A DNA stretch of 64,000 nt from Streptomyces sp. NBC_00536 (GTDB lineage: Bacteria; Actinomycetota; Actinomycetes; Streptomycetales; Streptomycetaceae). A program made the translations under genes and the position numbers. The notes under the pieces were generated by a model. That model was not told where the DNA came from. It did no database searches and saw nothing but the letters and a program-made list of their open reading frames with translations. Each line of letters starts with the position of its first letter. Position 1 is the first letter of the stretch. Below are positions 1 to 64,000 of the stretch, in pieces. The stretch is taken from positions 5,828,001 through 5,892,000 of the forward strand of contig NZ_CP107819.1 in assembly GCF_036346295.1 (NCBI RefSeq). Direction: 5' to 3'.

Positions 1-166
1 TCGCCACCATCCGGTGGTGTTCCAGTGCCACGGCAAGGCGATGTGCCGTGGGTCGTGCGAGCCCTGTCGCCGCGACCAGCCCGGCGAGGGTGGCCGGACC
101 GGACTCCAGTGCGCTCAATACCAGAGCTGCCTTGTCGAGAACGCCGACGCCGCTAGAGTTGTCCAT
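1..166 (-). CDS. ndgR: IclR-family regulator NdgR (N-terminal part, cut by window start)
   Basis: Only the first 55 codons are inside the window, reading leftwards from an ATG at 166. The peptide starts MDNSSGVGVLDKAALVLSAL and continues with a winged helix-turn-helix (GLARPTAHRLAVALEHH) typical of IclR regulators. It is divergent from leuC with a 119-bp shared promoter region. In streptomycetes the IclR protein in this position is NdgR, which controls leuCD and other amino-acid genes. The assignment rests on the HTH plus this arrangement. The ligand-binding domain is not in the window. Confidence 0.85.
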   Translation of the reverse strand, partial: MDNSSGVGVLDKAALVLSALESGPATLAGLVAATGLARPTAHRLAVALEHHRMVA

Positions 167-183
167 GAAACGATATTCGCGTC

Positions 184-194
184 TCACACTGTGA
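184..194. promoter_or_regulatory. Palindrome in the ndgR-leuC divergent promoter region, candidate operator
   Basis: TCACACTGTGA is a perfect 5+1+5 palindrome about 18 bp upstream of the ndgR start and about 90 bp upstream of leuC. A divergent IclR regulator and target with a palindrome between them suggests an NdgR operator. That is inference; only the palindrome is seen. Confidence 0.4.
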
Positions 195-285
195 AACGCA
201 AGTTCAATTTTTCCAAGAACCAGCGAGTCTGTATGTACGGGTCCACGAACCACGGGACCCGGGACGGTGAGCCGGAGGGAAAGCG

Positions 286-1713
286 ATGGGTAGGACACTC
301 GCGGAGAAGGTCTGGGACGATCATGTCGTCCGGCGCGCCGAGGGCGAGCCCGACCTCCTCTACATCGATCTGCACCTGCTGCACGAGGTGACCAGCCCCC
401 AGGCCTTCGAGGGCCTGCGGCAGGCGGGCCGCCCGGTGCGGCGCCTCGACCTCACCATCGCCACCGAGGACCACAACACCCCCACCATCGACATCGACAA
501 GCCCATCGCCGACCCGGTCTCCCGGGCCCAGCTGGAGACGCTGCGCAAGAACTGCTCCGAGTTCGGCGTCCGGCTGCACTCCCTGGGCGATGTCGAGCAG
601 GGCGTCGTCCACGTCGTGGGCCCCCAGCTGGGCCTGACCCAGCCGGGCACCACCGTGGTCTGCGGCGACTCGCACACCTCCACGCACGGAGCATTCGGCG
701 CGCTGGCCTTCGGTATCGGCACCAGTCAGGTCGAGCACGTGCTGGCCACCCAGACGCTGCCGCTGGCCCGCCCCAAGACGATGGCGATCACCGTCGAGGG
801 CGAACTGGCCGAGGGCGTCACCGCCAAGGACCTGATCCTGGCGATCATCGCCAGGATCGGCACCGGCGGCGGCCAGGGCTACATCCTGGAATACCGCGGT
901 GCGGCCATCGAGCAGCTGTCGATGGAAGCCCGGATGACCATCTGCAACATGTCGATCGAGGCGGGCGCCCGCGCGGGCATGATCGCCCCGGACGCCACCA
1001 CGTTCGAATACCTCAAGGGCCGTGACCACGCTCCGGTCGGCGCGGACTGGGACGCGGCGGTCGCGTACTGGGAGACCCTGCGCTCGGACGACGACGCGGT
1101 CTTCGACGCCGAGGTCGTCATCGACGGCACGACGCTGGCCCCCTTCGTGACCTGGGGCACCAACCCGGGCCAGGGCGCGCCGCTGTCGGCCAACGTCCCC
1201 GATCCGGCTTCGTACGAGGACGCTTCGGAGCGCAACGCCGCCGAAAAGGCCCTGGAATACATGGGGTTGACCGCCGGACAGCCGCTGCGCGACATCCGGG
1301 TCGACACCGTCTTCGTAGGTTCCTGCACCAACGGCCGCATCGAGGACCTGCGCGCCGTCGCGGGCATCATCGAGGGCCGCAAAGTCGCGAGAGGCGTACG
1401 GATGCTGGTCGTCCCGGGTTCGGTCCGGGTCGCCCTGCAGGCGGTGGCGGAGGGCCTGGACAAGGTCTTCAAGGAGGCCGGCGCCGAATGGCGGCACGCG
1501 GGCTGTTCGATGTGCCTGGGCATGAACCCCGACCAACTGGCCCCTGGTGAGCGCTCCGCGTCCACCTCCAACCGCAACTTCGAAGGCCGGCAGGGCAAGG
1601 GCGGACGCACCCACCTGGTCTCCCCGCAGGTGGCCGCGGCCACCGCGGTGCTGGGCCATCTGGCCTCTCCCGCCGACCTGACCGACGCCACCGCGACCGC
1701 CGGAGCCCGATAA
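286..1713 (+). CDS. leuC: 3-isopropylmalate dehydratase, large subunit
   Basis: Isomerises 2-isopropylmalate to 3-isopropylmalate with LeuD in leucine biosynthesis; cytosolic, [4Fe-4S]. At 475 residues it has the normal family length. The three cluster cysteines are visible: C347 in VGSCTNGR, and C407 and C410 in [12 protein letters not shown]. The ATG at 286 is preceded by GGAGGGA at 273-279, a good Shine-Dalgarno. It is followed 2 nt later by leuD, so the two are clearly co-transcribed and probably translationally coupled. The divergent ndgR is its likely regulator. Confidence 0.98.
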
Positions 1714-1715
1714 CC

Positions 1716-2309
1716 ATGGAAGCCTTCACCACCCACACCGGCCGGGCCGTGCCGCTGCGCCGCAGCAACGTCGACACCGACCAGATCATCCCGGCCCACT
1801 GGCTGAAGAAGATCACCCGTGACGGGTTCGAGGACGGCCTCTTCGAGGCCTGGCGCAAGGACCCGGCGTTCATCACGAACCAGCCGGAGCGCGCGGGCGC
1901 GACCGTCCTGGTCGCCGGTCCCGACTTCGGCACCGGTTCCTCGCGCGAGCACGCCGTCTGGGCCCTGCAGAACTTCGGCTTCAAGACCGTGATCTCTTCG
2001 CGCTTCGCCGACATCTTCCGCGGGAATTCCCTCAAGAACGGTCTGCTGACCGTCGTGCTGCCGCAGGAGACCGTCGAGCGGCTGTGGAAGCTGACCGAGG
2101 CCGACCCCACCGCCGAGATCACGGTGGACCTGGTCGCCCGGGAGGTCCGAGCCGAAGGCGCCGTGGCCGAGTTCGAACTCGACGACAATGCCCGTTGGCG
2201 TCTCCTGGAGGGGCTGGACGACATCTCGCTCACCCTTCAGAACGAAGCGGACATCGCCACCTACGAAAGCGTCCGACCGAGCTTCAAGCCGCGCACGATT
2301 CAGGCCTGA
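1716..2309 (+). CDS. leuD: 3-isopropylmalate dehydratase, small subunit
   Basis: Swivelling-domain partner of LeuC. The 197-residue protein shows [17 protein letters not shown] near the start and the substrate-contacting [17 protein letters not shown] loop around residues 70-85, both typical of LeuD. It starts 2 nt after the leuC stop and is followed by a strong hairpin at 2350-2377, so leuCD is a closed two-gene operon. Confidence 0.98.
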
Positions 2310-2349
2310 TCAGCGCTTATTCACCTCGGGTGAACTCGACTTGGCTCCT

Positions 2350-2377
2350 GTGCCCCCCGCCTTCCGGCGGGGGGCAC
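2350..2377 (+). terminator. Terminator hairpin after leuD
   Basis: Perfect 12-bp G+C-rich stem (2350-2361 with 2366-2377) and a TTCC loop, 40 bp after the leuD stop. There is no long T tract, as is usual in streptomycetes. Confidence 0.8.
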
Positions 2378-2434
2378 ACGCGTTTGTTGAGGCCCCATGA
2401 GGCGACAACTCGCCCCAGATGGCACAATCTGTGC

Positions 2435-2662
2435 ATGGAACGCGACAGTCAACTAGAGCTCTACGGACTTGTCGCGGACCGGCTGAAAGAAGCGCACACA
2501 AGGGTGCGCTCGCTGCAAGTCCCGGAGGGCGTAAGGATGGCGCTGTCCCGGAAGCTGTTGGTCGCCACGGCAGCGGCGAAGCACGATCTCGCCGATGCGG
2601 CAAGGCGCCTGGACAGGTTGATGAAGGACCTCGACGAGGGTCGATTCCCTGAAGGCGACTGA
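2435..2662 (+). CDS. Conserved small helical protein, function unknown
   Basis: A 75-residue protein starting MERDSQLELYGLVADRLKEA, very rich in Leu, Arg, Lys and Asp and predicted to be two helices. No domain is recognised. An equivalent small gene lies between leuD and hupS in other streptomycetes as far as I recall, which supports reality. The ATG at 2435 is the first in-frame start after the leuD terminator; longer readings would run through that hairpin and into leuD. No clear Shine-Dalgarno is seen. Codon use is less GC-biased than its neighbours. Confidence 0.7.
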   Translation: MERDSQLELYGLVADRLKEAHTRVRSLQVPEGVRMALSRKLLVATAAAKHDLADAARRLDRLMKDLDEGRFPEGD

Positions 2663-2725
2663 TGCGAAGGAACTCCGTAACGGCCTACATCGTTGCGGCA
2701 CTAGGGTGATTAGCCCGTTTCGTGT

Positions 2726-2754
2726 TTGATTTGCGGTATATATCCGCCTAACGT
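2726..2754 (+). promoter_or_regulatory. Candidate hupS promoter
   Basis: TTGATT at 2726-2731 and TAACGT at 2749-2754 are separated by 17 bp, in an unusually AT-rich patch with an imperfect palindrome (GCGGTATATATCCGC) between the elements. It lies about 55 bp upstream of the hupS start. The -35 is good and the -10 weak. Confidence 0.4.
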
Positions 2755-2806
2755 GCGAAATAAGCTTGAACACATTCGTTCTGGCGAAGTCTCCGAAGGG
2801 GAAGAC

Positions 2807-3484
2807 GTGAACAAGGCGCAGCTCGTAGAAGCGATTGCCGACAAGGTGGGCGGCCGCCAGCAGGCCGCGGACGCTGTCGACGCGGTACTCGACGCGATCG
2901 TCCGTGCGGTGGTCGCCGGCGACCGGGTCTCGGTCACGGGCTTCGGCTCGTTCGAGAAGGTCGACCGTCCGGCCCGCTACGCCCGTAACCCGCAGACGGG
3001 TGAGCGCGTCCGGGTCAAGAAGACCTCTGTTCCCCGCTTCCGCGCGGGTCAGGGCTTCAAGGACCTGGTCAGCGGCACCAAGAAGCTGCCCAAGGGCGGC
3101 GAGGTCTCGGTCAAGAAGGCGCCCAAGGGCAGCCTGACCGGCGGCGCTTCCGCGACGGTCAAGAAGGCCGCGGCCAAGAAGGCCACCACCGCCAAGAAGG
3201 CGGCGGCGAAGACCGCGGTGGCGAAGAAGACCACGGCGAAGAAGACCACCGCCACGGTGGTCAAGAAGTCGGCCGCGAAGACCACGGTCGCGAAGAAGGC
3301 CAGCCCGGCCGCGAAGAAGGCCACCACGGTCAAGAAGGCCGCGGCGACCGCCAAGAAGGCCACCGCCACGGCCAAGAAGACCGCCCCGGCGGCCAAGAAG
3401 GCCACCGCCGCGACGAAGGCTCCGGCGAAGAAGACGGCGACGCGCAAGGCCACCGCGAAGAAGACCACCGCCCGCAAGAAGTAA
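2807..3484 (+). CDS. hupS: HU-family nucleoid protein with histone H1-like lysine-rich tail
   Basis: Residues 1-92 form a canonical HU fold: MNKAQLVEAIADKVGGRQQA start, GFGSFEKVDRPARYARNP beta-arm region and VPRFRAGQGFKDLV end. The remaining ~130 residues are almost wholly Lys, Ala and Thr in AKKATTAKKA-like repeats, resembling histone H1. This two-domain form is HupS, associated with sporulation nucleoids in Streptomyces, where HupA is the short paralogue. The GTG at 2807 follows GAAGGGGAAGAC; the longer in-frame start at 2726 would overlap the likely promoter. A long perfect hairpin follows at 3506. The tail is built of repeated codons and may vary in length between strains. Confidence 0.95.
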   Translation: MNKAQLVEAIADKVGGRQQAADAVDAVLDAIVRAVVAGDRVSVTGFGSFEKVDRPARYARNPQTGERVRVKKTSVPRFRAGQGFKDLVSGTKKLPKGGEVSVKKAPKGSLTGGASATVKKAAAKKATTAKKAAAKTAVAKKTTAKKTTATVVKKSAAKTTVAKKASPAAKKATTVKKAAATAKKATATAKKTAPAAKKATAATKAPAKKTATRKATAKKTTARKK

Positions 3485-3505
3485 TTCGGGCGACGTCACA
3501 CACGT

Positions 3506-3538
3506 CGGGCCGGCCCCCCACGGAGGGGGGCCGGCCCG
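3506..3538. terminator. Bidirectional terminator between hupS and the converging 68-aa gene
   Basis: Perfect 14-bp stem (3506-3519 with 3525-3538), loop ACGGA, placed between the ends of two convergent genes, so it probably serves both. Confidence 0.8.
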
Positions 3539-3554
3539 CGGTGCTGTCCCGCCC

Positions 3555-3761
3555 CTATACGAAGGTCTGCAGGGTGATCAGGGTGATCCGCAGCCCCGCG
3601 CCCTCGCCCTCGGTCTCGATCCGCACCCGCTGCCCGGCGCGCAGCAGCCGCAGGCCGCCCGCGTCGAACGCCGCGGCCCCGAAGGGCACCGGGGTGCCGT
3701 CGTCCAGCAGCACGCTTCCGCCGCGGGTCTGGGAGTCGTAGGTGAATGCCGTTGCCTGCAT
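3555..3761 (-). CDS. Small conserved beta-rich protein, possibly cold-shock/OB-fold-like
   Basis: A 68-residue protein beginning MQATAFTYDSQTRGGSVLLD and containing VPFGAAAFDAGGLRLLRAGQRVRIE. The order of short strands with a central basic loop, and a Gly-rich strand followed by 'hydrophobic-Gly-Gln-Arg-Val', resembles cold-shock/S1-type OB folds, but the RNP motifs are not present, so this is only a suggestion. It is 58 bp downstream of cofC on the same strand and could be co-transcribed with it. Short ORFs of this type upstream of cofC genes occur in other streptomycetes as I recall. Confidence 0.65.
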   Translation of the reverse strand: MQATAFTYDSQTRGGSVLLDDGTPVPFGAAAFDAGGLRLLRAGQRVRIETEGEGAGLRITLITLQTFV

Positions 3762-3819
3762 GAGCGCAGCTTAGGCGCTCTCCCGCGGCACCGGTCTTTC
3801 GCGGGGCGGTCGCGAGCGG

Positions 3820-4527
3820 TTATCGGGCTTCCGGGCGGACCGCGGGCGGACCGGCCCGCAGCCCGGCCCCGTAACGGCCCGTGTACGGACCCAGGCCCAG
3901 CAGCAGGGCTTCGCGCAGATCCGCCGCCGTATCCACGTCCCGGCGCACGCTGTCGACGTCCCGGAGTGTGATTTCCACCGCTCCCGACGCGGAATGCCGG
4001 GCCCGTGACGGGCCGCCGAACGCGGGGGACAATTCCACGTCTGGCGCAGCGGAAAGCAACGTCGTCCCGATTCCTGCCGCATCCGCCAGGAATGCCCGGG
4101 GAAATGCCGCCGCGTTATCGAGCACCCGTAGCAATTCCGCCGGCCGCAGCGCGGGCAGATCCGCGTTCATCGCGGCCACCGCCGCCCCCGCCCGGACCCC
4201 GCGGACCGCCCGCGCGCCATGGGCCAGCGCCGCGTTGAGCCCCGCCGCAGGACGGTCCGCCACGATCCGCGCGCCCAGCGCGGCCAGTTCCGCCCCGGCC
4301 AGCGGGTCGTCCGTGACGACCACCACATCCCGGACCGCGGCGCAGGCCAGCGCCGCCGCCACCGTGTCCTGGGCGAACGCCAGGGCGAGCCGTGGCCGGT
4401 CGGCCCCGGCGGCCGCCGCCAGACGGCTCTTGGCCACGGACAGCGGCTTGAGCGGGATCACCAGGCTCCAGACGGCGTTCAGGGCCGGCCCCTTCCCCGT
4501 GGAGGTGTCATCGACGCGTTCTCGCAC
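3820..4527 (-). CDS. cofC: Phosphoenolpyruvate/2-phospho-L-lactate guanylyltransferase (coenzyme F420 biosynthesis)
   Basis: CofC (FbiD in mycobacteria) transfers GMP from GTP to a phosphoenolpyruvate- or phospholactate-type acceptor, giving the activated side chain for F420 assembly. The 235-residue product shows the nucleotidyltransferase start VIPLKPLSVAKSRL (around residues 23-36), VVVVTDDPLAG and an MNADLPALRPAEL metal-binding strand around residue 135-147. Length is normal. It is divergent from plsC across a 159-bp spacer. The start codon could lie downstream of the first Met, near ALNAVWSLVIPLK. Confidence 0.9.
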   Translation of the reverse strand: MRERVDDTSTGKGPALNAVWSLVIPLKPLSVAKSRLAAAAGADRPRLALAFAQDTVAAALACAAVRDVVVVTDDPLAGAELAALGARIVADRPAAGLNAALAHGARAVRGVRAGAAVAAMNADLPALRPAELLRVLDNAAAFPRAFLADAAGIGTTLLSAAPDVELSPAFGGPSRARHSASGAVEITLRDVDSVRRDVDTAADLREALLLGLGPYTGRYGAGLRAGPPAVRPEAR

Positions 4528-4686
4528 ATACGTCGGCCATTGTCACCCCGCTCCCGGGCAGCCCGGCGGCCCGGGAGCACAACCGGGGCGTACGGTGTTC
4601 TCGACAGAGACCGGACCTGGGGAGAGACTTGTCCGGGCCCGGCCGGGTGCCCAAGCCGCGCACCGGTCCTAGAGGAAGGTGTCCGA

Positions 4687-5439
4687 GTGTCCCGCCGCAG
4701 AATCGGCTTCTGGTACCGCCTGGCGGCGGTCATCGCAAAACCGCCGCTGGTAGTGCTCTTCAAGCGGGACTGGCAGGGAATGGAGCACATTCCGGCCGAG
4801 GGCGGATTCATCACCGCCGTCAATCACAACTCGTATCTGGACCCGCTCTCCTACGCGCACTTCCAGTACAACACCGGCCGGGTGCCCCGATTGCTCGCGA
4901 AGGCCGCCCTCTTCAAGGTACCGATTGTCGGTTCGATCCTGCGCGGATCCGGACAGATCCCCGTCTACCGGGAGACCACGAACGCCCTGGACGCATTCCG
5001 GGCGGCCGTGGACGCCATCGAACGCGGCGAATGCGTGGCCTTTTACCCGGAGGGCACCCTCACCCGCGATCCCGATCAGTGGCCCATGGCCGGCAAGACC
5101 GGCGCCGCCCGGGTGGCCCTGCTGACGAAGGCCCCGGTCATCCCGGTGGCCCAGTGGGGCGCGAACCTCGCGGTGCCGCCGTACGCCAAGGAGAACAAGG
5201 TCCGGCTCTTCCCGCGCAAGACCCTCCAGGTGCTCGCCGGACCGCCCGTGGACCTCTCCGGGTTCTACGGCCGGGAACCCACGCCGGACGTCCTCAAGGC
5301 GGTCACCGAAGTCATCATGGCGGCCATCACGGAGCTGCTGGAGGAACTGCGCGGAGAGACCGCTCCCGCGCAGCCGTACGACCACCGCAAGGCCAGGGTG
5401 GAACAGCGGCGCAAAGCCGCGGGGGAGGGCAACAAGTGA
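4687..5439 (+). CDS. plsC: 1-acylglycerol-3-phosphate O-acyltransferase (PlsC-type)
   Basis: Membrane-associated acyltransferase making phosphatidic acid. The catalytic NHxxxxD box is NHNSYLD at residues 46-52 and the glycerol-phosphate-binding FYPEGT at 119-124. Length (250 residues) fits PlsC. The GTG at 4687 is chosen because GAGGAAGG lies 8-9 nt upstream and the protein starts MSRRRIGFWYRLAAVIAKPP, a typical N-terminus. Its last four bases overlap the gpsA start (GTGA), so the two phospholipid genes are coupled. Confidence 0.93.
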   Translation: MSRRRIGFWYRLAAVIAKPPLVVLFKRDWQGMEHIPAEGGFITAVNHNSYLDPLSYAHFQYNTGRVPRLLAKAALFKVPIVGSILRGSGQIPVYRETTNALDAFRAAVDAIERGECVAFYPEGTLTRDPDQWPMAGKTGAARVALLTKAPVIPVAQWGANLAVPPYAKENKVRLFPRKTLQVLAGPPVDLSGFYGREPTPDVLKAVTEVIMAAITELLEELRGETAPAQPYDHRKARVEQRRKAAGEGNK

Positions 5440-6446
5440 CGCGTACCGTCAAGGCGGCCGTGTTCGGGACCGGCTCGTGGGGCACGGCCTTCGGCATGGT
5501 GCTCGCCGACGCGGGCTGCGAGGTGGTCCTGTGGGGCCGCCGCGCCGAAGTGGTCGACGCCATCAACACCGGCCGCTCCAACCCGGACTACTTCCCCGGG
5601 GTCGAGCTGCCCGAGAACATGCGCGCCACCACCGACGCGGCCGAGGCCGCCCGGGGCGCCGACTTCGTCGTCCTCGCGATCCCCTCGCAGACCCTGCGCG
5701 GCAACCTCGCCGCATGGGCCCCGCTGCTCCCCGCCGACAGCGTGCTCGTCTCCCTGATGAAGGGCATCGAACTCGGCAGCGCCAAGCGGATGAGCGAGGT
5801 CATCGAAGAGGTCGCGAAGGTCCCCTCCGCACGCGTCGCCGTGGTCACCGGCCCCAACCTGGCCCGCGAGATCGCCGCCCGCCAGCCCGCCGCCGCCGTG
5901 GTCGCCTGCGTCGACGAGGGCGTCGCCCAGCGGCTCCAGGCCGCCTGCCACACCCCGTACTTCCGCCCGTACACCAGCACCGACGTCATCGGCTGCGAGC
6001 TGGGCGGCGCCGTCAAGAACGTCATCGGGCTCGCGGTGGGCATCGCCGACGGCATGGGCCTCGGCGACAACACCAAGGGGTCCCTGATCACCCGCGGCCT
6101 CGCCGAAGCGACCCGGCTGGGCCTGGCGATGGGCGCCGACCCGCTCACCTTCTCCGGCCTCGCGGGCCTCGGCGACCTGGTCGCCACCTGCTCCTCGCCG
6201 CTCTCCCGGAACCACACCTTCGGCACCAACCTCGGCCGCGGGATGACCCTGGAGGAGACCATCGCGGTCACCAAGCAGACCGCGGAGGGGGTCAAGTCCT
6301 GCGAGTCGGTGGCCGATCTGGCCCGCCGCCACGGAGTGGACATGCCCATCACGGACACCGTGGTCGACATCGTCCATCACGGCAAGCCGCCCATGGTCGC
6401 GCTGAAGGAACTCATGGGCCGCAGTGCCAAACCGGAACGCCGCTGA
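5436..6446 (+). CDS. gpsA: NAD(P)-dependent glycerol-3-phosphate dehydrogenase
   Basis: Supplies sn-glycerol 3-phosphate for phospholipids. The Rossmann motif GTGSWGTAF lies at residues 11-19, and the catalytic Lys region GGAVKNVIGLAVGIADG includes K194. The C-terminal helical domain has the RGLAEATRLG and AGLGDLVATCSSPLSRN signatures. It is 336 residues, normal. The start is the GTG overlapping the plsC stop. ddl follows 39 bp downstream on the same strand, making an envelope-precursor cluster plsC-gpsA-ddl. Confidence 0.97.
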   Translation: MTRTVKAAVFGTGSWGTAFGMVLADAGCEVVLWGRRAEVVDAINTGRSNPDYFPGVELPENMRATTDAAEAARGADFVVLAIPSQTLRGNLAAWAPLLPADSVLVSLMKGIELGSAKRMSEVIEEVAKVPSARVAVVTGPNLAREIAARQPAAAVVACVDEGVAQRLQAACHTPYFRPYTSTDVIGCELGGAVKNVIGLAVGIADGMGLGDNTKGSLITRGLAEATRLGLAMGADPLTFSGLAGLGDLVATCSSPLSRNHTFGTNLGRGMTLEETIAVTKQTAEGVKSCESVADLARRHGVDMPITDTVVDIVHHGKPPMVALKELMGRSAKPERR

Positions 6447-6485
6447 CTCCGTTCCGGTACGCGGACCGGGTACCCTCGGACCGAT

Positions 6486-7643
6486 ATGAGCAGCCAGAAC
6501 CTCCCCCAGAGCCCTGACCAGCAGGGTCGCAAGCCGCGCGTGGCCGTCGTGTTCGGCGGCCGCAGCTCCGAACACGCCATCTCGGTCGTCACGGCGGGCG
6601 CGGTTCTGCGCTCCATCGACCGGTCCAAGTACGAGGTGCTGCCCATCGGCATCACCACGGACGGCCGGTGGGCCCTGACGGCCGACGCACCGGAGCGGAT
6701 GGCCATCACCGACCGCAAGCTCCCCAGCGTCGAGGAGCTGTCCGACTCCGCCGAGGGCGCCGTGGTGCTCCCGGTCGACCCGGCCAGCCGCGAGGTCGTC
6801 TACACCGAACCCGGCGCCGTGCCCAAGGCGCTGGGCGAGGTCGACGTCGTCTTCCCCGTCCTGCACGGCCCCTACGGCGAGGACGGCACCCTCCAGGGCC
6901 TCCTCGAACTGTCCGGCATCCCGTACGTCGGCTCGGGCGTCCTCGCCTCGGCCGTCGGCCAGGACAAGGACTACATGAAGCGGGTGTTCACCTCCTTCGG
7001 GCTGCCGGTCGGCCCGTACGTGACCATCCGTCCCCGGGAGTGGGAGCGCGACGAGAGCGCCGCCCGCGCGAAGATCGTGGCCTTCGCCGCCGAACACGGC
7101 TGGCCGCTCTTCGTCAAGCCCGCCCGCGCCGGGTCCTCCATCGGCATCACCAAGGTCGACGACCCGTCCGGCCTGGACGACGCCCTCAAGGAAGCCCAGC
7201 GGCACGACCCGAAGGTCATCGTGGAAGCGCTGCTGCGCGGCCGCGAGATCGAGTGCGGCGTGCTGGAGTTCGAGGACGGCCCGCGCGCGAGCGTGCCCGC
7301 CGAGATCCCGCCGGTCTCCAGCCACGACTTCTACGACTTCGAGGCGAAGTACATCGACTCCGCCTCCGGTCTGGTCCCCGCTCCGCTGACCCCGGAGCAG
7401 ACCGCCGAGGTCCAGCGGCTCGCCGTCGAGGCCTTCGAGGCCGCGTCCTGCGAGGGCCTGGTGCGCGCCGACTTCTTCCTCACCGAGGACGGCACCTTCG
7501 TCATCAACGAGATCAACACGATGCCGGGGTTCACCCCCATCTCCATGTACCCGCGGATGTGGCAGGAGACCGGCATCGAGTACCCGGAGCTGGTGGACCG
7601 CCTGATCCAGGCGGCCCTGCGCCGCTCCACCGGCCTGCGCTAG
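6486..7643 (+). CDS. ddlA: D-alanine--D-alanine ligase
   Basis: ATP-grasp enzyme joining two D-Ala for peptidoglycan. The 385-residue protein has the N-terminal VFGGRSSEHAISV motif, the central ATP-grasp loop (LFVKPARAGSSIGITKV, around residue 210), VEALLRGREIECGV, and the metal-binding NEINTMPGFTPISMYP near the C-terminus. ATG start at 6486. An inverted repeat follows the stop. The Tyr/Phe residue that decides D-Ala-D-Ala versus D-Ala-D-Lac specificity was not assessed. Confidence 0.97.
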   Translation: MSSQNLPQSPDQQGRKPRVAVVFGGRSSEHAISVVTAGAVLRSIDRSKYEVLPIGITTDGRWALTADAPERMAITDRKLPSVEELSDSAEGAVVLPVDPASREVVYTEPGAVPKALGEVDVVFPVLHGPYGEDGTLQGLLELSGIPYVGSGVLASAVGQDKDYMKRVFTSFGLPVGPYVTIRPREWERDESAARAKIVAFAAEHGWPLFVKPARAGSSIGITKVDDPSGLDDALKEAQRHDPKVIVEALLRGREIECGVLEFEDGPRASVPAEIPPVSSHDFYDFEAKYIDSASGLVPAPLTPEQTAEVQRLAVEAFEAASCEGLVRADFFLTEDGTFVINEINTMPGFTPISMYPRMWQETGIEYPELVDRLIQAALRRSTGLR

Positions 7644-7664
7644 CAGGACCGCACGTACGAGAGA

Positions 7665-7696
7665 CCGCCCGCCGGGTCATGATCCGGCGGGCGGTT
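7665..7696. terminator. Bidirectional terminator between ddlA and the converging lipoprotein gene
   Basis: Perfect 12-bp stem (7665-7676 with 7685-7696) with an 8-nt loop containing the palindrome TCATGA. It lies between two convergent genes. Confidence 0.75.
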
Positions 7697-7701
7697 CTCG
7701 G

Positions 7702-7749
7702 TAAAAGGCCCAGTGGGTAAAAGGCTCAGTGGGCAAAAGGCTCAGTAGG
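7702..7749. repeat. Three tandem 16-bp repeats overlapping the lipoprotein gene stop codon
   Basis: Units at 7702-7717, 7718-7733 and 7734-7749 are GTAAAAGGCCCAGTGG, GTAAAAGGCTCAGTGG and GCAAAAGGCTCAGTAG. The third unit contains the minus-strand stop codon (7742-7744) and last codons of the DUF3515 gene; each unit carries the same sense-strand CTGAG, so the stop context is repeated. Confidence 0.9.
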
Positions 7750-8245
7750 AGGAGATGCCCTCGGGCACCGACTTCTTCACGGCGGCCGACAGCGGCACCA
7801 GGAAACCGGTGTCCGTGGCGTGCTCCTTGTCCACCGTGACCTCGGTGTACGCGAGCCGCAGCCCGGTGGTGAAGCGGAAACCGCCACCGTCGAGCGGCTC
7901 CAGGAGCCACCCCACACCGTTGACCTCGACGCCGTCCTGCTTCGGATCCGACATCGTGGGGGGCTTGGGGATACCGCACCGCAGTACGATCGCCGAGCCG
8001 CCCCACGCGGCGGTCAGGTCGGACGGCGGTTCGGCAGCGGAACGCTTCAGGCCGGCCACCGTGTCCGGAAGCTCCTTGTGCAGCGTGGCACAGAGCCCCG
8101 CGACATCGGCGGGCGGCGCGGGCGGGGGAGCCACCCGGGCCCCGGCGGTACCCGGGGAGCAGCCCGCGAGGACTGCCACGGCGAGTACGGCCATCGGGGC
8201 GGGCAGTGCCAGCAGACGGACGGGCCGGCGGTGGAGGGACATCAC
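7742..8245 (-). CDS. DUF3515-like lipoprotein
   Basis: A 167-residue protein with a typical lipoprotein signal: basic start MMSLHRRPVRLLALPAP, hydrophobic stretch, and lipobox LAGC with Cys at about residue 29. The mature part has two Cys in LCATLHKELPDTVAGL and VLRCGIPKP that may form a disulfide, then beta-rich sequence (GVGWLLEPLDGGGFRFTTG). This matches the actinobacterial DUF3515 family, often found near ddl/thiL; function unknown, membrane-anchored outside. Its 3' end overlaps a tandem repeat. Confidence 0.85.
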   Translation of the reverse strand: MMSLHRRPVRLLALPAPMAVLAVAVLAGCSPGTAGARVAPPPAPPADVAGLCATLHKELPDTVAGLKRSAAEPPSDLTAAWGGSAIVLRCGIPKPPTMSDPKQDGVEVNGVGWLLEPLDGGGFRFTTGLRLAYTEVTVDKEHATDTGFLVPLSAAVKKSVPEGISSY

Positions 8246-8265
8246 CGGCCAAGAGTAGACGGGGG

Positions 8266-8499
8266 CTACAAATGGACGACCGGGCAGGTCAAGGTGCGGG
8301 TGATGCCCTCCACCTGCTGGACCTTCGCGACCACCATGCGGCCGAGATCGTCCACGGTGTCGGCCTGGGCGCGCACGATCACGTCGTACGGCCCCGTCAC
8401 GTCTTCGGCCTGGATCACCCCCTGGATCCGGCCGATCGATTCGGCCACCACCGATGCCTTGCCCACCTCGGTCTGGATGAGGATGTACGCCTGTACCAC
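8266..8499 (-). CDS. Stand-alone Lrp/AsnC (RAM) ligand-binding domain protein
   Basis: A 77-residue protein, VVQAYILIQTEVGKASVVAE ... GPYDVIVRAQADTVDDLGRM, equal to the C-terminal RAM/AsnC_trans_reg domain of Lrp regulators without a DNA-binding part. Such solo domains form ring oligomers and bind amino acids. The start chosen is the GTG at 8499, with GGAGGTTCC just upstream; a longer reading to 8604 adds a basic segment unlike the family. It lies 20 bp upstream of the DUF3515 gene and is probably co-transcribed with it, divergent from thiL. Confidence 0.9.
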   Translation of the reverse strand: MVQAYILIQTEVGKASVVAESIGRIQGVIQAEDVTGPYDVIVRAQADTVDDLGRMVVAKVQQVEGITRTLTCPVVHL

Positions 8500-8735
8500 G
8501 GAACCTCCAGAGCGGCCGCGAGGATCATTTCCCCTAATCTTCGGGTGGGATGTCCCGGCCCCGGGGAGAAAGGGACGCCACGGTACCGCGTCGCCGAGCG
8601 TCACGGGGAGACCCGCGGGCCCGGTGCCACGCGCAGCGGGGCGTACGGGGAGCAGAAGTTGACGTATCTGTTGACGGTACCCAGAGCTGAGACGGCTCGC
8701 GACCGCAAGCGGACTGGGCCAGAAGGAGCACAGCG

Positions 8736-9716
8736 ATGAAGGGCACTGTCGGCGAGCTGGGGGAGTTCGGGCTCATCAAGGAGCTGACCTCACGGCTGAC
8801 CACCACCCCGGCGGTCCGGCTCGGGCCCGGTGACGACGCGGCCGTCGTGTCCGCGCCCGACCGGCGCGTCGTGGCCAGCACGGACATCCTGCTGGAGGGA
8901 CGGCACTTCCGGCGCGACTGGTCCACCGCCTACGACGTCGGACGCAAGGCCGCCGCCCAGAACCTGGCCGACATCGCCGCCATGGGCGCGGTGCCGACGG
9001 CGCTGCTGCTCGGCCTCGTCGTACCGGCCGAGCTGCCGGTCACCTGGCCGACCGAGCTGATGGACGGGCTGCGCGACGAATGCCAGGTCGCGGGCGCGGC
9101 CGTGGTCGGCGGGGACGTCGTCCGCGGGGACATCATCACGGTGGCCATCACCGCCCTCGGCGACCTGCGCAACCACGACCCGGTCCTGCGCTCCGGCGCC
9201 CGGCCCGGCGACGTCGTCGCCGTCACCGGCTGGCTCGGCTGGTCGGCGGCCGGCTTCGCGGTGCTCTCCCGGGGGTTCCGCTCCCCGCGGGCCTTCGTCG
9301 AGGCGCACCGGCGCCCGGAACCGCCGTACCACGCGGGCCCCGCGGCCGCCGGACTCGGCGCCACCGCCATGACGGACGTCAGCGACGGCCTGGTCGCCGA
9401 CCTCGGGCACATCGCCGAGGCCAGCAAGGTCCGCATCGACCTGCGCTCGGCCGCCGTCGACATCCCGACCCAGATGCACGACATCGGGCAGGCCGTCGGC
9501 GTCGACCCGCTCCAGTGGGTGCTCACCGGAGGAGAGGACCACGCGATCGTGGCGACCTTCCCGCCCGACGTGAAGCTCCCGGCCCGCTGGAAGGTCATCG
9601 GCGAGGTGCTCAACCGGTCCGCGCTGCCCCAGGTGACCGTGGACGGCGCGCCCTGGACCAGCACCGGCGGCTGGGACCACTTCGGCGCCGACCCCGCGCA
9701 GGAACCCCCGCGATGA
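8736..9716 (+). CDS. thiL: Thiamine-monophosphate kinase
   Basis: Phosphorylates thiamine monophosphate to thiamine pyrophosphate. The 326-residue protein starts [20 protein letters not shown] and shows [11 protein letters not shown] (residues 28-38), DILLEGRHF, and the [15 protein letters not shown] and [12 protein letters not shown] motifs of the PurM-like ThiL fold. The ATG at 8736 follows AGAAGGAGC. Its last four bases (ATGA) overlap thiD, so the last thiamine steps are coupled. No riboswitch is seen upstream. Confidence 0.97.
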
Positions 9717-10510
9717 GCGGTGCGCCACCGCTGTGCCTGACCGTCGCCGGATCCGATTCCGGCGGCGGGGCGGGCATCCAGGGCGACCTCAAGACCATGA
9801 TGGCGCTCGGGGTGCACGGGATGAGCGTGATCACCGCCGTGACCGCCCAGAACTCCCTCGGGGTGCGCGGGGTGTGGGAACTGCCCGCGGAGGCCGTGAC
9901 GGCCCAGTACCGGGCCGTGGTGGACGACATCGGGGTCGGGGCGGTCAAGACCGGCATGCTCTCCTCCGCGGTCCTGGTGGAGACGGTGGCCGCGCTGCTG
10001 GCGGACACCGCGGCCCCGGCCGTGGTGGACCCGGTCGGGGTCTCCAAGCACGGGGACGCGCTGCTCGCTGCGTCCGCGCTGGCGGCCGTACGGGAGCTGC
10101 TGCTGCCGGTGGCCACCGTGGCCACCCCGAACCTCGACGAGGTGGCGCAGCTCACGGGCGTCCGGGTGGAGAGCGAGGACGACATGCGGCGGGCCGCCGA
10201 CGCGGTGCTGGGGTACGGGCCGCGCTGGGTCCTGGTCAAGGGCGGCCACCTCGCGGCCGACCGCGAGGCGGTGGACCTGCTGAGCGACGGTGCCACGGAG
10301 CTGTGGCTGCGGGCCCCCCGGCACGGCAACCGGCACACGCACGGCACCGGCTGCACCCTGGCGAGCGCGATCGCCGCGGGCCTGGCCAAGGGCCTGGACG
10401 TCCCGGCGGCGGTCACCGCGGCCAAGGAGTACGTCACGGGCGCGATCGCGGGCGGCTTCCCCCTCGGCGCGGGCATCGGCCCGGTGGACCACGCCTGGCG
10501 CTCGCGGTAG
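9713..10510 (+). CDS. thiD: Hydroxymethylpyrimidine/phosphomethylpyrimidine kinase
   Basis: Ribokinase-fold enzyme phosphorylating HMP and HMP-P for thiamine. The 265-residue protein begins [20 protein letters not shown] and continues [19 protein letters not shown], the substrate-binding ThiD N-terminus. It has [12 protein letters not shown] around residue 105 and the anion hole/base motif [18 protein letters not shown] near residue 210. The start overlaps the thiL stop. A strong double terminator follows. Confidence 0.96.
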
Positions 10511-10525
10511 GGGCGGCCGGTAACG

Positions 10526-10567
10526 ACGTACGGCCGCCCCGGAAGCGAATCCGGGGCGGCCGTACGT
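10526..10567 (+). terminator. Terminator hairpin after thiD
   Basis: Perfect 17-bp stem (10526-10542 with 10551-10567) with an 8-nt loop, 16 bp after the thiD stop. Confidence 0.85.
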
Positions 10568-10585
10568 ACGCGGTGCGGGAAAGGC

Positions 10586-10619
10586 AAAAGTCCGGTCCAC
10601 CGAGGTGGACCGGACTTTT
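10586..10619. terminator. Intrinsic terminator with A/T tracts between thiD and rpmB
   Basis: Perfect 15-bp stem (10586-10600 with 10605-10619), loop CGAG, flanked by AAAA on one side and TTTTT on the other. It can act in both directions: as rpmB terminator on the minus strand and as back-up after thiD. Confidence 0.9.
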
Positions 10620-10658
10620 TGGCAACCGGAAGGGCTGCGCTTACGACGACGGAAGGCG

Positions 10659-10844
10659 TCAGCGCGAGACCTTGCCGGCCTTGATGCACGAGGTGCAGGC
10701 GTTGAGGCGCTTCGGCGTCCCATTGACCACGGCACGGACGCGCTGGATGTTCGGGTTCCAGCGACGCGAGGTGCGGCGGTGCGAGTGGGAGATGCTGTTG
10801 CCGAAGCTCGGCCCCTTGGCGCAAACGTCGCAGTTGGCAGCCAC
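10659..10844 (-). CDS. rpmB: 50S ribosomal protein L28 (zinc-binding form)
   Basis: A 61-residue L28 with [20 protein letters not shown] at the start and [14 protein letters not shown] at the end. The two CxxC pairs (C5/C8 and a second pair near residue 50) make this the zinc-ribbon form. Streptomycetes carry additional Cys-less copies of such proteins under Zur control; this copy is the zinc-dependent type. Divergent from the DAK2 gene with a 255-bp spacer. Confidence 0.97.
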
Positions 10845-11099
10845 AGGTCACTCCAAAGACTTCAGATGCAATTACAGTGAAACCGGCGCACCGGAATCAG
10901 AGATCTGAAGTGGTTTGCCGGGGGAATGGCCCGACTCTCATCGGGCAACCGGAGCAGCATACAACGACTGCGTCCGTCCAAGAAAACTACCATGGCCGCC
11001 ACGGGCCCCGCCCCGGGTGCTCCCCGGGTCCGCCCCGGAACAGGGGCGGTCCTTGGTTACCCTGCGGTGAACCCTCGCCCGCCCAAGGAGGAACACCCG

Positions 11100-12782
11100 G
11101 TGCCGCACGAGCCGCTCACCCTGGACGCCGACGCGGTGCGCACCTGGAGCTCCCTGACCCTGACCGCACTGGGCCGGGCCCGCGAGGACATCGACGCGAT
11201 CAACGTCTATCCGGTCGCCGACGCCGACACCGGGACCAACCTCTACCTGACCGCCTGCTCGGCCGCGCGCGAGCTGGAGGCCGCCTTCGGGAACACCGGG
11301 GATGTGAGCGAGGGCACAGCGCCGGCCGCCGGTTCCGACGAGAGTTCCGATGCCGACGCGACCTCGCTGGCCGTGGCCGTACGGGCCTACGCCCACGGCG
11401 CCCTCATAGGCGCCCGGGGGAACTCCGGGACGATCTTCGCGCAGCTGCTGCGCGGGGTGGCCGACGTACTCGGCGGGGAACCGCGCGGGGCGGCGTCCGG
11501 CGGACTGCTGGCCGGGGCGCTGGCCCGGGCCGCGGAATCGGCTTACCAGGCCGTCGCGCACCCCGTCGAGGGCACCATGCTCACCGTCGCCGCCGCGGCC
11601 GCGCGGGCCGCGGGCACCGCCGACGCGGCCGCCGCGAGCGCCGCCGACGTGGCCCGGGCCGCCTACGACGGGGCCCGCGCCGCCCTCGCCGAGACCCCGG
11701 GACAGCTCGCCGCGCTGGGCCGGGCCGGGGTCGTGGACGCGGGAGGCTGCGGCGTCGTCGCCGTCCTCGGGGCGCTGTGGCAGGCCCTCTCCGGACAGGA
11801 GGTCGCCCTGGAGCCGGTGCGCGGCCGGGCCGTGGCCGTACCGGCACGGCCGCAGCCCTGTGCCGAGGAGCCCGACGGGCCCGGGTACGAGGTGATCTAC
11901 CTGCTCGAAGCCCCCGAAACGGCCGTCGACACCCTGCGCGCGGCGCTGGACGGGCTCGGCGACTCGCTCGTCGTCGTCGGCGGCGACGGCCTGTGGAACG
12001 TCCACGTCCACGTGGATGACCCCGGCGCCGCCGTGGAGGCCGGAGTGGTCGCCGGACGGCCCTACCGGATCCGCATCACCCACTTCGGCGACGAACGGCG
12101 CCGCGCCCGCACCGAGCGCGCCCAGCGGGCCGTGGTCGCCGTCGTCCAGGGCGAGGGACTGGCCGGGCTCTGCCAGGAGGCGGGCGCGACCACCGTGCTC
12201 GTCCTGCCCGGCGAACCGCCCGCCGCCGCCGAGATCGCCGCCGCCGTGCGCCGCGCCCACGCCCGCGAAGTGGTCCTGCTGCCCGGCGGCACCGAACAGC
12301 GCGCGGCCGCCACGGCCGCCGCCGAAGCGGCGCGCGCCGACGGCGTACGGGTCGCCGTCATCCCCACCCGGTCCGCCGTCCAGGGCCTCGCCGCCCTCGC
12401 CGTGCACGACCCCGAGGCCGCCTTCGACGAGGACGTGGTCGCCATGACCGCGGCCGCCGGAGCCACCCGGCACGGCGAACTCGCCATCGCCGAACGGCAG
12501 TCCTTCACCTCGGCCGGCATCTGCCAGGCCGGGGACGTCCTCGGGCTCATCGACGGGGACGTCGCCGTCATCGGATCCGCGCTGGCGGAGACCGCCGAGG
12601 CCGTCCTGGAACGGATGCTGGGCTCCGGCGGCGAACTCGTCACCCTGGTCCTGGGACCCGAGGTGCCGGACGCGCTCGCCGCCCGCCTGGAGGCCTACGT
12701 ACAGCACGGGCACCTGGCCGTGGACACCCTCACCTACCGGGGCGGGCGGTACTCCGCACCCCTGCTCATCGGCGTCGAGTAA
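11100..12782 (+). CDS. DAK2-domain protein (YloV/FakA-like, DegV-related C-terminus)
   Basis: A 560-residue two-part protein. Residues ~10-210 are a DAK2/DhaL domain with the nucleotide/metal signature INVYPVADADTGTNLYLT and ARGNSGTIFAQLLRGVAD. The C-terminal half resembles the FakA-type phosphatase-like/DegV-like region (GEVVLLPGG-type strands, GDVAVIGSALAETAEAVLERM). Relatives with a DegV partner phosphorylate fatty acids, but the substrate here is not established. The GTG at 11100 is chosen because AAGGAGGAA lies just upstream; a longer in-frame reading from 10926 would run through promoter-like sequence. recG starts 61 bp downstream. Confidence 0.85.
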   Translation: MPHEPLTLDADAVRTWSSLTLTALGRAREDIDAINVYPVADADTGTNLYLTACSAARELEAAFGNTGDVSEGTAPAAGSDESSDADATSLAVAVRAYAHGALIGARGNSGTIFAQLLRGVADVLGGEPRGAASGGLLAGALARAAESAYQAVAHPVEGTMLTVAAAAARAAGTADAAAASAADVARAAYDGARAALAETPGQLAALGRAGVVDAGGCGVVAVLGALWQALSGQEVALEPVRGRAVAVPARPQPCAEEPDGPGYEVIYLLEAPETAVDTLRAALDGLGDSLVVVGGDGLWNVHVHVDDPGAAVEAGVVAGRPYRIRITHFGDERRRARTERAQRAVVAVVQGEGLAGLCQEAGATTVLVLPGEPPAAAEIAAAVRRAHAREVVLLPGGTEQRAAATAAAEAARADGVRVAVIPTRSAVQGLAALAVHDPEAAFDEDVVAMTAAAGATRHGELAIAERQSFTSAGICQAGDVLGLIDGDVAVIGSALAETAEAVLERMLGSGGELVTLVLGPEVPDALAARLEAYVQHGHLAVDTLTYRGGRYSAPLLIGVE

Positions 12783-12843
12783 GGCGTCGAGGAGCGGACC
12801 GGCAGCGGGCCCGCGGGGGTCGAATGCCCCCGTTGTCACAGGC

Positions 12844-15800
12844 ATGGTGTGCAATGAACGGGTGCCCGCGCTCGACGAAGATCTCAAGAAGACCCTCGGC
12901 CCCGCCACCGCCAAGGTGCTGGCCGAGCAGCTCGGCCTGCACACGGCCCTGGACCTGCTGCACCACTACCCGCGCCGGTACGCCGAGCGCGGCGAGCTGA
13001 CCTCGCTGGCGGAGCTGGCCGACCAGATCGACGAACACGTCACCGTCGTCGCCCAGGTCGCCGACGCCCGCGTGCTCACCTTCAACGGCGGGCGCGGCAA
13101 ACGGCTGGAGGTGACCATCACCGACGGCAGCGGCCGGCTCCAGCTCGTCTTCTTCGGCGCGGGCGTCCACAAACCGCACAAGGACCTGCTCCCCGGCAGC
13201 CGCGCGATGTTCGCGGGCAAGGTCTCGATGTTCAACCGCAAGCTCCAGCTCGCCCACCCCGCCTACGAACCCCTCGGCGTGGACGCCACCACCGCCGAGG
13301 CGGTCGACGCCTTCGCCCAGCAGCTGATCCCGATCTACCCGGCCTGCAAACAGCTGGAGTCCTGGAAGATCGCCAAGGCCGTCGACGCGGTCCTGCCCAG
13401 CGCCCAGGAAGCCGTGGACCCGCTGCCGCCCGCGCTGCGCGACGGCCGCGGGATGCTGCCGCTCACCGAAGCCCTGCTCAAGATCCACCGGCCGCGCACC
13501 AAGGCCGACGTCGAGGCCGCGCGCCAGCGGCTCAAGTGGGACGAGGCCTTCGTCCTCCAGGTCGCCCTGGCCCGCCGCCGGCACGCGGACACCCTGCTCC
13601 CCGCCGTCCCCCGCCGCCCCGCCCCCGGCGGCCTGCTGGACGCCTTCGACGCCAAGCTCCCCTTCACCCTCACCGACGGCCAGCTCACGGTCTCCCGCGA
13701 GATCTTCGACGACCTGGCCACCGACCACCCCATGCACCGCCTCCTCCAGGGCGAGGTCGGCTCGGGCAAGGCGCAGCCGCTCGACGCCCAGGTGCTGACT
13801 CCGTCGGGCTTCCGCCTCATGGGCGAGATGGAGGCGGGCGCCGAAGTGGTCGTACCGACGGGCGAGATCGCTGTGATCGAGAGCGTCCATCCACAAGGCG
13901 TCCGAGACGTGTGGCGGCTCGCACTCTCCGACGGGACCACCGTCGAGTGTGACGACGAGCATCTGTGGATCGTGGCCACGAGCTGCGCGTGGGCCCGTGG
14001 CGAGCAGCCCAAGGTCCTCACGACCAGCGAGATCCGCAACGATCTGCTGAAGGCCAACGGGTCGTCGAAGTGGTACCTCCCGGAGGCCGCTCCCGCGGAC
14101 CTGGAGGGTGGCGGCGACCGGCCGCTCGACCCGTACCTGCTGGGCGTGCTCATCGGCGACGGTTCGTTCCGCCACAACCTGCGGCTCTCCACGACGGACG
14201 ACGAGATCCGCGCGGCTGTCGGCGCCGCTGTGGCACCCGGATGTGGACTGGTCGAGGTACCGGGCGCCCTGTGCGACTTCACGATCGCCATGAGCGGGCC
14301 GAAGGGCGGCACACGGCGCAATCCCGTGATCCAGGCACTGCGCGTGCTGGGCCTGTGGGGACTGACCTCGCACGACAAGTTCGTCCCGGAGCCCTACCTG
14401 AACGCCCCGGTCAAGGAGCGCCTGGCCGTCCTGCAGGGGCTCATGGACACGGACGGCACGATCGGGAAGACGGGACTCGGGATCACGTTCTGCTCGGCAT
14501 CGGAGCGGTTGGCCGAGGACGTCGCGTGGCTCGTCCGGTCCTTGGGAGGACGTGCCCGGATCCGGCCGAAGAAGAGCGCGTTCGAGGTCGCTTTGACCCT
14601 GCCCGAGGAGTTCGGGCCCTTCCGGCTGTCACGGAAGGCGAACCGGATGGCGCCCCGGACCAAGTACAAGAACTTCCGGCGCGGCATCCGCGCCATCGAA
14701 TACGTCGGCCGCAAGCCGGTCCAGTGCATCAGCGTCAAGCACCCGAGCCGGGCGTACGTCACCGACAACTTCACCGTGACGCACAATACGATGGTCGCGC
14801 TGCGGGCGATGCTCGCCGTCGTCGACTGCGGGGGGCAGGCGGCGATGCTCGCGCCCACCGAGGTGCTCGCCCAGCAGCACCACCGGTCCATCACCGAAAT
14901 GATGGGCGACCTCGCCGAGGGCGGGCAGCTCGGCGGGTCCGATCTGGGGACCAAGGTGGTGCTGCTCACCGGTTCCATGGGGACGGCCGCGCGGCGGCGC
15001 GCGCTCCTGGACCTGATCACCGGCGAGGCCGGGATCGTCATCGGCACCCACGCCCTGATCGAGGACAAGGTCAAGTTCCACGACCTCGGGCTCGTCGTGG
15101 TCGACGAACAGCACCGGTTCGGCGTGGAACAGCGCGACGCCCTGCGCTCCAAGGGCAAGCAGCCCCCGCACCTGCTCGTGATGACCGCGACCCCGATCCC
15201 GCGCACCGTAGCGATGACCGTCTTCGGCGACCTGGAGACCTCCGTCCTGGACCAGCTCCCGGCCGGGCGTTCCCCGATCGCCACCCACGTGGTGCCCGCC
15301 AAGGACAAGCCGCACTTCCTCACCCGGGCCTGGGAGCGGGTCCGCGAGGAGGTGGAGAAGGGGCACCAGGCCTATGTGGTGTGCCCGCGCATCGGCGACG
15401 GCGAGGACGACCCGAAGGCCGCCAAGAAGAAGGCCGCCGCGGAGGAGGACGGGGACAAGAGGCCGCCGCTGGCCGTGCTGGAGATCGCCGAGCAGCTGGC
15501 CAAGGGGCCGCTGGCCGGGGTGTCCGTCGAGGTGCTGCACGGCCGGATGGACCCGGCCGACAAGGACGACGTGATGCGGCGCTTCGCGGCGGGCGAGGTG
15601 AAGGTGCTGGTCGCCACGACCGTCATCGAGGTGGGGGTGAACGTACCGAACTCCACCGTCATGGTGATCATGGACGCGGACCGGTTCGGGGTGTCCCAGC
15701 TCCACCAGCTGCGCGGCCGCGTCGGCCGCGGCTCCGCCCCCGGGCTGTGCCTGCTGGTCAGCGAGATGCACGAGGCCAGTCCCGCCCGGGCCCGGCTGGC

Positions 15801-16074
15801 CGCCGTCGCCGCCACCCTCGACGGCTTCGAACTGTCCCGGATCGACCTCGAACAGCGCCGCGAGGGCGATGTCCTCGGCCAGGCGCAGTCGGGCGTGCGC
15901 TCCTCGCTGCGGATGCTGTCCGTCATCGAGGACGAGGAGGTCATCGCGCAGGCCCGCGAGGAGGCCACCCGGGTCGTCGCCGCCGACCCCGAGCTGACCG
16001 CTCTGCCCGGCCTGCTGACCGCACTCGACGCCCTGCTCGACACCGAGCGCGAGCAGTACCTGGAGAAGGGCTGA
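12844..16074 (+). CDS. recG: ATP-dependent DNA helicase RecG, interrupted in frame by an intein
   Basis: RecG remodels stalled forks and branches Holliday junctions. The host protein has the N-terminal wedge/OB region (HHYPRRYAERGELTSL, DGSGRLQLVFFGAG), Walker A split as GEVGSGK|T, the Walker B-like VVVDEQHRFG, ATPIPRTVAMTVFG, and the VIEVGVNVPNSTVMVI and HQLRGRVGRG motifs. The 1076-aa precursor minus the 339-aa intein (residues 310-648) leaves 737 aa, a normal RecG length, with helicase motifs continuous across the junction. ATG start at 12844; a GTG at 12862 gives the more usual N-terminus VPALDEDLKK and could be the true start. Followed by rsmD and coaD. Splicing must occur for a working ATP site. 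Confidence 0.96.
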   Translation: MVCNERVPALDEDLKKTLGPATAKVLAEQLGLHTALDLLHHYPRRYAERGELTSLAELADQIDEHVTVVAQVADARVLTFNGGRGKRLEVTITDGSGRLQLVFFGAGVHKPHKDLLPGSRAMFAGKVSMFNRKLQLAHPAYEPLGVDATTAEAVDAFAQQLIPIYPACKQLESWKIAKAVDAVLPSAQEAVDPLPPALRDGRGMLPLTEALLKIHRPRTKADVEAARQRLKWDEAFVLQVALARRRHADTLLPAVPRRPAPGGLLDAFDAKLPFTLTDGQLTVSREIFDDLATDHPMHRLLQGEVGSGKAQPLDAQVLTPSGFRLMGEMEAGAEVVVPTGEIAVIESVHPQGVRDVWRLALSDGTTVECDDEHLWIVATSCAWARGEQPKVLTTSEIRNDLLKANGSSKWYLPEAAPADLEGGGDRPLDPYLLGVLIGDGSFRHNLRLSTTDDEIRAAVGAAVAPGCGLVEVPGALCDFTIAMSGPKGGTRRNPVIQALRVLGLWGLTSHDKFVPEPYLNAPVKERLAVLQGLMDTDGTIGKTGLGITFCSASERLAEDVAWLVRSLGGRARIRPKKSAFEVALTLPEEFGPFRLSRKANRMAPRTKYKNFRRGIRAIEYVGRKPVQCISVKHPSRAYVTDNFTVTHNTMVALRAMLAVVDCGGQAAMLAPTEVLAQQHHRSITEMMGDLAEGGQLGGSDLGTKVVLLTGSMGTAARRRALLDLITGEAGIVIGTHALIEDKVKFHDLGLVVVDEQHRFGVEQRDALRSKGKQPPHLLVMTATPIPRTVAMTVFGDLETSVLDQLPAGRSPIATHVVPAKDKPHFLTRAWERVREEVEKGHQAYVVCPRIGDGEDDPKAAKKKAAAEEDGDKRPPLAVLEIAEQLAKGPLAGVSVEVLHGRMDPADKDDVMRRFAAGEVKVLVATTVIEVGVNVPNSTVMVIMDADRFGVSQLHQLRGRVGRGSAPGLCLLVSEMHEASPARARLAAVAATLDGFELSRIDLEQRREGDVLGQAQSGVRSSLRMLSVIEDEEVIAQAREEATRVVAADPELTALPGLLTALDALLDTEREQYLEKG
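13771..14787 (+). mobile_element. Class 3-type intein with LAGLIDADG homing endonuclease inside RecG
   Basis: The 339-residue in-frame insert follows Lys309 of the RecG P-loop and ends with His647-Asn648 before Thr649. The first residue is Ala310, not Cys/Ser. Block B is TTVECDDEHLWIV with His373 and Trp375; block F is PVQCISVKHPSRAYV with Cys628; block G is NFTVTHN with Thr646. Trp, Cys and Thr match the WCT triplet (B:12, F:4, G:5) of class 3 inteins, which use the block F Cys as nucleophile. LAGLIDADG motifs are LLGVLIGDG (432-440) and LQGLMDTDG (530-538), both with the acidic residue. TTG Leu codons, rare in this genome, appear several times. Confidence 0.95.
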
Positions 16075-16141
16075 CCAGGAGGTCCCCTCGGGGAGGTCCT
16101 ATCGTGGAGCCGCGAGCATTCCCTGACCGAAGGACCCCCAC

Positions 16142-16720
16142 ATGACCCGCGTGATCGCCGGCACCGCCGGTGGGCGGCGCCTCGCCGTGCCGCCCGGCAC
16201 CGGCACCCGGCCCACCTCCGACCGGATGCGCGAAGGCCTCTTCTCCACCTGGGAGTCGCTGCACGGAGTCGGCGGAGCCCGGGTCCTGGACCTGTACGGG
16301 GGCTCCGGCGCGGTCGGCCTGGAGGCCCTCTCCCGCGGCGCCGCGCACGCCCTGCTCGTGGAGGCCGACGCCAAGGCCGCCAAGGCGATCCGCGAGAACA
16401 TCCAGACGCTGGCCCTGCCGGGCGCCGAGTTCCGGGCGGGCAAAGCGGAACAGATCGTGGCGGTCCGGGCGGGCGGGGACCCGTACGACATCGTTTTCCT
16501 GGACCCGCCGTACGACGTCGCGCATGACGATCTTGCGGAGATCCTGCTCACACTCCGGTCGAATGCCTGGCTCACCGGCGATGCGCTCGTCACCGTGGAA
16601 CGCAGCACCAGAAGCGGTGCGTTCCCCTGGCCCGACGGTTTCGAGCCGCTCCGCTCCCGGCGGTACGGCGAAGGCACCCTTTGGTACGGTCGCGCCGCCT
16701 TCACCAGCGAAGAGTCATGA
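16142..16720 (+). CDS. rsmD: 16S rRNA (guanine-966 N2)-methyltransferase
   Basis: Class I SAM methyltransferase modifying G966 of 16S rRNA in the assembled small subunit. The 192-residue protein starts MTRVIAGTAGGRRLAVPPGT and has RPTSDRMREGLFS, the SAM-binding LDLYGGSGAVGLEALSRGA (around residues 50-70) and the catalytic DPPY at 121-124. Its ATG at 16142 is 67 bp after recG. The stop codon overlaps possible upstream starts of coaD, placing both in one operon. Confidence 0.96.
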   Translation: MTRVIAGTAGGRRLAVPPGTGTRPTSDRMREGLFSTWESLHGVGGARVLDLYGGSGAVGLEALSRGAAHALLVEADAKAAKAIRENIQTLALPGAEFRAGKAEQIVAVRAGGDPYDIVFLDPPYDVAHDDLAEILLTLRSNAWLTGDALVTVERSTRSGAFPWPDGFEPLRSRRYGEGTLWYGRAAFTSEES

Positions 16721-16749
16721 TGCCCGCACCGGAGAGCGAGGGACTTCAG

Positions 16750-17229
16750 TTGCGCCGCGCCGTCTGTCCGGGGTCGTTCGACCCCATCACCAACGGACAC
16801 CTCGACATCATCGGCAGAGCCGCCAGGCTCTACGACGTCGTGCATGTCGCCGTGATGATCAACCAGTCGAAGCAGGGCCTGTTCACCGTCGAGGAGCGGA
16901 TCGAGCTGATCCGCGAGGCCACCGCCGACTACGGGAACGTCGAGGTCGAGTCCTTCCACGGGCTGCTCGTCGACTTCTGCAAGCAGCGGGACATCCCCGC
17001 CATCGTCAAGGGCCTGCGTGCGGTCAGTGATTTCGACTACGAGCTGCAGATGGCCCAGATGAACATGGGCCTGACCGGGGTCGAGACGCTCTTCGTGCCG
17101 ACCAACCCGACCTACAGCTTCCTGTCCTCCTCCCTGGTCAAGGAGGTGGCGACCTGGGGCGGCGACGTCTCCCACCTGCTGCCCTCCTTCGTCCACACCG
17201 CGCTGATGGAACGGCTGCACGGCAACTGA
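16750..17229 (+). CDS. coaD: Phosphopantetheine adenylyltransferase
   Basis: Makes dephospho-CoA from ATP and 4'-phosphopantetheine. MRRAVCPGSFDPITNGHLDI carries the TxGH nucleotide-binding motif (H17), and YSFLSSSLVKEVA corresponds to the ISSTxxR-like C-terminal motif. The TTG at 16750 is chosen because GAGGGA sits 6 nt upstream and the resulting 159 residues equal the usual family length. ATGs at 16717 and 16720 would add 10-11 residues and have a weaker ribosome-binding site. Confidence 0.93.
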   Translation: MRRAVCPGSFDPITNGHLDIIGRAARLYDVVHVAVMINQSKQGLFTVEERIELIREATADYGNVEVESFHGLLVDFCKQRDIPAIVKGLRAVSDFDYELQMAQMNMGLTGVETLFVPTNPTYSFLSSSLVKEVATWGGDVSHLLPSFVHTALMERLHGN

Positions 17230-17312
17230 CGGCGCGCGACGCGCTGTCGGGCGGCCACCCGGGGGCCGTACAGTCGTCCCGTCCGTCTCAGGAACCGCCT
17301 GAGGCCGAGAGA

Positions 17313-18446
17313 GTGCGAGCCACCGTGGACGTGCAGAAGAAGCTCGACGAGATCGTCGCGTCGGTCGGCGGAGCCCGGTCCATGCCCATGTCCGCCTCGT
17401 GCGTGATCAACCGCGCCGAGCTGCTGGCGCAGCTCGAAGAGGTGCGCCTGGCGCTGCCCGGTTCCCTCGCCCAGGCGCGGGAGCTGATCGGCGGCCGCGA
17501 GCAGATGGTCGAGGAGGCCCGCCGCGAGGCGGACCGGATCATCGAGTCCGCGCACGCCCAGCGGGGCTCGCTGGTCTCCGACACCGAGGTCGCGCGGCGC
17601 TCGCAGGGCGAGGCGGACCGGATCCTGGCGGAGGCCCGCCGGGAGGCCGAGGAGATCCGGGCCGAGGCCGACGACTACGTCGACAGCAAGCTCGCCAACT
17701 TCGAGGTGGTCCTCTCCAAGACCATCGGGTCCGTGGACCGCGGCCGCGAGAAGCTGCTGGGGCGCGGCCCGGGGCTGGACGAGCACGGGTTCGCGGACGC
17801 GGAGGCGCCGGAGCGCAGCCAGGACCCGGAGACCCAGCGGCAGCAGGCCGACGCCTACGTCGACACGAAGCTGGCCACCTTCGAGGCGGTGCTGTCCAAG
17901 ACCCTGGAGGCGGTCGGCCGCGGCCGGCAGAAGCTGCTCGGCCGGACGCCCACGGACGATCTGGGCGCGCACATGGCGGCCCAGGACGCGGCGGGCGGGC
18001 AGCAGCACACGACGAGCGACGCGGACTTCCTGGCCGGTCTGGCGGAACCGGTGGCGGTGATTCCGCAGCAGCAGCAGCAGTCCCAGCCGGCGCGGGAACC
18101 CGTCTACGAGGCCTACTCCTACCAGCAGCAGCCCGCGCAGCCCGTGGGCCGGCCGGACGGATACGGGTACCAGGATCCCTACGGCTACCAGCCGTCCCCG
18201 CAGCAGCCGGATCCGTACGCCGCGTACCAGCCGCAGCACCCGCAGCAGCCGGACCCGTACGCCGCCTACGAGCAGCAGGCGCAGCACCCGCAACAGCACC
18301 AGCACCAGCAGCCGCAGCACGGTCAGCCGCACCAGCAGGCGCAGCACCCGCAGCAGTCCGCGCAGCAGGCACTCGACGAGACCAGTTTCTTCGACACGAG
18401 CATGATCAACTTGGACCAGCTGCGCCAGTACGAGCAGGGCCGCTGA
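17313..18446 (+). CDS. Coiled-coil protein, DivIVA / F0F1 ATP-synthase b-subunit-like, Gln-rich tail
   Basis: A 377-residue protein. Residues ~5-140 are an Ala/Glu/Arg-rich coiled coil (EEARREADRIIESAHAQRG, ADRILAEARREAEEIRAEAD) with a segment YVDSKLANFEVVLSKTIGSVDRGREKLLG that recurs around residue 190 as YVDTKLATFEAVLSKTLEAVGRGRQKLLG, an internal duplication. The C-terminal ~110 residues are Gln/Pro/Tyr-rich repeats of the DPYAAY type and look disordered. The streptomycete family is annotated as a cell-division initiation-like protein; function not known. Start uncertain: GTG 17313 (GAGG 8 nt upstream) or GTG 17325 (MDVQKKLDEIVASVGG), the latter more like relatives. Confidence 0.85.
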   Translation: MRATVDVQKKLDEIVASVGGARSMPMSASCVINRAELLAQLEEVRLALPGSLAQARELIGGREQMVEEARREADRIIESAHAQRGSLVSDTEVARRSQGEADRILAEARREAEEIRAEADDYVDSKLANFEVVLSKTIGSVDRGREKLLGRGPGLDEHGFADAEAPERSQDPETQRQQADAYVDTKLATFEAVLSKTLEAVGRGRQKLLGRTPTDDLGAHMAAQDAAGGQQHTTSDADFLAGLAEPVAVIPQQQQQSQPAREPVYEAYSYQQQPAQPVGRPDGYGYQDPYGYQPSPQQPDPYAAYQPQHPQQPDPYAAYEQQAQHPQQHQHQQPQHGQPHQQAQHPQQSAQQALDETSFFDTSMINLDQLRQYEQGR

Positions 18447-18563
18447 GGGACTCCCGCCGGCGGTCCGGTCCCGGATTGGGCTCAGAGCGAAGCGGCGGGT
18501 ATCCTGGCTCTTCGGTCGCGCGTATGCGACGCGATCCTTGCTGCCCGCAAGCGGCATACAGCT

Positions 18564-19238
18564 GTGCGATTTCTGAAAGTTGGACCAGCCCTGAACACCC
18601 ACCTCGACCACCGCAACCCCCTCGTGTTCGATACGCACGAGCTGGGTCGGCGTCCTGGTGCGTTGCTGCGGCTGACCCGCGAGATCGCGGCGCCCGGGGA
18701 CTTCGGTCTCGCGGACGTCATCGGAGTGCCGGAAGGCGCGCCGGTGAAGCTGAGGCTCCGGCTGGAGTCGGTCATGGAAGGGGTGCTTGTCACAGGCACC
18801 GCCCGTGCACTGGCCGCCGGAGAGTGCGTAAGGTGTCTGGAGGCCGTGGAGCGCGAGCTCAAGGCGGACTTCCAGGAGATGTTCTCGTACCCTGACGCCG
18901 ACGACCGGGGCCGCGCAAAAGCGGAACCGGGCGACGACGTTGAGAATGACGAGGACAGGCTCTTCATCGAGGACGGCTTGTTCGACCTCGAATCAGTGCT
19001 GCGTGATGCGGTGGTGCTCGCACTGCCGCTGCAGCCGGTGTGCCGGGAGGACTGTCTCGGACTGTGTCCCGAATGCGGGATCAGTCTGAACGACGACCCG
19101 GACCACCACCATGACGCCACCGACATCCGTTGGGCGGCGTTGCAGGGACTCGTCGTGACCGATCAGGACGACGAGAAGGACAACATGAGCGGCGCCGCAT
19201 CTGACGTCCAGCGCGCCGCCGAGAAGCAGGAGAAGTAG
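18564..19238 (+). CDS. DUF177 / YceD-family protein, with zinc-type cysteine cluster
   Basis: YceD-type proteins sit next to rpmF in most bacteria and help 23S rRNA/50S assembly. The core here is [20 protein letters not shown], then [25 protein letters not shown] and [18 protein letters not shown], with CxxC and CxxxC..CxxC cysteines typical of the family. It is followed 2 nt after its stop by rpmF. The GTG at 18564 is the only standard in-frame start before LNTHLDH, and lacks a clear Shine-Dalgarno, so the true N-terminus may differ. Confidence 0.85.
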
Positions 19239-19240
19239 CC

Positions 19241-19414
19241 GTGGCTGTTCCGAAGCGGAAGATGTCGCGCAGCAACACGCGCCACCGCCGGTCGCAGTGG
19301 AAGGCTGCGGTCCCCACCCTGGTTTCGTGTGAGCGTTGCCAGGAGCCGAAGCTCCAGCACATTGCGTGCCCGAGCTGCGGCACCTACAACAAGCGCCAGG
19401 TCCTCGAGGTCTGA
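19241..19414 (+). CDS. rpmF: 50S ribosomal protein L32 (zinc-binding form)
   Basis: 57 residues, [20 protein letters not shown] then [20 protein letters not shown]. The two CxxC pairs form the L32 zinc ribbon. Starts at GTG 19241, 2 nt after the DUF177 stop, with AGGAGAAG as ribosome-binding site inside the upstream gene's end. This is the conserved DUF177-rpmF-rnc order. Confidence 0.97.
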
Positions 19415-19434
19415 GCGGGCTGGTGAGAGGCGCA

Positions 19435-20274
19435 ATGTCTGAGCTTGCCGGCGGCCAAACGCAGGCAGACACGAACAACGCGGCCTCGTCCCACACGCTT
19501 CTGGAAGGGCGGCTCGGGTATCACCTCGAGTCCGCCCTTCTGGTGCGTGCACTGACCCACCGTTCGTACGCGTACGAGAACGGCGGTCTGCCCACCAACG
19601 AGCGGCTGGAGTTCCTCGGGGACTCCGTGCTCGGCCTGGTGGTCACGGACACGCTCTATCGGACCCACCCGGACCTGCCGGAAGGCCAACTGGCCAAACT
19701 GCGGGCCGCTGTGGTCAATTCGCGTGCGCTGGCGGAGGTCGGGCGCGGGCTCGAACTCGGTCTCTTCATCCGGCTGGGCCGGGGCGAAGAAGGCACGGGC
19801 GGCCGGGACAAGGCCTCCATCCTCGCCGACACCCTTGAAGCGGTGATCGGCGCTGTCTATCTCGACCAGGGTCTCGACGCGGCCTCGGAGCTGGTTCACC
19901 GGCTCTTCGACCCGCTCATCGAGAAGTCCTCGAACCTCGGCGCAGGCCTGGACTGGAAGACCAGTCTCCAGGAACTGACCGCGGCCGAGGGGCTCGGCGT
20001 ACCCGAGTACCTGGTCAGCGAGACGGGACCGGACCACGAGAAGACCTTCACCGCTGCTGCTCGCGTCGGTGGTGTCTCGTACGGCACCGGCACCGGCCGC
20101 AGCAAGAAGGAAGCGGAACAGCAGGCTGCGGAGTCCGCGTGGCGCGGTATTCGCGCCAAGGCGGACGGGCGGATCGCGGCGGAAGCCGCTGCCGCCGCCG
20201 CACCGGCTGTCGCCGAGGCTCCGGCCGAGGACGGCGGGGCGCCGACGCCCGCCGACCCGACGCCGACGGCCTGA
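19435..20274 (+). CDS. rnc: Ribonuclease III (AbsB in Streptomyces)
   Basis: Double-strand-specific endoribonuclease for rRNA and mRNA processing; in S. coelicolor its mutation (absB) alters antibiotic production. The signature NERLEFLGD is at residues 55-63, the second acidic site lies in [18 protein letters not shown], and the dsRNA-binding domain runs from about residue 176 ([14 protein letters not shown] ... [16 protein letters not shown]). The C-terminal ~35 residues are Ala/Pro-rich. The ATG at 19435 follows GTGAGAGG. 20 bp from rpmF. Confidence 0.97.
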
Positions 20275-20294
20275 CCTTCCTTCGGGAGTTTCCC

Positions 20295-20324
20295 CGCCCG
20301 CCCCTGCTCCGGCAGGGGCGGGCG
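20295..20324 (+). terminator. Terminator hairpin after rnc
   Basis: Perfect 13-bp stem (20295-20307 with 20312-20324), loop TCCG, 20 bp after the rnc stop. Read-through into mutM is possible. Confidence 0.75.
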
Positions 20325-20415
20325 GACCCGTTTCCGGGCCTGTTTCCCAGCCTGATTACGTGCGGCGGTAGGCTCGGGGCGAGCCGAGAATGACCGCCCC
20401 GTCGGAGGAGACACC

Positions 20416-21285
20416 GTGCCCGAGCTGCCCGAAGTCGAAGTCGTGCGGCGCGGGTTGGCGCGCTGGGTGGCCGGGCGGACGGTCGGATCCGTCGAGGTGC
20501 TGCACCCCCGCGCGGTACGCCGCCACCCCGGCGGCGGCGCCGATTTCGCGGCGCGCCTCGCGGGCCGGACCATCGGCGCCCCCCAGCGGCGCGGCAAGTA
20601 CCTGTGGCTGCCCCTGGACGACCGGGACCTGTCCGTACTGGCCCACCTCGGCATGAGCGGCCAGCTCCTGGTGCAGCCCACCGGGGCCCCCGACGAGAAG
20701 CACCTGCGCATCCGGGTCCGCTTCGCGGACTCCACCGGCACCGAGCTGCGCTTCGTCGACCAGCGGACCTTCGGCGGGCTCTCGCTGCACCGGACCGTCG
20801 ACGACAGCGCGGACGGGCTCCCGGACGTCATCGCGCACATCGCGCGCGACCCCCTGGACCCGGCCTTCGACGAGGCCGTCTACCACGCGGCGCTGCGCGC
20901 CAAGCGGACCACGCTCAAGCGGGCGCTGCTGGACCAGTCCCTGATCAGCGGCATCGGCAACATCTACGCGGACGAGGCGCTGTGGCGCGCCAAGCTGCAC
21001 TACGAGCGCCCCACCGCCACCCTCACGCGCCCCCGGAGCCAGGAACTCCTCGGGCACGTCCGTGACGTGATGAACGCGGCCCTCGCCGTCGGCGGCACCA
21101 GCTTCGACAGCCTCTACGTCAATGTGAACGGGGAGTCGGGTTACTTCGACCGCTCGCTCGACGCGTACGGACGCGAGGACGAACCGTGCAGGCGCTGCGG
21201 CACGCCCATGCGCCGCCGCCCCTGGATGAACCGGTCCAGCTACTTCTGCCCGCGCTGTCAGCGCCCGCCGCGCGTCTCGTCGTAG
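20416..21285 (+). CDS. mutM: Formamidopyrimidine-DNA glycosylase
   Basis: Base-excision repair enzyme removing 8-oxoguanine. The protein starts [20 protein letters not shown]; Pro2 and Glu3 are the catalytic residues after Met removal. The K57-type loop is [11 protein letters not shown], the H2TH region is [18 protein letters not shown], and the C-terminal zinc finger is [10 protein letters not shown]...YFCPRCQR. Length 289, normal. GTG start at 20416 with GGAGGAGA upstream. Its last 28 bp overlap the convergent HxlR gene. Confidence 0.97.
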
Positions 21286-21665
21286 GACTGCCGGGCTGCC
21301 AGGACCGGGGTCATGCTGCCCTCGACGAAGTGGATCAGCGACAGCAGCCGCTCGGCGATCTCCCGGCCGAGCGGGGTCAGCTCGTAGTCCACGCGGGGCG
21401 GGTTCGTCGGCTGCGCCTCGCGGTGCACGATGCCGTCGCGCTCCAGCGCGTGCAGGGTCTGGGAGAGCATCTTCTCGCTCACCCCGTCGACCCGGCGGCG
21501 CAGTTCGTTGAAGCGGCGCGCTCCGTCGTGGAGGGCGCCGACGGTCAGGCTGCCCCAGCGCCCGGTGACGTGCTCCAAGGTCTCCCGGGACGGGCAGTCG
21601 CGCGCGAAAACGTCGAACGGTAGTTCGGCCGCTCCGGCGGTTTCGGTACAGACAGGGGTCTCCAT
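21258..21665 (-). CDS. HxlR-family winged-helix transcriptional regulator
   Basis: A 135-residue protein with the HxlR core: [63 protein letters not shown] and [16 protein letters not shown]. Many HxlR proteins sense quinones, aldehydes or thiols, often through an N-terminal Cys; here Cys is present at about residue 24 (ARDCPSRE). Divergent from a flavodoxin-like quinone reductase with a 105-bp promoter containing an inverted repeat, so it is probably a local repressor of that gene. Its 3' end overlaps mutM by 28 bp. Confidence 0.93.
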
Positions 21666-21687
21666 GACGAACAGGCTACTCCCGCAC

Positions 21688-21727
21688 AGCGCTAACTCGT
21701 AGCTTGTGCTTTCTAAAAGTTAGTGCT
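21688..21727. promoter_or_regulatory. Inverted repeat in the hxlR/reductase divergent promoter, candidate operator
   Basis: Arms 21688-21697 (AGCGCTAACT) and 21718-21727 (AGTTAGTGCT) match at 9 of 10 positions, spaced 20 bp, in an AT-richer patch. The position 22 bp upstream of hxlR and 44 bp upstream of the reductase fits an HxlR operator. Confidence 0.55.
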
Positions 21728-21770
21728 TACCTTCTCTCGACGCACCACCACGTTCCAGAGGAGATCCACC

Positions 21771-22373
21771 GTGTCCGCTTCCCTCCCCACCCCCGTCGTC
21801 TCGATCGCCTACCACTCCGGCTACGGGCACACCACCGTGGTCGCCGAGGCCGTCCGGGCCGGCGCCGCCGACGCGGGCGCGACCGTGCACCTGATCAAGG
21901 TCGACGAGATCGACGACGCCCAGTGGGCGCTCCTGGACGCCTCCGACGCGATCGTCTTCGGCTCCCCGACCTACATGGGCACCGCTTCCGGCGCCTTCCA
22001 CGTCTTCGCCGAGGCCACCTCGAAGCGCTGGTTCGGGGACGCCTGGCTGGACAAGCTGGCCGCGGGCTTCACGAACTCCGCCTCCAAGAGCGGCGACAAG
22101 GGCAACACCCTGGACTACTTCCAGACGCTGGCCGCGCAGCACGGCATGAACTGGGTCAACCTCGGCCTGAAGCCGGGCTGGAACGCCAGCACCGCCTCCG
22201 AGAACGACATCAACCGCCTCGGGTTCTTCGACGGCGCCGCCGCGCAGAGCAACTCGGACCAGGGCGTCGAGGGCGTGCACAAGGCGGACCTGCTGACCGC
22301 CGAGCACCTCGGCCGCCGCGTCACCGAGACGACCCGCGTCTTCCTCGCGGGCCGCGCCGCGCTCGCCGCCTGA
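21771..22373 (+). CDS. Flavodoxin-like NAD(P)H-dependent (quinone) oxidoreductase
   Basis: A 200-residue WrbA/flavodoxin-fold protein. The FMN phosphate loop is IAYHSGYGHTTVVAEAV near the N-terminus, followed by VFGSPTYMGTASGAFHVF. The C-terminal region INRLGFFDGAAAQSNSD is seen in this NADPH-dependent FMN reductase subfamily. The GTG at 21771 is preceded by AGAGGAGAT. Likely role: two-electron reduction of quinones or electrophiles, under the divergent HxlR protein. The substrate is inferred. Confidence 0.9.
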   Translation: MSASLPTPVVSIAYHSGYGHTTVVAEAVRAGAADAGATVHLIKVDEIDDAQWALLDASDAIVFGSPTYMGTASGAFHVFAEATSKRWFGDAWLDKLAAGFTNSASKSGDKGNTLDYFQTLAAQHGMNWVNLGLKPGWNASTASENDINRLGFFDGAAAQSNSDQGVEGVHKADLLTAEHLGRRVTETTRVFLAGRAALAA

Positions 22374-22401
22374 ACGGTGTGAACCGTGCGGGCCGGACCG
22401 G

Positions 22402-23283
22402 CTAGAAGCCGAAGTCCTGGGTCCACCAGGGGCCGCCGGAGGCGAAGTACGCGCCGACGCCGAGGGTGCGGTACTCGCAGTTGAGGATGTTGGCCCGGTG
22501 ACCCGGGCTGTCCATCCATGCCTTCATCACCGAGTCGGCGTCACCCTGGCCCCGGGCGATGTTCTCGCCGCCGAGGCTGGTGATCCCGGCGTTCGAGGCG
22601 CGGTCCCAGGGGGTCCTGCCGTCGGGGTCGGTGTGGTCGAAGAAGCCGCGTACGGCCATGTCCTTGCTGAAGGCGCTCGCGAGCGAGGCCAGCGGCGGGT
22701 TCGCGCGGACCGGACCGCAGCCCGCCTTCGCCCGCTCCACGTTCACCAGCGTCAGGACGGCGGCCTCCTCGGAGGAGCCCCCGCCGGAGGCGGGGACCGA
22801 GGGCTTGGCGGGCGGCGGATCGGCCGGCTTCGGCGGCTTGGGGGGCGCCGGTACGGGCACCTGCGGGGCCTTCGTCGACGGCGCGGGCGCGGGGGAGGCC
22901 GAAGCCGACGCGGAAGCGGAGGGGCTCGGCGAGGCGGAGGCCGAGGCCGACGGTGACGGCGACGGTGACGTGGAGCCCGACGGGCCGCCGGACGGGGACG
23001 GGGCGTCGGGGGAGCGGCCGGAAAGGTTCGCCAGGCCACGCTGCCCGGAGGTGTCCCCGGTACCGTCTCCGGTCGCCGGGCCCTTGGCCTCGGCCTTGGC
23101 GCCGGTGTCCGCGCCGCTGCCGACGTAGGGGAAGCTGCCGCCGACCGGCACCAGTCCGGTGGTCACGGCGGCGGTCCCGAGGACCACTGCCACGCAGGCG
23201 CCCAGCAGGCCGGTGCGCACGGCGGTGCCGCCGCGCATGCCGCGGCCGTCGCGCTGTGGCGCGGGGAGTCGGTGGCGTCCCAT
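22402..23283 (-). CDS. Secreted CAP (SCP/PR-1)-domain protein
   Basis: A 293-residue exported protein. After a basic start MGRHRLPAPQRDG comes a hydrophobic segment (GLLGACVAVVLGTAAVTTG), then ~110 residues of Ser/Ala/Pro-rich low complexity linker, then a CAP domain from about residue 170: EEAAVLTLVNVERAKAGCGP, FFDHTDPDGRTPWDR, GENIARGQGDADSVMKAW, GHRANILNCEYRTLGVG, WWTQDFGF. The cavity His/Glu residues are in place. Start at 23283 because GGAAGG lies 8 nt before this ATG; the alternative GTG at 23292 overlaps it. Function in bacteria is largely unknown, with cell-wall roles suggested. Confidence 0.93.
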   Translation of the reverse strand: MGRHRLPAPQRDGRGMRGGTAVRTGLLGACVAVVLGTAAVTTGLVPVGGSFPYVGSGADTGAKAEAKGPATGDGTGDTSGQRGLANLSGRSPDAPSPSGGPSGSTSPSPSPSASASASPSPSASASASASPAPAPSTKAPQVPVPAPPKPPKPADPPPAKPSVPASGGGSSEEAAVLTLVNVERAKAGCGPVRANPPLASLASAFSKDMAVRGFFDHTDPDGRTPWDRASNAGITSLGGENIARGQGDADSVMKAWMDSPGHRANILNCEYRTLGVGAYFASGGPWWTQDFGF

Positions 23284-23406
23284 CGGCTGCACCTTCCAAG
23301 ATCAACCGTTACTCACCCAAATGGGTGAGCATTGAGGCGCGACTGTAGCCCATGGCGCCGCGGGGGCGAGGTGACCGGAATCCGATGGCCCGGTTAGCGT
23401 TCACGC

Positions 23407-23688
23407 ATGAATGAACATGTCCGGGTCACCGCCTGGGTACGCGGCCGGGTACAGGGAGTGGGCTTCCGCTGGTTCACCAGGGCCAATGCGCTGGAGATCG
23501 GCGACCTCGTGGGCTTCGCGCTCAACCTCGACGACGGGCGGGTACAGGTCGTCGCCGAAGGTCAACGTGAGAATTGCCACCGGCTGCTCGACTGGCTGCG
23601 CTCCGCCGACACGCCCGGGCGGGTGGACGGCGTGACCGAGATCTGGGGAATTCCGCGCGGCGGTTACGACGGGTTCGCGATCCGGTGA
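23407..23688 (+). CDS. acyP: Acylphosphatase
   Basis: A 93-residue acylphosphatase hydrolysing acyl phosphates. Both catalytic elements are seen: the Arg in [11 protein letters not shown] (residues 13-23) and the Asn in [16 protein letters not shown] (about residue 41). ATG start at 23407. Located upstream of smc with one small gene between, an arrangement common in actinobacteria. Confidence 0.95.
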
Positions 23689-24002
23689 TCATGTACTGAT
23701 CACATCTGTATACCGCCGGAACTGCGCATACGTTGCCGAGTGTGGTCATTCGTGGAAGGCTCGGAGATGCGGATGATCTCCGTTCCCCTTGGGGGAAACG
23801 GGCTGCCCGCCGATACAGGGCGTGATCGTGTTGACCGTCAAACTTTTTGGTGAGACGCTGGAAGCCCCGCGCACCTGAGCTGTTTGGCAGTGTTGGCAGT
23901 ATTTAGCGCAGTGACTGACAGCCACTGCCGGACAACGCGGGTGCGATTCCCTCACGACCCACACCGCTTCGGTCGGTCACTCAGTGTGGAGGACCATCCA
24001 TC
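23689..24002. other. Intergenic region between acyP and the smc-proximal small gene
   Basis: 314 bp without a supportable gene and AT-richer than its surroundings. It holds adjoining hairpins: GGAGAT/ATCTCC (23763-23768 with 23776-23781) followed directly by TTCCCC/GGGGAA (23783-23788 with 23792-23797), and a GGCAGTG/CACTGCC inverted repeat (23886-23892 with 23923-23929). A consensus-like -35 (TTGACC, 23831-23836) has no good -10. A structured leader or small RNA is possible but not shown. Confidence 0.4.
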
Positions 24003-24218
24003 ATGGCAAAGGCGCTTCTCGGTTACGTCGGCGGTTCCGACCCGCGACTCCTCGCCGAGATGCGACGGCTTCAGCAGCGCGTCCAGGACCTCGAGTCCGA
24101 ACTCGGACGAATCCAGTCCGAGAATGACGCTCTGAACGCGGCCGCCGCTCAGCACGGAGATTTGCTGCTGGACAGCATCGACATCGACGTACCCCAGGCG
24201 GAGCCTGCGCTCACCTGA
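24003..24218 (+). CDS. Small coiled-coil protein upstream of smc, function unknown
   Basis: A 71-residue protein: MAKALLGYVGGSDPRLLAEM, a coiled coil RRLQQRVQDLESELGRIQSE, and an acidic tail. The same small gene precedes smc in other streptomycetes as I recall. ATG start at 24003 follows GTGGAGGA. No known domain. Codon use is normal, and the heptad pattern of leucines suggests a dimer. 219 bp separate it from smc, so a shared transcript is possible but not evident. Confidence 0.8.
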   Translation: MAKALLGYVGGSDPRLLAEMRRLQQRVQDLESELGRIQSENDALNAAAAQHGDLLLDSIDIDVPQAEPALT

Positions 24219-24437
24219 TCCGCGATCTCGTCGCTGTGACTGCCAGCCTGCCCCACTCGACTGTCAGCACCGCTTGATCTGCAAGGGACGCTCCGGCGTC
24301 CCTTCTTTCTTTCCGCTCGCCCTGCTTTCCGCTCGCCGTTCTCCCATTGGGCCAGGTGGTGGGCCGTTTCCTTTGACGTCAGATGTGCCCTGCACCTTCA
24401 TGGGTGAAACCGGGCGTGAAAGGTAGAGTCCGGCGGC

Positions 24438-27400
24438 GTGCACCTCAAGGCCCTGACCCTGCGTGGTTTCAAATCGTTCGCGTCCGCCACCACCCTGCGC
24501 TTCGAGCCGGGCATCACCTGTGTCGTCGGCCCCAACGGCTCAGGAAAGTCCAATGTGGTGGACGCGCTCTCCTGGGTCATGGGCGAGCAGGGAGCCAAGT
24601 CCCTGCGCGGCGGCAAGATGGAAGACGTCATCTTCGCCGGGACCACCGGCCGGCCGCCGCTCGGCCGCGCCGAGGTCTCGCTGACCATCGACAACTCCGA
24701 CGGCGCGCTGCCGATCGACTATGCCGAAGTCACCATCACCCGGATCATGTTCCGCGGCGGCAGCAGCGAATACCAGATCAACGGCGACACCTGCCGCCTC
24801 CTGGACATCCAGGAACTGCTCTCCGATTCCGGCATCGGCCGCGAGATGCACGTCATCGTCGGCCAGGGCCAGCTGGACTCCGTCCTGCACGCCGATCCGA
24901 TGGGCCGCCGCGCCTTCATCGAGGAAGCGGCGGGCGTACTGAAACACCGCAAGCGCAAGGAGAAGGCGCTGCGGAAACTGGACTCGATGCAGGCGAACCT
25001 CGCACGCGTCCAGGACCTCGGCGACGAACTGCGGCGCCAGCTCAAGCCGCTGGGGCGGCAGGCGGCGGTGGCCCGGCGGGCCGCCGTCATCCAGGCCGAC
25101 CTGCGGGACGCGCGGCTGCGGCTGCTGGCCGACGACCTCGTCACCCTGCGCGGCGCGCTCGACGCGGAGATCGCGGACGAGTCCGCGCTCAAGGAACGCA
25201 AGGAATCGGCCGAAGCGGAACTCGCCGACGCGCTGCGCCGGGAGGCCGCCCTGGAGGAGGCCGTCCGCGCGCTGACGCCGCGGCTCCAGCGGGCGCAGCA
25301 GACCTGGTACGAACTGTCACAGCTCGCCGAACGGGTCCGCGGGACGGACTCGCTGGCCGAGGCACGGGTCAGGAGCGCGACGGCCCCGGTCGAGGAGGAG
25401 CGGCGCGGCCGCGACCCCGAGGACCTGGAGAAGGAGGCCGCCCGGATCCGCGAGCAGGAAGCGGAACTGACGGCCGCGCTGGAGGCCGCCACCCGCGCGC
25501 TGGAGGACACCTCGGCGCACCGGGCCGAACTGGAACGCGCGCTGGAGGGCGAGGAACGGCGGCTGCGGGACGCGGCGCGGGCCATCGCCGACCGGCGCGA
25601 GGGGCTGGCCCGGCTGACCGGAAGGCTGGGCTCGGCCCGCTCCCGGGCCGGGGCCGCGCAGGCGGAGATCGACCGGCTGGTCGCCGCCCGCGACGAAGCG
25701 GAATCCCGGGCGGTGGCCGCGCGCGAGGAGTACGAGGCCCTCGCCGAGGAGGTCGGCGCGCTGGACGCGGGGGAGTCCGTGGCGGCCGAGTACGAGCATG
25801 CGCGGACGGAACTGACCGCGGCGGAGGAGGCGCTCACGGGCGCCCGGGACGCGCTGGCGGCGGCGGAACGGTCCCGCGCGGCGGTGTCGGCGCGGCGGGA
25901 GGCGCTGGCGCTGGGCCTGCGGCGCAAGGACGGCACCGGCGCGGTGCTGGCGGCCCGGGAACAGCTCGCGGGCCTGCTCGGGCCCGCGGCGCAGCGGCTG
26001 ACGGTGGCCGCCGGGTACGAGGTCGCGGTCGCGGCGGCGCTGGGTGCGGCGGCCGATGCGCTCGCCGTGACCTCGCCCGGGGCGGCCGCCGCCGCGATCC
26101 GGCATCTGCGGGGTGCCGACGCGGGCCGGGCGACGTTCCTGATCGCCCCGACGACGGTCCCGCCCCAGTCGGCGGCCCCGGACCCCGGTCCTGACCCTGC
26201 GGCCGGCGGTGTTCCGGAGCCCTCAAGCGCCGGGCGGGCTGTTGTTGCCTCCGGCGGCGCCTCAAACGCCGGCGGGGCTGGGGTGGGCGCCTTGGCCCCC
26301 GTCGAGGGGTTCGGGGTGGGCGCGGCTTCGGACCCCGGGTCTGACCGTGCCGGGCTGGGAGTTGCCTCCGGCGGGGCTGGGGTGGGCTCCTCGGGCTCAG
26401 GCGGGGCTGGGGTGGGCTCTGCCCCGGGCCCCGGCGGGGCTGGGGTGGGCCCCGTGGCGGGGGTGGGCACCTTGGACCTCGGGGTGGCCGTGGGGGAGTT
26501 GGTCGGTGGGGACGGTGGGGTGCGGCGGGCCGTGGGGTGGGTCGTGCGGGACTACCGGGTGGTGCCGGAGCTCGCGGATGCCGAGGCGCTGGTGGCCGCG
26601 CGGCCCGAGCTGGTCGCGGTGACCGTCGCGGGAGACGTGCTCGGGGCGCACCTGGCGCAGGGCGGGTCCGCCGGAGCGCCCAGCCTCATCGAGGTGCAGG
26701 CCGCCGTCGACGAGGCGGACGCCGACCTGGCCGGACTGGAGGTCCGGTGCCGGGAGCTGGCCGGGGCCAGGGTGGACGCCGAGGCCCGCCGCCGGGAGTG
26801 CGCGGACCTGGTCGAGGAACTGGCCGAGCGGCGCCGCGCGGGCGAACAGGCGAAGGCCGGGGTGGCCCAGCAGCTCGGGCGGCTCTCCGGCCAGGCGAAG
26901 GGCGCGGCGGGCGAGGCCGAGCGCTGCGCCGCGGCCGCGGCCAAGGCCCAGGACGCGCTGGAACAAGCGCTGGCCGATGTGGCGGAGTGCGCCGAACGGC
27001 TCGCCGTGGTCGAGGAGATGCCGGGGGAGGAGGAGCCGGACGCCTCGGTCCGCGACCGGCTCGCGGCGGACGGCGCCAACGCCCGGCAGACCGAGATGGA
27101 GGCGCGGCTGCTGCTGCGCACCCACGAGGAGCGGGTCAAGGCACTGACGGGAAGGGCCGATTCCCTGGACCGCGCGGCCCGGGCGGAGCGCGAGGCCCGC
27201 GCCCGGGCCGAGCGCCGCACCGCCCGGCGGCGGCGCGAGGCCCGGGTGGCCACGGCGGTGGCCGACGGCGCCCGCCAGCTGCTGGCGCACATCGAGGTGT
27301 CGCTGGGCCGCGCGGACCGGGAGCGCACGGCCGCCGAGTCCGCGAAGGGGGTCCGGGAGCAGGAGCTGGGGGAGGCCCGTACCCGCGGCCGTGACCTCAA

Positions 27401-28265
27401 GGGCGAACTCGACAAGCTCACCGACTCCGTGCACCGCGGCGAGGTGCTCGGCGCGGAGAAGCGGCTGCGCATCGAGCAGGTGGAGACCAAGGCGCTGGAG
27501 GAGTTCGGGGTGGCGGCGGCCGGGCTGGTCGCCGAGTACGGCCCGGACCAGCCGGTGCGCCCGAGTCCGCCCGCCGAAGGCGAGGAGCAGGAGGCGGACC
27601 TCCTGCCGGGTCCCTTCGTACGGGCGCGGCAGGAGAAGCGGCTGCGAGCCGCCGAGCGGGCGTACCAGCAGCTCGGCAAGGTCAATCCGCTCGCGCTGGA
27701 GGAGTTCGCGGCGCTGGAGGAGCGGCACAAGTTCCTGAGCGAGCAGCTCGAAGACCTCCGCAAGACCCGGGCGGACCTCCTTCAGGTCGTGAAGGAGGTC
27801 GACCAGCGCGTCGAGCAGGTGTTCACCGAGGCGTACCACGACACGGCCCGGCAGTTCGAGGGGGTCTTCTCGCGGCTCTTCCCCGGCGGTGAGGGCCGGC
27901 TGGTCCTGACCGATCCCGGCAACATGCTCACCACCGGGGTGGACGTGGAGGCCCGCCCGCCGGGCAAGAAGGTCAAGCGGCTCTCGCTGCTCTCCGGCGG
28001 CGAACGCTCGCTGACGGCCGTGGCCCTGCTGGTCTCCATCTTCAAGGCCCGGCCCAGCCCGTTCTACGTGATGGACGAGGTCGAGGCGGCTCTGGACGAC
28101 ACCAACCTGCAGCGGCTGATCCGGATCATGGAGGAGCTCCAGGAGAGTTCCCAGCTGATCGTGATCACGCACCAGAAGCGGACGATGGAGGTCGCGGACG
28201 CCCTCTACGGCGTTTCGATGCAGGGCGACGGGGTGTCGAAGGTCATCAGCCAGCGCCTCCGCTGA
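24438..28265 (+). CDS. smc: Chromosome segregation SMC ATPase with an expanded hinge
   Basis: Condensin ATPase that compacts and segregates the chromosome with ScpA/ScpB. The N-terminal head starts MHLKALTLRGFKSFASATTL and has Walker A GPNGSGKSN at residues 32-40; two long Glu/Arg/Ala coiled coils flank the hinge; the C-terminal head has the signature LSLLSGGERS near 1182-1191 and Walker B FYVMDEVEAALDD about 30 residues later. At 1275 residues it is roughly 90 longer than I recall for S. coelicolor SMC. The excess lies in the hinge (about residues 575-680), where Gly/Val/Ala-rich sequence is encoded by repeats. GTG start at 24438. No T-rich terminator follows. Confidence 0.97.
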   Translation: MHLKALTLRGFKSFASATTLRFEPGITCVVGPNGSGKSNVVDALSWVMGEQGAKSLRGGKMEDVIFAGTTGRPPLGRAEVSLTIDNSDGALPIDYAEVTITRIMFRGGSSEYQINGDTCRLLDIQELLSDSGIGREMHVIVGQGQLDSVLHADPMGRRAFIEEAAGVLKHRKRKEKALRKLDSMQANLARVQDLGDELRRQLKPLGRQAAVARRAAVIQADLRDARLRLLADDLVTLRGALDAEIADESALKERKESAEAELADALRREAALEEAVRALTPRLQRAQQTWYELSQLAERVRGTDSLAEARVRSATAPVEEERRGRDPEDLEKEAARIREQEAELTAALEAATRALEDTSAHRAELERALEGEERRLRDAARAIADRREGLARLTGRLGSARSRAGAAQAEIDRLVAARDEAESRAVAAREEYEALAEEVGALDAGESVAAEYEHARTELTAAEEALTGARDALAAAERSRAAVSARREALALGLRRKDGTGAVLAAREQLAGLLGPAAQRLTVAAGYEVAVAAALGAAADALAVTSPGAAAAAIRHLRGADAGRATFLIAPTTVPPQSAAPDPGPDPAAGGVPEPSSAGRAVVASGGASNAGGAGVGALAPVEGFGVGAASDPGSDRAGLGVASGGAGVGSSGSGGAGVGSAPGPGGAGVGPVAGVGTLDLGVAVGELVGGDGGVRRAVGWVVRDYRVVPELADAEALVAARPELVAVTVAGDVLGAHLAQGGSAGAPSLIEVQAAVDEADADLAGLEVRCRELAGARVDAEARRRECADLVEELAERRRAGEQAKAGVAQQLGRLSGQAKGAAGEAERCAAAAAKAQDALEQALADVAECAERLAVVEEMPGEEEPDASVRDRLAADGANARQTEMEARLLLRTHEERVKALTGRADSLDRAARAEREARARAERRTARRRREARVATAVADGARQLLAHIEVSLGRADRERTAAESAKGVREQELGEARTRGRDLKGELDKLTDSVHRGEVLGAEKRLRIEQVETKALEEFGVAAAGLVAEYGPDQPVRPSPPAEGEEQEADLLPGPFVRARQEKRLRAAERAYQQLGKVNPLALEEFAALEERHKFLSEQLEDLRKTRADLLQVVKEVDQRVEQVFTEAYHDTARQFEGVFSRLFPGGEGRLVLTDPGNMLTTGVDVEARPPGKKVKRLSLLSGGERSLTAVALLVSIFKARPSPFYVMDEVEAALDDTNLQRLIRIMEELQESSQLIVITHQKRTMEVADALYGVSMQGDGVSKVISQRLR
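26161..26480 (+). repeat. Repeat-derived low-complexity insertion in the SMC hinge coding region
   Basis: Contains a 23-bp element (26219-26241) and a 34-bp element (26247-26280), both identical to copies in the glnD-ffh spacer. It also has four copies of an 18-mer, GGCGGGGCTGGGGTGGGC, at 26271-26288, 26370-26387, 26400-26417 and 26433-26450. The reading frame stays open, giving GGAGVG-type peptide. It interrupts the hinge between IAPTTVPPQ and the strand DLGVAVGELVG. Confidence 0.9.
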
Positions 28266-28323
28266 GATCTGCCTCAGGTCTCTTCATTCAAGACATGAAC
28301 GGTACGAGATTCCCTACAGGGTG

Positions 28324-28351
28324 TTGACTTCATGAAATGAACACATAGGCT
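28324..28351 (+). promoter_or_regulatory. Candidate promoter for the sugar permease gene
   Basis: TTGACT (28324-28329), 16-bp spacer, TAGGCT (28346-28351), in an AT-rich stretch with the palindrome TTCATGAA between the elements, 111 bp upstream of the permease start. A TTGACx -35 with a TAGrrT-like -10 is a common streptomycete vegetative pattern. Confidence 0.5.
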
Positions 28352-28462
28352 CGCTCCCGCCGCCCTTCCCTTCGGGTGGTGCCCGATCTTGAACTGTGCG
28401 CCACTGGAAGGAATCACCCCCACGTCCGCCCGTCACCGCAGCCGGGCACGCAGGAGCAGACC

Positions 28463-29896
28463 TTGACCAGCAGCACATCACAGGCGCCCTCGTCGGGCGG
28501 CGCACGCGTGTCCCAGCCCGACCATCTCGGTCACGTCATCTTCATCACCGCGGCCGCCGCGATGGGCGGTTTCCTCTTCGGCTACGACAGCTCCGTGATC
28601 AACGGCGCCGTCGAGGCCATCCGCGACCGCTTCGACGTCGGTTCGGGGACGCTCGCGCAGGTGATCGCCGCCGCACTCATCGGCTGTGCCTTCGGCGCGG
28701 CCACGGCCGGCCGCATCGCCGACCGGATCGGCCGCATCCGCTGCATGCAGATCGCCGCCGTCCTGTTCACCGCGAGCGCCATCGGCTCCGCCCTGCCGTT
28801 CGCCCTGTGGGACCTCGCCATGTGGCGCATCATCGGCGGCTTCGGCATCGGCATGGCCTCGGTCATCGGCCCGGCCTACATCGCCGAGGTGTCGCCGCCC
28901 GCCTACCGCGGCCGGCTCGCCTCCTTCCAGCAGGCGGCGATCGTGATCGGCATCGCGATCTCGCAGCTCGTCAACTGGGGCATCCTGAACCTCGCCGACG
29001 GAGAGCAGCGCGGCAAGGTCGGCGGCCTGGAAGCCTGGCAGTGGATGCTCGGCGTGATGGTGGTCCCGGCCGTGCTCTACGGCCTGCTGTCCTTCGCCAT
29101 CCCCGAGTCCCCGCGCTTCCTCGTCTCGGTCGGCCGCATGGAGAAGGCGAAGACCGTCCTGCGGGAGGTCGAGGGCGACGGCATCGACGCCGACGCCCGG
29201 GTCCGCGAGATCGACAGCGCCATCCATTCGGAGCAGAAGTCCACCTTCAAGGACCTGCTCGGCGGACGCTTCGGCTTCCTGCCGATCGTCTGGATCGGCA
29301 TCGGGCTCTCGGTCTTCCAGCAGCTCGTCGGCATCAACGTGATCTTCTACTACAGCTCCTCGCTGTGGCAGTCGGTCGGCATCGACCCGAGCTCCTCGTT
29401 CCTGTACTCCTTCGAGACCTCCGTCGTGAACATCATCGGCACGGTCATCGCGATGGTGTTCGTGGACCGCATCGGCCGCAAGCCGCTGGCCCTCATCGGC
29501 TCCGTCGGCATGACGGTCTCCCTCGCGCTCGCCGCCTGGGCCTTCTCCTACAAGGACACCAGCAGCGGTGACATCGCCCTGCCGCACGCCCAGGGTCTGG
29601 TGGCCCTCATCGCCGCCAACTTCTTCGTCCTCTTCTTCGCCCTCTCCTGGGGCGTGGTGGTCTGGGTGCTGCTCGGCGAGATGTTCCCGGGCCGGATCCG
29701 CGCGGCCGCCCTCGGCGTGGCCGCCGCCGCCCAGTGGATCGCCAACTGGGTCATCACGGTCTCGTTCCCGACGCTCTCGGACTGGAACCTGTCCGGTGCC
29801 TATGTGATCTACGCGGTCTTCGCCCTGCTCTCGGTCCCCTTCATCCTCAAGTGGGTGCCGGAGACCAAGGGCAAGGCGTTGGAGGAGATGGGGTGA
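28463..29896 (+). CDS. glcP: MFS sugar (glucose) permease, GlcP-like
   Basis: A 12-helix sugar porter of 477 residues. Signatures: GRIADRIGRIR between TM2 and 3, YIAEVSPPAYRGRLAS, PESPRFLVS at the end of TM6, QQLVGINVIFYYSSSLW in TM7, VDRIGRKPLAL and the closing VPETKGKALEEMG. The position next to smc and the sequence match the main glucose permease GlcP of S. coelicolor. The TTG at 28463 is chosen because CAGGAG lies 6 nt upstream and the length then fits the family; upstream in-frame starts run into the promoter. Confidence 0.93.
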   Translation: MTSSTSQAPSSGGARVSQPDHLGHVIFITAAAAMGGFLFGYDSSVINGAVEAIRDRFDVGSGTLAQVIAAALIGCAFGAATAGRIADRIGRIRCMQIAAVLFTASAIGSALPFALWDLAMWRIIGGFGIGMASVIGPAYIAEVSPPAYRGRLASFQQAAIVIGIAISQLVNWGILNLADGEQRGKVGGLEAWQWMLGVMVVPAVLYGLLSFAIPESPRFLVSVGRMEKAKTVLREVEGDGIDADARVREIDSAIHSEQKSTFKDLLGGRFGFLPIVWIGIGLSVFQQLVGINVIFYYSSSLWQSVGIDPSSSFLYSFETSVVNIIGTVIAMVFVDRIGRKPLALIGSVGMTVSLALAAWAFSYKDTSSGDIALPHAQGLVALIAANFFVLFFALSWGVVVWVLLGEMFPGRIRAAALGVAAAAQWIANWVITVSFPTLSDWNLSGAYVIYAVFALLSVPFILKWVPETKGKALEEMG

Positions 29897-29931
29897 CCAT
29901 CCCCCGCCAACACCCCCTCTCCTCCGTGGCG

Positions 29932-29962
29932 CTGCCCCGGCTCAGTCCTTGAGCCGGGGCAG
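29932..29962. terminator. Bidirectional terminator overlapping the end of the luciferase-like gene
   Basis: Perfect 13-bp stem (29932-29944 with 29950-29962), loop GTCCT, between convergent glcP and the oxidoreductase gene; it includes the latter's stop codon and last codons. Confidence 0.8.
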
Positions 29963-30928
29963 TACCCGTTCGCACAACAGCTCCAGGCTGCGCTGCCCTT
30001 CGTCCAGCGGCATGCCGCCGCACAGCGGGTGCAGGACGAGGTTGCCCGCCTCGCCCGCGCCCCGGGCGTACGTCACCGCCTCGTCCGGGGTCAGGATCCG
30101 GTACACCCCTTCCGCGCGCAGCTCCTCGACGGTGCGCGCGCCGGACCGTACCGCCGAGCGGATGTCCTTGGACTGCCAGGACGCGTACATGCCCGCCTCG
30201 TGCAGGAAGTGGTGCCCGTACTGCGCCCACGCCCGGTCCGGGTCCTCGGCGATGTGCAGCAGCGGGGTCTCGGCCGCGGGCATCATGCAGAAGCCCTCCG
30301 TGCCGTACTCCACCAGCCGCGCGAGGTAGTAGGCCTCCAGCTCCGGCAGGTGCGCGCTCGGGAAGAACGGCAGGCCGAGCCGGGCCGCGCGGCGGGCCGC
30401 CGCCTGCGAGCTGCCGCCGACCAGCAGCAGCGGGTGCGGCCGGGTGAAGGGGCGCGGGGTGACCTTGACGGTGCGGCCCCGGAACTCGAACGGCTCGCCG
30501 GTCCACGCCTTGAGCAGGGTCTCCAGCAGCTCGTCCTGGAGCCGGCCGCGCCTGCCCCATTCGACGCCGTGCTGCTCGTACTCCTCCGGGCGGTAGCCGA
30601 TGCCGGCCACCGTCACCAGCCGTCCGCCGCTCAGCAGGTCCAGCACCGCGATGTCCTCGGCCACCTTCAGCGGGTCGTGGAGCGGCCCGATGATCGCGGA
30701 GACGGTGACGGCGATCCGGCGGGTGGCGCCGAAGACGGCGCCCGCGAGGGCGAAGGGCGAGGGCAGCCAGTTGTTGTCGGTGCCGTGGTGCTCCTCGGTC
30801 TGGAGGGTGTCGATGCCGTGTTCGTCGGCGTACCGCGCCATCTCCAGCGCCGCCCGGTAGCGGGCGGAGAGGGTCTCGGGCGTGCCGTCCGGGTCGATGA
30901 GGTTGAACCGGACCACGGTGATGGGCAT
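29942..30928 (-). CDS. LLM-class (luciferase-like) flavin-dependent oxidoreductase
   Basis: A 328-residue TIM-barrel protein of the bacterial luciferase family: MPITVVRFNLIDPDG, ARYADEHGIDTLQTEEHHG, VAEDIAVLDLLSGGRLVTVAGIGYRPEEYEQ, LLLVGGSSQAAARRAARLGLPFF. Such enzymes use FMN or F420. The GIGYRPEEY-type motif occurs in both groups, so the cofactor is not decided, though the window's cofC shows the organism makes F420. Substrate unknown. Monocistronic by position, sharing a promoter-facing region with the upstream permease gene on the same strand (71 bp gap). Confidence 0.88.
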   Translation of the reverse strand: MPITVVRFNLIDPDGTPETLSARYRAALEMARYADEHGIDTLQTEEHHGTDNNWLPSPFALAGAVFGATRRIAVTVSAIIGPLHDPLKVAEDIAVLDLLSGGRLVTVAGIGYRPEEYEQHGVEWGRRGRLQDELLETLLKAWTGEPFEFRGRTVKVTPRPFTRPHPLLLVGGSSQAAARRAARLGLPFFPSAHLPELEAYYLARLVEYGTEGFCMMPAAETPLLHIAEDPDRAWAQYGHHFLHEAGMYASWQSKDIRSAVRSGARTVEELRAEGVYRILTPDEAVTYARGAGEAGNLVLHPLCGGMPLDEGQRSLELLCERVLPRLKD

Positions 30929-30999
30929 GAAGAAGTCCCCCTTCGCCTTGCTGCTCGCGGTGACGGGCCGGGCGAAGGGGGACGTTAGCTGACGCAGCG

Positions 31000-32487
31000 T
31001 CAGTTGGACAGGGATCCGGCGAGCGCGGGTTCCGCCGCGTCCGCGTCCGCGGGGGCCGCGGGCGCCCCGGTGCGCGGGAGGACGGCGTACAGCAGGCCGG
31101 AGGTCGCGATGCCCGCCGCCCAGCCCAGGCCGTTCTCACCGATCCAGCTGCCCGCGAGGGGTCCCGCGAACCAGTCGACCTTGGTGAACAGCAGGCCCAC
31201 GACCAGCGCGAGCGCCCACGCGGTCATCGCCTGCCAGGCGAAGCCGCCCTTGTACCAGTAGGCGCTGGTGCGCCCCGTGTCCAGCAGCGCGCCCGCGTCG
31301 TACGTACGGCCGCGCAGCATGTCCACGCCGAAGACGCCGATCCAGGCGGAGAAGGCCACGGCCAGCAGGGTCAGGAAGGAGATGAACGACCCGAAGAAGC
31401 CGGTCGCCACGACCATCAGCAGGAAGCCGAAGACCAGGCTGATGACGGCATTGACACTGACGGCCCAGGCGCGCGGGACCTTGATGCCGAGGGTCTGCGC
31501 GGTGAAGCCCGCCGAATACATCGACATGGAGTTGATCAGCAGCATCCCGACCAGCGCCACCAGCAGGTACGGGACGGCGATCCAGACGGGCAGCAGCTCG
31601 CCGATGAAGGAGACCGGGTCCTGCGCGGTGGCCAGGTCGGGGGCGGCGACCGCCATGACCGCGCCCATCAGGACCATCGGGATGACGACCACGGCCGCGC
31701 CGCCGACCGTCGCGCCGACCATGCCCTTGGAGGAGGCGGTGCGCGGCAGGTAGCGGGTGAAGTCGGGGCCCGAGGGCACCCAGCTGATGCCGCCCGCCGC
31801 GATGGTGCCGATGCCCGCGACCATCATCGCGGTCGAGCCGGCCGGCTTGCCGAAGACCGCGGACCAGTCGGTCTCGGCGATGAGGTAGCCGAGCACCAGC
31901 ACGCTGAAGGCGCCGAAGAGGTACGTCGACCACTTCGAGCACACGCGCAGCGCGTTGATCCCGAGCCCGGAGACCAGGAAGGTGCAGCCGACGAAGAGCA
32001 GCAGCGTGACCACGATCAGCGTGGTGTTCTTCCGGACGCCGAAGAGCAGGTCCAGGACGGTCAGCATGGCGAAGGCGCCGCTGACCGCGTTGATCGTCTC
32101 CCAGCCCCAGCGGGCGACCCAGATGAGCGCGCCGGGGAAGAGGTTGCCGCGCTGGCCGAAGACGGCGCGCGAGAGGGCCATGCCGGGGGCGCCGCCGCGC
32201 TTTCCGGCGATCGAGATCAGCCCGACCAGTCCGTAGGAAACGACGGGCGCCGCGAAGGCGACGACGAGGACCTGCCAGAAGTTCAGCTTGTTGAAGATGA
32301 CCAGACCCGCGCCCATGGTCAGCAGCAGCACGCTGATGTTGGCGGCGACCCAGGTGGGGACGAGTTCACGGACGCGGCCCGTGCGCTCGGCGTCCGGGAC
32401 GGGTTCGAGGCCGCGGGTCTCCATCGCGGTCTCCGCCGCGGCGTGGGCCGCGGTCTCTATCGCACCGTCGGCGGGCTCGGCAGGCAT
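31000..32487 (-). CDS. NCS1-family purine/cytosine-type permease
   Basis: A 495-residue membrane protein with about 12 hydrophobic segments. Family marks: VPTWVAANISVLLLTMGAGL (TM1), GLISIAGKRGGAPGMALSRA, WVARWGWETINAVSGAF, GISWVPSGPDFTRYLPRTAS and LINSMSMYSAGFTAQTLGIK. These fit cytosine/purine:cation symporters (CodB-like NCS1). The N-terminal 35 residues are Ala/Glu-rich and probably cytosolic. Divergent from ftsY with an inverted repeat in the 148-bp spacer. The precise substrate is inferred from family only. Confidence 0.9.
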   Translation of the reverse strand: MPAEPADGAIETAAHAAAETAMETRGLEPVPDAERTGRVRELVPTWVAANISVLLLTMGAGLVIFNKLNFWQVLVVAFAAPVVSYGLVGLISIAGKRGGAPGMALSRAVFGQRGNLFPGALIWVARWGWETINAVSGAFAMLTVLDLLFGVRKNTTLIVVTLLLFVGCTFLVSGLGINALRVCSKWSTYLFGAFSVLVLGYLIAETDWSAVFGKPAGSTAMMVAGIGTIAAGGISWVPSGPDFTRYLPRTASSKGMVGATVGGAAVVVIPMVLMGAVMAVAAPDLATAQDPVSFIGELLPVWIAVPYLLVALVGMLLINSMSMYSAGFTAQTLGIKVPRAWAVSVNAVISLVFGFLLMVVATGFFGSFISFLTLLAVAFSAWIGVFGVDMLRGRTYDAGALLDTGRTSAYWYKGGFAWQAMTAWALALVVGLLFTKVDWFAGPLAGSWIGENGLGWAAGIATSGLLYAVLPRTGAPAAPADADAAEPALAGSLSN

Positions 32488-32539
32488 GCGCTACTCCGGA
32501 AGGGGTGGAGGTCGTGGGGGAGGTCGTCCATCATCGTAG

Positions 32540-32561
32540 ATTTGGGGTGAAAACCTCAAAT
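32540..32561. promoter_or_regulatory. Inverted repeat upstream of the NCS1 permease, candidate operator
   Basis: Arms ATTTGGGGT (32540-32548) and ACCTCAAAT (32553-32561) with a GAAA loop, 8 of 9 pairs, 53 bp upstream of the permease start. It is the most AT-rich part of the divergent spacer. It could be an operator or a promoter-linked hairpin. Confidence 0.4.
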
Positions 32562-32635
32562 AGAGGCCAAAGCCCCTTGGCGGATCCCCCAAGGTCCGGG
32601 GTCCGGGGGTGGCGGTGACCGATACTGGACGGGTT

Positions 32636-33856
32636 ATGGAAATCCTGATCCTTGCTGTAGTCATCGCCCTGGTCGCGGTCGGCGCGATCAGCGGGCTCGT
32701 GGTCAGCAGCCGCAAGAAGAAGCAGCTGCCCCCCACGGCACCGCCGAGCACGCCGACCATCACTGCCCCGCCCGCCGAGCCGCAGGTCGGGGAAGACGCC
32801 GCACCCACGGTGGACGAGCCGCGGCGCACCATCGAGGAGGTCGCCCTCCCGGAGGCGGAGGCCGCCGACTCGCCGGCCGCCGTCGACGCCCCCGTCGTCG
32901 TGGCGCCCGAGGCGCCCGTCCTGGACGTCCCCGAGCCCACCGCCGGGCGTCTCGTCCGGCTGCGCGCCCGGCTCGCCCGCTCGCAGAACTCGCTGGGCAA
33001 GGGGCTGCTGACGCTGCTCTCCCGCGAGCACCTCGACGAGGACACCTGGGAGGAGATCGAGGAGACCCTCCTCATCGCCGACGTCGGCGTCGCCCCCACG
33101 CAGGAGCTGGTGGACCGGCTGCGCGAGCGGGTCAAGGTCCTCGGCACCCGCACCCCGGCCGACCTGCGCACCCTCCTGAAGGAGGAGCTGCTCAACCTGC
33201 TCGGCACCGACTTCGACCGCGCGGTGAAGACCGAGAGCGGCCTGGACACCCCGGCCGTCGTGATGGTCGTCGGCGTCAACGGCACCGGCAAGACCACCAC
33301 CACCGGCAAGCTCGCCCGCGTCCTGGTGGCCGACGGCCGCAGCGTGGTGCTCGGCGCGGCCGACACCTTCCGCGCCGCCGCCGCAGACCAGCTCCAGACC
33401 TGGGGCGAGCGGGTCGGCGCGCGCACCGTCCGCGGCCCCGAGGGCGGCGACCCGGCGTCGATCGCCTACGACGCGGTCAAGGAGGGCATCGCCGAGGGCG
33501 CGGACGTCGTACTGATCGACACCGCGGGCCGGCTGCACACCAAGACCGGCCTGATGGACGAGCTGGGCAAGGTCAAGCGGGTCGTGGAGAAGCACGGCCC
33601 GCTGGACGAGATCCTGCTGGTCCTGGACGCCACCACCGGGCAGAACGGCCTGACCCAGGCCCGTGTCTTCGCCGAGGTCGTGGACATCACCGGCATCGTG
33701 CTGACCAAGCTCGACGGCACCGCCAAGGGCGGCATCGTCGTCGCCGTCCAGCGCGAGCTGGGCGTCCCGGTCAAGCTGGTCGGCCTGGGCGAGGGCCCGG
33801 ACGACCTGGCTCCCTTCGAGCCGGAGGCCTTCGTCGACGCCCTGATCGGCGACTGA
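32636..33856 (+). CDS. ftsY: Signal recognition particle receptor FtsY
   Basis: Membrane receptor GTPase for SRP-dependent targeting, partner of Ffh encoded 8 kb downstream. Residues 1-25 form a membrane helix (MEILILAVVIALVAVGAIS) followed by KKK, then a Pro/Ala/Glu-rich linker to about residue 110, an N domain, and the G domain with GVNGTGKTTTTGKLA (from residue 213), DTAGRLHTKTGLMDELGKVK, TKLDGTAKGG and GLGEGPDDLAPF. 406 residues. ATG at 32636 with a weak Shine-Dalgarno. The N-terminal TM helix is the usual actinobacterial form, replacing the acidic A domain of E. coli. Confidence 0.97.
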   Translation: MEILILAVVIALVAVGAISGLVVSSRKKKQLPPTAPPSTPTITAPPAEPQVGEDAAPTVDEPRRTIEEVALPEAEAADSPAAVDAPVVVAPEAPVLDVPEPTAGRLVRLRARLARSQNSLGKGLLTLLSREHLDEDTWEEIEETLLIADVGVAPTQELVDRLRERVKVLGTRTPADLRTLLKEELLNLLGTDFDRAVKTESGLDTPAVVMVVGVNGTGKTTTTGKLARVLVADGRSVVLGAADTFRAAAADQLQTWGERVGARTVRGPEGGDPASIAYDAVKEGIAEGADVVLIDTAGRLHTKTGLMDELGKVKRVVEKHGPLDEILLVLDATTGQNGLTQARVFAEVVDITGIVLTKLDGTAKGGIVVAVQRELGVPVKLVGLGEGPDDLAPFEPEAFVDALIGD

Positions 33857-33890
33857 CCCCGGTCCGTCCCGCCCGGCCGTACGCACCCCA

Positions 33891-33921
33891 GGGCCCCCGC
33901 GCTGCGACAGCGCGGGGGCCC
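33891..33921. terminator. Terminator between ftsY and the converging primase-like gene
   Basis: Perfect 13-bp stem (33891-33903 with 33909-33921), loop GCGAC, 20 bp before the end of the converging gene. Confidence 0.8.
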
Positions 33922-33940
33922 CGGCGCGTCCCGGAGGGCG

Positions 33941-34621
33941 TCAGCGGCTGAAGCGGTGGCAGATGTAGGCCAGGGTGCCCAGCAGCAGCCGGGCCTGCGG
34001 GGGCCCGCCCGCAGAGTCGAGGGTGGGCGGGCGGAGCCAGAGCACCGGCCCGAGCCCCGCGTGGTCCGAGGGCGGGGCCGTGACGAAGGAGCCCTGTCCC
34101 AGGGCCCGCAGGTCGAGGTCCGCGTCGTCCCAGCCCATCCGGTACAGCAGCTGCGGCAGCTCGGCGGCCGCCCCCGGGGCCACGAAGAACTGGGCCCGCC
34201 CGTCGGGGGTCGCGGTCACCGGACCCAGCGGCAGCCCCATCCGCTCCAGGCGCACCAGCGCCTGGCGCCCGGCCGCCGCGGAGACCTCGATGACATCGAA
34301 GGAGCGGCCCGCGGGGAGGAGTACCGCGGCGCCCGGGAACTCGCCCCAGGCCTCCGTGACCTCGTCCAGCGTGGCCCCCGCGGGGACGCCCGCGCCGAAG
34401 TCCAGCGGGTGCGCCCCCGGAGCCGCGCAGCGCGGATCGCCGCACGAGCAGTCCCGGCCGGGGGAGGCGGCCCGGGCGCCCGGGACCGCGTCCCAGCCCC
34501 ACAGTCCGGTGTACTCGGCCACCGCCGTGCATTCCGACATCCGGCCGCGGCGCCGAGTGCCGGACCGGAACTCCTTGGTGCTCCGGCTGCCGCCGATCGT
34601 GAAGCCCATGCCCATGCCCAT
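33941..34621 (-). CDS. Stand-alone bifunctional primase/polymerase (PrimPol-like) N-terminal domain protein
   Basis: A 226-residue protein with the outline of the prim-pol domain: an N-terminal GLWGWDAVPGAR strand-loop, a cysteine cluster CSCGDPRCAAPGAHPLDF, AWGEFPGAAVLLPAGRSFDVIEV, then RMGLPLGPVTATPDGRAQFF. In plasmid replicases this fold is followed by a helicase; here it stands alone and is chromosomal. The catalytic DxD/His set is not clearly conserved (only SFDVIEV resembles the first acidic motif), so activity is doubtful. Streptomycetes keep this gene between ftsY and nsdA. The start is the first of three near-repeated ATGs (MGMGMG). Confidence 0.7.
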   Translation of the reverse strand: MGMGMGFTIGGSRSTKEFRSGTRRRGRMSECTAVAEYTGLWGWDAVPGARAASPGRDCSCGDPRCAAPGAHPLDFGAGVPAGATLDEVTEAWGEFPGAAVLLPAGRSFDVIEVSAAAGRQALVRLERMGLPLGPVTATPDGRAQFFVAPGAAAELPQLLYRMGWDDADLDLRALGQGSFVTAPPSDHAGLGPVLWLRPPTLDSAGGPPQARLLLGTLAYICHRFSR

Positions 34622-35012
34622 GCCCCCTCCAACGGGTCGAACGAGCCGGTGGTTACGACGTCACCGCGAGGTGGTCGCCGGCCGTGCGGCGGAGGGACCA
34701 CGCCCGGCGCACTCCTCGCCGTGCGCGCCCCGGCGTACACCGCTGCGCCGACTGCAGGTCGTCCCGTGTCAAGTGAATCGTGCTTGGCGCGTGGCGAGTT
34801 CATTCGAAGGGGTGGCGAATGGTGGCGATTCCGGAATCCGCCTCGCGGTAGGGGTGATCGTAGGATTACTTTCAGTGCACGAACCCCCGAAGGCGGCCCG
34901 TCCGTGGGTATGCCGGAGGCAATGTGTGAAGGGCTTGTGAATGCCCCTTGTGGCTCACCCGGGCCCGGCCAGGGTTTCGTGTGGAAGAGGCTGAGCGGAT
35001 GGGGGCGTTCCA
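34622..35012. other. Upstream region of nsdA
   Basis: 391 bp between divergent genes with no supportable ORF. A TAGGAT hexamer (34861-34866) could be a -10 for nsdA but no good -35 stands 16-18 bp before it. The element GGTGGCGA occurs twice close together (34810s and 34820s). A developmental promoter here would be expected from the role of NsdA, but none is identified. Confidence 0.35.
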
Positions 35013-36560
35013 GTGAGCGGCAGCGGCGCAAGCGGAACGGACGGCGACGGGAGCGGAGCGGACGCGGAACCAGCCGTCCGCAAGACCGGCGAGGATCCCC
35101 GGCCCAACGAGCAGCTGACCTCGTGGTTCGTCCGCAGCGGCTGGTCCAAGGGCGAACTCGCGCGCCAGGTCAACCGCCGGGCCCGCCAGATGGGCGCCCA
35201 CCACATCAGCACCGACACCTCCCGGGTGCGCCGCTGGCTCGACGGCGAACAGCCCCGCGAGCCCGTCCCGCGCATCCTCTCCGAGCTGTTCTCCGAGCGC
35301 TTCGGCAGCGTCGTCGCCATCGAGCAGCTCGGCCTGCGCACCGCGCACCAGACCCCGTCCGTCTCCGGCGTGGACCTGCCCTGGGCGGGCGACCAGACCG
35401 TCACGCTGCTCGGTGAGTTCTCCCGCAGCGACCTGATGCTCGCCCGCCGCGGGTTCCTCGGAACCTCGCTCGCGCTCTCCGCCGGCCCCGCCCTCATCGA
35501 GCCCATGCAGCGCTGGCTCGTCCCCGCCCCGGCCGCCGACCCGGGGTCGCGGGAGGCGGGACCGGCGGGCACCCGGCCCGGCGCCCTCGGCGGCTACCGG
35601 CCGCCCCGGCTCTCCGAACCGGAACTCGACCTGCTCGAAGCGACCACCGTCATGTTCCGGCAGTGGGACGCCCAGTGCGGCGGCGGCCTGCGCCGCAAGG
35701 CCGTCGTCGGCCAGCTCCACGAGGTCACCGACCTGCTCCAGGAGAGCCACCCGGCCCCGGTCATGCGACGGCTCTTCAAGGTCGCCGCGGAACTCGCCGA
35801 ACTCGCGGGCTGGATGAGCTACGACATCGGGCTGCACCCCACCGCCCAGAAGTACTTCGTGCTCGCCCTGCACGCCTCCAAAGAGGCCGGGGACAAGCCG
35901 CTCGGCTCGTACATCCTCTCCAACATGAGCCGCCAGATGATCCACCTCGGCCGCCCCGAGGACGCCCTGGAACTCATCCACCTCGCCCAGTACGGCAGCC
36001 GCGACTGCGCAGGCCCCCGCACCCAGGCCATGCTGTATGCGATGGAAGCCCGTGCCTACGCCAACATGGGCCAGCCCAGCCGGTGCAAGCGGGCCGTCCG
36101 GATGGCCGAGGACACCTTCTCGGACGTCGCCCTGGGCGGCGAGAGCGAACCCGACTGGATCCGCTTCTTCTCCGAGGCCGAACTCAGCGGCGAGAACGCC
36201 CATTCCTTCCGCGACCTCGCCTACGTCGCGGGCCGCAGCCCCACCTACGCCTCGCTCGCCGAACCCGTCATGCGCCGGGCCGTCGAACTCTTCTCCAAGG
36301 ACGAGGAACACCAGCGCTCCTACGCCCTCAACCTGATCGGCATGGCCACCGTCCACCTGCTCCAGCGCGAGCCCGAGCAGTCCGCGGTCCTCGTCGACCA
36401 GGCACTCGACGTGGCGCGAAAGGTGCGCTCGGAGCGCGTGAACACGCGGCTGCGCAAGACCGTCGACACCGCCGCCCGTGAGTACGGCCACGTCGCCGAC
36501 GTGGTCCGGCTCACCGACCACCTCGCGGCCCGCCTCCCGGAGTCCGCCGAGGCCGTCTAG
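35013..36560 (+). CDS. nsdA: NsdA-type regulator of differentiation and antibiotic production
   Basis: NsdA is a streptomycete negative regulator of sporulation and antibiotic synthesis, cytosolic. The 515-residue protein has an N-terminal helix-turn-helix-like part (SWFVRSGWSKGELARQVNRR, TSRVRRWLDGEQPREPVPRI), a hydrophobic twin-Arg-like segment RRGFLGTSLALSAGPALI around residue 145, then helical TPR-like repeats (KVAAELAELAGWMSYDIGLH, LEATTVMFRQWDAQCGGG, RCKRAVRMAEDTFSDVALG). The gene is also where nsdA lies in S. coelicolor, between ftsY and amtB. GTG start at 35013. The start and the purpose of the RRGFLG segment are not certain; it occurs in related regulators that are not exported. Confidence 0.9.
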   Translation: MSGSGASGTDGDGSGADAEPAVRKTGEDPRPNEQLTSWFVRSGWSKGELARQVNRRARQMGAHHISTDTSRVRRWLDGEQPREPVPRILSELFSERFGSVVAIEQLGLRTAHQTPSVSGVDLPWAGDQTVTLLGEFSRSDLMLARRGFLGTSLALSAGPALIEPMQRWLVPAPAADPGSREAGPAGTRPGALGGYRPPRLSEPELDLLEATTVMFRQWDAQCGGGLRRKAVVGQLHEVTDLLQESHPAPVMRRLFKVAAELAELAGWMSYDIGLHPTAQKYFVLALHASKEAGDKPLGSYILSNMSRQMIHLGRPEDALELIHLAQYGSRDCAGPRTQAMLYAMEARAYANMGQPSRCKRAVRMAEDTFSDVALGGESEPDWIRFFSEAELSGENAHSFRDLAYVAGRSPTYASLAEPVMRRAVELFSKDEEHQRSYALNLIGMATVHLLQREPEQSAVLVDQALDVARKVRSERVNTRLRKTVDTAAREYGHVADVVRLTDHLAARLPESAEAV

Positions 36561-36571
36561 CGCTCCCGGGC

Positions 36572-36591
36572 CCACCCCCGCGTCCGGGTGG
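36572..36591 (+). terminator. Weak hairpin after nsdA
   Basis: CCACCC (36572-36577) pairs with GGGTGG (36586-36591), 8-nt loop, just after the nsdA stop. Short; a possible terminator. Confidence 0.35.
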
Positions 36592-36614
36592 ACGAGCCAC
36601 TCGTTCATGGACGC

Positions 36615-36650
36615 GTAACACGCCCGACCTCTTCGTCATCGGCGTGAAAC
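36615..36650 (+). promoter_or_regulatory. GlnR-box-like sites upstream of amtB
   Basis: GTCAT-n6-GAAAC (36635-36650) matches the half-site pattern gTnAc-n6-GaAAc of streptomycete GlnR boxes, and GTAAC (36615-36619) followed 6 nt later by GACCT forms a weaker neighbour. The sites lie ~150-185 bp before amtB, a known GlnR target, so nitrogen control is likely. Confidence 0.6.
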
Positions 36651-36700
36651 ACCCAGCGGCGCCGCCGGAAACCGGCCTGCGCGAATCTCAGGGCCAATAA

Positions 36701-38479
<1,779 letters not shown>

Positions 38480-38527
38480 GCCCTGCCGGGCCCTCTCTCA
38501 CGACCCACCGCTGACAGGAGCCCCCGG

Positions 38528-40963
38528 GTGACGAGCGTCGACAACACGACCGGCACGGCCGGCCCGGGACCCAGCGGTTACGCCGCGGCCCGGCTGCGAC
38601 TCCTCCAGGAGGAGTCGCGGTCCGGGCCCGCGCGCCGTTCCGCCCTCTCCGGGCTGACCGACGACTGGCTGAACGCACTGTTCGCGACCGCCGTCCGGGA
38701 GAGCGGGGTCCGGGGCGCCACCCTGGTCGCCGTCGGCGGCTACGGGCGCGGAGAACTCTCCCCCCGCAGCGACCTCGACCTCCTCCTGCTGCACGACGGC
38801 AAGGCGGACCCCAAGGCGCTCAGCGCCCTCGCCGACCGGATCTGGTACCCCGTATGGGACCTGGGCCTCGCCCTCGACCACTCCGTGCGCACCCCCGGCG
38901 AAGCCCGCAAGACCGCCGCCGAGGACCTCAAGGTGCACCTCGGGCTGCTGGACGCGCGCCCCGTCGCCGGAGACCTCGGCCTCCTCGCCGCACTGCGCAC
39001 CTCCGTCCTCGCCGACTGGCGCAACCAGGCTGTGAAGCGGCTCCCGGAACTGCACGCGCTGTGCCGCGAGCGGGCCGAGCGGAGCGGGGAACTGCGCTTC
39101 CTCCTCGAACCCGACCTCAAGGAGGCCCGCGGCGGGCTCCGCGACGTCACCGCGCTGCGGGCCGTCGCGGCCTCCTGGCTGGCCGACGCCCCGCGCGAAG
39201 GCCTCGCCGAAGCCCGGCGGCGGCTGCTGGACGCCCGCGACGCCCTCCACCTGGTGACCGGGCGCGCCACCGACCGGCTCTCCCTCCAGGAACAGGACCC
39301 GGTCGCCGCCCAGCTCGGCCTGCTCGACGCGGACGCGCTGCTGCGCGAGGTCTACGATGCGGCGCGGGTCGTCTCGTACGCCGGTGACGTCACCTGGCGC
39401 GAGGTCGGCCGCGTGCTGCGCGCCCGGGCCTCCCGGCCGCGGCTGCGCGGACTGCTCGGCACCCGGGGAACGGCCGCCGTGGAGCGGGCCCCGCTCGCCG
39501 ACGGGATCGTGGAACAGGACGGCGAGGCCGTACTGGCCCTCGCCGCCCGCCCCGAACGCGACCCGGTGCTCGCCCTGCGGCTCGGCGCCGCCGCCGCGCA
39601 GGCCGGACTCCCGGTGTCCCTGCACGCCGTACGACGCCTGGCCGCGCAGGCGAAACCGCTGCCCGTGCCCTGGCCCGCCGACGCCCGCGAGCAACTGCTC
39701 ACCCTGCTCGGCGCGGGGGAACCCACCGTGGCCGTCTGGGAGGCCCTCGAAGCGGAAGGCCTCATCACCCGGCTGCTGCCCGACTGGGAACGGGTCCGCT
39801 GCCGCCCCCAGCGCAACCCCGTCCACACCTGGACCGTCGACCGGCACCTCATCGAGACCGCCGTCCGGGCCTCCGCCCTCACCCGCCGGGTCGGCCGCCC
39901 CGACCTGCTCCTGATGGCCGCCCTGCTGCACGACATCGGCAAGGGCTGGCCCGGGGACCACTCGGTCGCGGGCGAGACCATCGCCCGCGACGTCGCCGTA
40001 CGGGTCGGCTTCGACGCGGACGACGTCGCCGTGCTGAGCACCCTCGTACGGCACCACCTGCTGCTCATCGACACCGCCACCCGGCGCGACCTGGACGACC
40101 CGGCGACCGTGCGCACCGTCGCCGACGCCGTGGGATCCGCGGGCACCCTGGAACTCCTGCACGCCCTGACCGAGGCGGACGCCCTGGCCACCGGGCCCGC
40201 CGCCTGGAGCACCTGGCGGGGCTCGCTCGTCGCCGACCTGGTGGGCCGGGTCGGCGCCCTCCTCGCCGGGGAAGCCGCCGTCCCCGACGCGTCCGGGACC
40301 CCGCGGCCGCCGGGCGCCGAACCGGAACGGCTCGCGGTGGAGGCGCTGCGCACGGGGGAGCCCGCGCTCGCCCTCCACGCCCGCCGGGAGGAGGACGACG
40401 CGGTCGGCGTCGAGCTGATCGTCGCCGTCCCCGACCAGCCGGGGGTACTGCCCGCAGCGGCCGGGGTGCTGGCCCTGCACCGGCTCACCGTCCGGGCCGC
40501 CGACCTGCGGACACTGGAACTCCCCGACGCGCTGGGGGAGGTGCTGGTGCTGCGCTGGCGGGTCGCCGCGGAGTACGGGTCCCTGCCGCAGGGGGCGCGG
40601 CTGCGGACCGACCTGATCCGGGCCCTCGACGGCTCCCTGGACGTGCCGGCGAAGCTCGCCGACCGCGAGGCGGCCTACCCCCGGCGCCGGGGCGTCGTCC
40701 CCCCGCCGCCGCGGGTCACCGTCGTCGCGGACGTCTCCTCGCTGGCGACGGTCCTGGAGGTACGGGCCCCCGACGCGGTGGGACTGCTGCACCGGATCGG
40801 GCGCGCCCTGGACGCGGGCGGGGTCAGGGTCCGCAGCGCGCACGTGTCCACGCTGGGCGCGAACGCGGTGGACACCCTGTATGTGACGGACGTCGAGGGC
40901 AAACCCCTCCCGCCCCCCGAAGCCGCCCTCCTGGCGGCAGCCGTGGAATCCGCCCTGTCCTAG
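38528..40963 (+). CDS. glnD: PII nucleotidyltransferase GlnD
   Basis: 811-residue sensor that modifies and demodifies PII; in actinomycetes it adenylylates. Order of domains: nucleotidyltransferase with VGGYGRGELSPRSDLDLL (from residue 69), NTase-associated helices, HD phosphohydrolase (ALLHDIGKGWPGDHSVAGE, His468/Asp469), and two ACT repeats from about residue 630 (VAVPDQPGVLPAAAGVLALH; VRAPDAVGLLHRIGRALDAG). GTG start at 38528 with a CAGGAG site. Last gene of amtB-glnK-glnD. Confidence 0.97.
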   Translation: MTSVDNTTGTAGPGPSGYAAARLRLLQEESRSGPARRSALSGLTDDWLNALFATAVRESGVRGATLVAVGGYGRGELSPRSDLDLLLLHDGKADPKALSALADRIWYPVWDLGLALDHSVRTPGEARKTAAEDLKVHLGLLDARPVAGDLGLLAALRTSVLADWRNQAVKRLPELHALCRERAERSGELRFLLEPDLKEARGGLRDVTALRAVAASWLADAPREGLAEARRRLLDARDALHLVTGRATDRLSLQEQDPVAAQLGLLDADALLREVYDAARVVSYAGDVTWREVGRVLRARASRPRLRGLLGTRGTAAVERAPLADGIVEQDGEAVLALAARPERDPVLALRLGAAAAQAGLPVSLHAVRRLAAQAKPLPVPWPADAREQLLTLLGAGEPTVAVWEALEAEGLITRLLPDWERVRCRPQRNPVHTWTVDRHLIETAVRASALTRRVGRPDLLLMAALLHDIGKGWPGDHSVAGETIARDVAVRVGFDADDVAVLSTLVRHHLLLIDTATRRDLDDPATVRTVADAVGSAGTLELLHALTEADALATGPAAWSTWRGSLVADLVGRVGALLAGEAAVPDASGTPRPPGAEPERLAVEALRTGEPALALHARREEDDAVGVELIVAVPDQPGVLPAAAGVLALHRLTVRAADLRTLELPDALGEVLVLRWRVAAEYGSLPQGARLRTDLIRALDGSLDVPAKLADREAAYPRRRGVVPPPPRVTVVADVSSLATVLEVRAPDAVGLLHRIGRALDAGGVRVRSAHVSTLGANAVDTLYVTDVEGKPLPPPEAALLAAAVESALS

Positions 40964-41018
40964 CGCCCCCTGCGCAGGGAGCGGGGCCGCGGGCAGGGGG
41001 GCGGGCCGCGCCCGCGAT

Positions 41019-41052
41019 GCCTCCGGCGGCGCCTCAAACGCCGGCGGGGCTG
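41019..41052 (+). repeat. REP-like 34-bp element, left inverted copy
   Basis: Perfect inverted match of 41216-41249 and identical in the same orientation to smc positions 26247-26280. Its core resembles a GC-rich palindromic motif (CTCAAACGCCGGCGGGGC) very common in streptomycete spacers. Confidence 0.9.
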
Positions 41053-41156
41053 GGTTTGTCCCTCTGCCCGGCGGCTCGCCGCAGGCGCGCTGTGCCTCCG
41101 GCGGGGCTGGGTTTGTCCCTCTGCCCGGTGGTTCGCCGCAGGCGTGGACCGTGCCT
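41041..41156 (+). repeat. Tandem ~58-bp direct repeats inside the inverted pair
   Basis: Copy 1 is 41041-41097 and copy 2 is 41098-41156. They share GCGGGGCTGGGTTTGTCCCT and the following CTGCCCGG and CGCCGCAGGCG blocks with few differences; a third, diverged start follows at 41157. Confidence 0.85.
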
Positions 41157-41215
41157 CCGGCGGGGCTGGAAGTGGCTGGGGTCGTGCCGCAGGCTGCCCC
41201 CGGGCGGGGCAAAAT

Positions 41216-41249
41216 CAGCCCCGCCGGCGTTTGAGGCGCCGCCGGAGGC
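41216..41249 (-). repeat. REP-like 34-bp element, right inverted copy
   Basis: Exact reverse complement of 41019-41052, so the pair could fold into a long cruciform or RNA hairpin with a 163-nt loop. Confidence 0.9.
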
Positions 41250-41305
41250 AACCCGGCGGAGCCGGGCGGAGGGGCGGCGCGGCACGGGCCGGGGCGGGGG
41301 GAACT

Positions 41306-41328
41306 CAGCCCGCCCGGCGCTTGAGGGC
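41306..41328 (-). repeat. 23-bp variant REP-like element
   Basis: Exact reverse complement of smc 26219-26241; the core differs from the 34-bp form by a few bases (CGCTTGAGGG in place of CGTTTGAGGC). Confidence 0.88.
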
Positions 41329-41441
41329 ACGCTCCGGGTGCGGTCCCGGACCGGGTCGCGCCCCGCAGGGTCCGGCACCGGGCGCGGCCCGATACCCTGG
41401 GGGGCGACCACACGCCCCCGACCCGAGGAATCGCGACTACC

Positions 41442-43013
41442 GTGTTCGATACGCTTTCCGACCGCCTCAGCGCGACCTTCAAGAGCCTCCGGGGCAAAGG
41501 TCGCCTCTCCGAGCAGGACATCGACGCTGCGGCCCGGGAAATCCGTATCGCCCTCCTCGAGGCAGACGTCGCCCTCCCCGTCGTCCGGTCCTTCATCGCG
41601 AAGGTCAAGGAGCGCGCCCTCGGCGTAGAGGTCTCCAAGGCCCTCAACCCCGGCCAGCAGGTCCTCAAGATCGTCAACGAGGAGCTCGTCGGGATCCTCG
41701 GAGGCGAGACCCGCCGCCTGCGGTTCGCGAAGACCGCCCCCACCGTGATCATGCTCGCGGGTCTCCAGGGTGCCGGTAAGACGACCCTCGCCGGAAAGCT
41801 CGGCTTCTGGCTCAAGGGCCAGGGCCACGCCCCGCTGCTCGTCGCGTGCGACCTCCAGCGCCCCAACGCCGTCAACCAGCTCAGCGTGGTCGCCGAGCGC
41901 GCGGGCGTCGCGGTCTACGCGCCCCAGCCGGGCAACGGTGTCGGTGACCCGGTCCAGGTCGCCAAGGACTCCATCGAGTACGCCCGTACCAAGCAGTTCG
42001 ACGTCGTGATCGTCGACACCGCGGGCCGCCTCGGCATCGACGCCGAGCTGATGACGCAGGCCGCGGACATCCGCGACGCCGTCAGCCCGGACGAGATCCT
42101 CTTCGTCGTCGACGCGATGATCGGCCAGGACGCGGTCAACACCGCCGAGGCCTTCCGCGACGGCGTCGGCTTCGACGGCGTGGTGCTCTCCAAGCTGGAC
42201 GGCGACGCCCGCGGTGGCGCCGCGCTCTCCATCGCGCACGTCACCGGCAAGCAGATCATGTTCGCCTCGAACGGTGAGAAGCTCGACGAGTTCGACGCCT
42301 TCCACCCGGACCGCATGGCGGGCCGGATCCTCGACATGGGTGACATGCTCACCCTGATCGAGCAGGCCGAGAAGACCTTCAGCCAGGCCGAAGCCGAGAA
42401 GATGGCGGCCAAGCTGGCGAAGGGGCCGAAGGAGTTCACGCTCGACGACTTCCTGTCCCAGATGGAGCAGGTCCGCAAGATGGGCTCCATCTCCAAGCTG
42501 CTCGGCATGCTGCCCGGCATGGGGCAGATCAAGGACCAGATCAACAACATCGACGAGCGCGACGTCGACCGCACGGCGGCCGTCATCAAGTCGATGACCC
42601 CGGCCGAGCGCCAGGACCCGACGATCATCAACGGCTCGCGCCGCGCCCGTATCGCCAAGGGCGCCGGTGTCGAGGTCAGCGCCGTGAAGTCGCTCGTCGA
42701 GCGGTTCTTCGAGGCCCGCAAGATGATGTCCCGGATGGCCCAGGGCGGCGGCATGCCCGGGATGCCGGGCATGCCGGGCATGGGCGGCGGCCCCGGTCGC
42801 CAGAAGAAGCAGATCAAGCAGGCCAAGGGCAAGCGCAAGAGCGGCAACCCGATGAAGCGCAAGGAAGAGGAGGCCGCGGCCGCCCTCCGCAAGGAGCAGG
42901 GGCCGCAGGCCGTCGAGCCGGGCGGCGACGCGGGCAACCCGTTCGGCCTGCCCGCGGGTCCGGCCGGCCAGGACTTCGAACTCCCCGACGAGTTCAAGAA
43001 GTTCATGAAGTAG
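41442..43013 (+). CDS. ffh: Signal recognition particle protein Ffh (SRP54)
   Basis: GTPase of the SRP that binds signal sequences and 4.5S RNA and docks with FtsY. N domain MFDTLSDRLSATFKSLRGKG; G domain with GLQGAGKTTLAGKL (about residues 107-120), DTAGRLGIDAEL, SKLDGDARGGAAL; M domain with KMGSISKLLGMLPGMGQIK and RRARIAKGAGVEVSAVK. The C-terminal tail has a GMPGMPGMPGMGGGPG repeat and Lys-rich segments. 523 residues; GTG start at 41442 (CGAGGAA upstream). Confidence 0.97.
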   Translation: MFDTLSDRLSATFKSLRGKGRLSEQDIDAAAREIRIALLEADVALPVVRSFIAKVKERALGVEVSKALNPGQQVLKIVNEELVGILGGETRRLRFAKTAPTVIMLAGLQGAGKTTLAGKLGFWLKGQGHAPLLVACDLQRPNAVNQLSVVAERAGVAVYAPQPGNGVGDPVQVAKDSIEYARTKQFDVVIVDTAGRLGIDAELMTQAADIRDAVSPDEILFVVDAMIGQDAVNTAEAFRDGVGFDGVVLSKLDGDARGGAALSIAHVTGKQIMFASNGEKLDEFDAFHPDRMAGRILDMGDMLTLIEQAEKTFSQAEAEKMAAKLAKGPKEFTLDDFLSQMEQVRKMGSISKLLGMLPGMGQIKDQINNIDERDVDRTAAVIKSMTPAERQDPTIINGSRRARIAKGAGVEVSAVKSLVERFFEARKMMSRMAQGGGMPGMPGMPGMGGGPGRQKKQIKQAKGKRKSGNPMKRKEEEAAAALRKEQGPQAVEPGGDAGNPFGLPAGPAGQDFELPDEFKKFMK

Positions 43014-43038
43014 CACCTCGCGGGGTGTGCACACCTCG

Positions 43039-43073
43039 AAGGGCCCCGGTCGCGGCAAGCGGCCGGGGCCCTT
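43039..43073 (+). terminator. Terminator after ffh
   Basis: 15-bp stem (43039-43053 with 43059-43073, one G-T pair), loop GGCAA, followed by a short T run. A smaller palindrome GGTGTGCACACC precedes it. Confidence 0.85.
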
Positions 43074-43108
43074 TAATGTCGGCCGGGAGGACGGCAGAAG
43101 GAGGCCTC

Positions 43109-45034
43109 GTGCCCAGCCCCACCCCCGTACCGCCGCGCGACCGGGCCGACACGCCCTGGCGCTCCGAGGGCGCCCCGCCCGCCCCGCCGCCCAAGAAGAA
43201 GATGCCCGGCGGCTGGCGCGGGCTGATCCTGACGGCGCTGATCGTCTACCTGCTGACCAACCTGGTGCTGTCCTTCTTCAACGAGGGTGACGAGCCGGTC
43301 ATCCCGTACACCGAGTTCAGCAAGCAGGTCACCAGCGGCAACGTCTCGAAGATCTACTCCAAGGGCGACGCCATCCAGGGCGAGCTGAAGGCCAAGCAGC
43401 CCAGGCCCGCCGGTGACGGGGACGGCGACTACACCAAGTTCACCACCCAGCGCCCGGCCTTCGCCGACGACCAGCTCTGGTCCAGCCTGACCTCCAAGGG
43501 CGTCGTCGTCACCGCCTCCCCGGTCGTCGAACACCGCAGCTTCCTGGCCAACCTGCTGATCTCGCTCGCCCCGATGCTGCTGCTCGTCGGCCTGTGGGTG
43601 CTCATCGCCCGCAGGATGAGCGGCGGCGGTCTGGGCGGCCCGGGCGGGCTCGGCCGCAAACAGCCCCCCAAGCCGGTCGAGCTGGAGGGGAGCAAGCGCA
43701 CCACCTTCGAGGACGTGGCGGGCATCGACGAGGTCGAGGGCGAGCTGAGCGAGGTCGTCGACTTCCTCAAGAATCCCGAGCGCTACCACCGGATGGGCGC
43801 CCGGATGCCCGGCGGCGTCCTGCTCGCGGGCCCGCCCGGCACCGGCAAGACCCTGCTGGCCCGCGCGGTCGCGGGCGAGGCCGGAGTGCCCTTCTTCTCC
43901 GCCTCCGCCTCCGAGTTCATCGAGATGATCGTCGGCGTCGGCGCCTCCCGGGTCCGCGAACTGTTCACCGAGGCCCGCAAGGTGGCCCCCGCGATCATCT
44001 TCATCGACGAGATCGACACCATCGGCCGGGCCCGCGGCGGCGGCGCGGGCATGGGCGGCCACGACGAGCGCGAACAGACCCTGAACCAGATCCTCACCGA
44101 GATGGACGGCTTCTCCGGCTCCGAGGGCGTCGTCGTCATCGCCGCCACCAACCGCGCCGACGTGCTCGACCCGGCCCTCACCCGGCCGGGCCGCTTCGAC
44201 CGCGTCGTCGTGGTCTCCCCGCCCGACCGCGGCGGCCGCGAGGCCATCCTGCGCATCCACACCCGGGACATCCCGCTGGCCCAGGAGGTGAGCCTGGCCC
44301 AGGTGGCCCGTACCACTCCCGGGATGACCGGCGCGGAACTGGCCAACCTCGCCAACGAAGCGGCCCTGCTCGCCGTCAAGCGCGAGCAGCAGGCCGTCAC
44401 CCAGACGGACCTGTCCGACGCCCTGGAGAAGGTCCAGCTCGGGGCGGAGCGGCCGCTGGTCATGCCGGAGGAGGAGCGCCGCCGGACGGCGTACCACGAG
44501 AGCGGCCACGCGCTGCTCGGCATGCTCCAGCCGGGCGCCGACCCGGTCCGCAAGATCACCATCGTGCCGCGCGGGCGGGCCCTCGGGGTCACCCTCTCCA
44601 CCCCGGACGCCGACCGGTACGCGTACACCGAGGAATACCTGCGCGGCCGGATCATCGGCGCGCTCGGCGGGATGGCCGCCGAACAGGTGGTCTACGAGGT
44701 CATCACCACCGGCGCCGAGAACGACCTCGAACAGGTGACGAACCTGGTGCGCGGCATGGTGGCCCGCTGGGGCATGAGCGAGCGCGTCGGCAGGCTCACC
44801 GCGATCCCCTCGGACGGCCAGAGCCCCTACGGCCTCGCCGCGGCCCCCGCCACCCTCGACGCGGTGGACCACGAGATGCGCCGGATCGTCGACGAGTGCT
44901 ACGAGATCGCCTGCCGGCTGCTGCGCGAGAACCGCGACAAGCTGGACGCCCTGGCGCAGGCGCTGCTGGCGAACGAGACCCTGGACGAGGCGGCGGCGTA
45001 CGAAGCGGCGGGCATCACCCGGCTGGCGAAGTGA
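43109..45034 (+). CDS. ftsH: ATP-dependent zinc metalloprotease FtsH (second-type paralogue)
   Basis: Membrane AAA+ protease of 641 residues. A Pro-rich cytosolic start, TM1 ([20 protein letters not shown]), an extracytoplasmic segment, TM2 ([19 protein letters not shown]), the AAA module with GPPGTGKT (241-248), [17 protein letters not shown] and GRFDRVVVV, and the protease with HESGH (463-467) and a third ligand Asp in ENDLEQVT. The GTG at 43109 has AAGGAGG 4 nt upstream. Streptomycetes carry another FtsH elsewhere; this copy adjoins ffh. A 16-bp duplication overlaps its stop codon. Confidence 0.95.
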
Positions 45035-45062
45035 CGCCCTGACGCAGTGACGCCCTGACGAA
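45031..45062 (+). repeat. Tandem 16-bp duplication at the ftsH stop codon
   Basis: GTGACGCCCTGACGCA (45031-45046) is followed directly by GTGACGCCCTGACGAA (45047-45062). The first copy contains the ftsH stop TGA (45032-45034). Confidence 0.9.
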
Positions 45063-45089
45063 GGGGCGGGGGCTCCGCGCCCCCGCCCC
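45063..45089. terminator. Terminator between ftsH and the converging methyltransferase gene
   Basis: Perfect 11-bp stem (45063-45073 with 45079-45089), loop TCCGC. Confidence 0.75.
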
Positions 45090-45101
45090 GCTCCGCCACG
45101 C

Positions 45102-45785
45102 CTAGGCCGTACGGGCGATCACGTACCGGAAGATGTTCGGCAGCCACACGGCCCCGTCGGGTCGCTCGAACGGGTGCAGCGCCTCCACGAGTTCCTTCTC
45201 CGCCTGCACCGGGTCGGAGCGGTCGTAGAGCCCGGTCGACAGCAGGCCGCGCGCCGCGCTCTCCATGTCCGCGTACCCGAAGGGGCAGAACACCCGCCCC
45301 GAGCCGTCCGGCCGCAGCCCGGCCCGCTCCACCAGCGCGTCCAGGTCCACCGGCGCGGGCCCGCCGCCCGGCACCGCGGGGACCGTGCAGCGCTCCGGTG
45401 GCCCCCAGTCGGCCAGGACCACCGCCGCGCCGCGGCGCAGCGTGGCCAGGGCCGCGGGCAGCGCCCGAGGGTCCGGCCCGACGGAGGTCAGCACGTCGTA
45501 CGGGCGCCGGCCCGGCCCAGGTCCGGGCGGCGCGGCCAGTACTTCCAGCACCCGCTCCCCGGCCAGGGCCCGCAGCGCGGGCCGCCCCTCGACCCCGGTC
45601 ACCCGGGCTCCCCGGCCGGCGGCCAGCAGCAGGCCGAGTCCGGCTCCGCAGTCCAGGCCGAGCAGCCGGTCACCCGGCCCGACCTCCAGCCGGTCGTAGA
45701 CCGCTTCGTAGAGCGGTACGAGCATCCGTTCCTGGATCTCCGCCCAGTCCCGGGCAACGAGCGTCGCCGTCGGCGTCGGTGTCAT
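45102..45785 (-). CDS. Class I SAM-dependent methyltransferase-like protein
   Basis: A 227-residue protein starting MTPTPTATLVARDWAEIQER. YDRLEVGPGDRLLGLDCGAGLGLLLAA (about residues 29-55) is a SAM-binding motif I (DCGAGLG), followed by VTGVEGRPALRALA (motif II, acidic Glu) and a plausible motif IV region (YDVLTSVGPDPRALPAALAT). The C-terminal half (GYADMESAARGLLSTGLYDR) resembles UbiE/SmtA-type enzymes. Substrate unknown. Start at 45785 preceded by AGGAGC. Divergent from proS with a 132-bp spacer. Confidence 0.85.
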   Translation of the reverse strand: MTPTPTATLVARDWAEIQERMLVPLYEAVYDRLEVGPGDRLLGLDCGAGLGLLLAAGRGARVTGVEGRPALRALAGERVLEVLAAPPGPGPGRRPYDVLTSVGPDPRALPAALATLRRGAAVVLADWGPPERCTVPAVPGGGPAPVDLDALVERAGLRPDGSGRVFCPFGYADMESAARGLLSTGLYDRSDPVQAEKELVEALHPFERPDGAVWLPNIFRYVIARTA

Positions 45786-45917
45786 CGAAAGAGCGCTCCT
45801 GATTCCGTGTCGCCCCCTTGGCCCCCGTTGCCAGGGAACTCCCCATTCGCCCCCGCGTCCAGAGGAGCGCCGGACCCGATTCACGTTCGGCGCGCCGGGC
45901 GCCGTACCATTCGCGCC

Positions 45918-47330
45918 ATGGCAAAGGCACCCGTTCTCACCCCCCAGGCGGAGGATTTCCCCCGCTGGTACCAGGATCTGATCAACAAGGCCGAGCTGGC
46001 CGACAACGGTCCGGTGCGCGGCACCATGGTCATCCGGCCGTACGGCTACGGCCTGTGGGAGCGGATGCAGCAGGAGATGGACGCGCGCATCAAGGACGCG
46101 GGCGCCCAGAACGCGTACTTCCCGCTGTTCATCCCGCAGTCCTACCTGACGAAGGAAGCCGAGCACGTCGAGGGCTTCGCCCCCGAGCTGGCGGTCGTCA
46201 CGCACGGCGGCGGCAAGGAGCTGGACGAGCCCATCGTCGTCCGGCCCACCTCCGAGACGATCATCAACGACTACTTCTCCAAGTGGGTCCAGAGCTACCG
46301 CGACCTGCCCCTGCTGATCAACCAGTGGGCGAACGTGGTCCGCTGGGAAATGCGTCCGCGCATCTTCCTCCGTACGAGCGAGTTCCTCTGGCAGGAGGGC
46401 CACACGGCCCACGCCACCTACGAGGACGCCCGCGAGTACGCCGCCCGGATCCACCGCGACGTCTACGGCGACTTCATGACGAACGTGCTCGGCATCGACG
46501 TCGTGCTCGGCCGCAAGACCGCCAAGGAGCGCTTCGCGGGCGCCATCAACACCCTCACCCTCGAGGGCATGATGGGCGACGGCAAGGCGCTGCAGCTGGG
46601 CACCAGCCACGAACTGGGCACCAACTTCGCCAAGGCGTTCAACACCCAGTACCTCTCCAAGGAGGGGAAGCAGGAGCTCGTCTGGCAGACTTCGTGGGGC
46701 GTCTCCACCCGCATGGTCGGCGGCCTGATCATGTCGCACGGCGACGACAACGGCCTGCGGGTGCCGCCGCGGCTGGCCGCCGTCCAGGTCGTCGTCATGG
46801 CGATCAAGGGCGACGAGGCCGTCGCGAAGGTGCGCGAGCTGGGCGACCAGCTCAAGGCCGCGGGCATCCGCGTGCAGGTCGACGACCGCATCGACACCCC
46901 CTTCGGCCGCCGCGCCGTGGACTGGGAGCTCAAGGGCGTACCGGTCCGCATCGAGATCGGCCCCCGCGACCTGGAGGCCGGCACCGCGATGCTGGCCCGC
47001 CGGATCCCGGGCGGCAAGGAGCCGGTGCAGATCACGGCCCTCGCCGACCTCCTCCCGAAGGTGCTGGAGGAGGACCAGGCGCAGCTGCTGCGCGAGTCCC
47101 GCGAGCGCCGCGAGTCCCGCACCTCCGACGTCGCGACCATCGGGGAGGCCGCCGAGGCCGCCATCGCCGGTGGCTGGGCGCGCATCCCGTGGGCCGACCT
47201 GGGTCCCGAGGGCGAGGCGAAGCTCGCCGAGCAGGCCGTCTCCGTACGCTGCCTCATCGCCGAGGACGGATCGGTCCCGCAGGCGGACGACGCCCCGGGA
47301 ACCCTCGCCATCGTGGCGCGTTCCTACTGA
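45918..47330 (+). CDS. proS: Prolyl-tRNA synthetase, archaeal/eukaryotic type
   Basis: Charges tRNA-Pro. The 470-residue protein begins MAKAPVLTPQAEDFPRWYQD and has class II motifs: motif 2 RWEMRPRIFLRTSEFLWQEG with HTAHAT following, and motif 3 GLIMSHGDDNGLRVPPRLAA. The motif 2 wording, the absence of the ~180-residue editing insertion, the short length and the C-terminal Tyr are marks of the archaeal/eukaryotic-type enzyme, not the ~570-residue bacterial type. ATG at 45918; AGAGGAGCG is too far upstream to be a strong ribosome-binding site. Strong terminator follows. Confidence 0.95.
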   Translation: MAKAPVLTPQAEDFPRWYQDLINKAELADNGPVRGTMVIRPYGYGLWERMQQEMDARIKDAGAQNAYFPLFIPQSYLTKEAEHVEGFAPELAVVTHGGGKELDEPIVVRPTSETIINDYFSKWVQSYRDLPLLINQWANVVRWEMRPRIFLRTSEFLWQEGHTAHATYEDAREYAARIHRDVYGDFMTNVLGIDVVLGRKTAKERFAGAINTLTLEGMMGDGKALQLGTSHELGTNFAKAFNTQYLSKEGKQELVWQTSWGVSTRMVGGLIMSHGDDNGLRVPPRLAAVQVVVMAIKGDEAVAKVRELGDQLKAAGIRVQVDDRIDTPFGRRAVDWELKGVPVRIEIGPRDLEAGTAMLARRIPGGKEPVQITALADLLPKVLEEDQAQLLRESRERRESRTSDVATIGEAAEAAIAGGWARIPWADLGPEGEAKLAEQAVSVRCLIAEDGSVPQADDAPGTLAIVARSY

Positions 47331-47348
47331 TGTGACCTGAAGTGGCTG

Positions 47349-47395
47349 TGGGGGTGCCCCCGGAAGGTGACTGACCACCTCCGGGGGCACCCCCA
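47349..47395 (+). terminator. Terminator after proS
   Basis: Long stem (47349-47369 with 47376-47395) with a single 1-nt bulge and a 6-nt loop, 18 bp after the proS stop. Confidence 0.85.
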
Positions 47396-47529
47396 TACGT
47401 ACCGACTCCTCCGGAGATCTGCGCACCCGGCCTCATCAGGACGCATGAGACTGAACTGACTGGTACGTGCAAAAAATTTGGAATGGCCCGGAATCGGAAC
47501 ACCGGGGCACCCCGGCTCGTTGTCACGAC

Positions 47530-48129
47530 GTGAGCACGACACCACCTGTTCTCGCCGCAGAGCTGGCGCAGGCGTGGGCCGATATTCAGCGGTACCACCC
47601 CGAGCTGCCTGACCTTGCCGCGCCCGAGTCCCTGATCGGAGAGTCCTCGTCCGCCTGCGGCGCGGAACTCTCCTTCGAGCGACTGCTGCACGAGGCAGTC
47701 CACGGCATCGCCGCAGCCCGCGGTGTCCGTGACACCTCGCGCGCCGGCCGCTACCACAACCGCAGATTCCTCGCGATCGCCGAGGAGATGGGCCTGGACC
47801 ACTCCGAAGAGCCGCATGCCAGCAGCGGCTTCTCGCTGGTCGCCCTCAACCCCGAGGCGAAGAAGCGGTACCGGCCGACCATGGAGCGCCTCCAGCGCGC
47901 CCTGAAGGCCCACACCGCCGCCACCTCCGCCGACACCAAGCGCAGCTTCCGCGGACCGGCCGCCCGGCACGGCTCCTCCGGCGGCGGGGTGCGCGTCAAG
48001 GCGGTCTGCGACTGCGGGCGCAACGTCCGGGTCGTGCCGTCGGTGCTCGCCCAGGCCCCGATCGTGTGCGGCGGCTGCGGCAAGCCCTTCCGCATCCCCG
48101 AGGTGGCCGTGTCCGCCGCCGCTTCCTGA
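47530..48129 (+). CDS. SprT-like zinc metallopeptidase-type protein with C-terminal zinc ribbon
   Basis: A 199-residue protein. HEAVH at residues 54-58 is an HExxH zinc motif, preceded by LSFERLLHEAVHGIAAARGV and followed ~20 residues later by RYHNRRFLAIAEEMGL, with a third His as in SprT-like proteins. The C-terminus has CDCGRNVRVV and CGGCGKPF, a four-Cys zinc ribbon. Relatives include SprT/Spartan-type DNA-protein crosslink proteases; this precise family is unnamed to me. GTG at 47530; no good Shine-Dalgarno. Between the proS terminator and the rpsP operon, an arrangement kept in streptomycetes as I recall. Confidence 0.75.
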   Translation: MSTTPPVLAAELAQAWADIQRYHPELPDLAAPESLIGESSSACGAELSFERLLHEAVHGIAAARGVRDTSRAGRYHNRRFLAIAEEMGLDHSEEPHASSGFSLVALNPEAKKRYRPTMERLQRALKAHTAATSADTKRSFRGPAARHGSSGGGVRVKAVCDCGRNVRVVPSVLAQAPIVCGGCGKPFRIPEVAVSAAAS

Positions 48130-48350
48130 GCGCGGTCCGGCGGCGGGCCGGGGGGTCCGGGGTGCGGTCCGGGTGCGGGCCGCCCCGGGTGGAAGCGCCG
48201 CGGGCATGTGGCACAATGGCTAGCTGTACTCGACAGTCGAACAGGACCCCTCTCTCCTACGGCTGACGCGTCCATCGGGCACCCGAGTACCGCAACCCCA
48301 CGTGGCATCTCATGTGCCCAACCACGTCAAGTTCAGGAGACACCACTCCA

Positions 48351-48791
48351 GTGGCAGTCAAGATCAAGCTCAAGCGCCTCGGCAAGATTCGCCAGCCGCA
48401 CTACCGCATCGTCGTCGCCGACTCGCGCACCCGCCGCGATGGCCGTGCGATCGAGGAAATCGGTCTGTACCACCCCACGTACAACCCCTCGCGCATCGAG
48501 GTCGACGCCGAGCGTGCGCAGTACTGGCTCTCCGTCGGCGCCCAGCCGACCGAGGCCGTGCTCGCGATCCTGAAGCTCACCGGTGACTGGCAGGCGCACA
48601 AGGGCCTCCCGGCCCCCGCGCCGCTGCTGCAGCCGGAGACCAAGGAAAGCAAGCGTCGCACCTTCGACGAGTTCGCCAAGGCCCTTGAGGGCATCGGCGA
48701 GACCAAGGGCGAGGCCATCACGCAGAAGGCCAAGAAGGCCGACAAGAAGGCGGACGAGGCTGAGGCCGCCGCCGAGTCGACCGAGGCCTGA
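48351..48791 (+). CDS. rpsP: 30S ribosomal protein S16
   Basis: 146 residues: [60 protein letters not shown] are the S16 core; the C-terminal ~60 residues are a Lys/Ala/Glu-rich extension usual in actinobacteria. GTG at 48351 with AGGAGA upstream. First gene of the rpsP-khpA-rimM-trmD-rplS cluster; 2 nt from khpA. Confidence 0.98.
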
Positions 48792-48793
48792 TC

Positions 48794-49033
48794 ATGCTCG
48801 AGGAGGCTCTTGAGCACCTCGTGAAGGGCATTGTGGACAACCCCGACGAAGTGCAGGTCGCCTCGCGCACCCTGCGTCGCGGGCAGGTGCTGGAAGTCCG
48901 GGTCCACCCGGATGACCTCGGTAAGGTGATCGGCCGTAACGGTCGCACCGCACGTGCCCTGCGTACCGTCGTGGGCGCCATTGGCGGCCGCGGGATCCGT
49001 GTCGACCTCGTCGACGTGGACCAGGTCCGCTAA
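48794..49033 (+). CDS. khpA: KH-domain RNA-binding protein KhpA
   Basis: 79 residues, MLEEALEHLVKGIVDNPDEV, with the KH GxxG loop in VIGRNGRTARALRTVVGAI. Small RNA-binding protein always found between rpsP and rimM, where in other bacteria KhpA pairs with KhpB to bind transcripts. Starts 2 nt after rpsP. Confidence 0.95.
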   Translation: MLEEALEHLVKGIVDNPDEVQVASRTLRRGQVLEVRVHPDDLGKVIGRNGRTARALRTVVGAIGGRGIRVDLVDVDQVR

Positions 49034-49052
49034 AGAATTTCGCATGACCGGC

Positions 49053-49090
49053 ACGGGCCGGGGAGGGCATCTGTGCCCTTCCCGGCCCGT
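49053..49090 (+). terminator. Intra-operon hairpin between khpA and rimM
   Basis: 17-bp stem (49053-49069 with 49074-49090) with one G-T pair and loop TCTG, in an 82-bp gap with no T tract. It may attenuate or protect transcript ends, setting ratios between the ribosomal proteins and rimM-trmD. Confidence 0.6.
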
Positions 49091-49115
49091 CGTCGTCTGA
49101 ACAGGAGAAACAAGC

Positions 49116-49733
49116 GTGCAGCTCGTAGTCGCGCGGATCGGCCGCGCCCATGGGATCAAGGGTGAGGTCACCGTCGAGGTCCGCACCGACGAGCCGGAAC
49201 TGCGGCTCGGCCCCGGTGCAGTCCTCCAGACCGAACCGCTGTCGGCGGGTCCGCTGACCATCGAGGCCGGCCGGGTGCACAGCGGCCGGCTGCTGCTCCG
49301 CTTCGCGGGGGTCAAGGACCGCACCGGCGCCGAGGCGCTGCGCAACATCCTGCTGATCGCCGACGTGGACCCCGAAGAGCTCCCGGAGGACCCGGAGGAG
49401 TTCTACGACCACCAGCTGATCGACCTGGACGTGGTCCTCGCCGACGGCACCGAGGTCGGCCGGATCACCGAGATCTCCCACCTGCCCTCGCAGGACCTGT
49501 TCATCGTCGAGCGGCCGGACGGCTCCGAGGTGATGATCCCCTTCGTCGAGGAGATCGTCCTGGAGATCGACCTGGAGGAGCAGCGCGCGGTCATCGACCC
49601 GCCGCCGGGGCTGATCGACGACCGGGCGGTGATCGCCTCCGAGCGCGACGCCGACGAGGCCGAGGGCGAGCCCGAGGGCACCGACGCCGACGTTGACGCC
49701 GACGCCGACGACGCCGCCAAGGGCGACGCCTGA
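49116..49733 (+). CDS. rimM: 16S rRNA processing protein RimM
   Basis: Ribosome maturation factor binding S19 during 30S assembly. The 205-residue protein starts [20 protein letters not shown], the typical RimM start, and has the PRC-barrel region [21 protein letters not shown]-terminal Asp/Ala-rich tail ([16 protein letters not shown]). GTG at 49116 follows CAGGAGAAA. Its TGA overlaps the trmD ATG (TGATG). Confidence 0.97.
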
Positions 49734-50554
49734 TGCGGCTGGACGTCGTCACGATCTTCCCGGAGTACCTCGACCCCCTCGACGTCTCCCTCGTCGGCAA
49801 GGCCCGGGCCCGTGGCCAGCTCGATGTACACGTCCACGACCTGCGGGAATGGACGTACGACCGGCACAACACGGTCGATGACACCCCGTACGGCGGCGGC
49901 CCCGGGATGGTCATGAAGACCGACCCGTGGGGCGAGGCCCTGGACAGCGCCCTGGCCGACGGCTACGAATCCGGTGCCCGCGGCCCGGTCATGGTCGTCC
50001 CCACCCCGAGCGGGCGCCCGTTCACCCAGGAACTCGCCGTCGAGCTGGCCGAGCGGCCCTGGCTGATCTTCACGCCCGCCCGGTACGAGGGCATCGACCG
50101 CCGGGTGATGGACGAGTACGCGACGCGCATGCCGGTCTACGAGGTCTCCATCGGGGACTACGTGCTGGCGGGCGGCGAGGCGGCCGTCCTGGTGATCACC
50201 GAGGCCGTGGCCCGGCTGCTCCCCGGGGTCCTCGGCAACGCCGAATCGCACCGCGACGACTCCTTCGCTCCCGGCGACATGGCGAACCTGCTGGAGGGGC
50301 CCGTCTACACGAAGCCCCCGGAGTGGCGCGGGCGCGGCATCCCGGAGGTCCTGCTCAGCGGGCACCACGGGAAGATCGCCCGCTGGCGCCGGGACGAGGC
50401 CTTCCGTCGCACGGCGCTCAACAGGCCCGACCTGATCGAGCGTTGCGAGGCGTCCGGGTTCGACAAGAAGGACCGCGAGATCCTCTCCGTCCTGGGCTGG
50501 TCGCCGACGGCCGACGGCCGATTTTGGCGCAGGCCCCCGGCCGTGGAAGAATAG
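49733..50554 (+). CDS. trmD: tRNA (guanine-37 N1)-methyltransferase
   Basis: SPOUT-fold enzyme that methylates G37 to prevent frameshifting. [53 protein letters not shown] and SIGDYVLAGGEAAVLVITEA show the knot and SAM site. 273 residues. Coupled to rimM by the overlapping start. Confidence 0.98.
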   Translation: MRLDVVTIFPEYLDPLDVSLVGKARARGQLDVHVHDLREWTYDRHNTVDDTPYGGGPGMVMKTDPWGEALDSALADGYESGARGPVMVVPTPSGRPFTQELAVELAERPWLIFTPARYEGIDRRVMDEYATRMPVYEVSIGDYVLAGGEAAVLVITEAVARLLPGVLGNAESHRDDSFAPGDMANLLEGPVYTKPPEWRGRGIPEVLLSGHHGKIARWRRDEAFRRTALNRPDLIERCEASGFDKKDREILSVLGWSPTADGRFWRRPPAVEE

Positions 50555-50686
50555 GCGGCTGCTGTACGCCCACGCGCGCCCCTGCCACAGGGGGACCGTC
50601 GCCCGTCGGTCGGGACAGCTCCCGAATTCTCTCCGGAAACCCGCCCGGCGGCCTGTGGCGTCGTGCGAAGAAAGCAGACGAAGAAC

Positions 50687-51037
50687 ATGTCTCACGTGCT
50701 CGATGCCGTCACCGCCGGCACCCTGCGTACGGACCTCCCGGCCTTCCGCCCGGGTGACACCGTCAACGTCCACGTCCGCGTGATCGAGGGCAGCCGCTCC
50801 CGTATCCAGCAGTTCAAGGGCGTAGTCATCCGTCGCCAGGGTTCTGGCGTCAGCGAGACCTTCACGGTCCGCAAGGTCTCCTTCAGCGTCGGCGTGGAGC
50901 GTACCTTCCCGGTGCACTCCCCGATCTTCGAGAAGATCGAGCTCGTCACCCGCGGTGACGTGCGTCGCGCCAAGCTGTACTTCCTCCGTGAGCTCCGCGG
51001 CAAGGCCGCGAAGATCAAGGAGAAGCGCGACCGCTGA
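50687..51037 (+). CDS. rplS: 50S ribosomal protein L19
   Basis: 116 residues: [63 protein letters not shown] at 50687; GCAGACGAAGAAC is a weak ribosome-binding site. 132 bp after trmD. The upstream spacer could hold an L19 leader, but no known structure was recognised. Confidence 0.98.
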
Positions 51038-51042
51038 GGTCC

Positions 51043-51059
51043 CCTCCGGTGTCCGGAGG
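51043..51059 (+). terminator. Short hairpin after rplS
   Basis: CCTCCGG/CCGGAGG (51043-51049 with 51053-51059), 3-nt loop, right after the rplS stop and before sipW. Possible end of the ribosomal operon with read-through. Confidence 0.5.
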
Positions 51060-51083
51060 CGGCCGGATAGGCTCGCCCCCGAT

Positions 51084-51848
51084 ATGGACACCGAGGCATC
51101 TCACACGCGACGCGGCCACTCTTCCCCCGACGAGGGGGAGGGGCGGCCGCGTTTCGCGTTTTCCGGGACCCGGCTGCGGCGTCCCGGCTGGTTCACCTGG
51201 CGCCGCGCCGGTCTGCTCGGGGTCGTCTGCACGGTCTTCCTGCTGCTGCTCAGCAATTTCGTCGTGCAGCCCTTCCTGATCCCGAGCCGCTCGATGGAGC
51301 CGACGCTGGCGATCGGCGACCGGGTGCTGGTGAACAAGCTGGCCTACGGGTCCGGGGACCTGCCCAAGCGCGGTGACCTGGTCGTCTTCGACGGCACGGG
51401 GTCCTTCGTGCCCGAGCGCGCCGGCGACGGCAATCCGGTCGGCGAGGCCCTGCACGGCGCCGCCTCCGCCCTCGGGCTCGCCGAACCGTCCGACACGGAC
51501 TTCGTGAAGCGGGTCATCGGCGTCGGCGGCGACGACGTGACGTGCTGTGACGCGGGCGGGAAGCTCCTGGTCAACGGCGCGCCGGTCGAGGAGCCCTACC
51601 TGTATCCCGGGGACACGGCGTCGAAGGTGCCCTTCCGGATCGTCGTGCCGCTTGGCACCCTGTGGGTCATGGGCGATCACCGCTCCCAGTCCCGGGACTC
51701 CCGGGACCACCTCGGGGAGCCGGGCGGCGGGATGGTGCCGGTGGACAAGGTGATCGGGCGGGCCGACTGGATCGGCTGGCCCGTTTCCCGCATGCGGTCC
51801 CTGGGGGCCGCGCGCCCCGTGGGAGGTTCCGGTGGCGGACATGGGTAG
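51084..51848 (+). CDS. sipW: Type I signal peptidase (SipW-position paralogue)
   Basis: Membrane protease removing Sec signal peptides, 254 residues. One TM (AGLLGVVCTVFLLLLSNFVV) followed by the catalytic Ser70 in PSRSMEPTL and general-base Lys142 in DFVKRVIGVGGDD; GDHRSQSRDSR is the conserved box E region. First of four adjacent signal peptidase genes. ATG at 51084; the end overlaps the next gene by 17 nt. Confidence 0.93.
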   Translation: MDTEASHTRRGHSSPDEGEGRPRFAFSGTRLRRPGWFTWRRAGLLGVVCTVFLLLLSNFVVQPFLIPSRSMEPTLAIGDRVLVNKLAYGSGDLPKRGDLVVFDGTGSFVPERAGDGNPVGEALHGAASALGLAEPSDTDFVKRVIGVGGDDVTCCDAGGKLLVNGAPVEEPYLYPGDTASKVPFRIVVPLGTLWVMGDHRSQSRDSRDHLGEPGGGMVPVDKVIGRADWIGWPVSRMRSLGAARPVGGSGGGHG

Positions 51849-52758
51849 CCGGGGACGGGAGCGCGGCGAGGAGCCGGAGCCCGTCCGGCCCGCCTCGGTG
51901 GCACGGGAGCAGGAGCAGGCCCGTACCGTCCCCGGGGCGGAAGCGCACGCGCCGGATCCGGAGCTGGCCGTGCTCGGCGGCCGGGCCGAGCGGCGCAGGC
52001 TGGCCCGCAAGGTCAGACGGCGCAGGCGCACCCGGCGGGCCGGTGAGCTGCCGCTGCTGGTCGCGGTGGCGCTGTGCATCGCCCTGGTCCTCAAGACCTT
52101 CCTCGTCCAGGCCTTCTACATCCCGTCGGGCTCGATGGAGCAGACGATCCGGATCGGCGACCGCGTCCTGGTGGACAAGCTGACGCCCTGGTTCGGCTCC
52201 AAGGTCGAGCGCGGTGACGTGGTGGTCTTCAAGGACCCCGGCGGCTGGCTGAAGGGCGAGTCCGCCCGGCCCGCCCCCGACCCGGTGGTCGTCAAGCAGA
52301 TCAAGCAGGGCCTGACCTTCATCGGCCTGCTGCCCTCGGCGAACGAACAGGACCTGATCAAGCGGGTCGTCGGGGTGGGCGGGGACACCGTCAAGTGCTG
52401 CGACGCCCGGGGCCGGGTCACCGTCAACGGAGCGCCGCTCGATGAGCCGTACGTGTCTCCCGGAAACGCTCCTTCCGAGATCATGTTCGAGGTGAAGGTG
52501 CCCGCGGGCAGGCTCTTCGTCCTCGGTGATCACCGGGCCAATTCGGCCGACTCCCGCTACCACCTCGACGAGGCCTTTCACGGCACGATCGCCGAGAGCG
52601 GCGTGGTGGGGCGGGCCATCGTGATCGCCTGGCCGTACGGGCACTGGCGGGAGTTCGACCAGCCCGCCACCTTCTTGTCCGTACCGGACCAGGAGCGCCG
52701 GGGACGCCGTGGACGGCGCGGGCGGCGTGGGCGTCGCGGGGCCGTCGCGTTCGCATAG
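51832..52758 (+). CDS. sipX: Type I signal peptidase (SipX-position paralogue)
   Basis: 308 residues. A basic/acidic cytosolic start, TM (LPLLVAVALCIALVLKTFLV), catalytic Ser101 in PSGSMEQT and Lys177 in DLIKRVVGVGGD, GDHRANSADSRYH box, then a C-terminal Arg/Gly-repeat tail ([16 protein letters not shown]). The GTG at 51832 has GGGAGG 5 nt upstream and lies inside sipW; ATG 51841 is the alternative. Confidence 0.93.
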   Translation: MADMGSRGRERGEEPEPVRPASVAREQEQARTVPGAEAHAPDPELAVLGGRAERRRLARKVRRRRRTRRAGELPLLVAVALCIALVLKTFLVQAFYIPSGSMEQTIRIGDRVLVDKLTPWFGSKVERGDVVVFKDPGGWLKGESARPAPDPVVVKQIKQGLTFIGLLPSANEQDLIKRVVGVGGDTVKCCDARGRVTVNGAPLDEPYVSPGNAPSEIMFEVKVPAGRLFVLGDHRANSADSRYHLDEAFHGTIAESGVVGRAIVIAWPYGHWREFDQPATFLSVPDQERRGRRGRRGRRGRRGAVAFA

Positions 52759-52863
52759 TGTGTCCTAGGTCTCCCGCGCCTTACTTGGGGAACTCCCGCT
52801 CGTTAAGGGAGGGGAGGGCCCCGCCGGTTCGGCGCGGGCGGCACATCGGAGTGAGGAGTGGAT

Positions 52864-53754
52864 GTGGGGGACGTGGCGGTAGGCGCACGATCCGGACGCG
52901 ATGAGCCCGAGGAGCGTCCCGAGGAGCGGCCGGAGGCAGCCGTCGAGAGCGAGACCCACGACGAAGACGGGAATCCGCGCGCGCACCGCTCCTTCTGGAA
53001 GGAGCTGCCGCTCCTCATCGGTATCGCACTGGTGCTGGCCCTGCTGATCAAGACCTTCCTGGTCCAGGCCTTCTCGATCCCGTCCGAGTCCATGCAGAAC
53101 ACCCTGCAGAAGGGTGACCGGGTCCTCGTCGACAAGCTGACCCCGTGGTTCGGTTCCGAGCCCGAGCGCGGCGAGGTCGTGGTCTTCCACGACCCGGCGG
53201 ACTGGCTCGCGGGCGAGCCCACTCCGGACCCGAACATCGCGCAGAAGGTGCTCAGCTTCATCGGTCTGATGCCCTCGGCCGAGGAGAAGGACCTGATCAA
53301 GCGGACCATCGCGGTCGGCGGGGACACCGTGGAGTGCAAGAAGGGCGGCCCGGTCGTCGTCAACGGCAAGCAGCTCGACGAGCCGTACATCTTCCCGGGC
53401 AACACCGCCTGCGACGACAAGCCCTTCGGCCCGCTGACCGTGCCCAAGGGCAAGATCTGGGTGATGGGCGACCACCGCCAGAACTCGCAGGACTCGCGCT
53501 GGCACCAGGAGGACTCGACGGGCGGCTTCGTGCCGGTCGACAAGGTCGTCGGGCGCGCCGTGGTGGTCGCCTGGCCGGTCACCCGCTGGGCCACGCTGCC
53601 GGTCCCGGACACCTTCGACCAGCAGGGCATCAACAAGCGGCCCGCAGCGACGGCGCTCGGCGCGGCCGCTCCGGCCGGGCTGGGCCTCGCGACGGCGCTG
53701 CCGATCGTGCTGTGGCGCAGGCGGAAGCTGACCAAGACGCCTACCGCCGGGTAG
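52864..53754 (+). CDS. sipY: Type I signal peptidase (SipY-position paralogue)
   Basis: 296 residues with two membrane segments: LPLLIGIALVLALLIKTFLV near the N-terminus and LGAAAPAGLGLATALPIVLW near the C-terminus. Ser76 in PSESMQNT and Lys146 in DLIKRTIAVGGD are the dyad; GDHRQNSQDSRWH is box E. The GTG at 52864 is preferred since GAGGAG ends 5 nt before it; GTG 52858 overlaps that site. The C-terminal extra TM is characteristic of streptomycete SipY/SipZ types. Confidence 0.92.
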   Translation: MGDVAVGARSGRDEPEERPEERPEAAVESETHDEDGNPRAHRSFWKELPLLIGIALVLALLIKTFLVQAFSIPSESMQNTLQKGDRVLVDKLTPWFGSEPERGEVVVFHDPADWLAGEPTPDPNIAQKVLSFIGLMPSAEEKDLIKRTIAVGGDTVECKKGGPVVVNGKQLDEPYIFPGNTACDDKPFGPLTVPKGKIWVMGDHRQNSQDSRWHQEDSTGGFVPVDKVVGRAVVVAWPVTRWATLPVPDTFDQQGINKRPAATALGAAAPAGLGLATALPIVLWRRRKLTKTPTAG

Positions 53755-53799
53755 GGTGCCGCCCAGGTCGACGATCTCCGAGGTGCTGGGGGCGCTGGT

Positions 53800-54594
53800 A
53801 TGGGCAGGTCACAAGGTTCTGTACAAGGTTCTATAGGCGGCAGGGATGGCCGCGGCGGCCTCGGCAATGTGTTGTCGGGGATCGCCGTGGCCATCGGCTT
53901 TGCCCTGTTCCTCGGCGGTTTCGTGTGGGGCGCGCTGGTCTACCAGCCGTACACCGTGCCGACCGAGTCGATGGTTCCGACGGTGCAGGCCGGGGACCGG
54001 GTGCTGGCGCAGCGGATCGACGGCTCCGAGGTACGCCACGGGGACGTGGTGATCTTCACTGATTCCGTGTGGAGCGATTCGCCGATGGTCAAGCGGGTCG
54101 TCGGGGTCGGCGGCGACACGGTGCGCTGCTGTGACGCGGCGGGCCGGCTGACCCTGAACGGCAAGCCGCTGGTCGAGCCGTACATCGCCGACCCGAAGTC
54201 GACCCAGGAGAGCACGGGCTCGGGCAAGGCCTCGGACGTCACCTTCGAGGTCACGGTCCCGCAGGGCAAGCTCTTCCTGCTCGGCGACCGGCGCTCGGTC
54301 TCCCTGGACTCCCGGGCCCACCTGCAGGAGGCCGGTCAGGGCATGGTCCCGCTGACCTCGGTGAGCGCGCGGGTGGACGCCCGGGCGTGGCCGGACCCCT
54401 CGATGCTGGCGCGGCCGGACAGCACGTACGCCGCGCTGCCGGGCGGAACCTCGCGCCCGGGCCCGCTGCGGCTCCAGCTGGCCGCGGTGGTGGCCGGGGC
54501 GGCGCTGGTGGTCCTCGGGGCTGCCTACGGGCCGCTGGCGCGCGTCCTCGGGCGCTCGGGGCGGCGGCGGGAGCGCACCGGTGTCCGGGTCTGA
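53800..54594 (+). CDS. sipZ: Type I signal peptidase (SipZ-position paralogue)
   Basis: 264 residues, TM near residues 25-47 (GIAVAIGFALFLGGFVWGAL), Ser57 in VPTESMVPTV and Lys98 in MVKRVVGVGGD, GDRRSVSLDSRAH box and a second TM (AAVVAGAALVVLGAAYGPLA) at the C-terminus. ATG at 53800. The N-terminal coding region has a direct repeat AAGGTTCT at 53812 and 53825. The 3' end overlaps the nudix gene by 14 nt. Confidence 0.93.
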   Translation: MGRSQGSVQGSIGGRDGRGGLGNVLSGIAVAIGFALFLGGFVWGALVYQPYTVPTESMVPTVQAGDRVLAQRIDGSEVRHGDVVIFTDSVWSDSPMVKRVVGVGGDTVRCCDAAGRLTLNGKPLVEPYIADPKSTQESTGSGKASDVTFEVTVPQGKLFLLGDRRSVSLDSRAHLQEAGQGMVPLTSVSARVDARAWPDPSMLARPDSTYAALPGGTSRPGPLRLQLAAVVAGAALVVLGAAYGPLARVLGRSGRRRERTGVRV

Positions 54595-55072
54595 GGTCCG
54601 CAAGGTCTCCCGGGTGATCCTGCTGGACCCGGCGGACCGGATCCTGCTGCTGCACGGGTTCGAGCCGGAGGATCCGGGGGAGAGCTGGTGGTTCACCCCG
54701 GGCGGCGGGCTGGAGGGCGCCGAGACCCGTGAGCAGGCCGCGCTGCGGGAACTCGCGGAGGAGACGGGGATCACAGAGGTGGAGCTGGGGCCGGTGCTCT
54801 GGCAGCGCCACTGCGCGTTCCCCTTCGACGGGCGCCGCTGGGAACAGGACGAGTGGTACTTCCTGGCCCGGACCGACCGCACCGAGGTGGCCACCGACGG
54901 CTTCACCGAGCTGGAGCGGCGCAGCGTCACCGGAGCCAGGTGGTGGACCTCCGAGGAACTTCTCGTGGCCCGTGAGACGGTGTACCCGACCAGACTCGGC
55001 GAGCTGCTGCGCACGCTGCTCGCGGAGGGTCCGCCGGGTGCGCCGGTGATCCTGGCCCCGGAAATCGTTTAG
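54581..55072 (+). CDS. Nudix hydrolase
   Basis: 163 residues with the complete Nudix box: GGGLEGAETREQAALRELAE followed by ETGI, around residues 47-70. Hydrolyses a nucleoside diphosphate linked to X; substrate unknown. The GTG at 54581 lies within the end of sipZ, so it is in the sip operon. WFTPGGGLE and WYFLARTDRTEVATDGFTE are typical of MutT-like proteins. Confidence 0.92.
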   Translation: MSGSEVRKVSRVILLDPADRILLLHGFEPEDPGESWWFTPGGGLEGAETREQAALRELAEETGITEVELGPVLWQRHCAFPFDGRRWEQDEWYFLARTDRTEVATDGFTELERRSVTGARWWTSEELLVARETVYPTRLGELLRTLLAEGPPGAPVILAPEIV

Positions 55073-55127
55073 GGGCGCACGGGCCTGGCGCACAATAGGG
55101 GGACGCACGGCTGAAGGGGAACATGCC

Positions 55128-55436
55128 ATGAGCGCCGAGGACCTCGAGAAGTACGAGACCGAGATGGAGCTGAAGCTCTATCGGGAGTACCGCGACGTCG
55201 TCGGGCTGTTCAAGTACGTGATCGAGACCGAACGTCGTTTCTATTTGACCAACGACTATGAGATGCAGGTGCATTCGGTCCAGGGCGAGGTCTTCTTCGA
55301 GGTCTCGATGGCGGATGCCTGGGTCTGGGACATGTACCGGCCGGCCCGGTTCGTCAAGCAGGTACGGGTGTTGACGTTCAAGGACGTGAACATCGAGGAG
55401 CTCAACAAGAGCGACTTGGAGCTGCCGGGCAGCTGA
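55128..55436 (+). CDS. DUF2469 family protein
   Basis: 102 residues, MSAEDLEKYETEMELKLYRE, YVIETERRFYLTNDYEMQVH, GEVFFEVSMADAWVWDMYRP. Matches the highly conserved actinobacterial DUF2469 family, always close to yraN and the signal peptidases; function unknown. ATG at 55128 with AAGGGGAA upstream. Confidence 0.95.
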   Translation: MSAEDLEKYETEMELKLYREYRDVVGLFKYVIETERRFYLTNDYEMQVHSVQGEVFFEVSMADAWVWDMYRPARFVKQVRVLTFKDVNIEELNKSDLELPGS

Positions 55437-55540
55437 TTCACCCGATGGGGTGAGTGGGTTGTCCACAACGCCCGGGTTGTCCACCAAGATCCACACGATG
55501 GGCGGGGCCGCGGGATCGTCGGTGCCGGAGGTGGTGCCGG

Positions 55541-55990
55541 ATGGACGCGAAGGGCGTGGCACAGGTACGGAAATCGGCGGGGCGGAAATCGGCGGGGCGG
55601 GCGTCGGAGGGGCGGGCCGCGGCCCGGCGGGCGCTCGGGCGGTACGGCGAGGAGCTGGCCGCCCGGCGGCTGACCGGGGCCGGGATGACCGTCATCGCCC
55701 GGAACTGGCGCTGCCGGGGCGGTGAGATCGACATCATCGCCCGCGACGGGGACGCCCTCGTCGTCTGCGAGGTCAAGACCCGGCGGGCCGGACGCCCCGG
55801 CCGGCCGATGTTCGAACATCCGATGGCCGCGGTCCGGCCCGGCAAGACCGACCGGCTGAGGCTGCTCGCCGGGCGCTGGCTCGCCGATCACGGCGGACCA
55901 CCGCCGGGCGGGGTCCGCATCGACCTGGTCGGCGTGGTGCTGCCCCGGCGCGGGGCGCCCCTGGTGGAACACGTCAGGGGGGCGGCCTGA
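55541..55990 (+). CDS. yraN: YraN/UPF0102 nuclease-fold protein
   Basis: 149 residues. The core after residue ~28 is [49 protein letters not shown], the Holliday-junction-resolvase-like fold with Glu/Asp and the ExK motif (GGEIDII, EVKTR). Start at ATG 55541 with GGAGGTGG upstream. The first part contains a coding tandem repeat ([15 protein letters not shown]). Its stop overlaps the chlI ATG (TGATG). Confidence 0.95.
55570..55614 (+). repeat. Tandem 15-bp coding repeat in yraN
   Basis: GAAATCGGCGGGGCG at 55570-55584 and 55585-55599 is exact, and a diverged third copy is at 55600-55614. In frame, it encodes [10 protein letters not shown] and ASEGR. Confidence 0.9.
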
Positions 55991-57618
55991 TGGGATTCGC
56001 GCGGACCTGCTCGGTGGCGCTGGTCGGCGTCGAGGGCGTGGTGGTCGAGGTCCAGGCCGACCTCGAACCGGGGGTGGCCGCCTTCACCCTGGTCGGGCTC
56101 CCCGACAAGACGCTCGTGGAGAGCCGGGACCGGGTGCGGGCCGCCGTGGTCAACTCCGGCGCCGAATGGCCCCAGAAGAAGCTCACGGTCGGGCTGAGCC
56201 CGGCCTCCGTCCCCAAATCCGGCTCCGGGTTCGACCTCGCCGTGGCCGCCGCCGTCCTGGGCGCGGCGGAGCGGGTGGACCCGGCGGTCATCGCGGATCT
56301 GCTGCTCATCGGTGAACTCGGGCTCGACGGGCGGGTGCGGCCGGTGCGGGGGATCCTGCCCGCGGTGCTCGCCGCCGCCGAGGCGGGGTACCGGCAGGTG
56401 GTGGTGCCGCAGCAGTGCGCGGCCGAGGCCGCGCTGGTGCCCGAGGTGTCGGTGCTGGGGGTGCGGAGCCTGCGCCAGCTGATCGCCGTGCTGACCGACG
56501 GGGAGGTCCCGGACGAGGGGCCCCCGGATGCCTTCGGGCGGCCCGATCCGATGACGGCCGGACTGGTGCTCCCGGGGGCCGGCCTCGGAACGGGGCTGGC
56601 GGGCGGGGGGTACGGAGCCTGCGCGCCGCCCGACCTCGCGGACGTGGCGGGGCAGCACGGAGCCCGGCGGGCGCTGGAGGTGGCCGCCGCGGGCGGGCAC
56701 CACCTGTTCCTGACCGGTCCGCCGGGCGCGGGCAAGACCATGCTGGCCGAGCGGCTGCCCGGGATCATGCCGCCGCTCACCCGGCAGGACTCGCTGGAGG
56801 TCACCGCCGTCCATTCGGTCGCGGGCATCCTGCCGCCCGGTGAGCCCCTGGTGACCGTGGCGCCGTACTGCGCCCCGCACCACTCCGCGACCATGCAGTC
56901 CCTGGTGGGCGGGGGCAACGGGATGCCCCGGCCCGGGGCCGTGTCGCTGGCCCACCGCGGGGTGCTGTTCCTGGACGAGGCTCCCGAATTCAGCGGGCGG
57001 GTGCTGGACGCGCTGCGCCAGCCGCTGGAATCCGGTCAGGTGGTGATCGCGCGGGCCGCCGGGGTGATGCGGCTGCCGGCCCGGTTCCTGATGGTGCTCG
57101 CCGCCAACCCCTGCCCCTGCGGGCGCCAGACCCTGCACGGTGCGGGCTGCGAGTGCTCGCCCTCGGCCGTCCGGCGCTACCAGGGGAGACTGTCCGGGCC
57201 GCTGCTGGACCGGGTGGACCTGCGGGTCGGGGTGGAGCCCGTCAGCCGGTCCGATCTCGTGGGCCGCAGTGGCGGCCGGGGCGAGAGCAGCGAGGCCGTG
57301 GCTCTGCGGGTGGCCGGGGCCAGGGCCCGGGCGGCGGAGCGGCTCGCCGACACCCCCTGGCGGATCAACGCCGAGGTGCCGGGCCACGAGCTGCGCACCC
57401 GCTGGCTGCCCGCGCCGGGCGCCCTGGCCCAGGCCGAGCGGGACCTGGAGCGGGGCCTGCTCACCGCGCGCGGCCTGGACCGGGTGCTGCGGGTCGCCTG
57501 GACGGTGGCCGACCTGGCCGGCAAGGGCCGCCCCGATCCCCATGACGTGGCGGTCGCCCTGGAACTGCGCACCGGCATCGCCCGCGGCGTCCCGCTCCCG
57601 CAGGAGTGCCGGTCATGA
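55990..57618 (+). CDS. comM: Mg-chelatase-like AAA ATPase of the ComM/YifB family
   Basis: 542 residues: N-terminal S5-like domain (CSVALVGVEGVVVEVQADLEPG), Walker A GPPGAGKT at 244-251, LFLDEAPEFSGRVLDALRQP (Walker B), and ANPCPCGRQTLHGAGCECSP, a zinc-finger-like cluster typical of the family. In Gram-negatives ComM remodels branches during transformation; in actinobacteria the role is unproved. Overlaps yraN and dprA (ATGA). Confidence 0.95.
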   Translation: MGFARTCSVALVGVEGVVVEVQADLEPGVAAFTLVGLPDKTLVESRDRVRAAVVNSGAEWPQKKLTVGLSPASVPKSGSGFDLAVAAAVLGAAERVDPAVIADLLLIGELGLDGRVRPVRGILPAVLAAAEAGYRQVVVPQQCAAEAALVPEVSVLGVRSLRQLIAVLTDGEVPDEGPPDAFGRPDPMTAGLVLPGAGLGTGLAGGGYGACAPPDLADVAGQHGARRALEVAAAGGHHLFLTGPPGAGKTMLAERLPGIMPPLTRQDSLEVTAVHSVAGILPPGEPLVTVAPYCAPHHSATMQSLVGGGNGMPRPGAVSLAHRGVLFLDEAPEFSGRVLDALRQPLESGQVVIARAAGVMRLPARFLMVLAANPCPCGRQTLHGAGCECSPSAVRRYQGRLSGPLLDRVDLRVGVEPVSRSDLVGRSGGRGESSEAVALRVAGARARAAERLADTPWRINAEVPGHELRTRWLPAPGALAQAERDLERGLLTARGLDRVLRVAWTVADLAGKGRPDPHDVAVALELRTGIARGVPLPQECRS

Positions 57619-58802
57619 CCGGGGCCGGGGCCGCCCCGCAGGAGGAGGAGCGGGCCCGGGCCGCGCTCACCAGGGTGCTGGAGCCCGGGGACGAGCGGGC
57701 CGGACGCCTGCTGAGGGAGCGCGGCGCGGTCGCCCTGATACGGGAACTGACCGCCGCGCCCGGCCGGGGAGACGGGGGCCCGGCCGGGCTGGGCGCGCGG
57801 CGGCTCGACGGGTACCGCAGGCGGGCGGCGGCCGCCGACCCCGACCGGGACCTGGCCGCCGCGGCGGAGGTCGGCGGCCGCTTCCTGTGCCCGGGCTCGC
57901 CGCACTGGCCGACACAGCTCGACGACCTGGGGGACGCGCGGCCCGTCGGACTGTGGCTGCGCGGCCTGCCCGACCTGCGCAGCTGGGCCCTGCGCTCGGT
58001 CGCGGTGGTCGGCGCCCGCGCCTGCACCCCGTACGGCGCCCACATGGCGCAGACCCTGGCCGCAGGGCTCGCCGAGCGTGGCTGGGTGGTGGTGTCCGGC
58101 GCGGCGTACGGGATCGACGGAGCGGCCCATCGCGGGGCGCTCGCCGCGGGCGGGGCCACGGCGGCGGTGCTGGCCTGCGGTGTGGACGTCGCCTACCCCC
58201 GGGGACACGCCGGGCTGCTCGGCCGGATCGCCGAACAGGGACTGGTGATCGGTGAACTCCCGCCGGGCAGCCATCCCACGCCCAGCCGCTTCGTCCTGCG
58301 CAACCGCGTGATCGCCGCGTTGACCCGGGGGACCGTGGTCGTCGAGGCGGCCCATCGCAGCGGTTCGCTGGTCACCGCCCGGCGGGCGCAGGGGCTCGGC
58401 CGCTTCACCATGGGCGTCCCCGGACCCGCCACCAGCGGGCTGTCGGCCGGGGTGCACGAACTGCTGCGCGGGGAAGGGGTGCTGGTCACGGACGCCGCGG
58501 AGGTGGTCGAGCTGGTCGGCGCCATGGGGGAGCTGGCTCCCGAGCGGCGCGGGCCGGTGCTCGCCCGGGACCTGCTGCACCCGGACACCGCCCGGGTGCT
58601 GGAAGCGCTGCCCGCCGGACGGCCCGTCCGGGCGGCGGACCTCGCCCGCGCCGCGGGCACGGGCACCGATGAAGTCATCGGCAGACTGTACGAACTTCAC
58701 TCTCTGGGGTTCGTCGAACGGCAGGGCGACGAATGGCAGTTGAGCAGGCAATCACATGGCGGAGCCACTCAAACCGGTGGCACCCGGCGAGGCGGTCATT
58801 GA
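57615..58802 (+). CDS. dprA: DNA-processing protein DprA
   Basis: 395 residues. The Rossmann core runs from about residue 135: VVGARACTPYGAHMAQTLAA, GAAYGIDGAAHRGALAAGG, VLACGVDVAYPRGHAGLLGR, SRFVLRNRVIAALTRG, VEAAHRSGSLVTARRA. C-terminal winged helix (GTGTDEVIGRLYELHSLGFV). Loads RecA on incoming single-stranded DNA. ATG at 57615 overlaps chlI/comM. It follows chlI in the order yraN-comM-dprA. Confidence 0.95.
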   Translation: MTGAGAAPQEEERARAALTRVLEPGDERAGRLLRERGAVALIRELTAAPGRGDGGPAGLGARRLDGYRRRAAAADPDRDLAAAAEVGGRFLCPGSPHWPTQLDDLGDARPVGLWLRGLPDLRSWALRSVAVVGARACTPYGAHMAQTLAAGLAERGWVVVSGAAYGIDGAAHRGALAAGGATAAVLACGVDVAYPRGHAGLLGRIAEQGLVIGELPPGSHPTPSRFVLRNRVIAALTRGTVVVEAAHRSGSLVTARRAQGLGRFTMGVPGPATSGLSAGVHELLRGEGVLVTDAAEVVELVGAMGELAPERRGPVLARDLLHPDTARVLEALPAGRPVRAADLARAAGTGTDEVIGRLYELHSLGFVERQGDEWQLSRQSHGGATQTGGTRRGGH

Positions 58803-58880
58803 CCTGGGGCGTTCCGGTGAAAGAGTGAAGCCGATGAGAGACGCGGTCTTCCCGGTGGCAGTCGCCGGGACCGTGCGCGA

Positions 58881-58926
58881 GGCGCCGGTCCCGGGCCTCC
58901 CGTGCGAGGCGGGAGGCCCCGGCGCC
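58881..58926 (+). terminator. Hairpin between dprA and whiG
   Basis: 10-bp perfect inner stem (58893-58902 with 58910-58919) extended by GGCGCCG/CGGCGCC outer arms, 85 bp upstream of whiG. Probably ends the dprA transcript. Confidence 0.55.
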
Positions 58927-59011
58927 CCCGTGCGATCCCGTACTCTTCGCGCACCGCGACACTTTCGTCACGCTACGCTCCCAAGGAATCCGGCTCCGGC
59001 AAAGGCGAAGC

Positions 59012-59845
59012 ATGCCCCAGCACACCTCAGGGTCTGACCGCGCTGCGGTGCCCCCCGCTGCCCGTGGCAGCGTGCGGACCACCGCGCCCTCGCCCCTGGA
59101 CGCGTTGTGGCGCTCGTACAAGGAATCGGGGGACGAGCGTCTGCGGGAACAGCTGATCCTGCACTACTCACCCCTCGTCAAGTACGTGGCCGGGCGGGTC
59201 AGCGTCGGCCTGCCGCCCAATGTCGAGCAGGCCGATTTCGTCTCCTCCGGGGTCTTCGGACTGATCGACGCCATCGAGAAGTTCGACATCGAGCGCTCCA
59301 TCAAGTTCGAGACATATGCGATCACCCGGATCCGGGGCGCGATGATCGACGAACTGCGCGCCCTGGACTGGATCCCGCGCTCGGTCCGGCAGAAGGCGCG
59401 GGCCGTCGAGCGGGCGTACGCGACGCTCGAAGCCCAGCTGCGCCGCACGCCGACCGAGATCGAGGTCGCCGACGAGATGGGGGTCGCGCTGGAGGAACTC
59501 CACGCGGTCTTCAGCCAGTTGTCGCTGGCCAATGTGGTCGCCCTGGAGGAACTGCTGCATGTCGGCGGCGAGGGCGACCGGCTCTCGCTGATGGACACGC
59601 TGGAGGACACCGCCGCCGACAACCCGGTGGCCGTCGCCGAGGACCGCGAGCTGCGCAGGCTGCTCGCGCGGGCCATCAACACGCTGCCCGACCGGGAGAA
59701 GACGGTGGTGACCCTCTACTACTACGAGGGGCTCACCCTGGCCGAGATCGGTCATGTCCTCGGGGTCACCGAGAGCCGGGTCAGCCAGATCCACACCAAG
59801 TCGGTCCTGCAGCTGCGGGCCAAGCTGGCGGATGTGGGGCGCTGA
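59012..59845 (+). CDS. whiG: Sporulation RNA polymerase sigma factor WhiG (FliA type)
   Basis: 277 residues, sigma-28 family. Region 2 is [59 protein letters not shown] and [19 protein letters not shown]; region 4 ends with [20 protein letters not shown] then [20 protein letters not shown]. Drives early spore-maturation genes in aerial hyphae and is held by the anti-sigma RsiG. ATG at 59012. No good vegetative promoter was identified just upstream. Confidence 0.97.
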
Positions 59846-59873
59846 GCCCCCGGCACCTCCGTAGAGTGGTCGC

Positions 59874-60455
59874 GTGCCCAGGATTCGAGCGGCCTCCGTG
59901 GCCGAGCACCGGACGATGCAGCGAGGCGCCCTGCTGGACGCCGCGCGCTCCCTGCTGTCCGAAGGCGGGACGGAAGCGCTGAGCTTCCCCGCCCTCGCCG
60001 AGCGGACCGGCCTCGCCCGGTCCTCCGTCTACGAGTACTTCCGCTCCCGCGCGGCGGTGGTCGAAGAACTGTGCGCGGTGGACTTCCCCGTCTGGGCCGC
60101 CGAGATCGAGGCCGCGATGGAGCGGGCCGCGACACCGGAAGCGAAGATCGAGGCGTACGTCCGCAGCCAGCTCGGGCTGGTGGGCGACCAGCGGCACCGG
60201 GCCGTGGTGGCGATCTCGGCCAGCGAGCTGGACGCCGGGGCGCGGGAGAAGATCCGCGCCGCGCACGGAGGGCTGATCGCGATGATCGTCGAAGCGCTGG
60301 CCGCCCTCGGCCAGGAGCAGCCGCGGCTGGCCGCGATGCTGCTGCAGGGTGTCGTGGACGCCGCGGTGCGCCGGATCGAGCTGGGCGCGGGCGAGGACCC
60401 GGCCGAGGTGACCGAGACCGCCGTCTCCATGGCCCTGCGGGGCGTCCGGGGCTGA
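59874..60455 (+). CDS. TetR-family transcriptional regulator
   Basis: 193 residues. HTH at about residues 25-60: RGALLDAARSLLSEGGTEAL, FPALAERTGLARSSVYEYFR. Variable helical ligand domain after that. GTG start at 59874. Downstream of whiG (28 bp), so possibly co-transcribed; no regulatory target is obvious. Confidence 0.93.
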   Translation: MPRIRAASVAEHRTMQRGALLDAARSLLSEGGTEALSFPALAERTGLARSSVYEYFRSRAAVVEELCAVDFPVWAAEIEAAMERAATPEAKIEAYVRSQLGLVGDQRHRAVVAISASELDAGAREKIRAAHGGLIAMIVEALAALGQEQPRLAAMLLQGVVDAAVRRIELGAGEDPAEVTETAVSMALRGVRG

Positions 60456-60463
60456 GAGCCCCG
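60447..60463. terminator. Terminator overlapping the TetR gene stop
   Basis: CGGGGCT/AGCCCCG (60447-60453 with 60457-60463), loop GAG; lies between two convergent genes and overlaps the TGA stop. Confidence 0.55.
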
Positions 60464-60497
60464 CCGCTCAGGGAGTCCCGGGGAGTCCCAGGAAGTC

Positions 60498-61031
60498 TCA
60501 GGGAGCCCGCGGCAGCAGCCTCGGAGCCGGGCGCGGGAGCAGGGTCAGCGGGTTGAGATAGGTCTCGCCCGCCAGCAGGCCCCAGTGCAGGCACGGGCTC
60601 GCGCAGTGACCGCCGGGTTCGAGGACCGCGACCCGGAGGCCCGCGCTCACCTGGTCGCCCTCCGCGACGAGGGCGCGTACCGGCTCGTACGTCGTGCGCA
60701 GACCGCCCGGCAGGGTGAGGGAGAGCACCCCGCGCCCCGCCACCCGTCCGGCGTAGAACACCCGGCCCGGACCCACCGCCCGGATCTCCGCGCCCACCGG
60801 CGCGGCCAGGTCCACACCCCGGTGGCCCGCCGCATACGGCGTGGGCGGCGGATCCCACCACCGCGCCACCCGCAGCGGGGCGGGCAGCGGCCGCCCGCCG
60901 CCCCCGGCGGACACCGGCCCCGGTGTGGAAGAGGGAGCGGGAGAGGGCGCGGAGACGGGCGCGGGCACCGGGGCGAGCGCCGGCGCCGGGGTCATCAGCA
61001 GGGTCACGATCAGCAAGGTCAGGGTCTTCAT
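60498..61031 (-). CDS. M23-type peptidoglycan peptidase-like protein with altered HxH motif
   Basis: 177 residues with a signal peptide ([20 protein letters not shown]), Pro/Ser-rich linker, and an M23/LytM domain: [19 protein letters not shown] holds the first His and Asp ligands, [20 protein letters not shown], then [19 protein letters not shown]. In M23 enzymes the last motif is HxH; here it is CLH, so the first His is Cys. Start at 61031 gives the signal peptide; longer readings do not. Convergent to TetR; divergent from rpsB. Confidence 0.85.
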
Positions 61032-61281
61032 GACCCCACGGTCCCGCGCGGGACGCACACCCCGCCGCGGCCTGTGGACGGCCGGTCCCTTGTGGAAATC
61101 GGCGTCACCCGGCATACCGCCGGGTCCCGTACACTTCTTGTGGCGATCCGGGTCACCGGGTCGACTTCGCACGCCCCAGCACCGGCCGCTCAGGCCGCGT
61201 GGCAGCGTCTCTCGGTCCCCTCGGCGGGGGCAGGGCGCGGTGGGGCGTCAGGAACCAAACCGAGAAAACAAGGAGATGGCC

Positions 61282-62202
61282 ATGGCCGTCGTCACGATGC
61301 GGGAGCTGCTGGAAAGCGGCGTCCACTTCGGTCACCAGACCCGTCGTTGGAACCCGAAGATGAAGCGCTTCATCTTCACGGAGCGCAACGGCATCTACAT
61401 CATCGACCTGCTCCAGTCGCTGTCGTACATCGACCGCGCCTACGAGTTCGTCAAGGAGACCGTTGCCCACGGCGGCTCCATCATGTTCGTCGGTACCAAG
61501 AAGCAGGCCCAGGAGGCCATCGCCGAGCAGGCGACGCGCGTTGGTATGCCGTACGTCAACCAGCGGTGGCTGGGTGGCATGCTCACCAACTTCTCCACCG
61601 TCTACAAGCGCCTTCAGCGTCTGAAGGAGCTTGAGCAGATCGACTTCGAGGACGTCGCGGCCTCGGGTCTCACCAAGAAGGAGCTCCTCGTGCTCTCGCG
61701 CGAGAAGGCCAAGCTGGAGAAGACCCTCGGCGGTATCCGTGAGATGTCGAAGGTTCCCAGCGCCGTCTGGATCGTCGACACCAAGAAGGAGCACATCGCC
61801 GTCGGTGAGGCGCGCAAGCTCCACATCCCGGTCGTCGCGATCCTCGACACCAACTGTGACCCCGACGAGGTCGACTACAAGATCCCGGGCAACGACGACG
61901 CGATCCGCTCCGTCACCCTGCTCACCCGCGTGATCGCCGACGCCGTCGCCGAGGGCCTCATCGCCCGTTCCGGTGCCGCGACCGGTGACTCGAAGCCGGG
62001 CGAGAAGGCCGCTGCCGAGCCGCTCGCCGAGTGGGAGCGCGACCTGCTCGAGGGCGACAAGAAGGCTGACGACGCTGCCGAGGCTCCGGCCGAGGCCGCC
62101 GCCGTCGAGGCCGAGGTCGTCGCCGAGGCCCCGGCCGTCGAGGCCGAGGTTGTCGCCGAGACCGTCGTCGAGGCCCCGGCCGCCGACGCCGAGCAGGCCT
62201 GA
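61282..62202 (+). CDS. rpsB: 30S ribosomal protein S2
   Basis: 306 residues: [80 protein letters not shown]. The C-terminal ~60 residues are acidic repeats of AEVVAE type, an actinobacterial extension. The ATG at 61282 is preferred: AAGGAG lies 6 nt upstream; the ATG at 61276 is too close. First gene of rpsB-tsf-pyrH. Confidence 0.98.
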
Positions 62203-62337
62203 CCCACTGAGAGCGTCCGGCGTTCACCCGCCGGGCACTCCCAGCACGGACTATGACGGCGGGGGAGCCGCGCCACGAGCGCGTCTCCCTCGCCGTTGAC
62301 CCGTAGATCTACGACTTCGAGAGAGAATCACAGACTC

Positions 62338-63174
62338 ATGGCGAACTACACCGCCGCTGACGTCAAGAAGCTCCGCGAGCTGACCGGCGTCGGCATGATG
62401 GACTGCAAGAACGCTCTGGTCGAGTCCGACGGCGACGTCGACAAGGCCATCGAGGCGCTCCGCATCAAGGGTCAGAAGGGCGTCGCCAAGCGCGAGGGCC
62501 GTTCTGCCGAGAACGGCGCCGTCGCTTCGCTCATCGCCGACGACAACACCTCCGGTGTCATCGTCGAGCTGAAGTGCGAGACGGACTTCGTCGCCAAGGG
62601 TGACAAGTTCCAGGCCGTCACCAACCAGCTGGCCGCCCACATCGCCGCGTCCAACCCGGCCGACCTCGACGCGCTGCTCGCGTCCGAGATCGAGCCCGGC
62701 AAGACCGTCCAGGCGTTCGTGGACGAGGCCAACGCCAACCTCGGCGAGAAGATCGTCCTGGACCGCTTCGCGCAGTTCACCGGCGGTTACGTCTCGGCGT
62801 ACATGCACCGCACCATGCCCGACCTGCCGTTCCAGATCGGCGTCCTGGTCGAGCTGGACAAGGAGAACGCCGAGGTCGCCCGCGGCGTCGCGCAGCACAT
62901 CGCCGCGTTCTCCCCGAAGTGGCTGTCCGAGGACGAGATCCCGGCCGAGATCCTCGAGTCCGAGCGTCGCGTGGCCGAAGAGGTCACCCGCGCGGAGGGC
63001 AAGCCCGAGGCTGCCCTGCCGAAGATCGTCGAGGGTCGTGTCAAGGGCTTCGTCCGCGACAACACCCTGCTCGGCCAGTCCTACGCCCTGGACGCCAAGA
63101 AGTCCGTCCAGAAGGTTCTGGACGAGGCCGGTGTCACCCTGGTGCGCTTCTCGCGCATCAAGGTCGGCATCTGA
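62338..63174 (+). CDS. tsf: Translation elongation factor Ts
   Basis: 278 residues, MANYTAADVKKLRELTGVGM, MDCKNALVESDGDVDKAIEA, and the KCETDFVAKGDKFQAVTN nucleotide-exchange motif for EF-Tu. The C-terminal dimer domain is normal. ATG at 62338 with GAGAGAA upstream; 135 bp after rpsB. Confidence 0.98.
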   Translation: MANYTAADVKKLRELTGVGMMDCKNALVESDGDVDKAIEALRIKGQKGVAKREGRSAENGAVASLIADDNTSGVIVELKCETDFVAKGDKFQAVTNQLAAHIAASNPADLDALLASEIEPGKTVQAFVDEANANLGEKIVLDRFAQFTGGYVSAYMHRTMPDLPFQIGVLVELDKENAEVARGVAQHIAAFSPKWLSEDEIPAEILESERRVAEEVTRAEGKPEAALPKIVEGRVKGFVRDNTLLGQSYALDAKKSVQKVLDEAGVTLVRFSRIKVGI

Positions 63175-63210
63175 GTCCGTCCGTACGCGACGGACACCGG
63201 ACCCCGGTAG

Positions 63211-64000
<790 letters not shown>

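Follow-up and report, generated by a model that had tools for sequence, protein, structure and literature searches.

The recG gene and its in-frame insert

The window, the whole 64,000-nucleotide stretch of Streptomyces sp. NBC_00536 analyzed here, contains a recG gene whose Walker A motif is split by a long in-frame insert (Table 1). At the 5' junction, the Lys codon AAG (13768 to 13770) is followed by the Ala codon GCG that opens the insert at 13771; at the 3' junction, CAC-AAT (His-Asn) closes it at 14787, ahead of the Thr codon ACG (14788 to 14790), which places the insert between Lys and Thr of GSGK/T. The first-pass annotation had described a 339-codon block splitting GEVGSGK/T of RecG and ending in His-Asn before Thr, and both its coordinates and its junction residues were exact.

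Table 1. Features of the interrupted recG gene (positions in the window)
Feature	Position	Strand	Size and residues
recG ORF, whole	12844-16074	+	1076 codons/aa
RecG N-extein	12844-13770	+	309 codons; last residues GEVGSGK of Walker A
Class 3 intein	13771-14787	+	339 aa, Ala1 to Asn339
Splicing block B, DDEHLW	13951-13968	+	D61xxH64 and W66 of WCT; compared with MsmDnaBi1 D62/H65/W67
LAGLIDADG motif 1, LLGVLIGDG	14137-14163	+	Catalytic-type Asp130
LAGLIDADG motif 2, LQGLMDTDG	14431-14457	+	Catalytic-type Asp228; within the PF14528 match
Splicing block F, VQCISV	14719-14736	+	Cys319, predicted initiating nucleophile
Splicing block G	14779-14787	+	T337-H338-N339
RecG C-extein	14788-16074	+	428 codons and stop; first residue is the Walker A Thr (+1)

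Removal of the block leaves a protein of 737 aa (1,076 less 339) with its RecG motifs kept, as had also been stated. The NCBIfam RecG equivalog NF008167 matches in two segments, the stronger of which begins at residue 648, with a score of 1,096.7 bits (cutoff, 995), and the RecG structures 1gm5 (query residues 11 to 311 and 649 to 1046) and 9wm0 (19 to 310 and 649 to 1044) align on both flanks and leave the insert between them unaligned. Seven recG matches were found in the genome; the single full-length one is the recG of the window, and the other six are partial, with 30 to 41% identity. Among 154 loci with RecG motifs, many of them chosen for carrying the intein and some of them duplicates, 122 have an insert at the identical point and 32 run straight from GK to T. 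The block is not a normal RecG segment: solved RecGs skip it, and these 32 loci lack it. The first-pass annotation had proposed looking for the same insertion in other RecGs and for intein-free relatives, and both were recovered.

Profile searches of the insert returned PF14528 and, as partial matches, the models for DnaB, RecA, and GyrA proteins with inteins. Curated intein splicing-domain models gave no match even at an E value of 10; the matches were to endonuclease models and to whole intein-containing proteins. The predicted fold of the intein is similar to that of PI-SceI and class 3 DnaB inteins, and the top PDB sequence match was 6riz, a gp41-1 intein engineered with the class 3 triplet, with 6qaz (gp41-1) also matched (E = 3.4e-4). 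An AlphaFold model of the 1,076-residue precursor, built from a 20-row alignment of the window protein and 19 of the 120 database proteins listed, had a mean pLDDT of 50 and a pTM of 0.30 and was set aside. Taken with the seamless site of intein-free relatives, the profile matches and predicted fold bear out an intein in the RecG P-loop.

The intein in the window has Ala1, D61xxH64, W66, C319, and T337-H338-N339, with Thr at +1. We compared these residues across a collection of 167 loci, 13 of which lack the RecG pattern (twelve from sites other than recG, plus L164, a RecG free of the intein and left out of the counts); removing five repeats from the other 154 left 149. Of these, 132 are distinct: 100 carry the intein and 32 do not. 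All 100 distinct RecG inteins have Ala, which is no nucleophile, at position 1, D61xxH64 in block B without the Thr of TxxH, the WCT triplet W66, C319, and T337 (blocks B, F, and G), and H338-N339 followed by Thr at +1. Unconserved splice residues had been named as grounds for rejecting the intein; every position checked is invariant.

Distribution and movement

The RecG intein is sporadic within its genus. In an even sample of 199 genus genomes, an intein match at an E value of ≤1e-20 was found in 59 and RecG in 196; at least 32 of the 199 carry the RecG intein, and all 32 loci have RecG motifs and intact splice residues. A further 29 loci were read from among the other 164 RecG-positive genomes, and all were intein free. 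An intein unique to this strain is excluded by these counts. Intein matches at non-RecG places in the genus sample had 32 to 44% identity, and the three such loci read have TraG-like, AAA-like, and PhoH-like hosts, named by eye. The PhoH-like protein (L136, 2250 to 3329; Streptomyces) contains a class 3-type intein, and ORFs of similar size with 36 to 40% matches recur in the genus sample. Another Streptomyces locus (L135, 3071 to 4141 and 10210 to 12828, both minus strand) has an intein with a Cys-Leu-Ala start, perhaps class 1, in a TraG/VirD4-like protein and two more inteins in a neighboring AAA-type ATPase (both hosts assigned by eye).

Among 150 family genomes, ten matched at 1e-50, six in the genus and four outside it; of the four, one has a RecG intein (G474, whose stretch was also read as Actinacidiphila locus L047) and three have inteins in other hosts. 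A RecG query of 149 phylum genomes passed an E value of 1e-90 in 67, and at least one genome of another class (G225, locus L147) carries a 344-aa RecG intein that shares both the insertion site and the signature. In named genomes, 139 stretches were confirmed by a scan, of which 80 were retained (79 Streptomyces and one Actinacidiphila). In the protein database, 2,671 of 7,993 scored proteins matched; each of the 120 listed begins with Ala and has H64, W66, C319, T337, H338, and N339 conserved. Most of the source-named proteins among these 120 are called merely "helicase-related protein," and RecG can therefore escape notice in annotation.

Sequence comparison shows that the RecG intein moves horizontally. 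Its nearest relative, in Streptomyces sp. 549 (L008), has 83.2% intein and 79.2% extein identity to the window, the only intein identity that high among 278 pairs at 77 to 81% extein identity. The L147 intein has higher intein than extein identity to all 84 full inteins compared, and the recG of its congener (G211, L148) is empty at 94% extein identity to L147.

A plasmid of Rhodococcus rhodochrous (NZ_CP120357.1; L167, 1603 to 5280) encodes a RecG whose class 3-type intein, 353 aa long, occupies the same site. Relative to the window, this intein is 52.4% and its extein 40.4% identical, and the RecG gene adjoins a tyrosine recombinase gene. Only three of 49 plasmid records, all from Rhodococcus, covered 80% or more of the query with its intein; these three plasmids carry a RecG that is interrupted here by an intein and has 43% overall identity to the query. 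Two plasmids of R. pyridinivorans carry a gene matching the L167 recG.

An alternative is that the element descends purely vertically from an ancient RecG intein, with loss in most lineages and no recent mobility. Intein and extein distances are correlated (Mantel r = 0.63) and 9 of the 24 well-supported intein splits in quick trees are shared with the extein, so descent has been vertical in part; decayed endonucleases are common, and a comparison of recG DNA between the window and L008, made in steps of 20 codons, revealed no tract of raised identity at the insertion site that would mark co-conversion. A wholly vertical history is nonetheless improbable. Intein identity exceeds extein identity both between classes and in comparison with the plasmid copy, the pairing with L008 stands alone in its extein range, closely similar recG genes differ in occupancy (L147 and L148), and 10 of the same 24 splits are contradicted by supported extein splits. 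Nearest neighbors agree between intein and extein in 29 of 99 cases. On the extein tree, whose members were chosen in part because they have the intein and in part because they are close to the window, presence and absence require at least 22 changes, versus a mean of 29.0 and a minimum of 24 in 200 shuffles.

Endonuclease decay and selection on splicing

Both LAGLIDADG motifs of the intein in the window look intact, with D130 and D228, which we take to be the catalytic-type residues, and the PF14528 match scores 33.8 bits (cutoff, 22.5). By analogy with known homing endonucleases, this domain would cut an intein-free recG site. Among the 100 distinct inteins, 67 are full length with Asp at both positions, 18 are full length with one or both Asp residues changed, 12 are shortened with a changed Asp, and 3 are shortened with both unchanged; the genus sample, which is less biased (n = 32), gives 15, 3, 11, and 3 in the same classes. 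Any Asp change was counted, including Asp to Glu, which is the sole change in L042. The main deletions fall within residues 132 to 204 and yield inteins of 247 to 316 aa, and some shortened inteins also lack short pieces near residues 71 to 75, 232 to 233, and 283 to 297.

Median dN/dS over 2,298 pairs (extein pS ≤ 0.35) was 0.085 for the splicing part, 0.154 for the endonuclease, and 0.126 for the extein. Between shortened, dead elements (25 pairs), the values were 0.325 for the splicing part and 0.468 for the endonuclease, so the splicing parts of these elements may be relaxing too. Intein dS was about twice extein dS (0.90 and 0.95 versus 0.40), a difference that is not fully explained, and GC3 is lower in the intein than in the extein in 94 of 100 cases.

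A dead intein, or one that cleaves without splicing, would leave RecG inactive or the gene decaying, and PMC3196547 reports a pseudogene among class 3 inteins, that of Arthrobacter FB24. For the RecG intein, such a state is very unlikely: all 100 distinct inteins retain the splice residues although the endonuclease is altered, by Asp change or deletion, in 33 of them, the frame is open throughout, the RecG motifs are kept, and the splicing part is under purifying selection. One genus holds every stage, from empty site through intact full element and changed catalytic-type Asp to graded deletions from 316 to 247 aa. In this single core repair gene, the family thus lends itself well to tests of the homing cycle, and it lets one ask whether inteins with dead endonucleases are kept for a reason.

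Intein class, predicted splicing, and known relatives

Class 1 inteins have Cys or Ser at position 1, where this insert has Ala, and class 2 inteins have neither a position 1 nucleophile nor the WCT triplet, which is present here; the triplet is the trait that separates class 3 from class 2 according to PMC7664689 and PMC5050341. The predicted fold is the HINT fold that class 3 inteins adopt. A canonical class 1 or class 2 intein, with the position 1 or +1 residue as first nucleophile, is scarcely credible: the HINT fold is common to class 1 inteins and the class 1 intein gp41-1 is among the PDB matches, but Ala at position 1 throughout the family means that it is not class 1, and the W66-C319-T337 triplet is invariant. 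As judged from its sequence, the recG insert is a genuine class 3 intein; its mechanism would be the ordinary one, and its host has drawn little notice. This class 3 character, with Ala rather than Cys or Ser at position 1 and an internal Cys nucleophile, is the point that the first-pass annotation missed.

Given this signature, splicing is expected to start at the internal Cys319. By analogy with class 3 biochemistry, Cys319 would attack the Lys-Ala1 bond after translation, the N-extein would then be transferred to the Walker A Thr (+1), and Asn339 would cyclize, setting free a 737-aa RecG with restored GSGKT. The endonuclease would copy the element into intein-free recG alleles and later decay in many lineages, with selection keeping splicing. 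We put the probability of this reading as a whole (a full-length class 3 intein in the RecG Walker A motif, with splicing initiated by Cys319, LAGLIDADG homing, and later endonuclease decay) at roughly 94%. The +1 Thr would be doubly used, as a splicing residue and as the Walker A hydroxyl of the mature enzyme, a dual role described for the P-loop Ser of MsmDnaBi1. Because 339 residues separate the Walker A Thr from the rest of its motif until the intein is spliced out, it is fair to suppose that RecG cannot use ATP before intein removal and depends on it.

The intein may also regulate RecG. Redox-stalled splicing is a reported feature of a mycobacterial P-loop DnaB intein, and on that model, oxidation of Cys319, possibly with Cys60, could stall splicing and hold RecG off replication forks under oxidative stress, with plasmid recG, such as that of Rhodococcus, ferrying the element between actinobacterial classes; we consider this combination doubtful. 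Cys60 occurs in 97 of 100 distinct RecG inteins, but its equivalent is also found in the non-RecG intein L145 and in gp41-1, so it may be structural. A counterpart of MsmDnaBi1 Cys48 was sought by eye in the RecG intein and not found, residue 47 being Val in 98 of 100.

Inteins have been met in several other hosts. At VEGN/T of a putative CHAP-type peptidoglycan hydrolase, a non-ATPase identified by eye, lies a class 3-type intein (L143, 1501 to 2547; L144, 1501 to 2547, minus strand). An intein-like match (37%; H45 to H49) occurs on Enterobacter, Citrobacter, and Klebsiella plasmids and in an uncultured-bacterium record, one of them annotated TraD. TdS, the host of a further Streptomyces intein, is presumably thymidylate synthase. 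That TdS intein is described in PMC5050341, inteins come up in a figure legend of PMC1193525, and Table 1 of the review PMC5874633 places RecG among the intein-containing DNA helicases of Eubacteria, the table entry giving no site, class, or finer organism. In the open-licence literature searched, we found no description of a streptomycete class 3 RecG intein family, and the first-pass annotation knew of no streptomycete RecG intein; RecG itself is already listed as an intein host.

Phages (IMG/VR contigs and named phages) have class 3-type inteins in ATPases other than RecG; these mostly have an AQPLD-like start, with at most 43% identity to the RecG intein among the 80 contigs kept and 38% for the top-ranked named phage. 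All 34 translated viral loci end in THN, and in 30 of them a Gly-Lys pair lies no more than three residues upstream of the intein, in line with the phage origin proposed for class 3 inteins, as cited in PMC5050341. A careful tree combined 17 RecG inteins with 34 of the 80 viral loci and 7 inteins from other bacterial proteins; 12 of its rows (one a RecG intein) have unusual letter composition. In this tree, the RecG inteins form one side of a branch (100/91), and all except the plasmid one share a further branch (98/92).

PI-SceI, which we take to be a class 1 intein of yeast VMA, has 15 to 16% identity to the RecG intein. The class 3 DnaB inteins MsmDnaBi1 and MchDnaB1 reside in another host protein and have Ser at +1, versus Thr in the RecG intein. 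MsmDnaBi1 is a mini-intein, whereas the RecG intein is full length with an endonuclease, and Cys48 of MsmDnaBi1, important for its redox response, is replaced by Val47 by eye. Block B is nevertheless alike in the two, D62, H65, and W67 of MsmDnaBi1 corresponding to D61, H64, and W66 of the RecG intein, both with DxxH.
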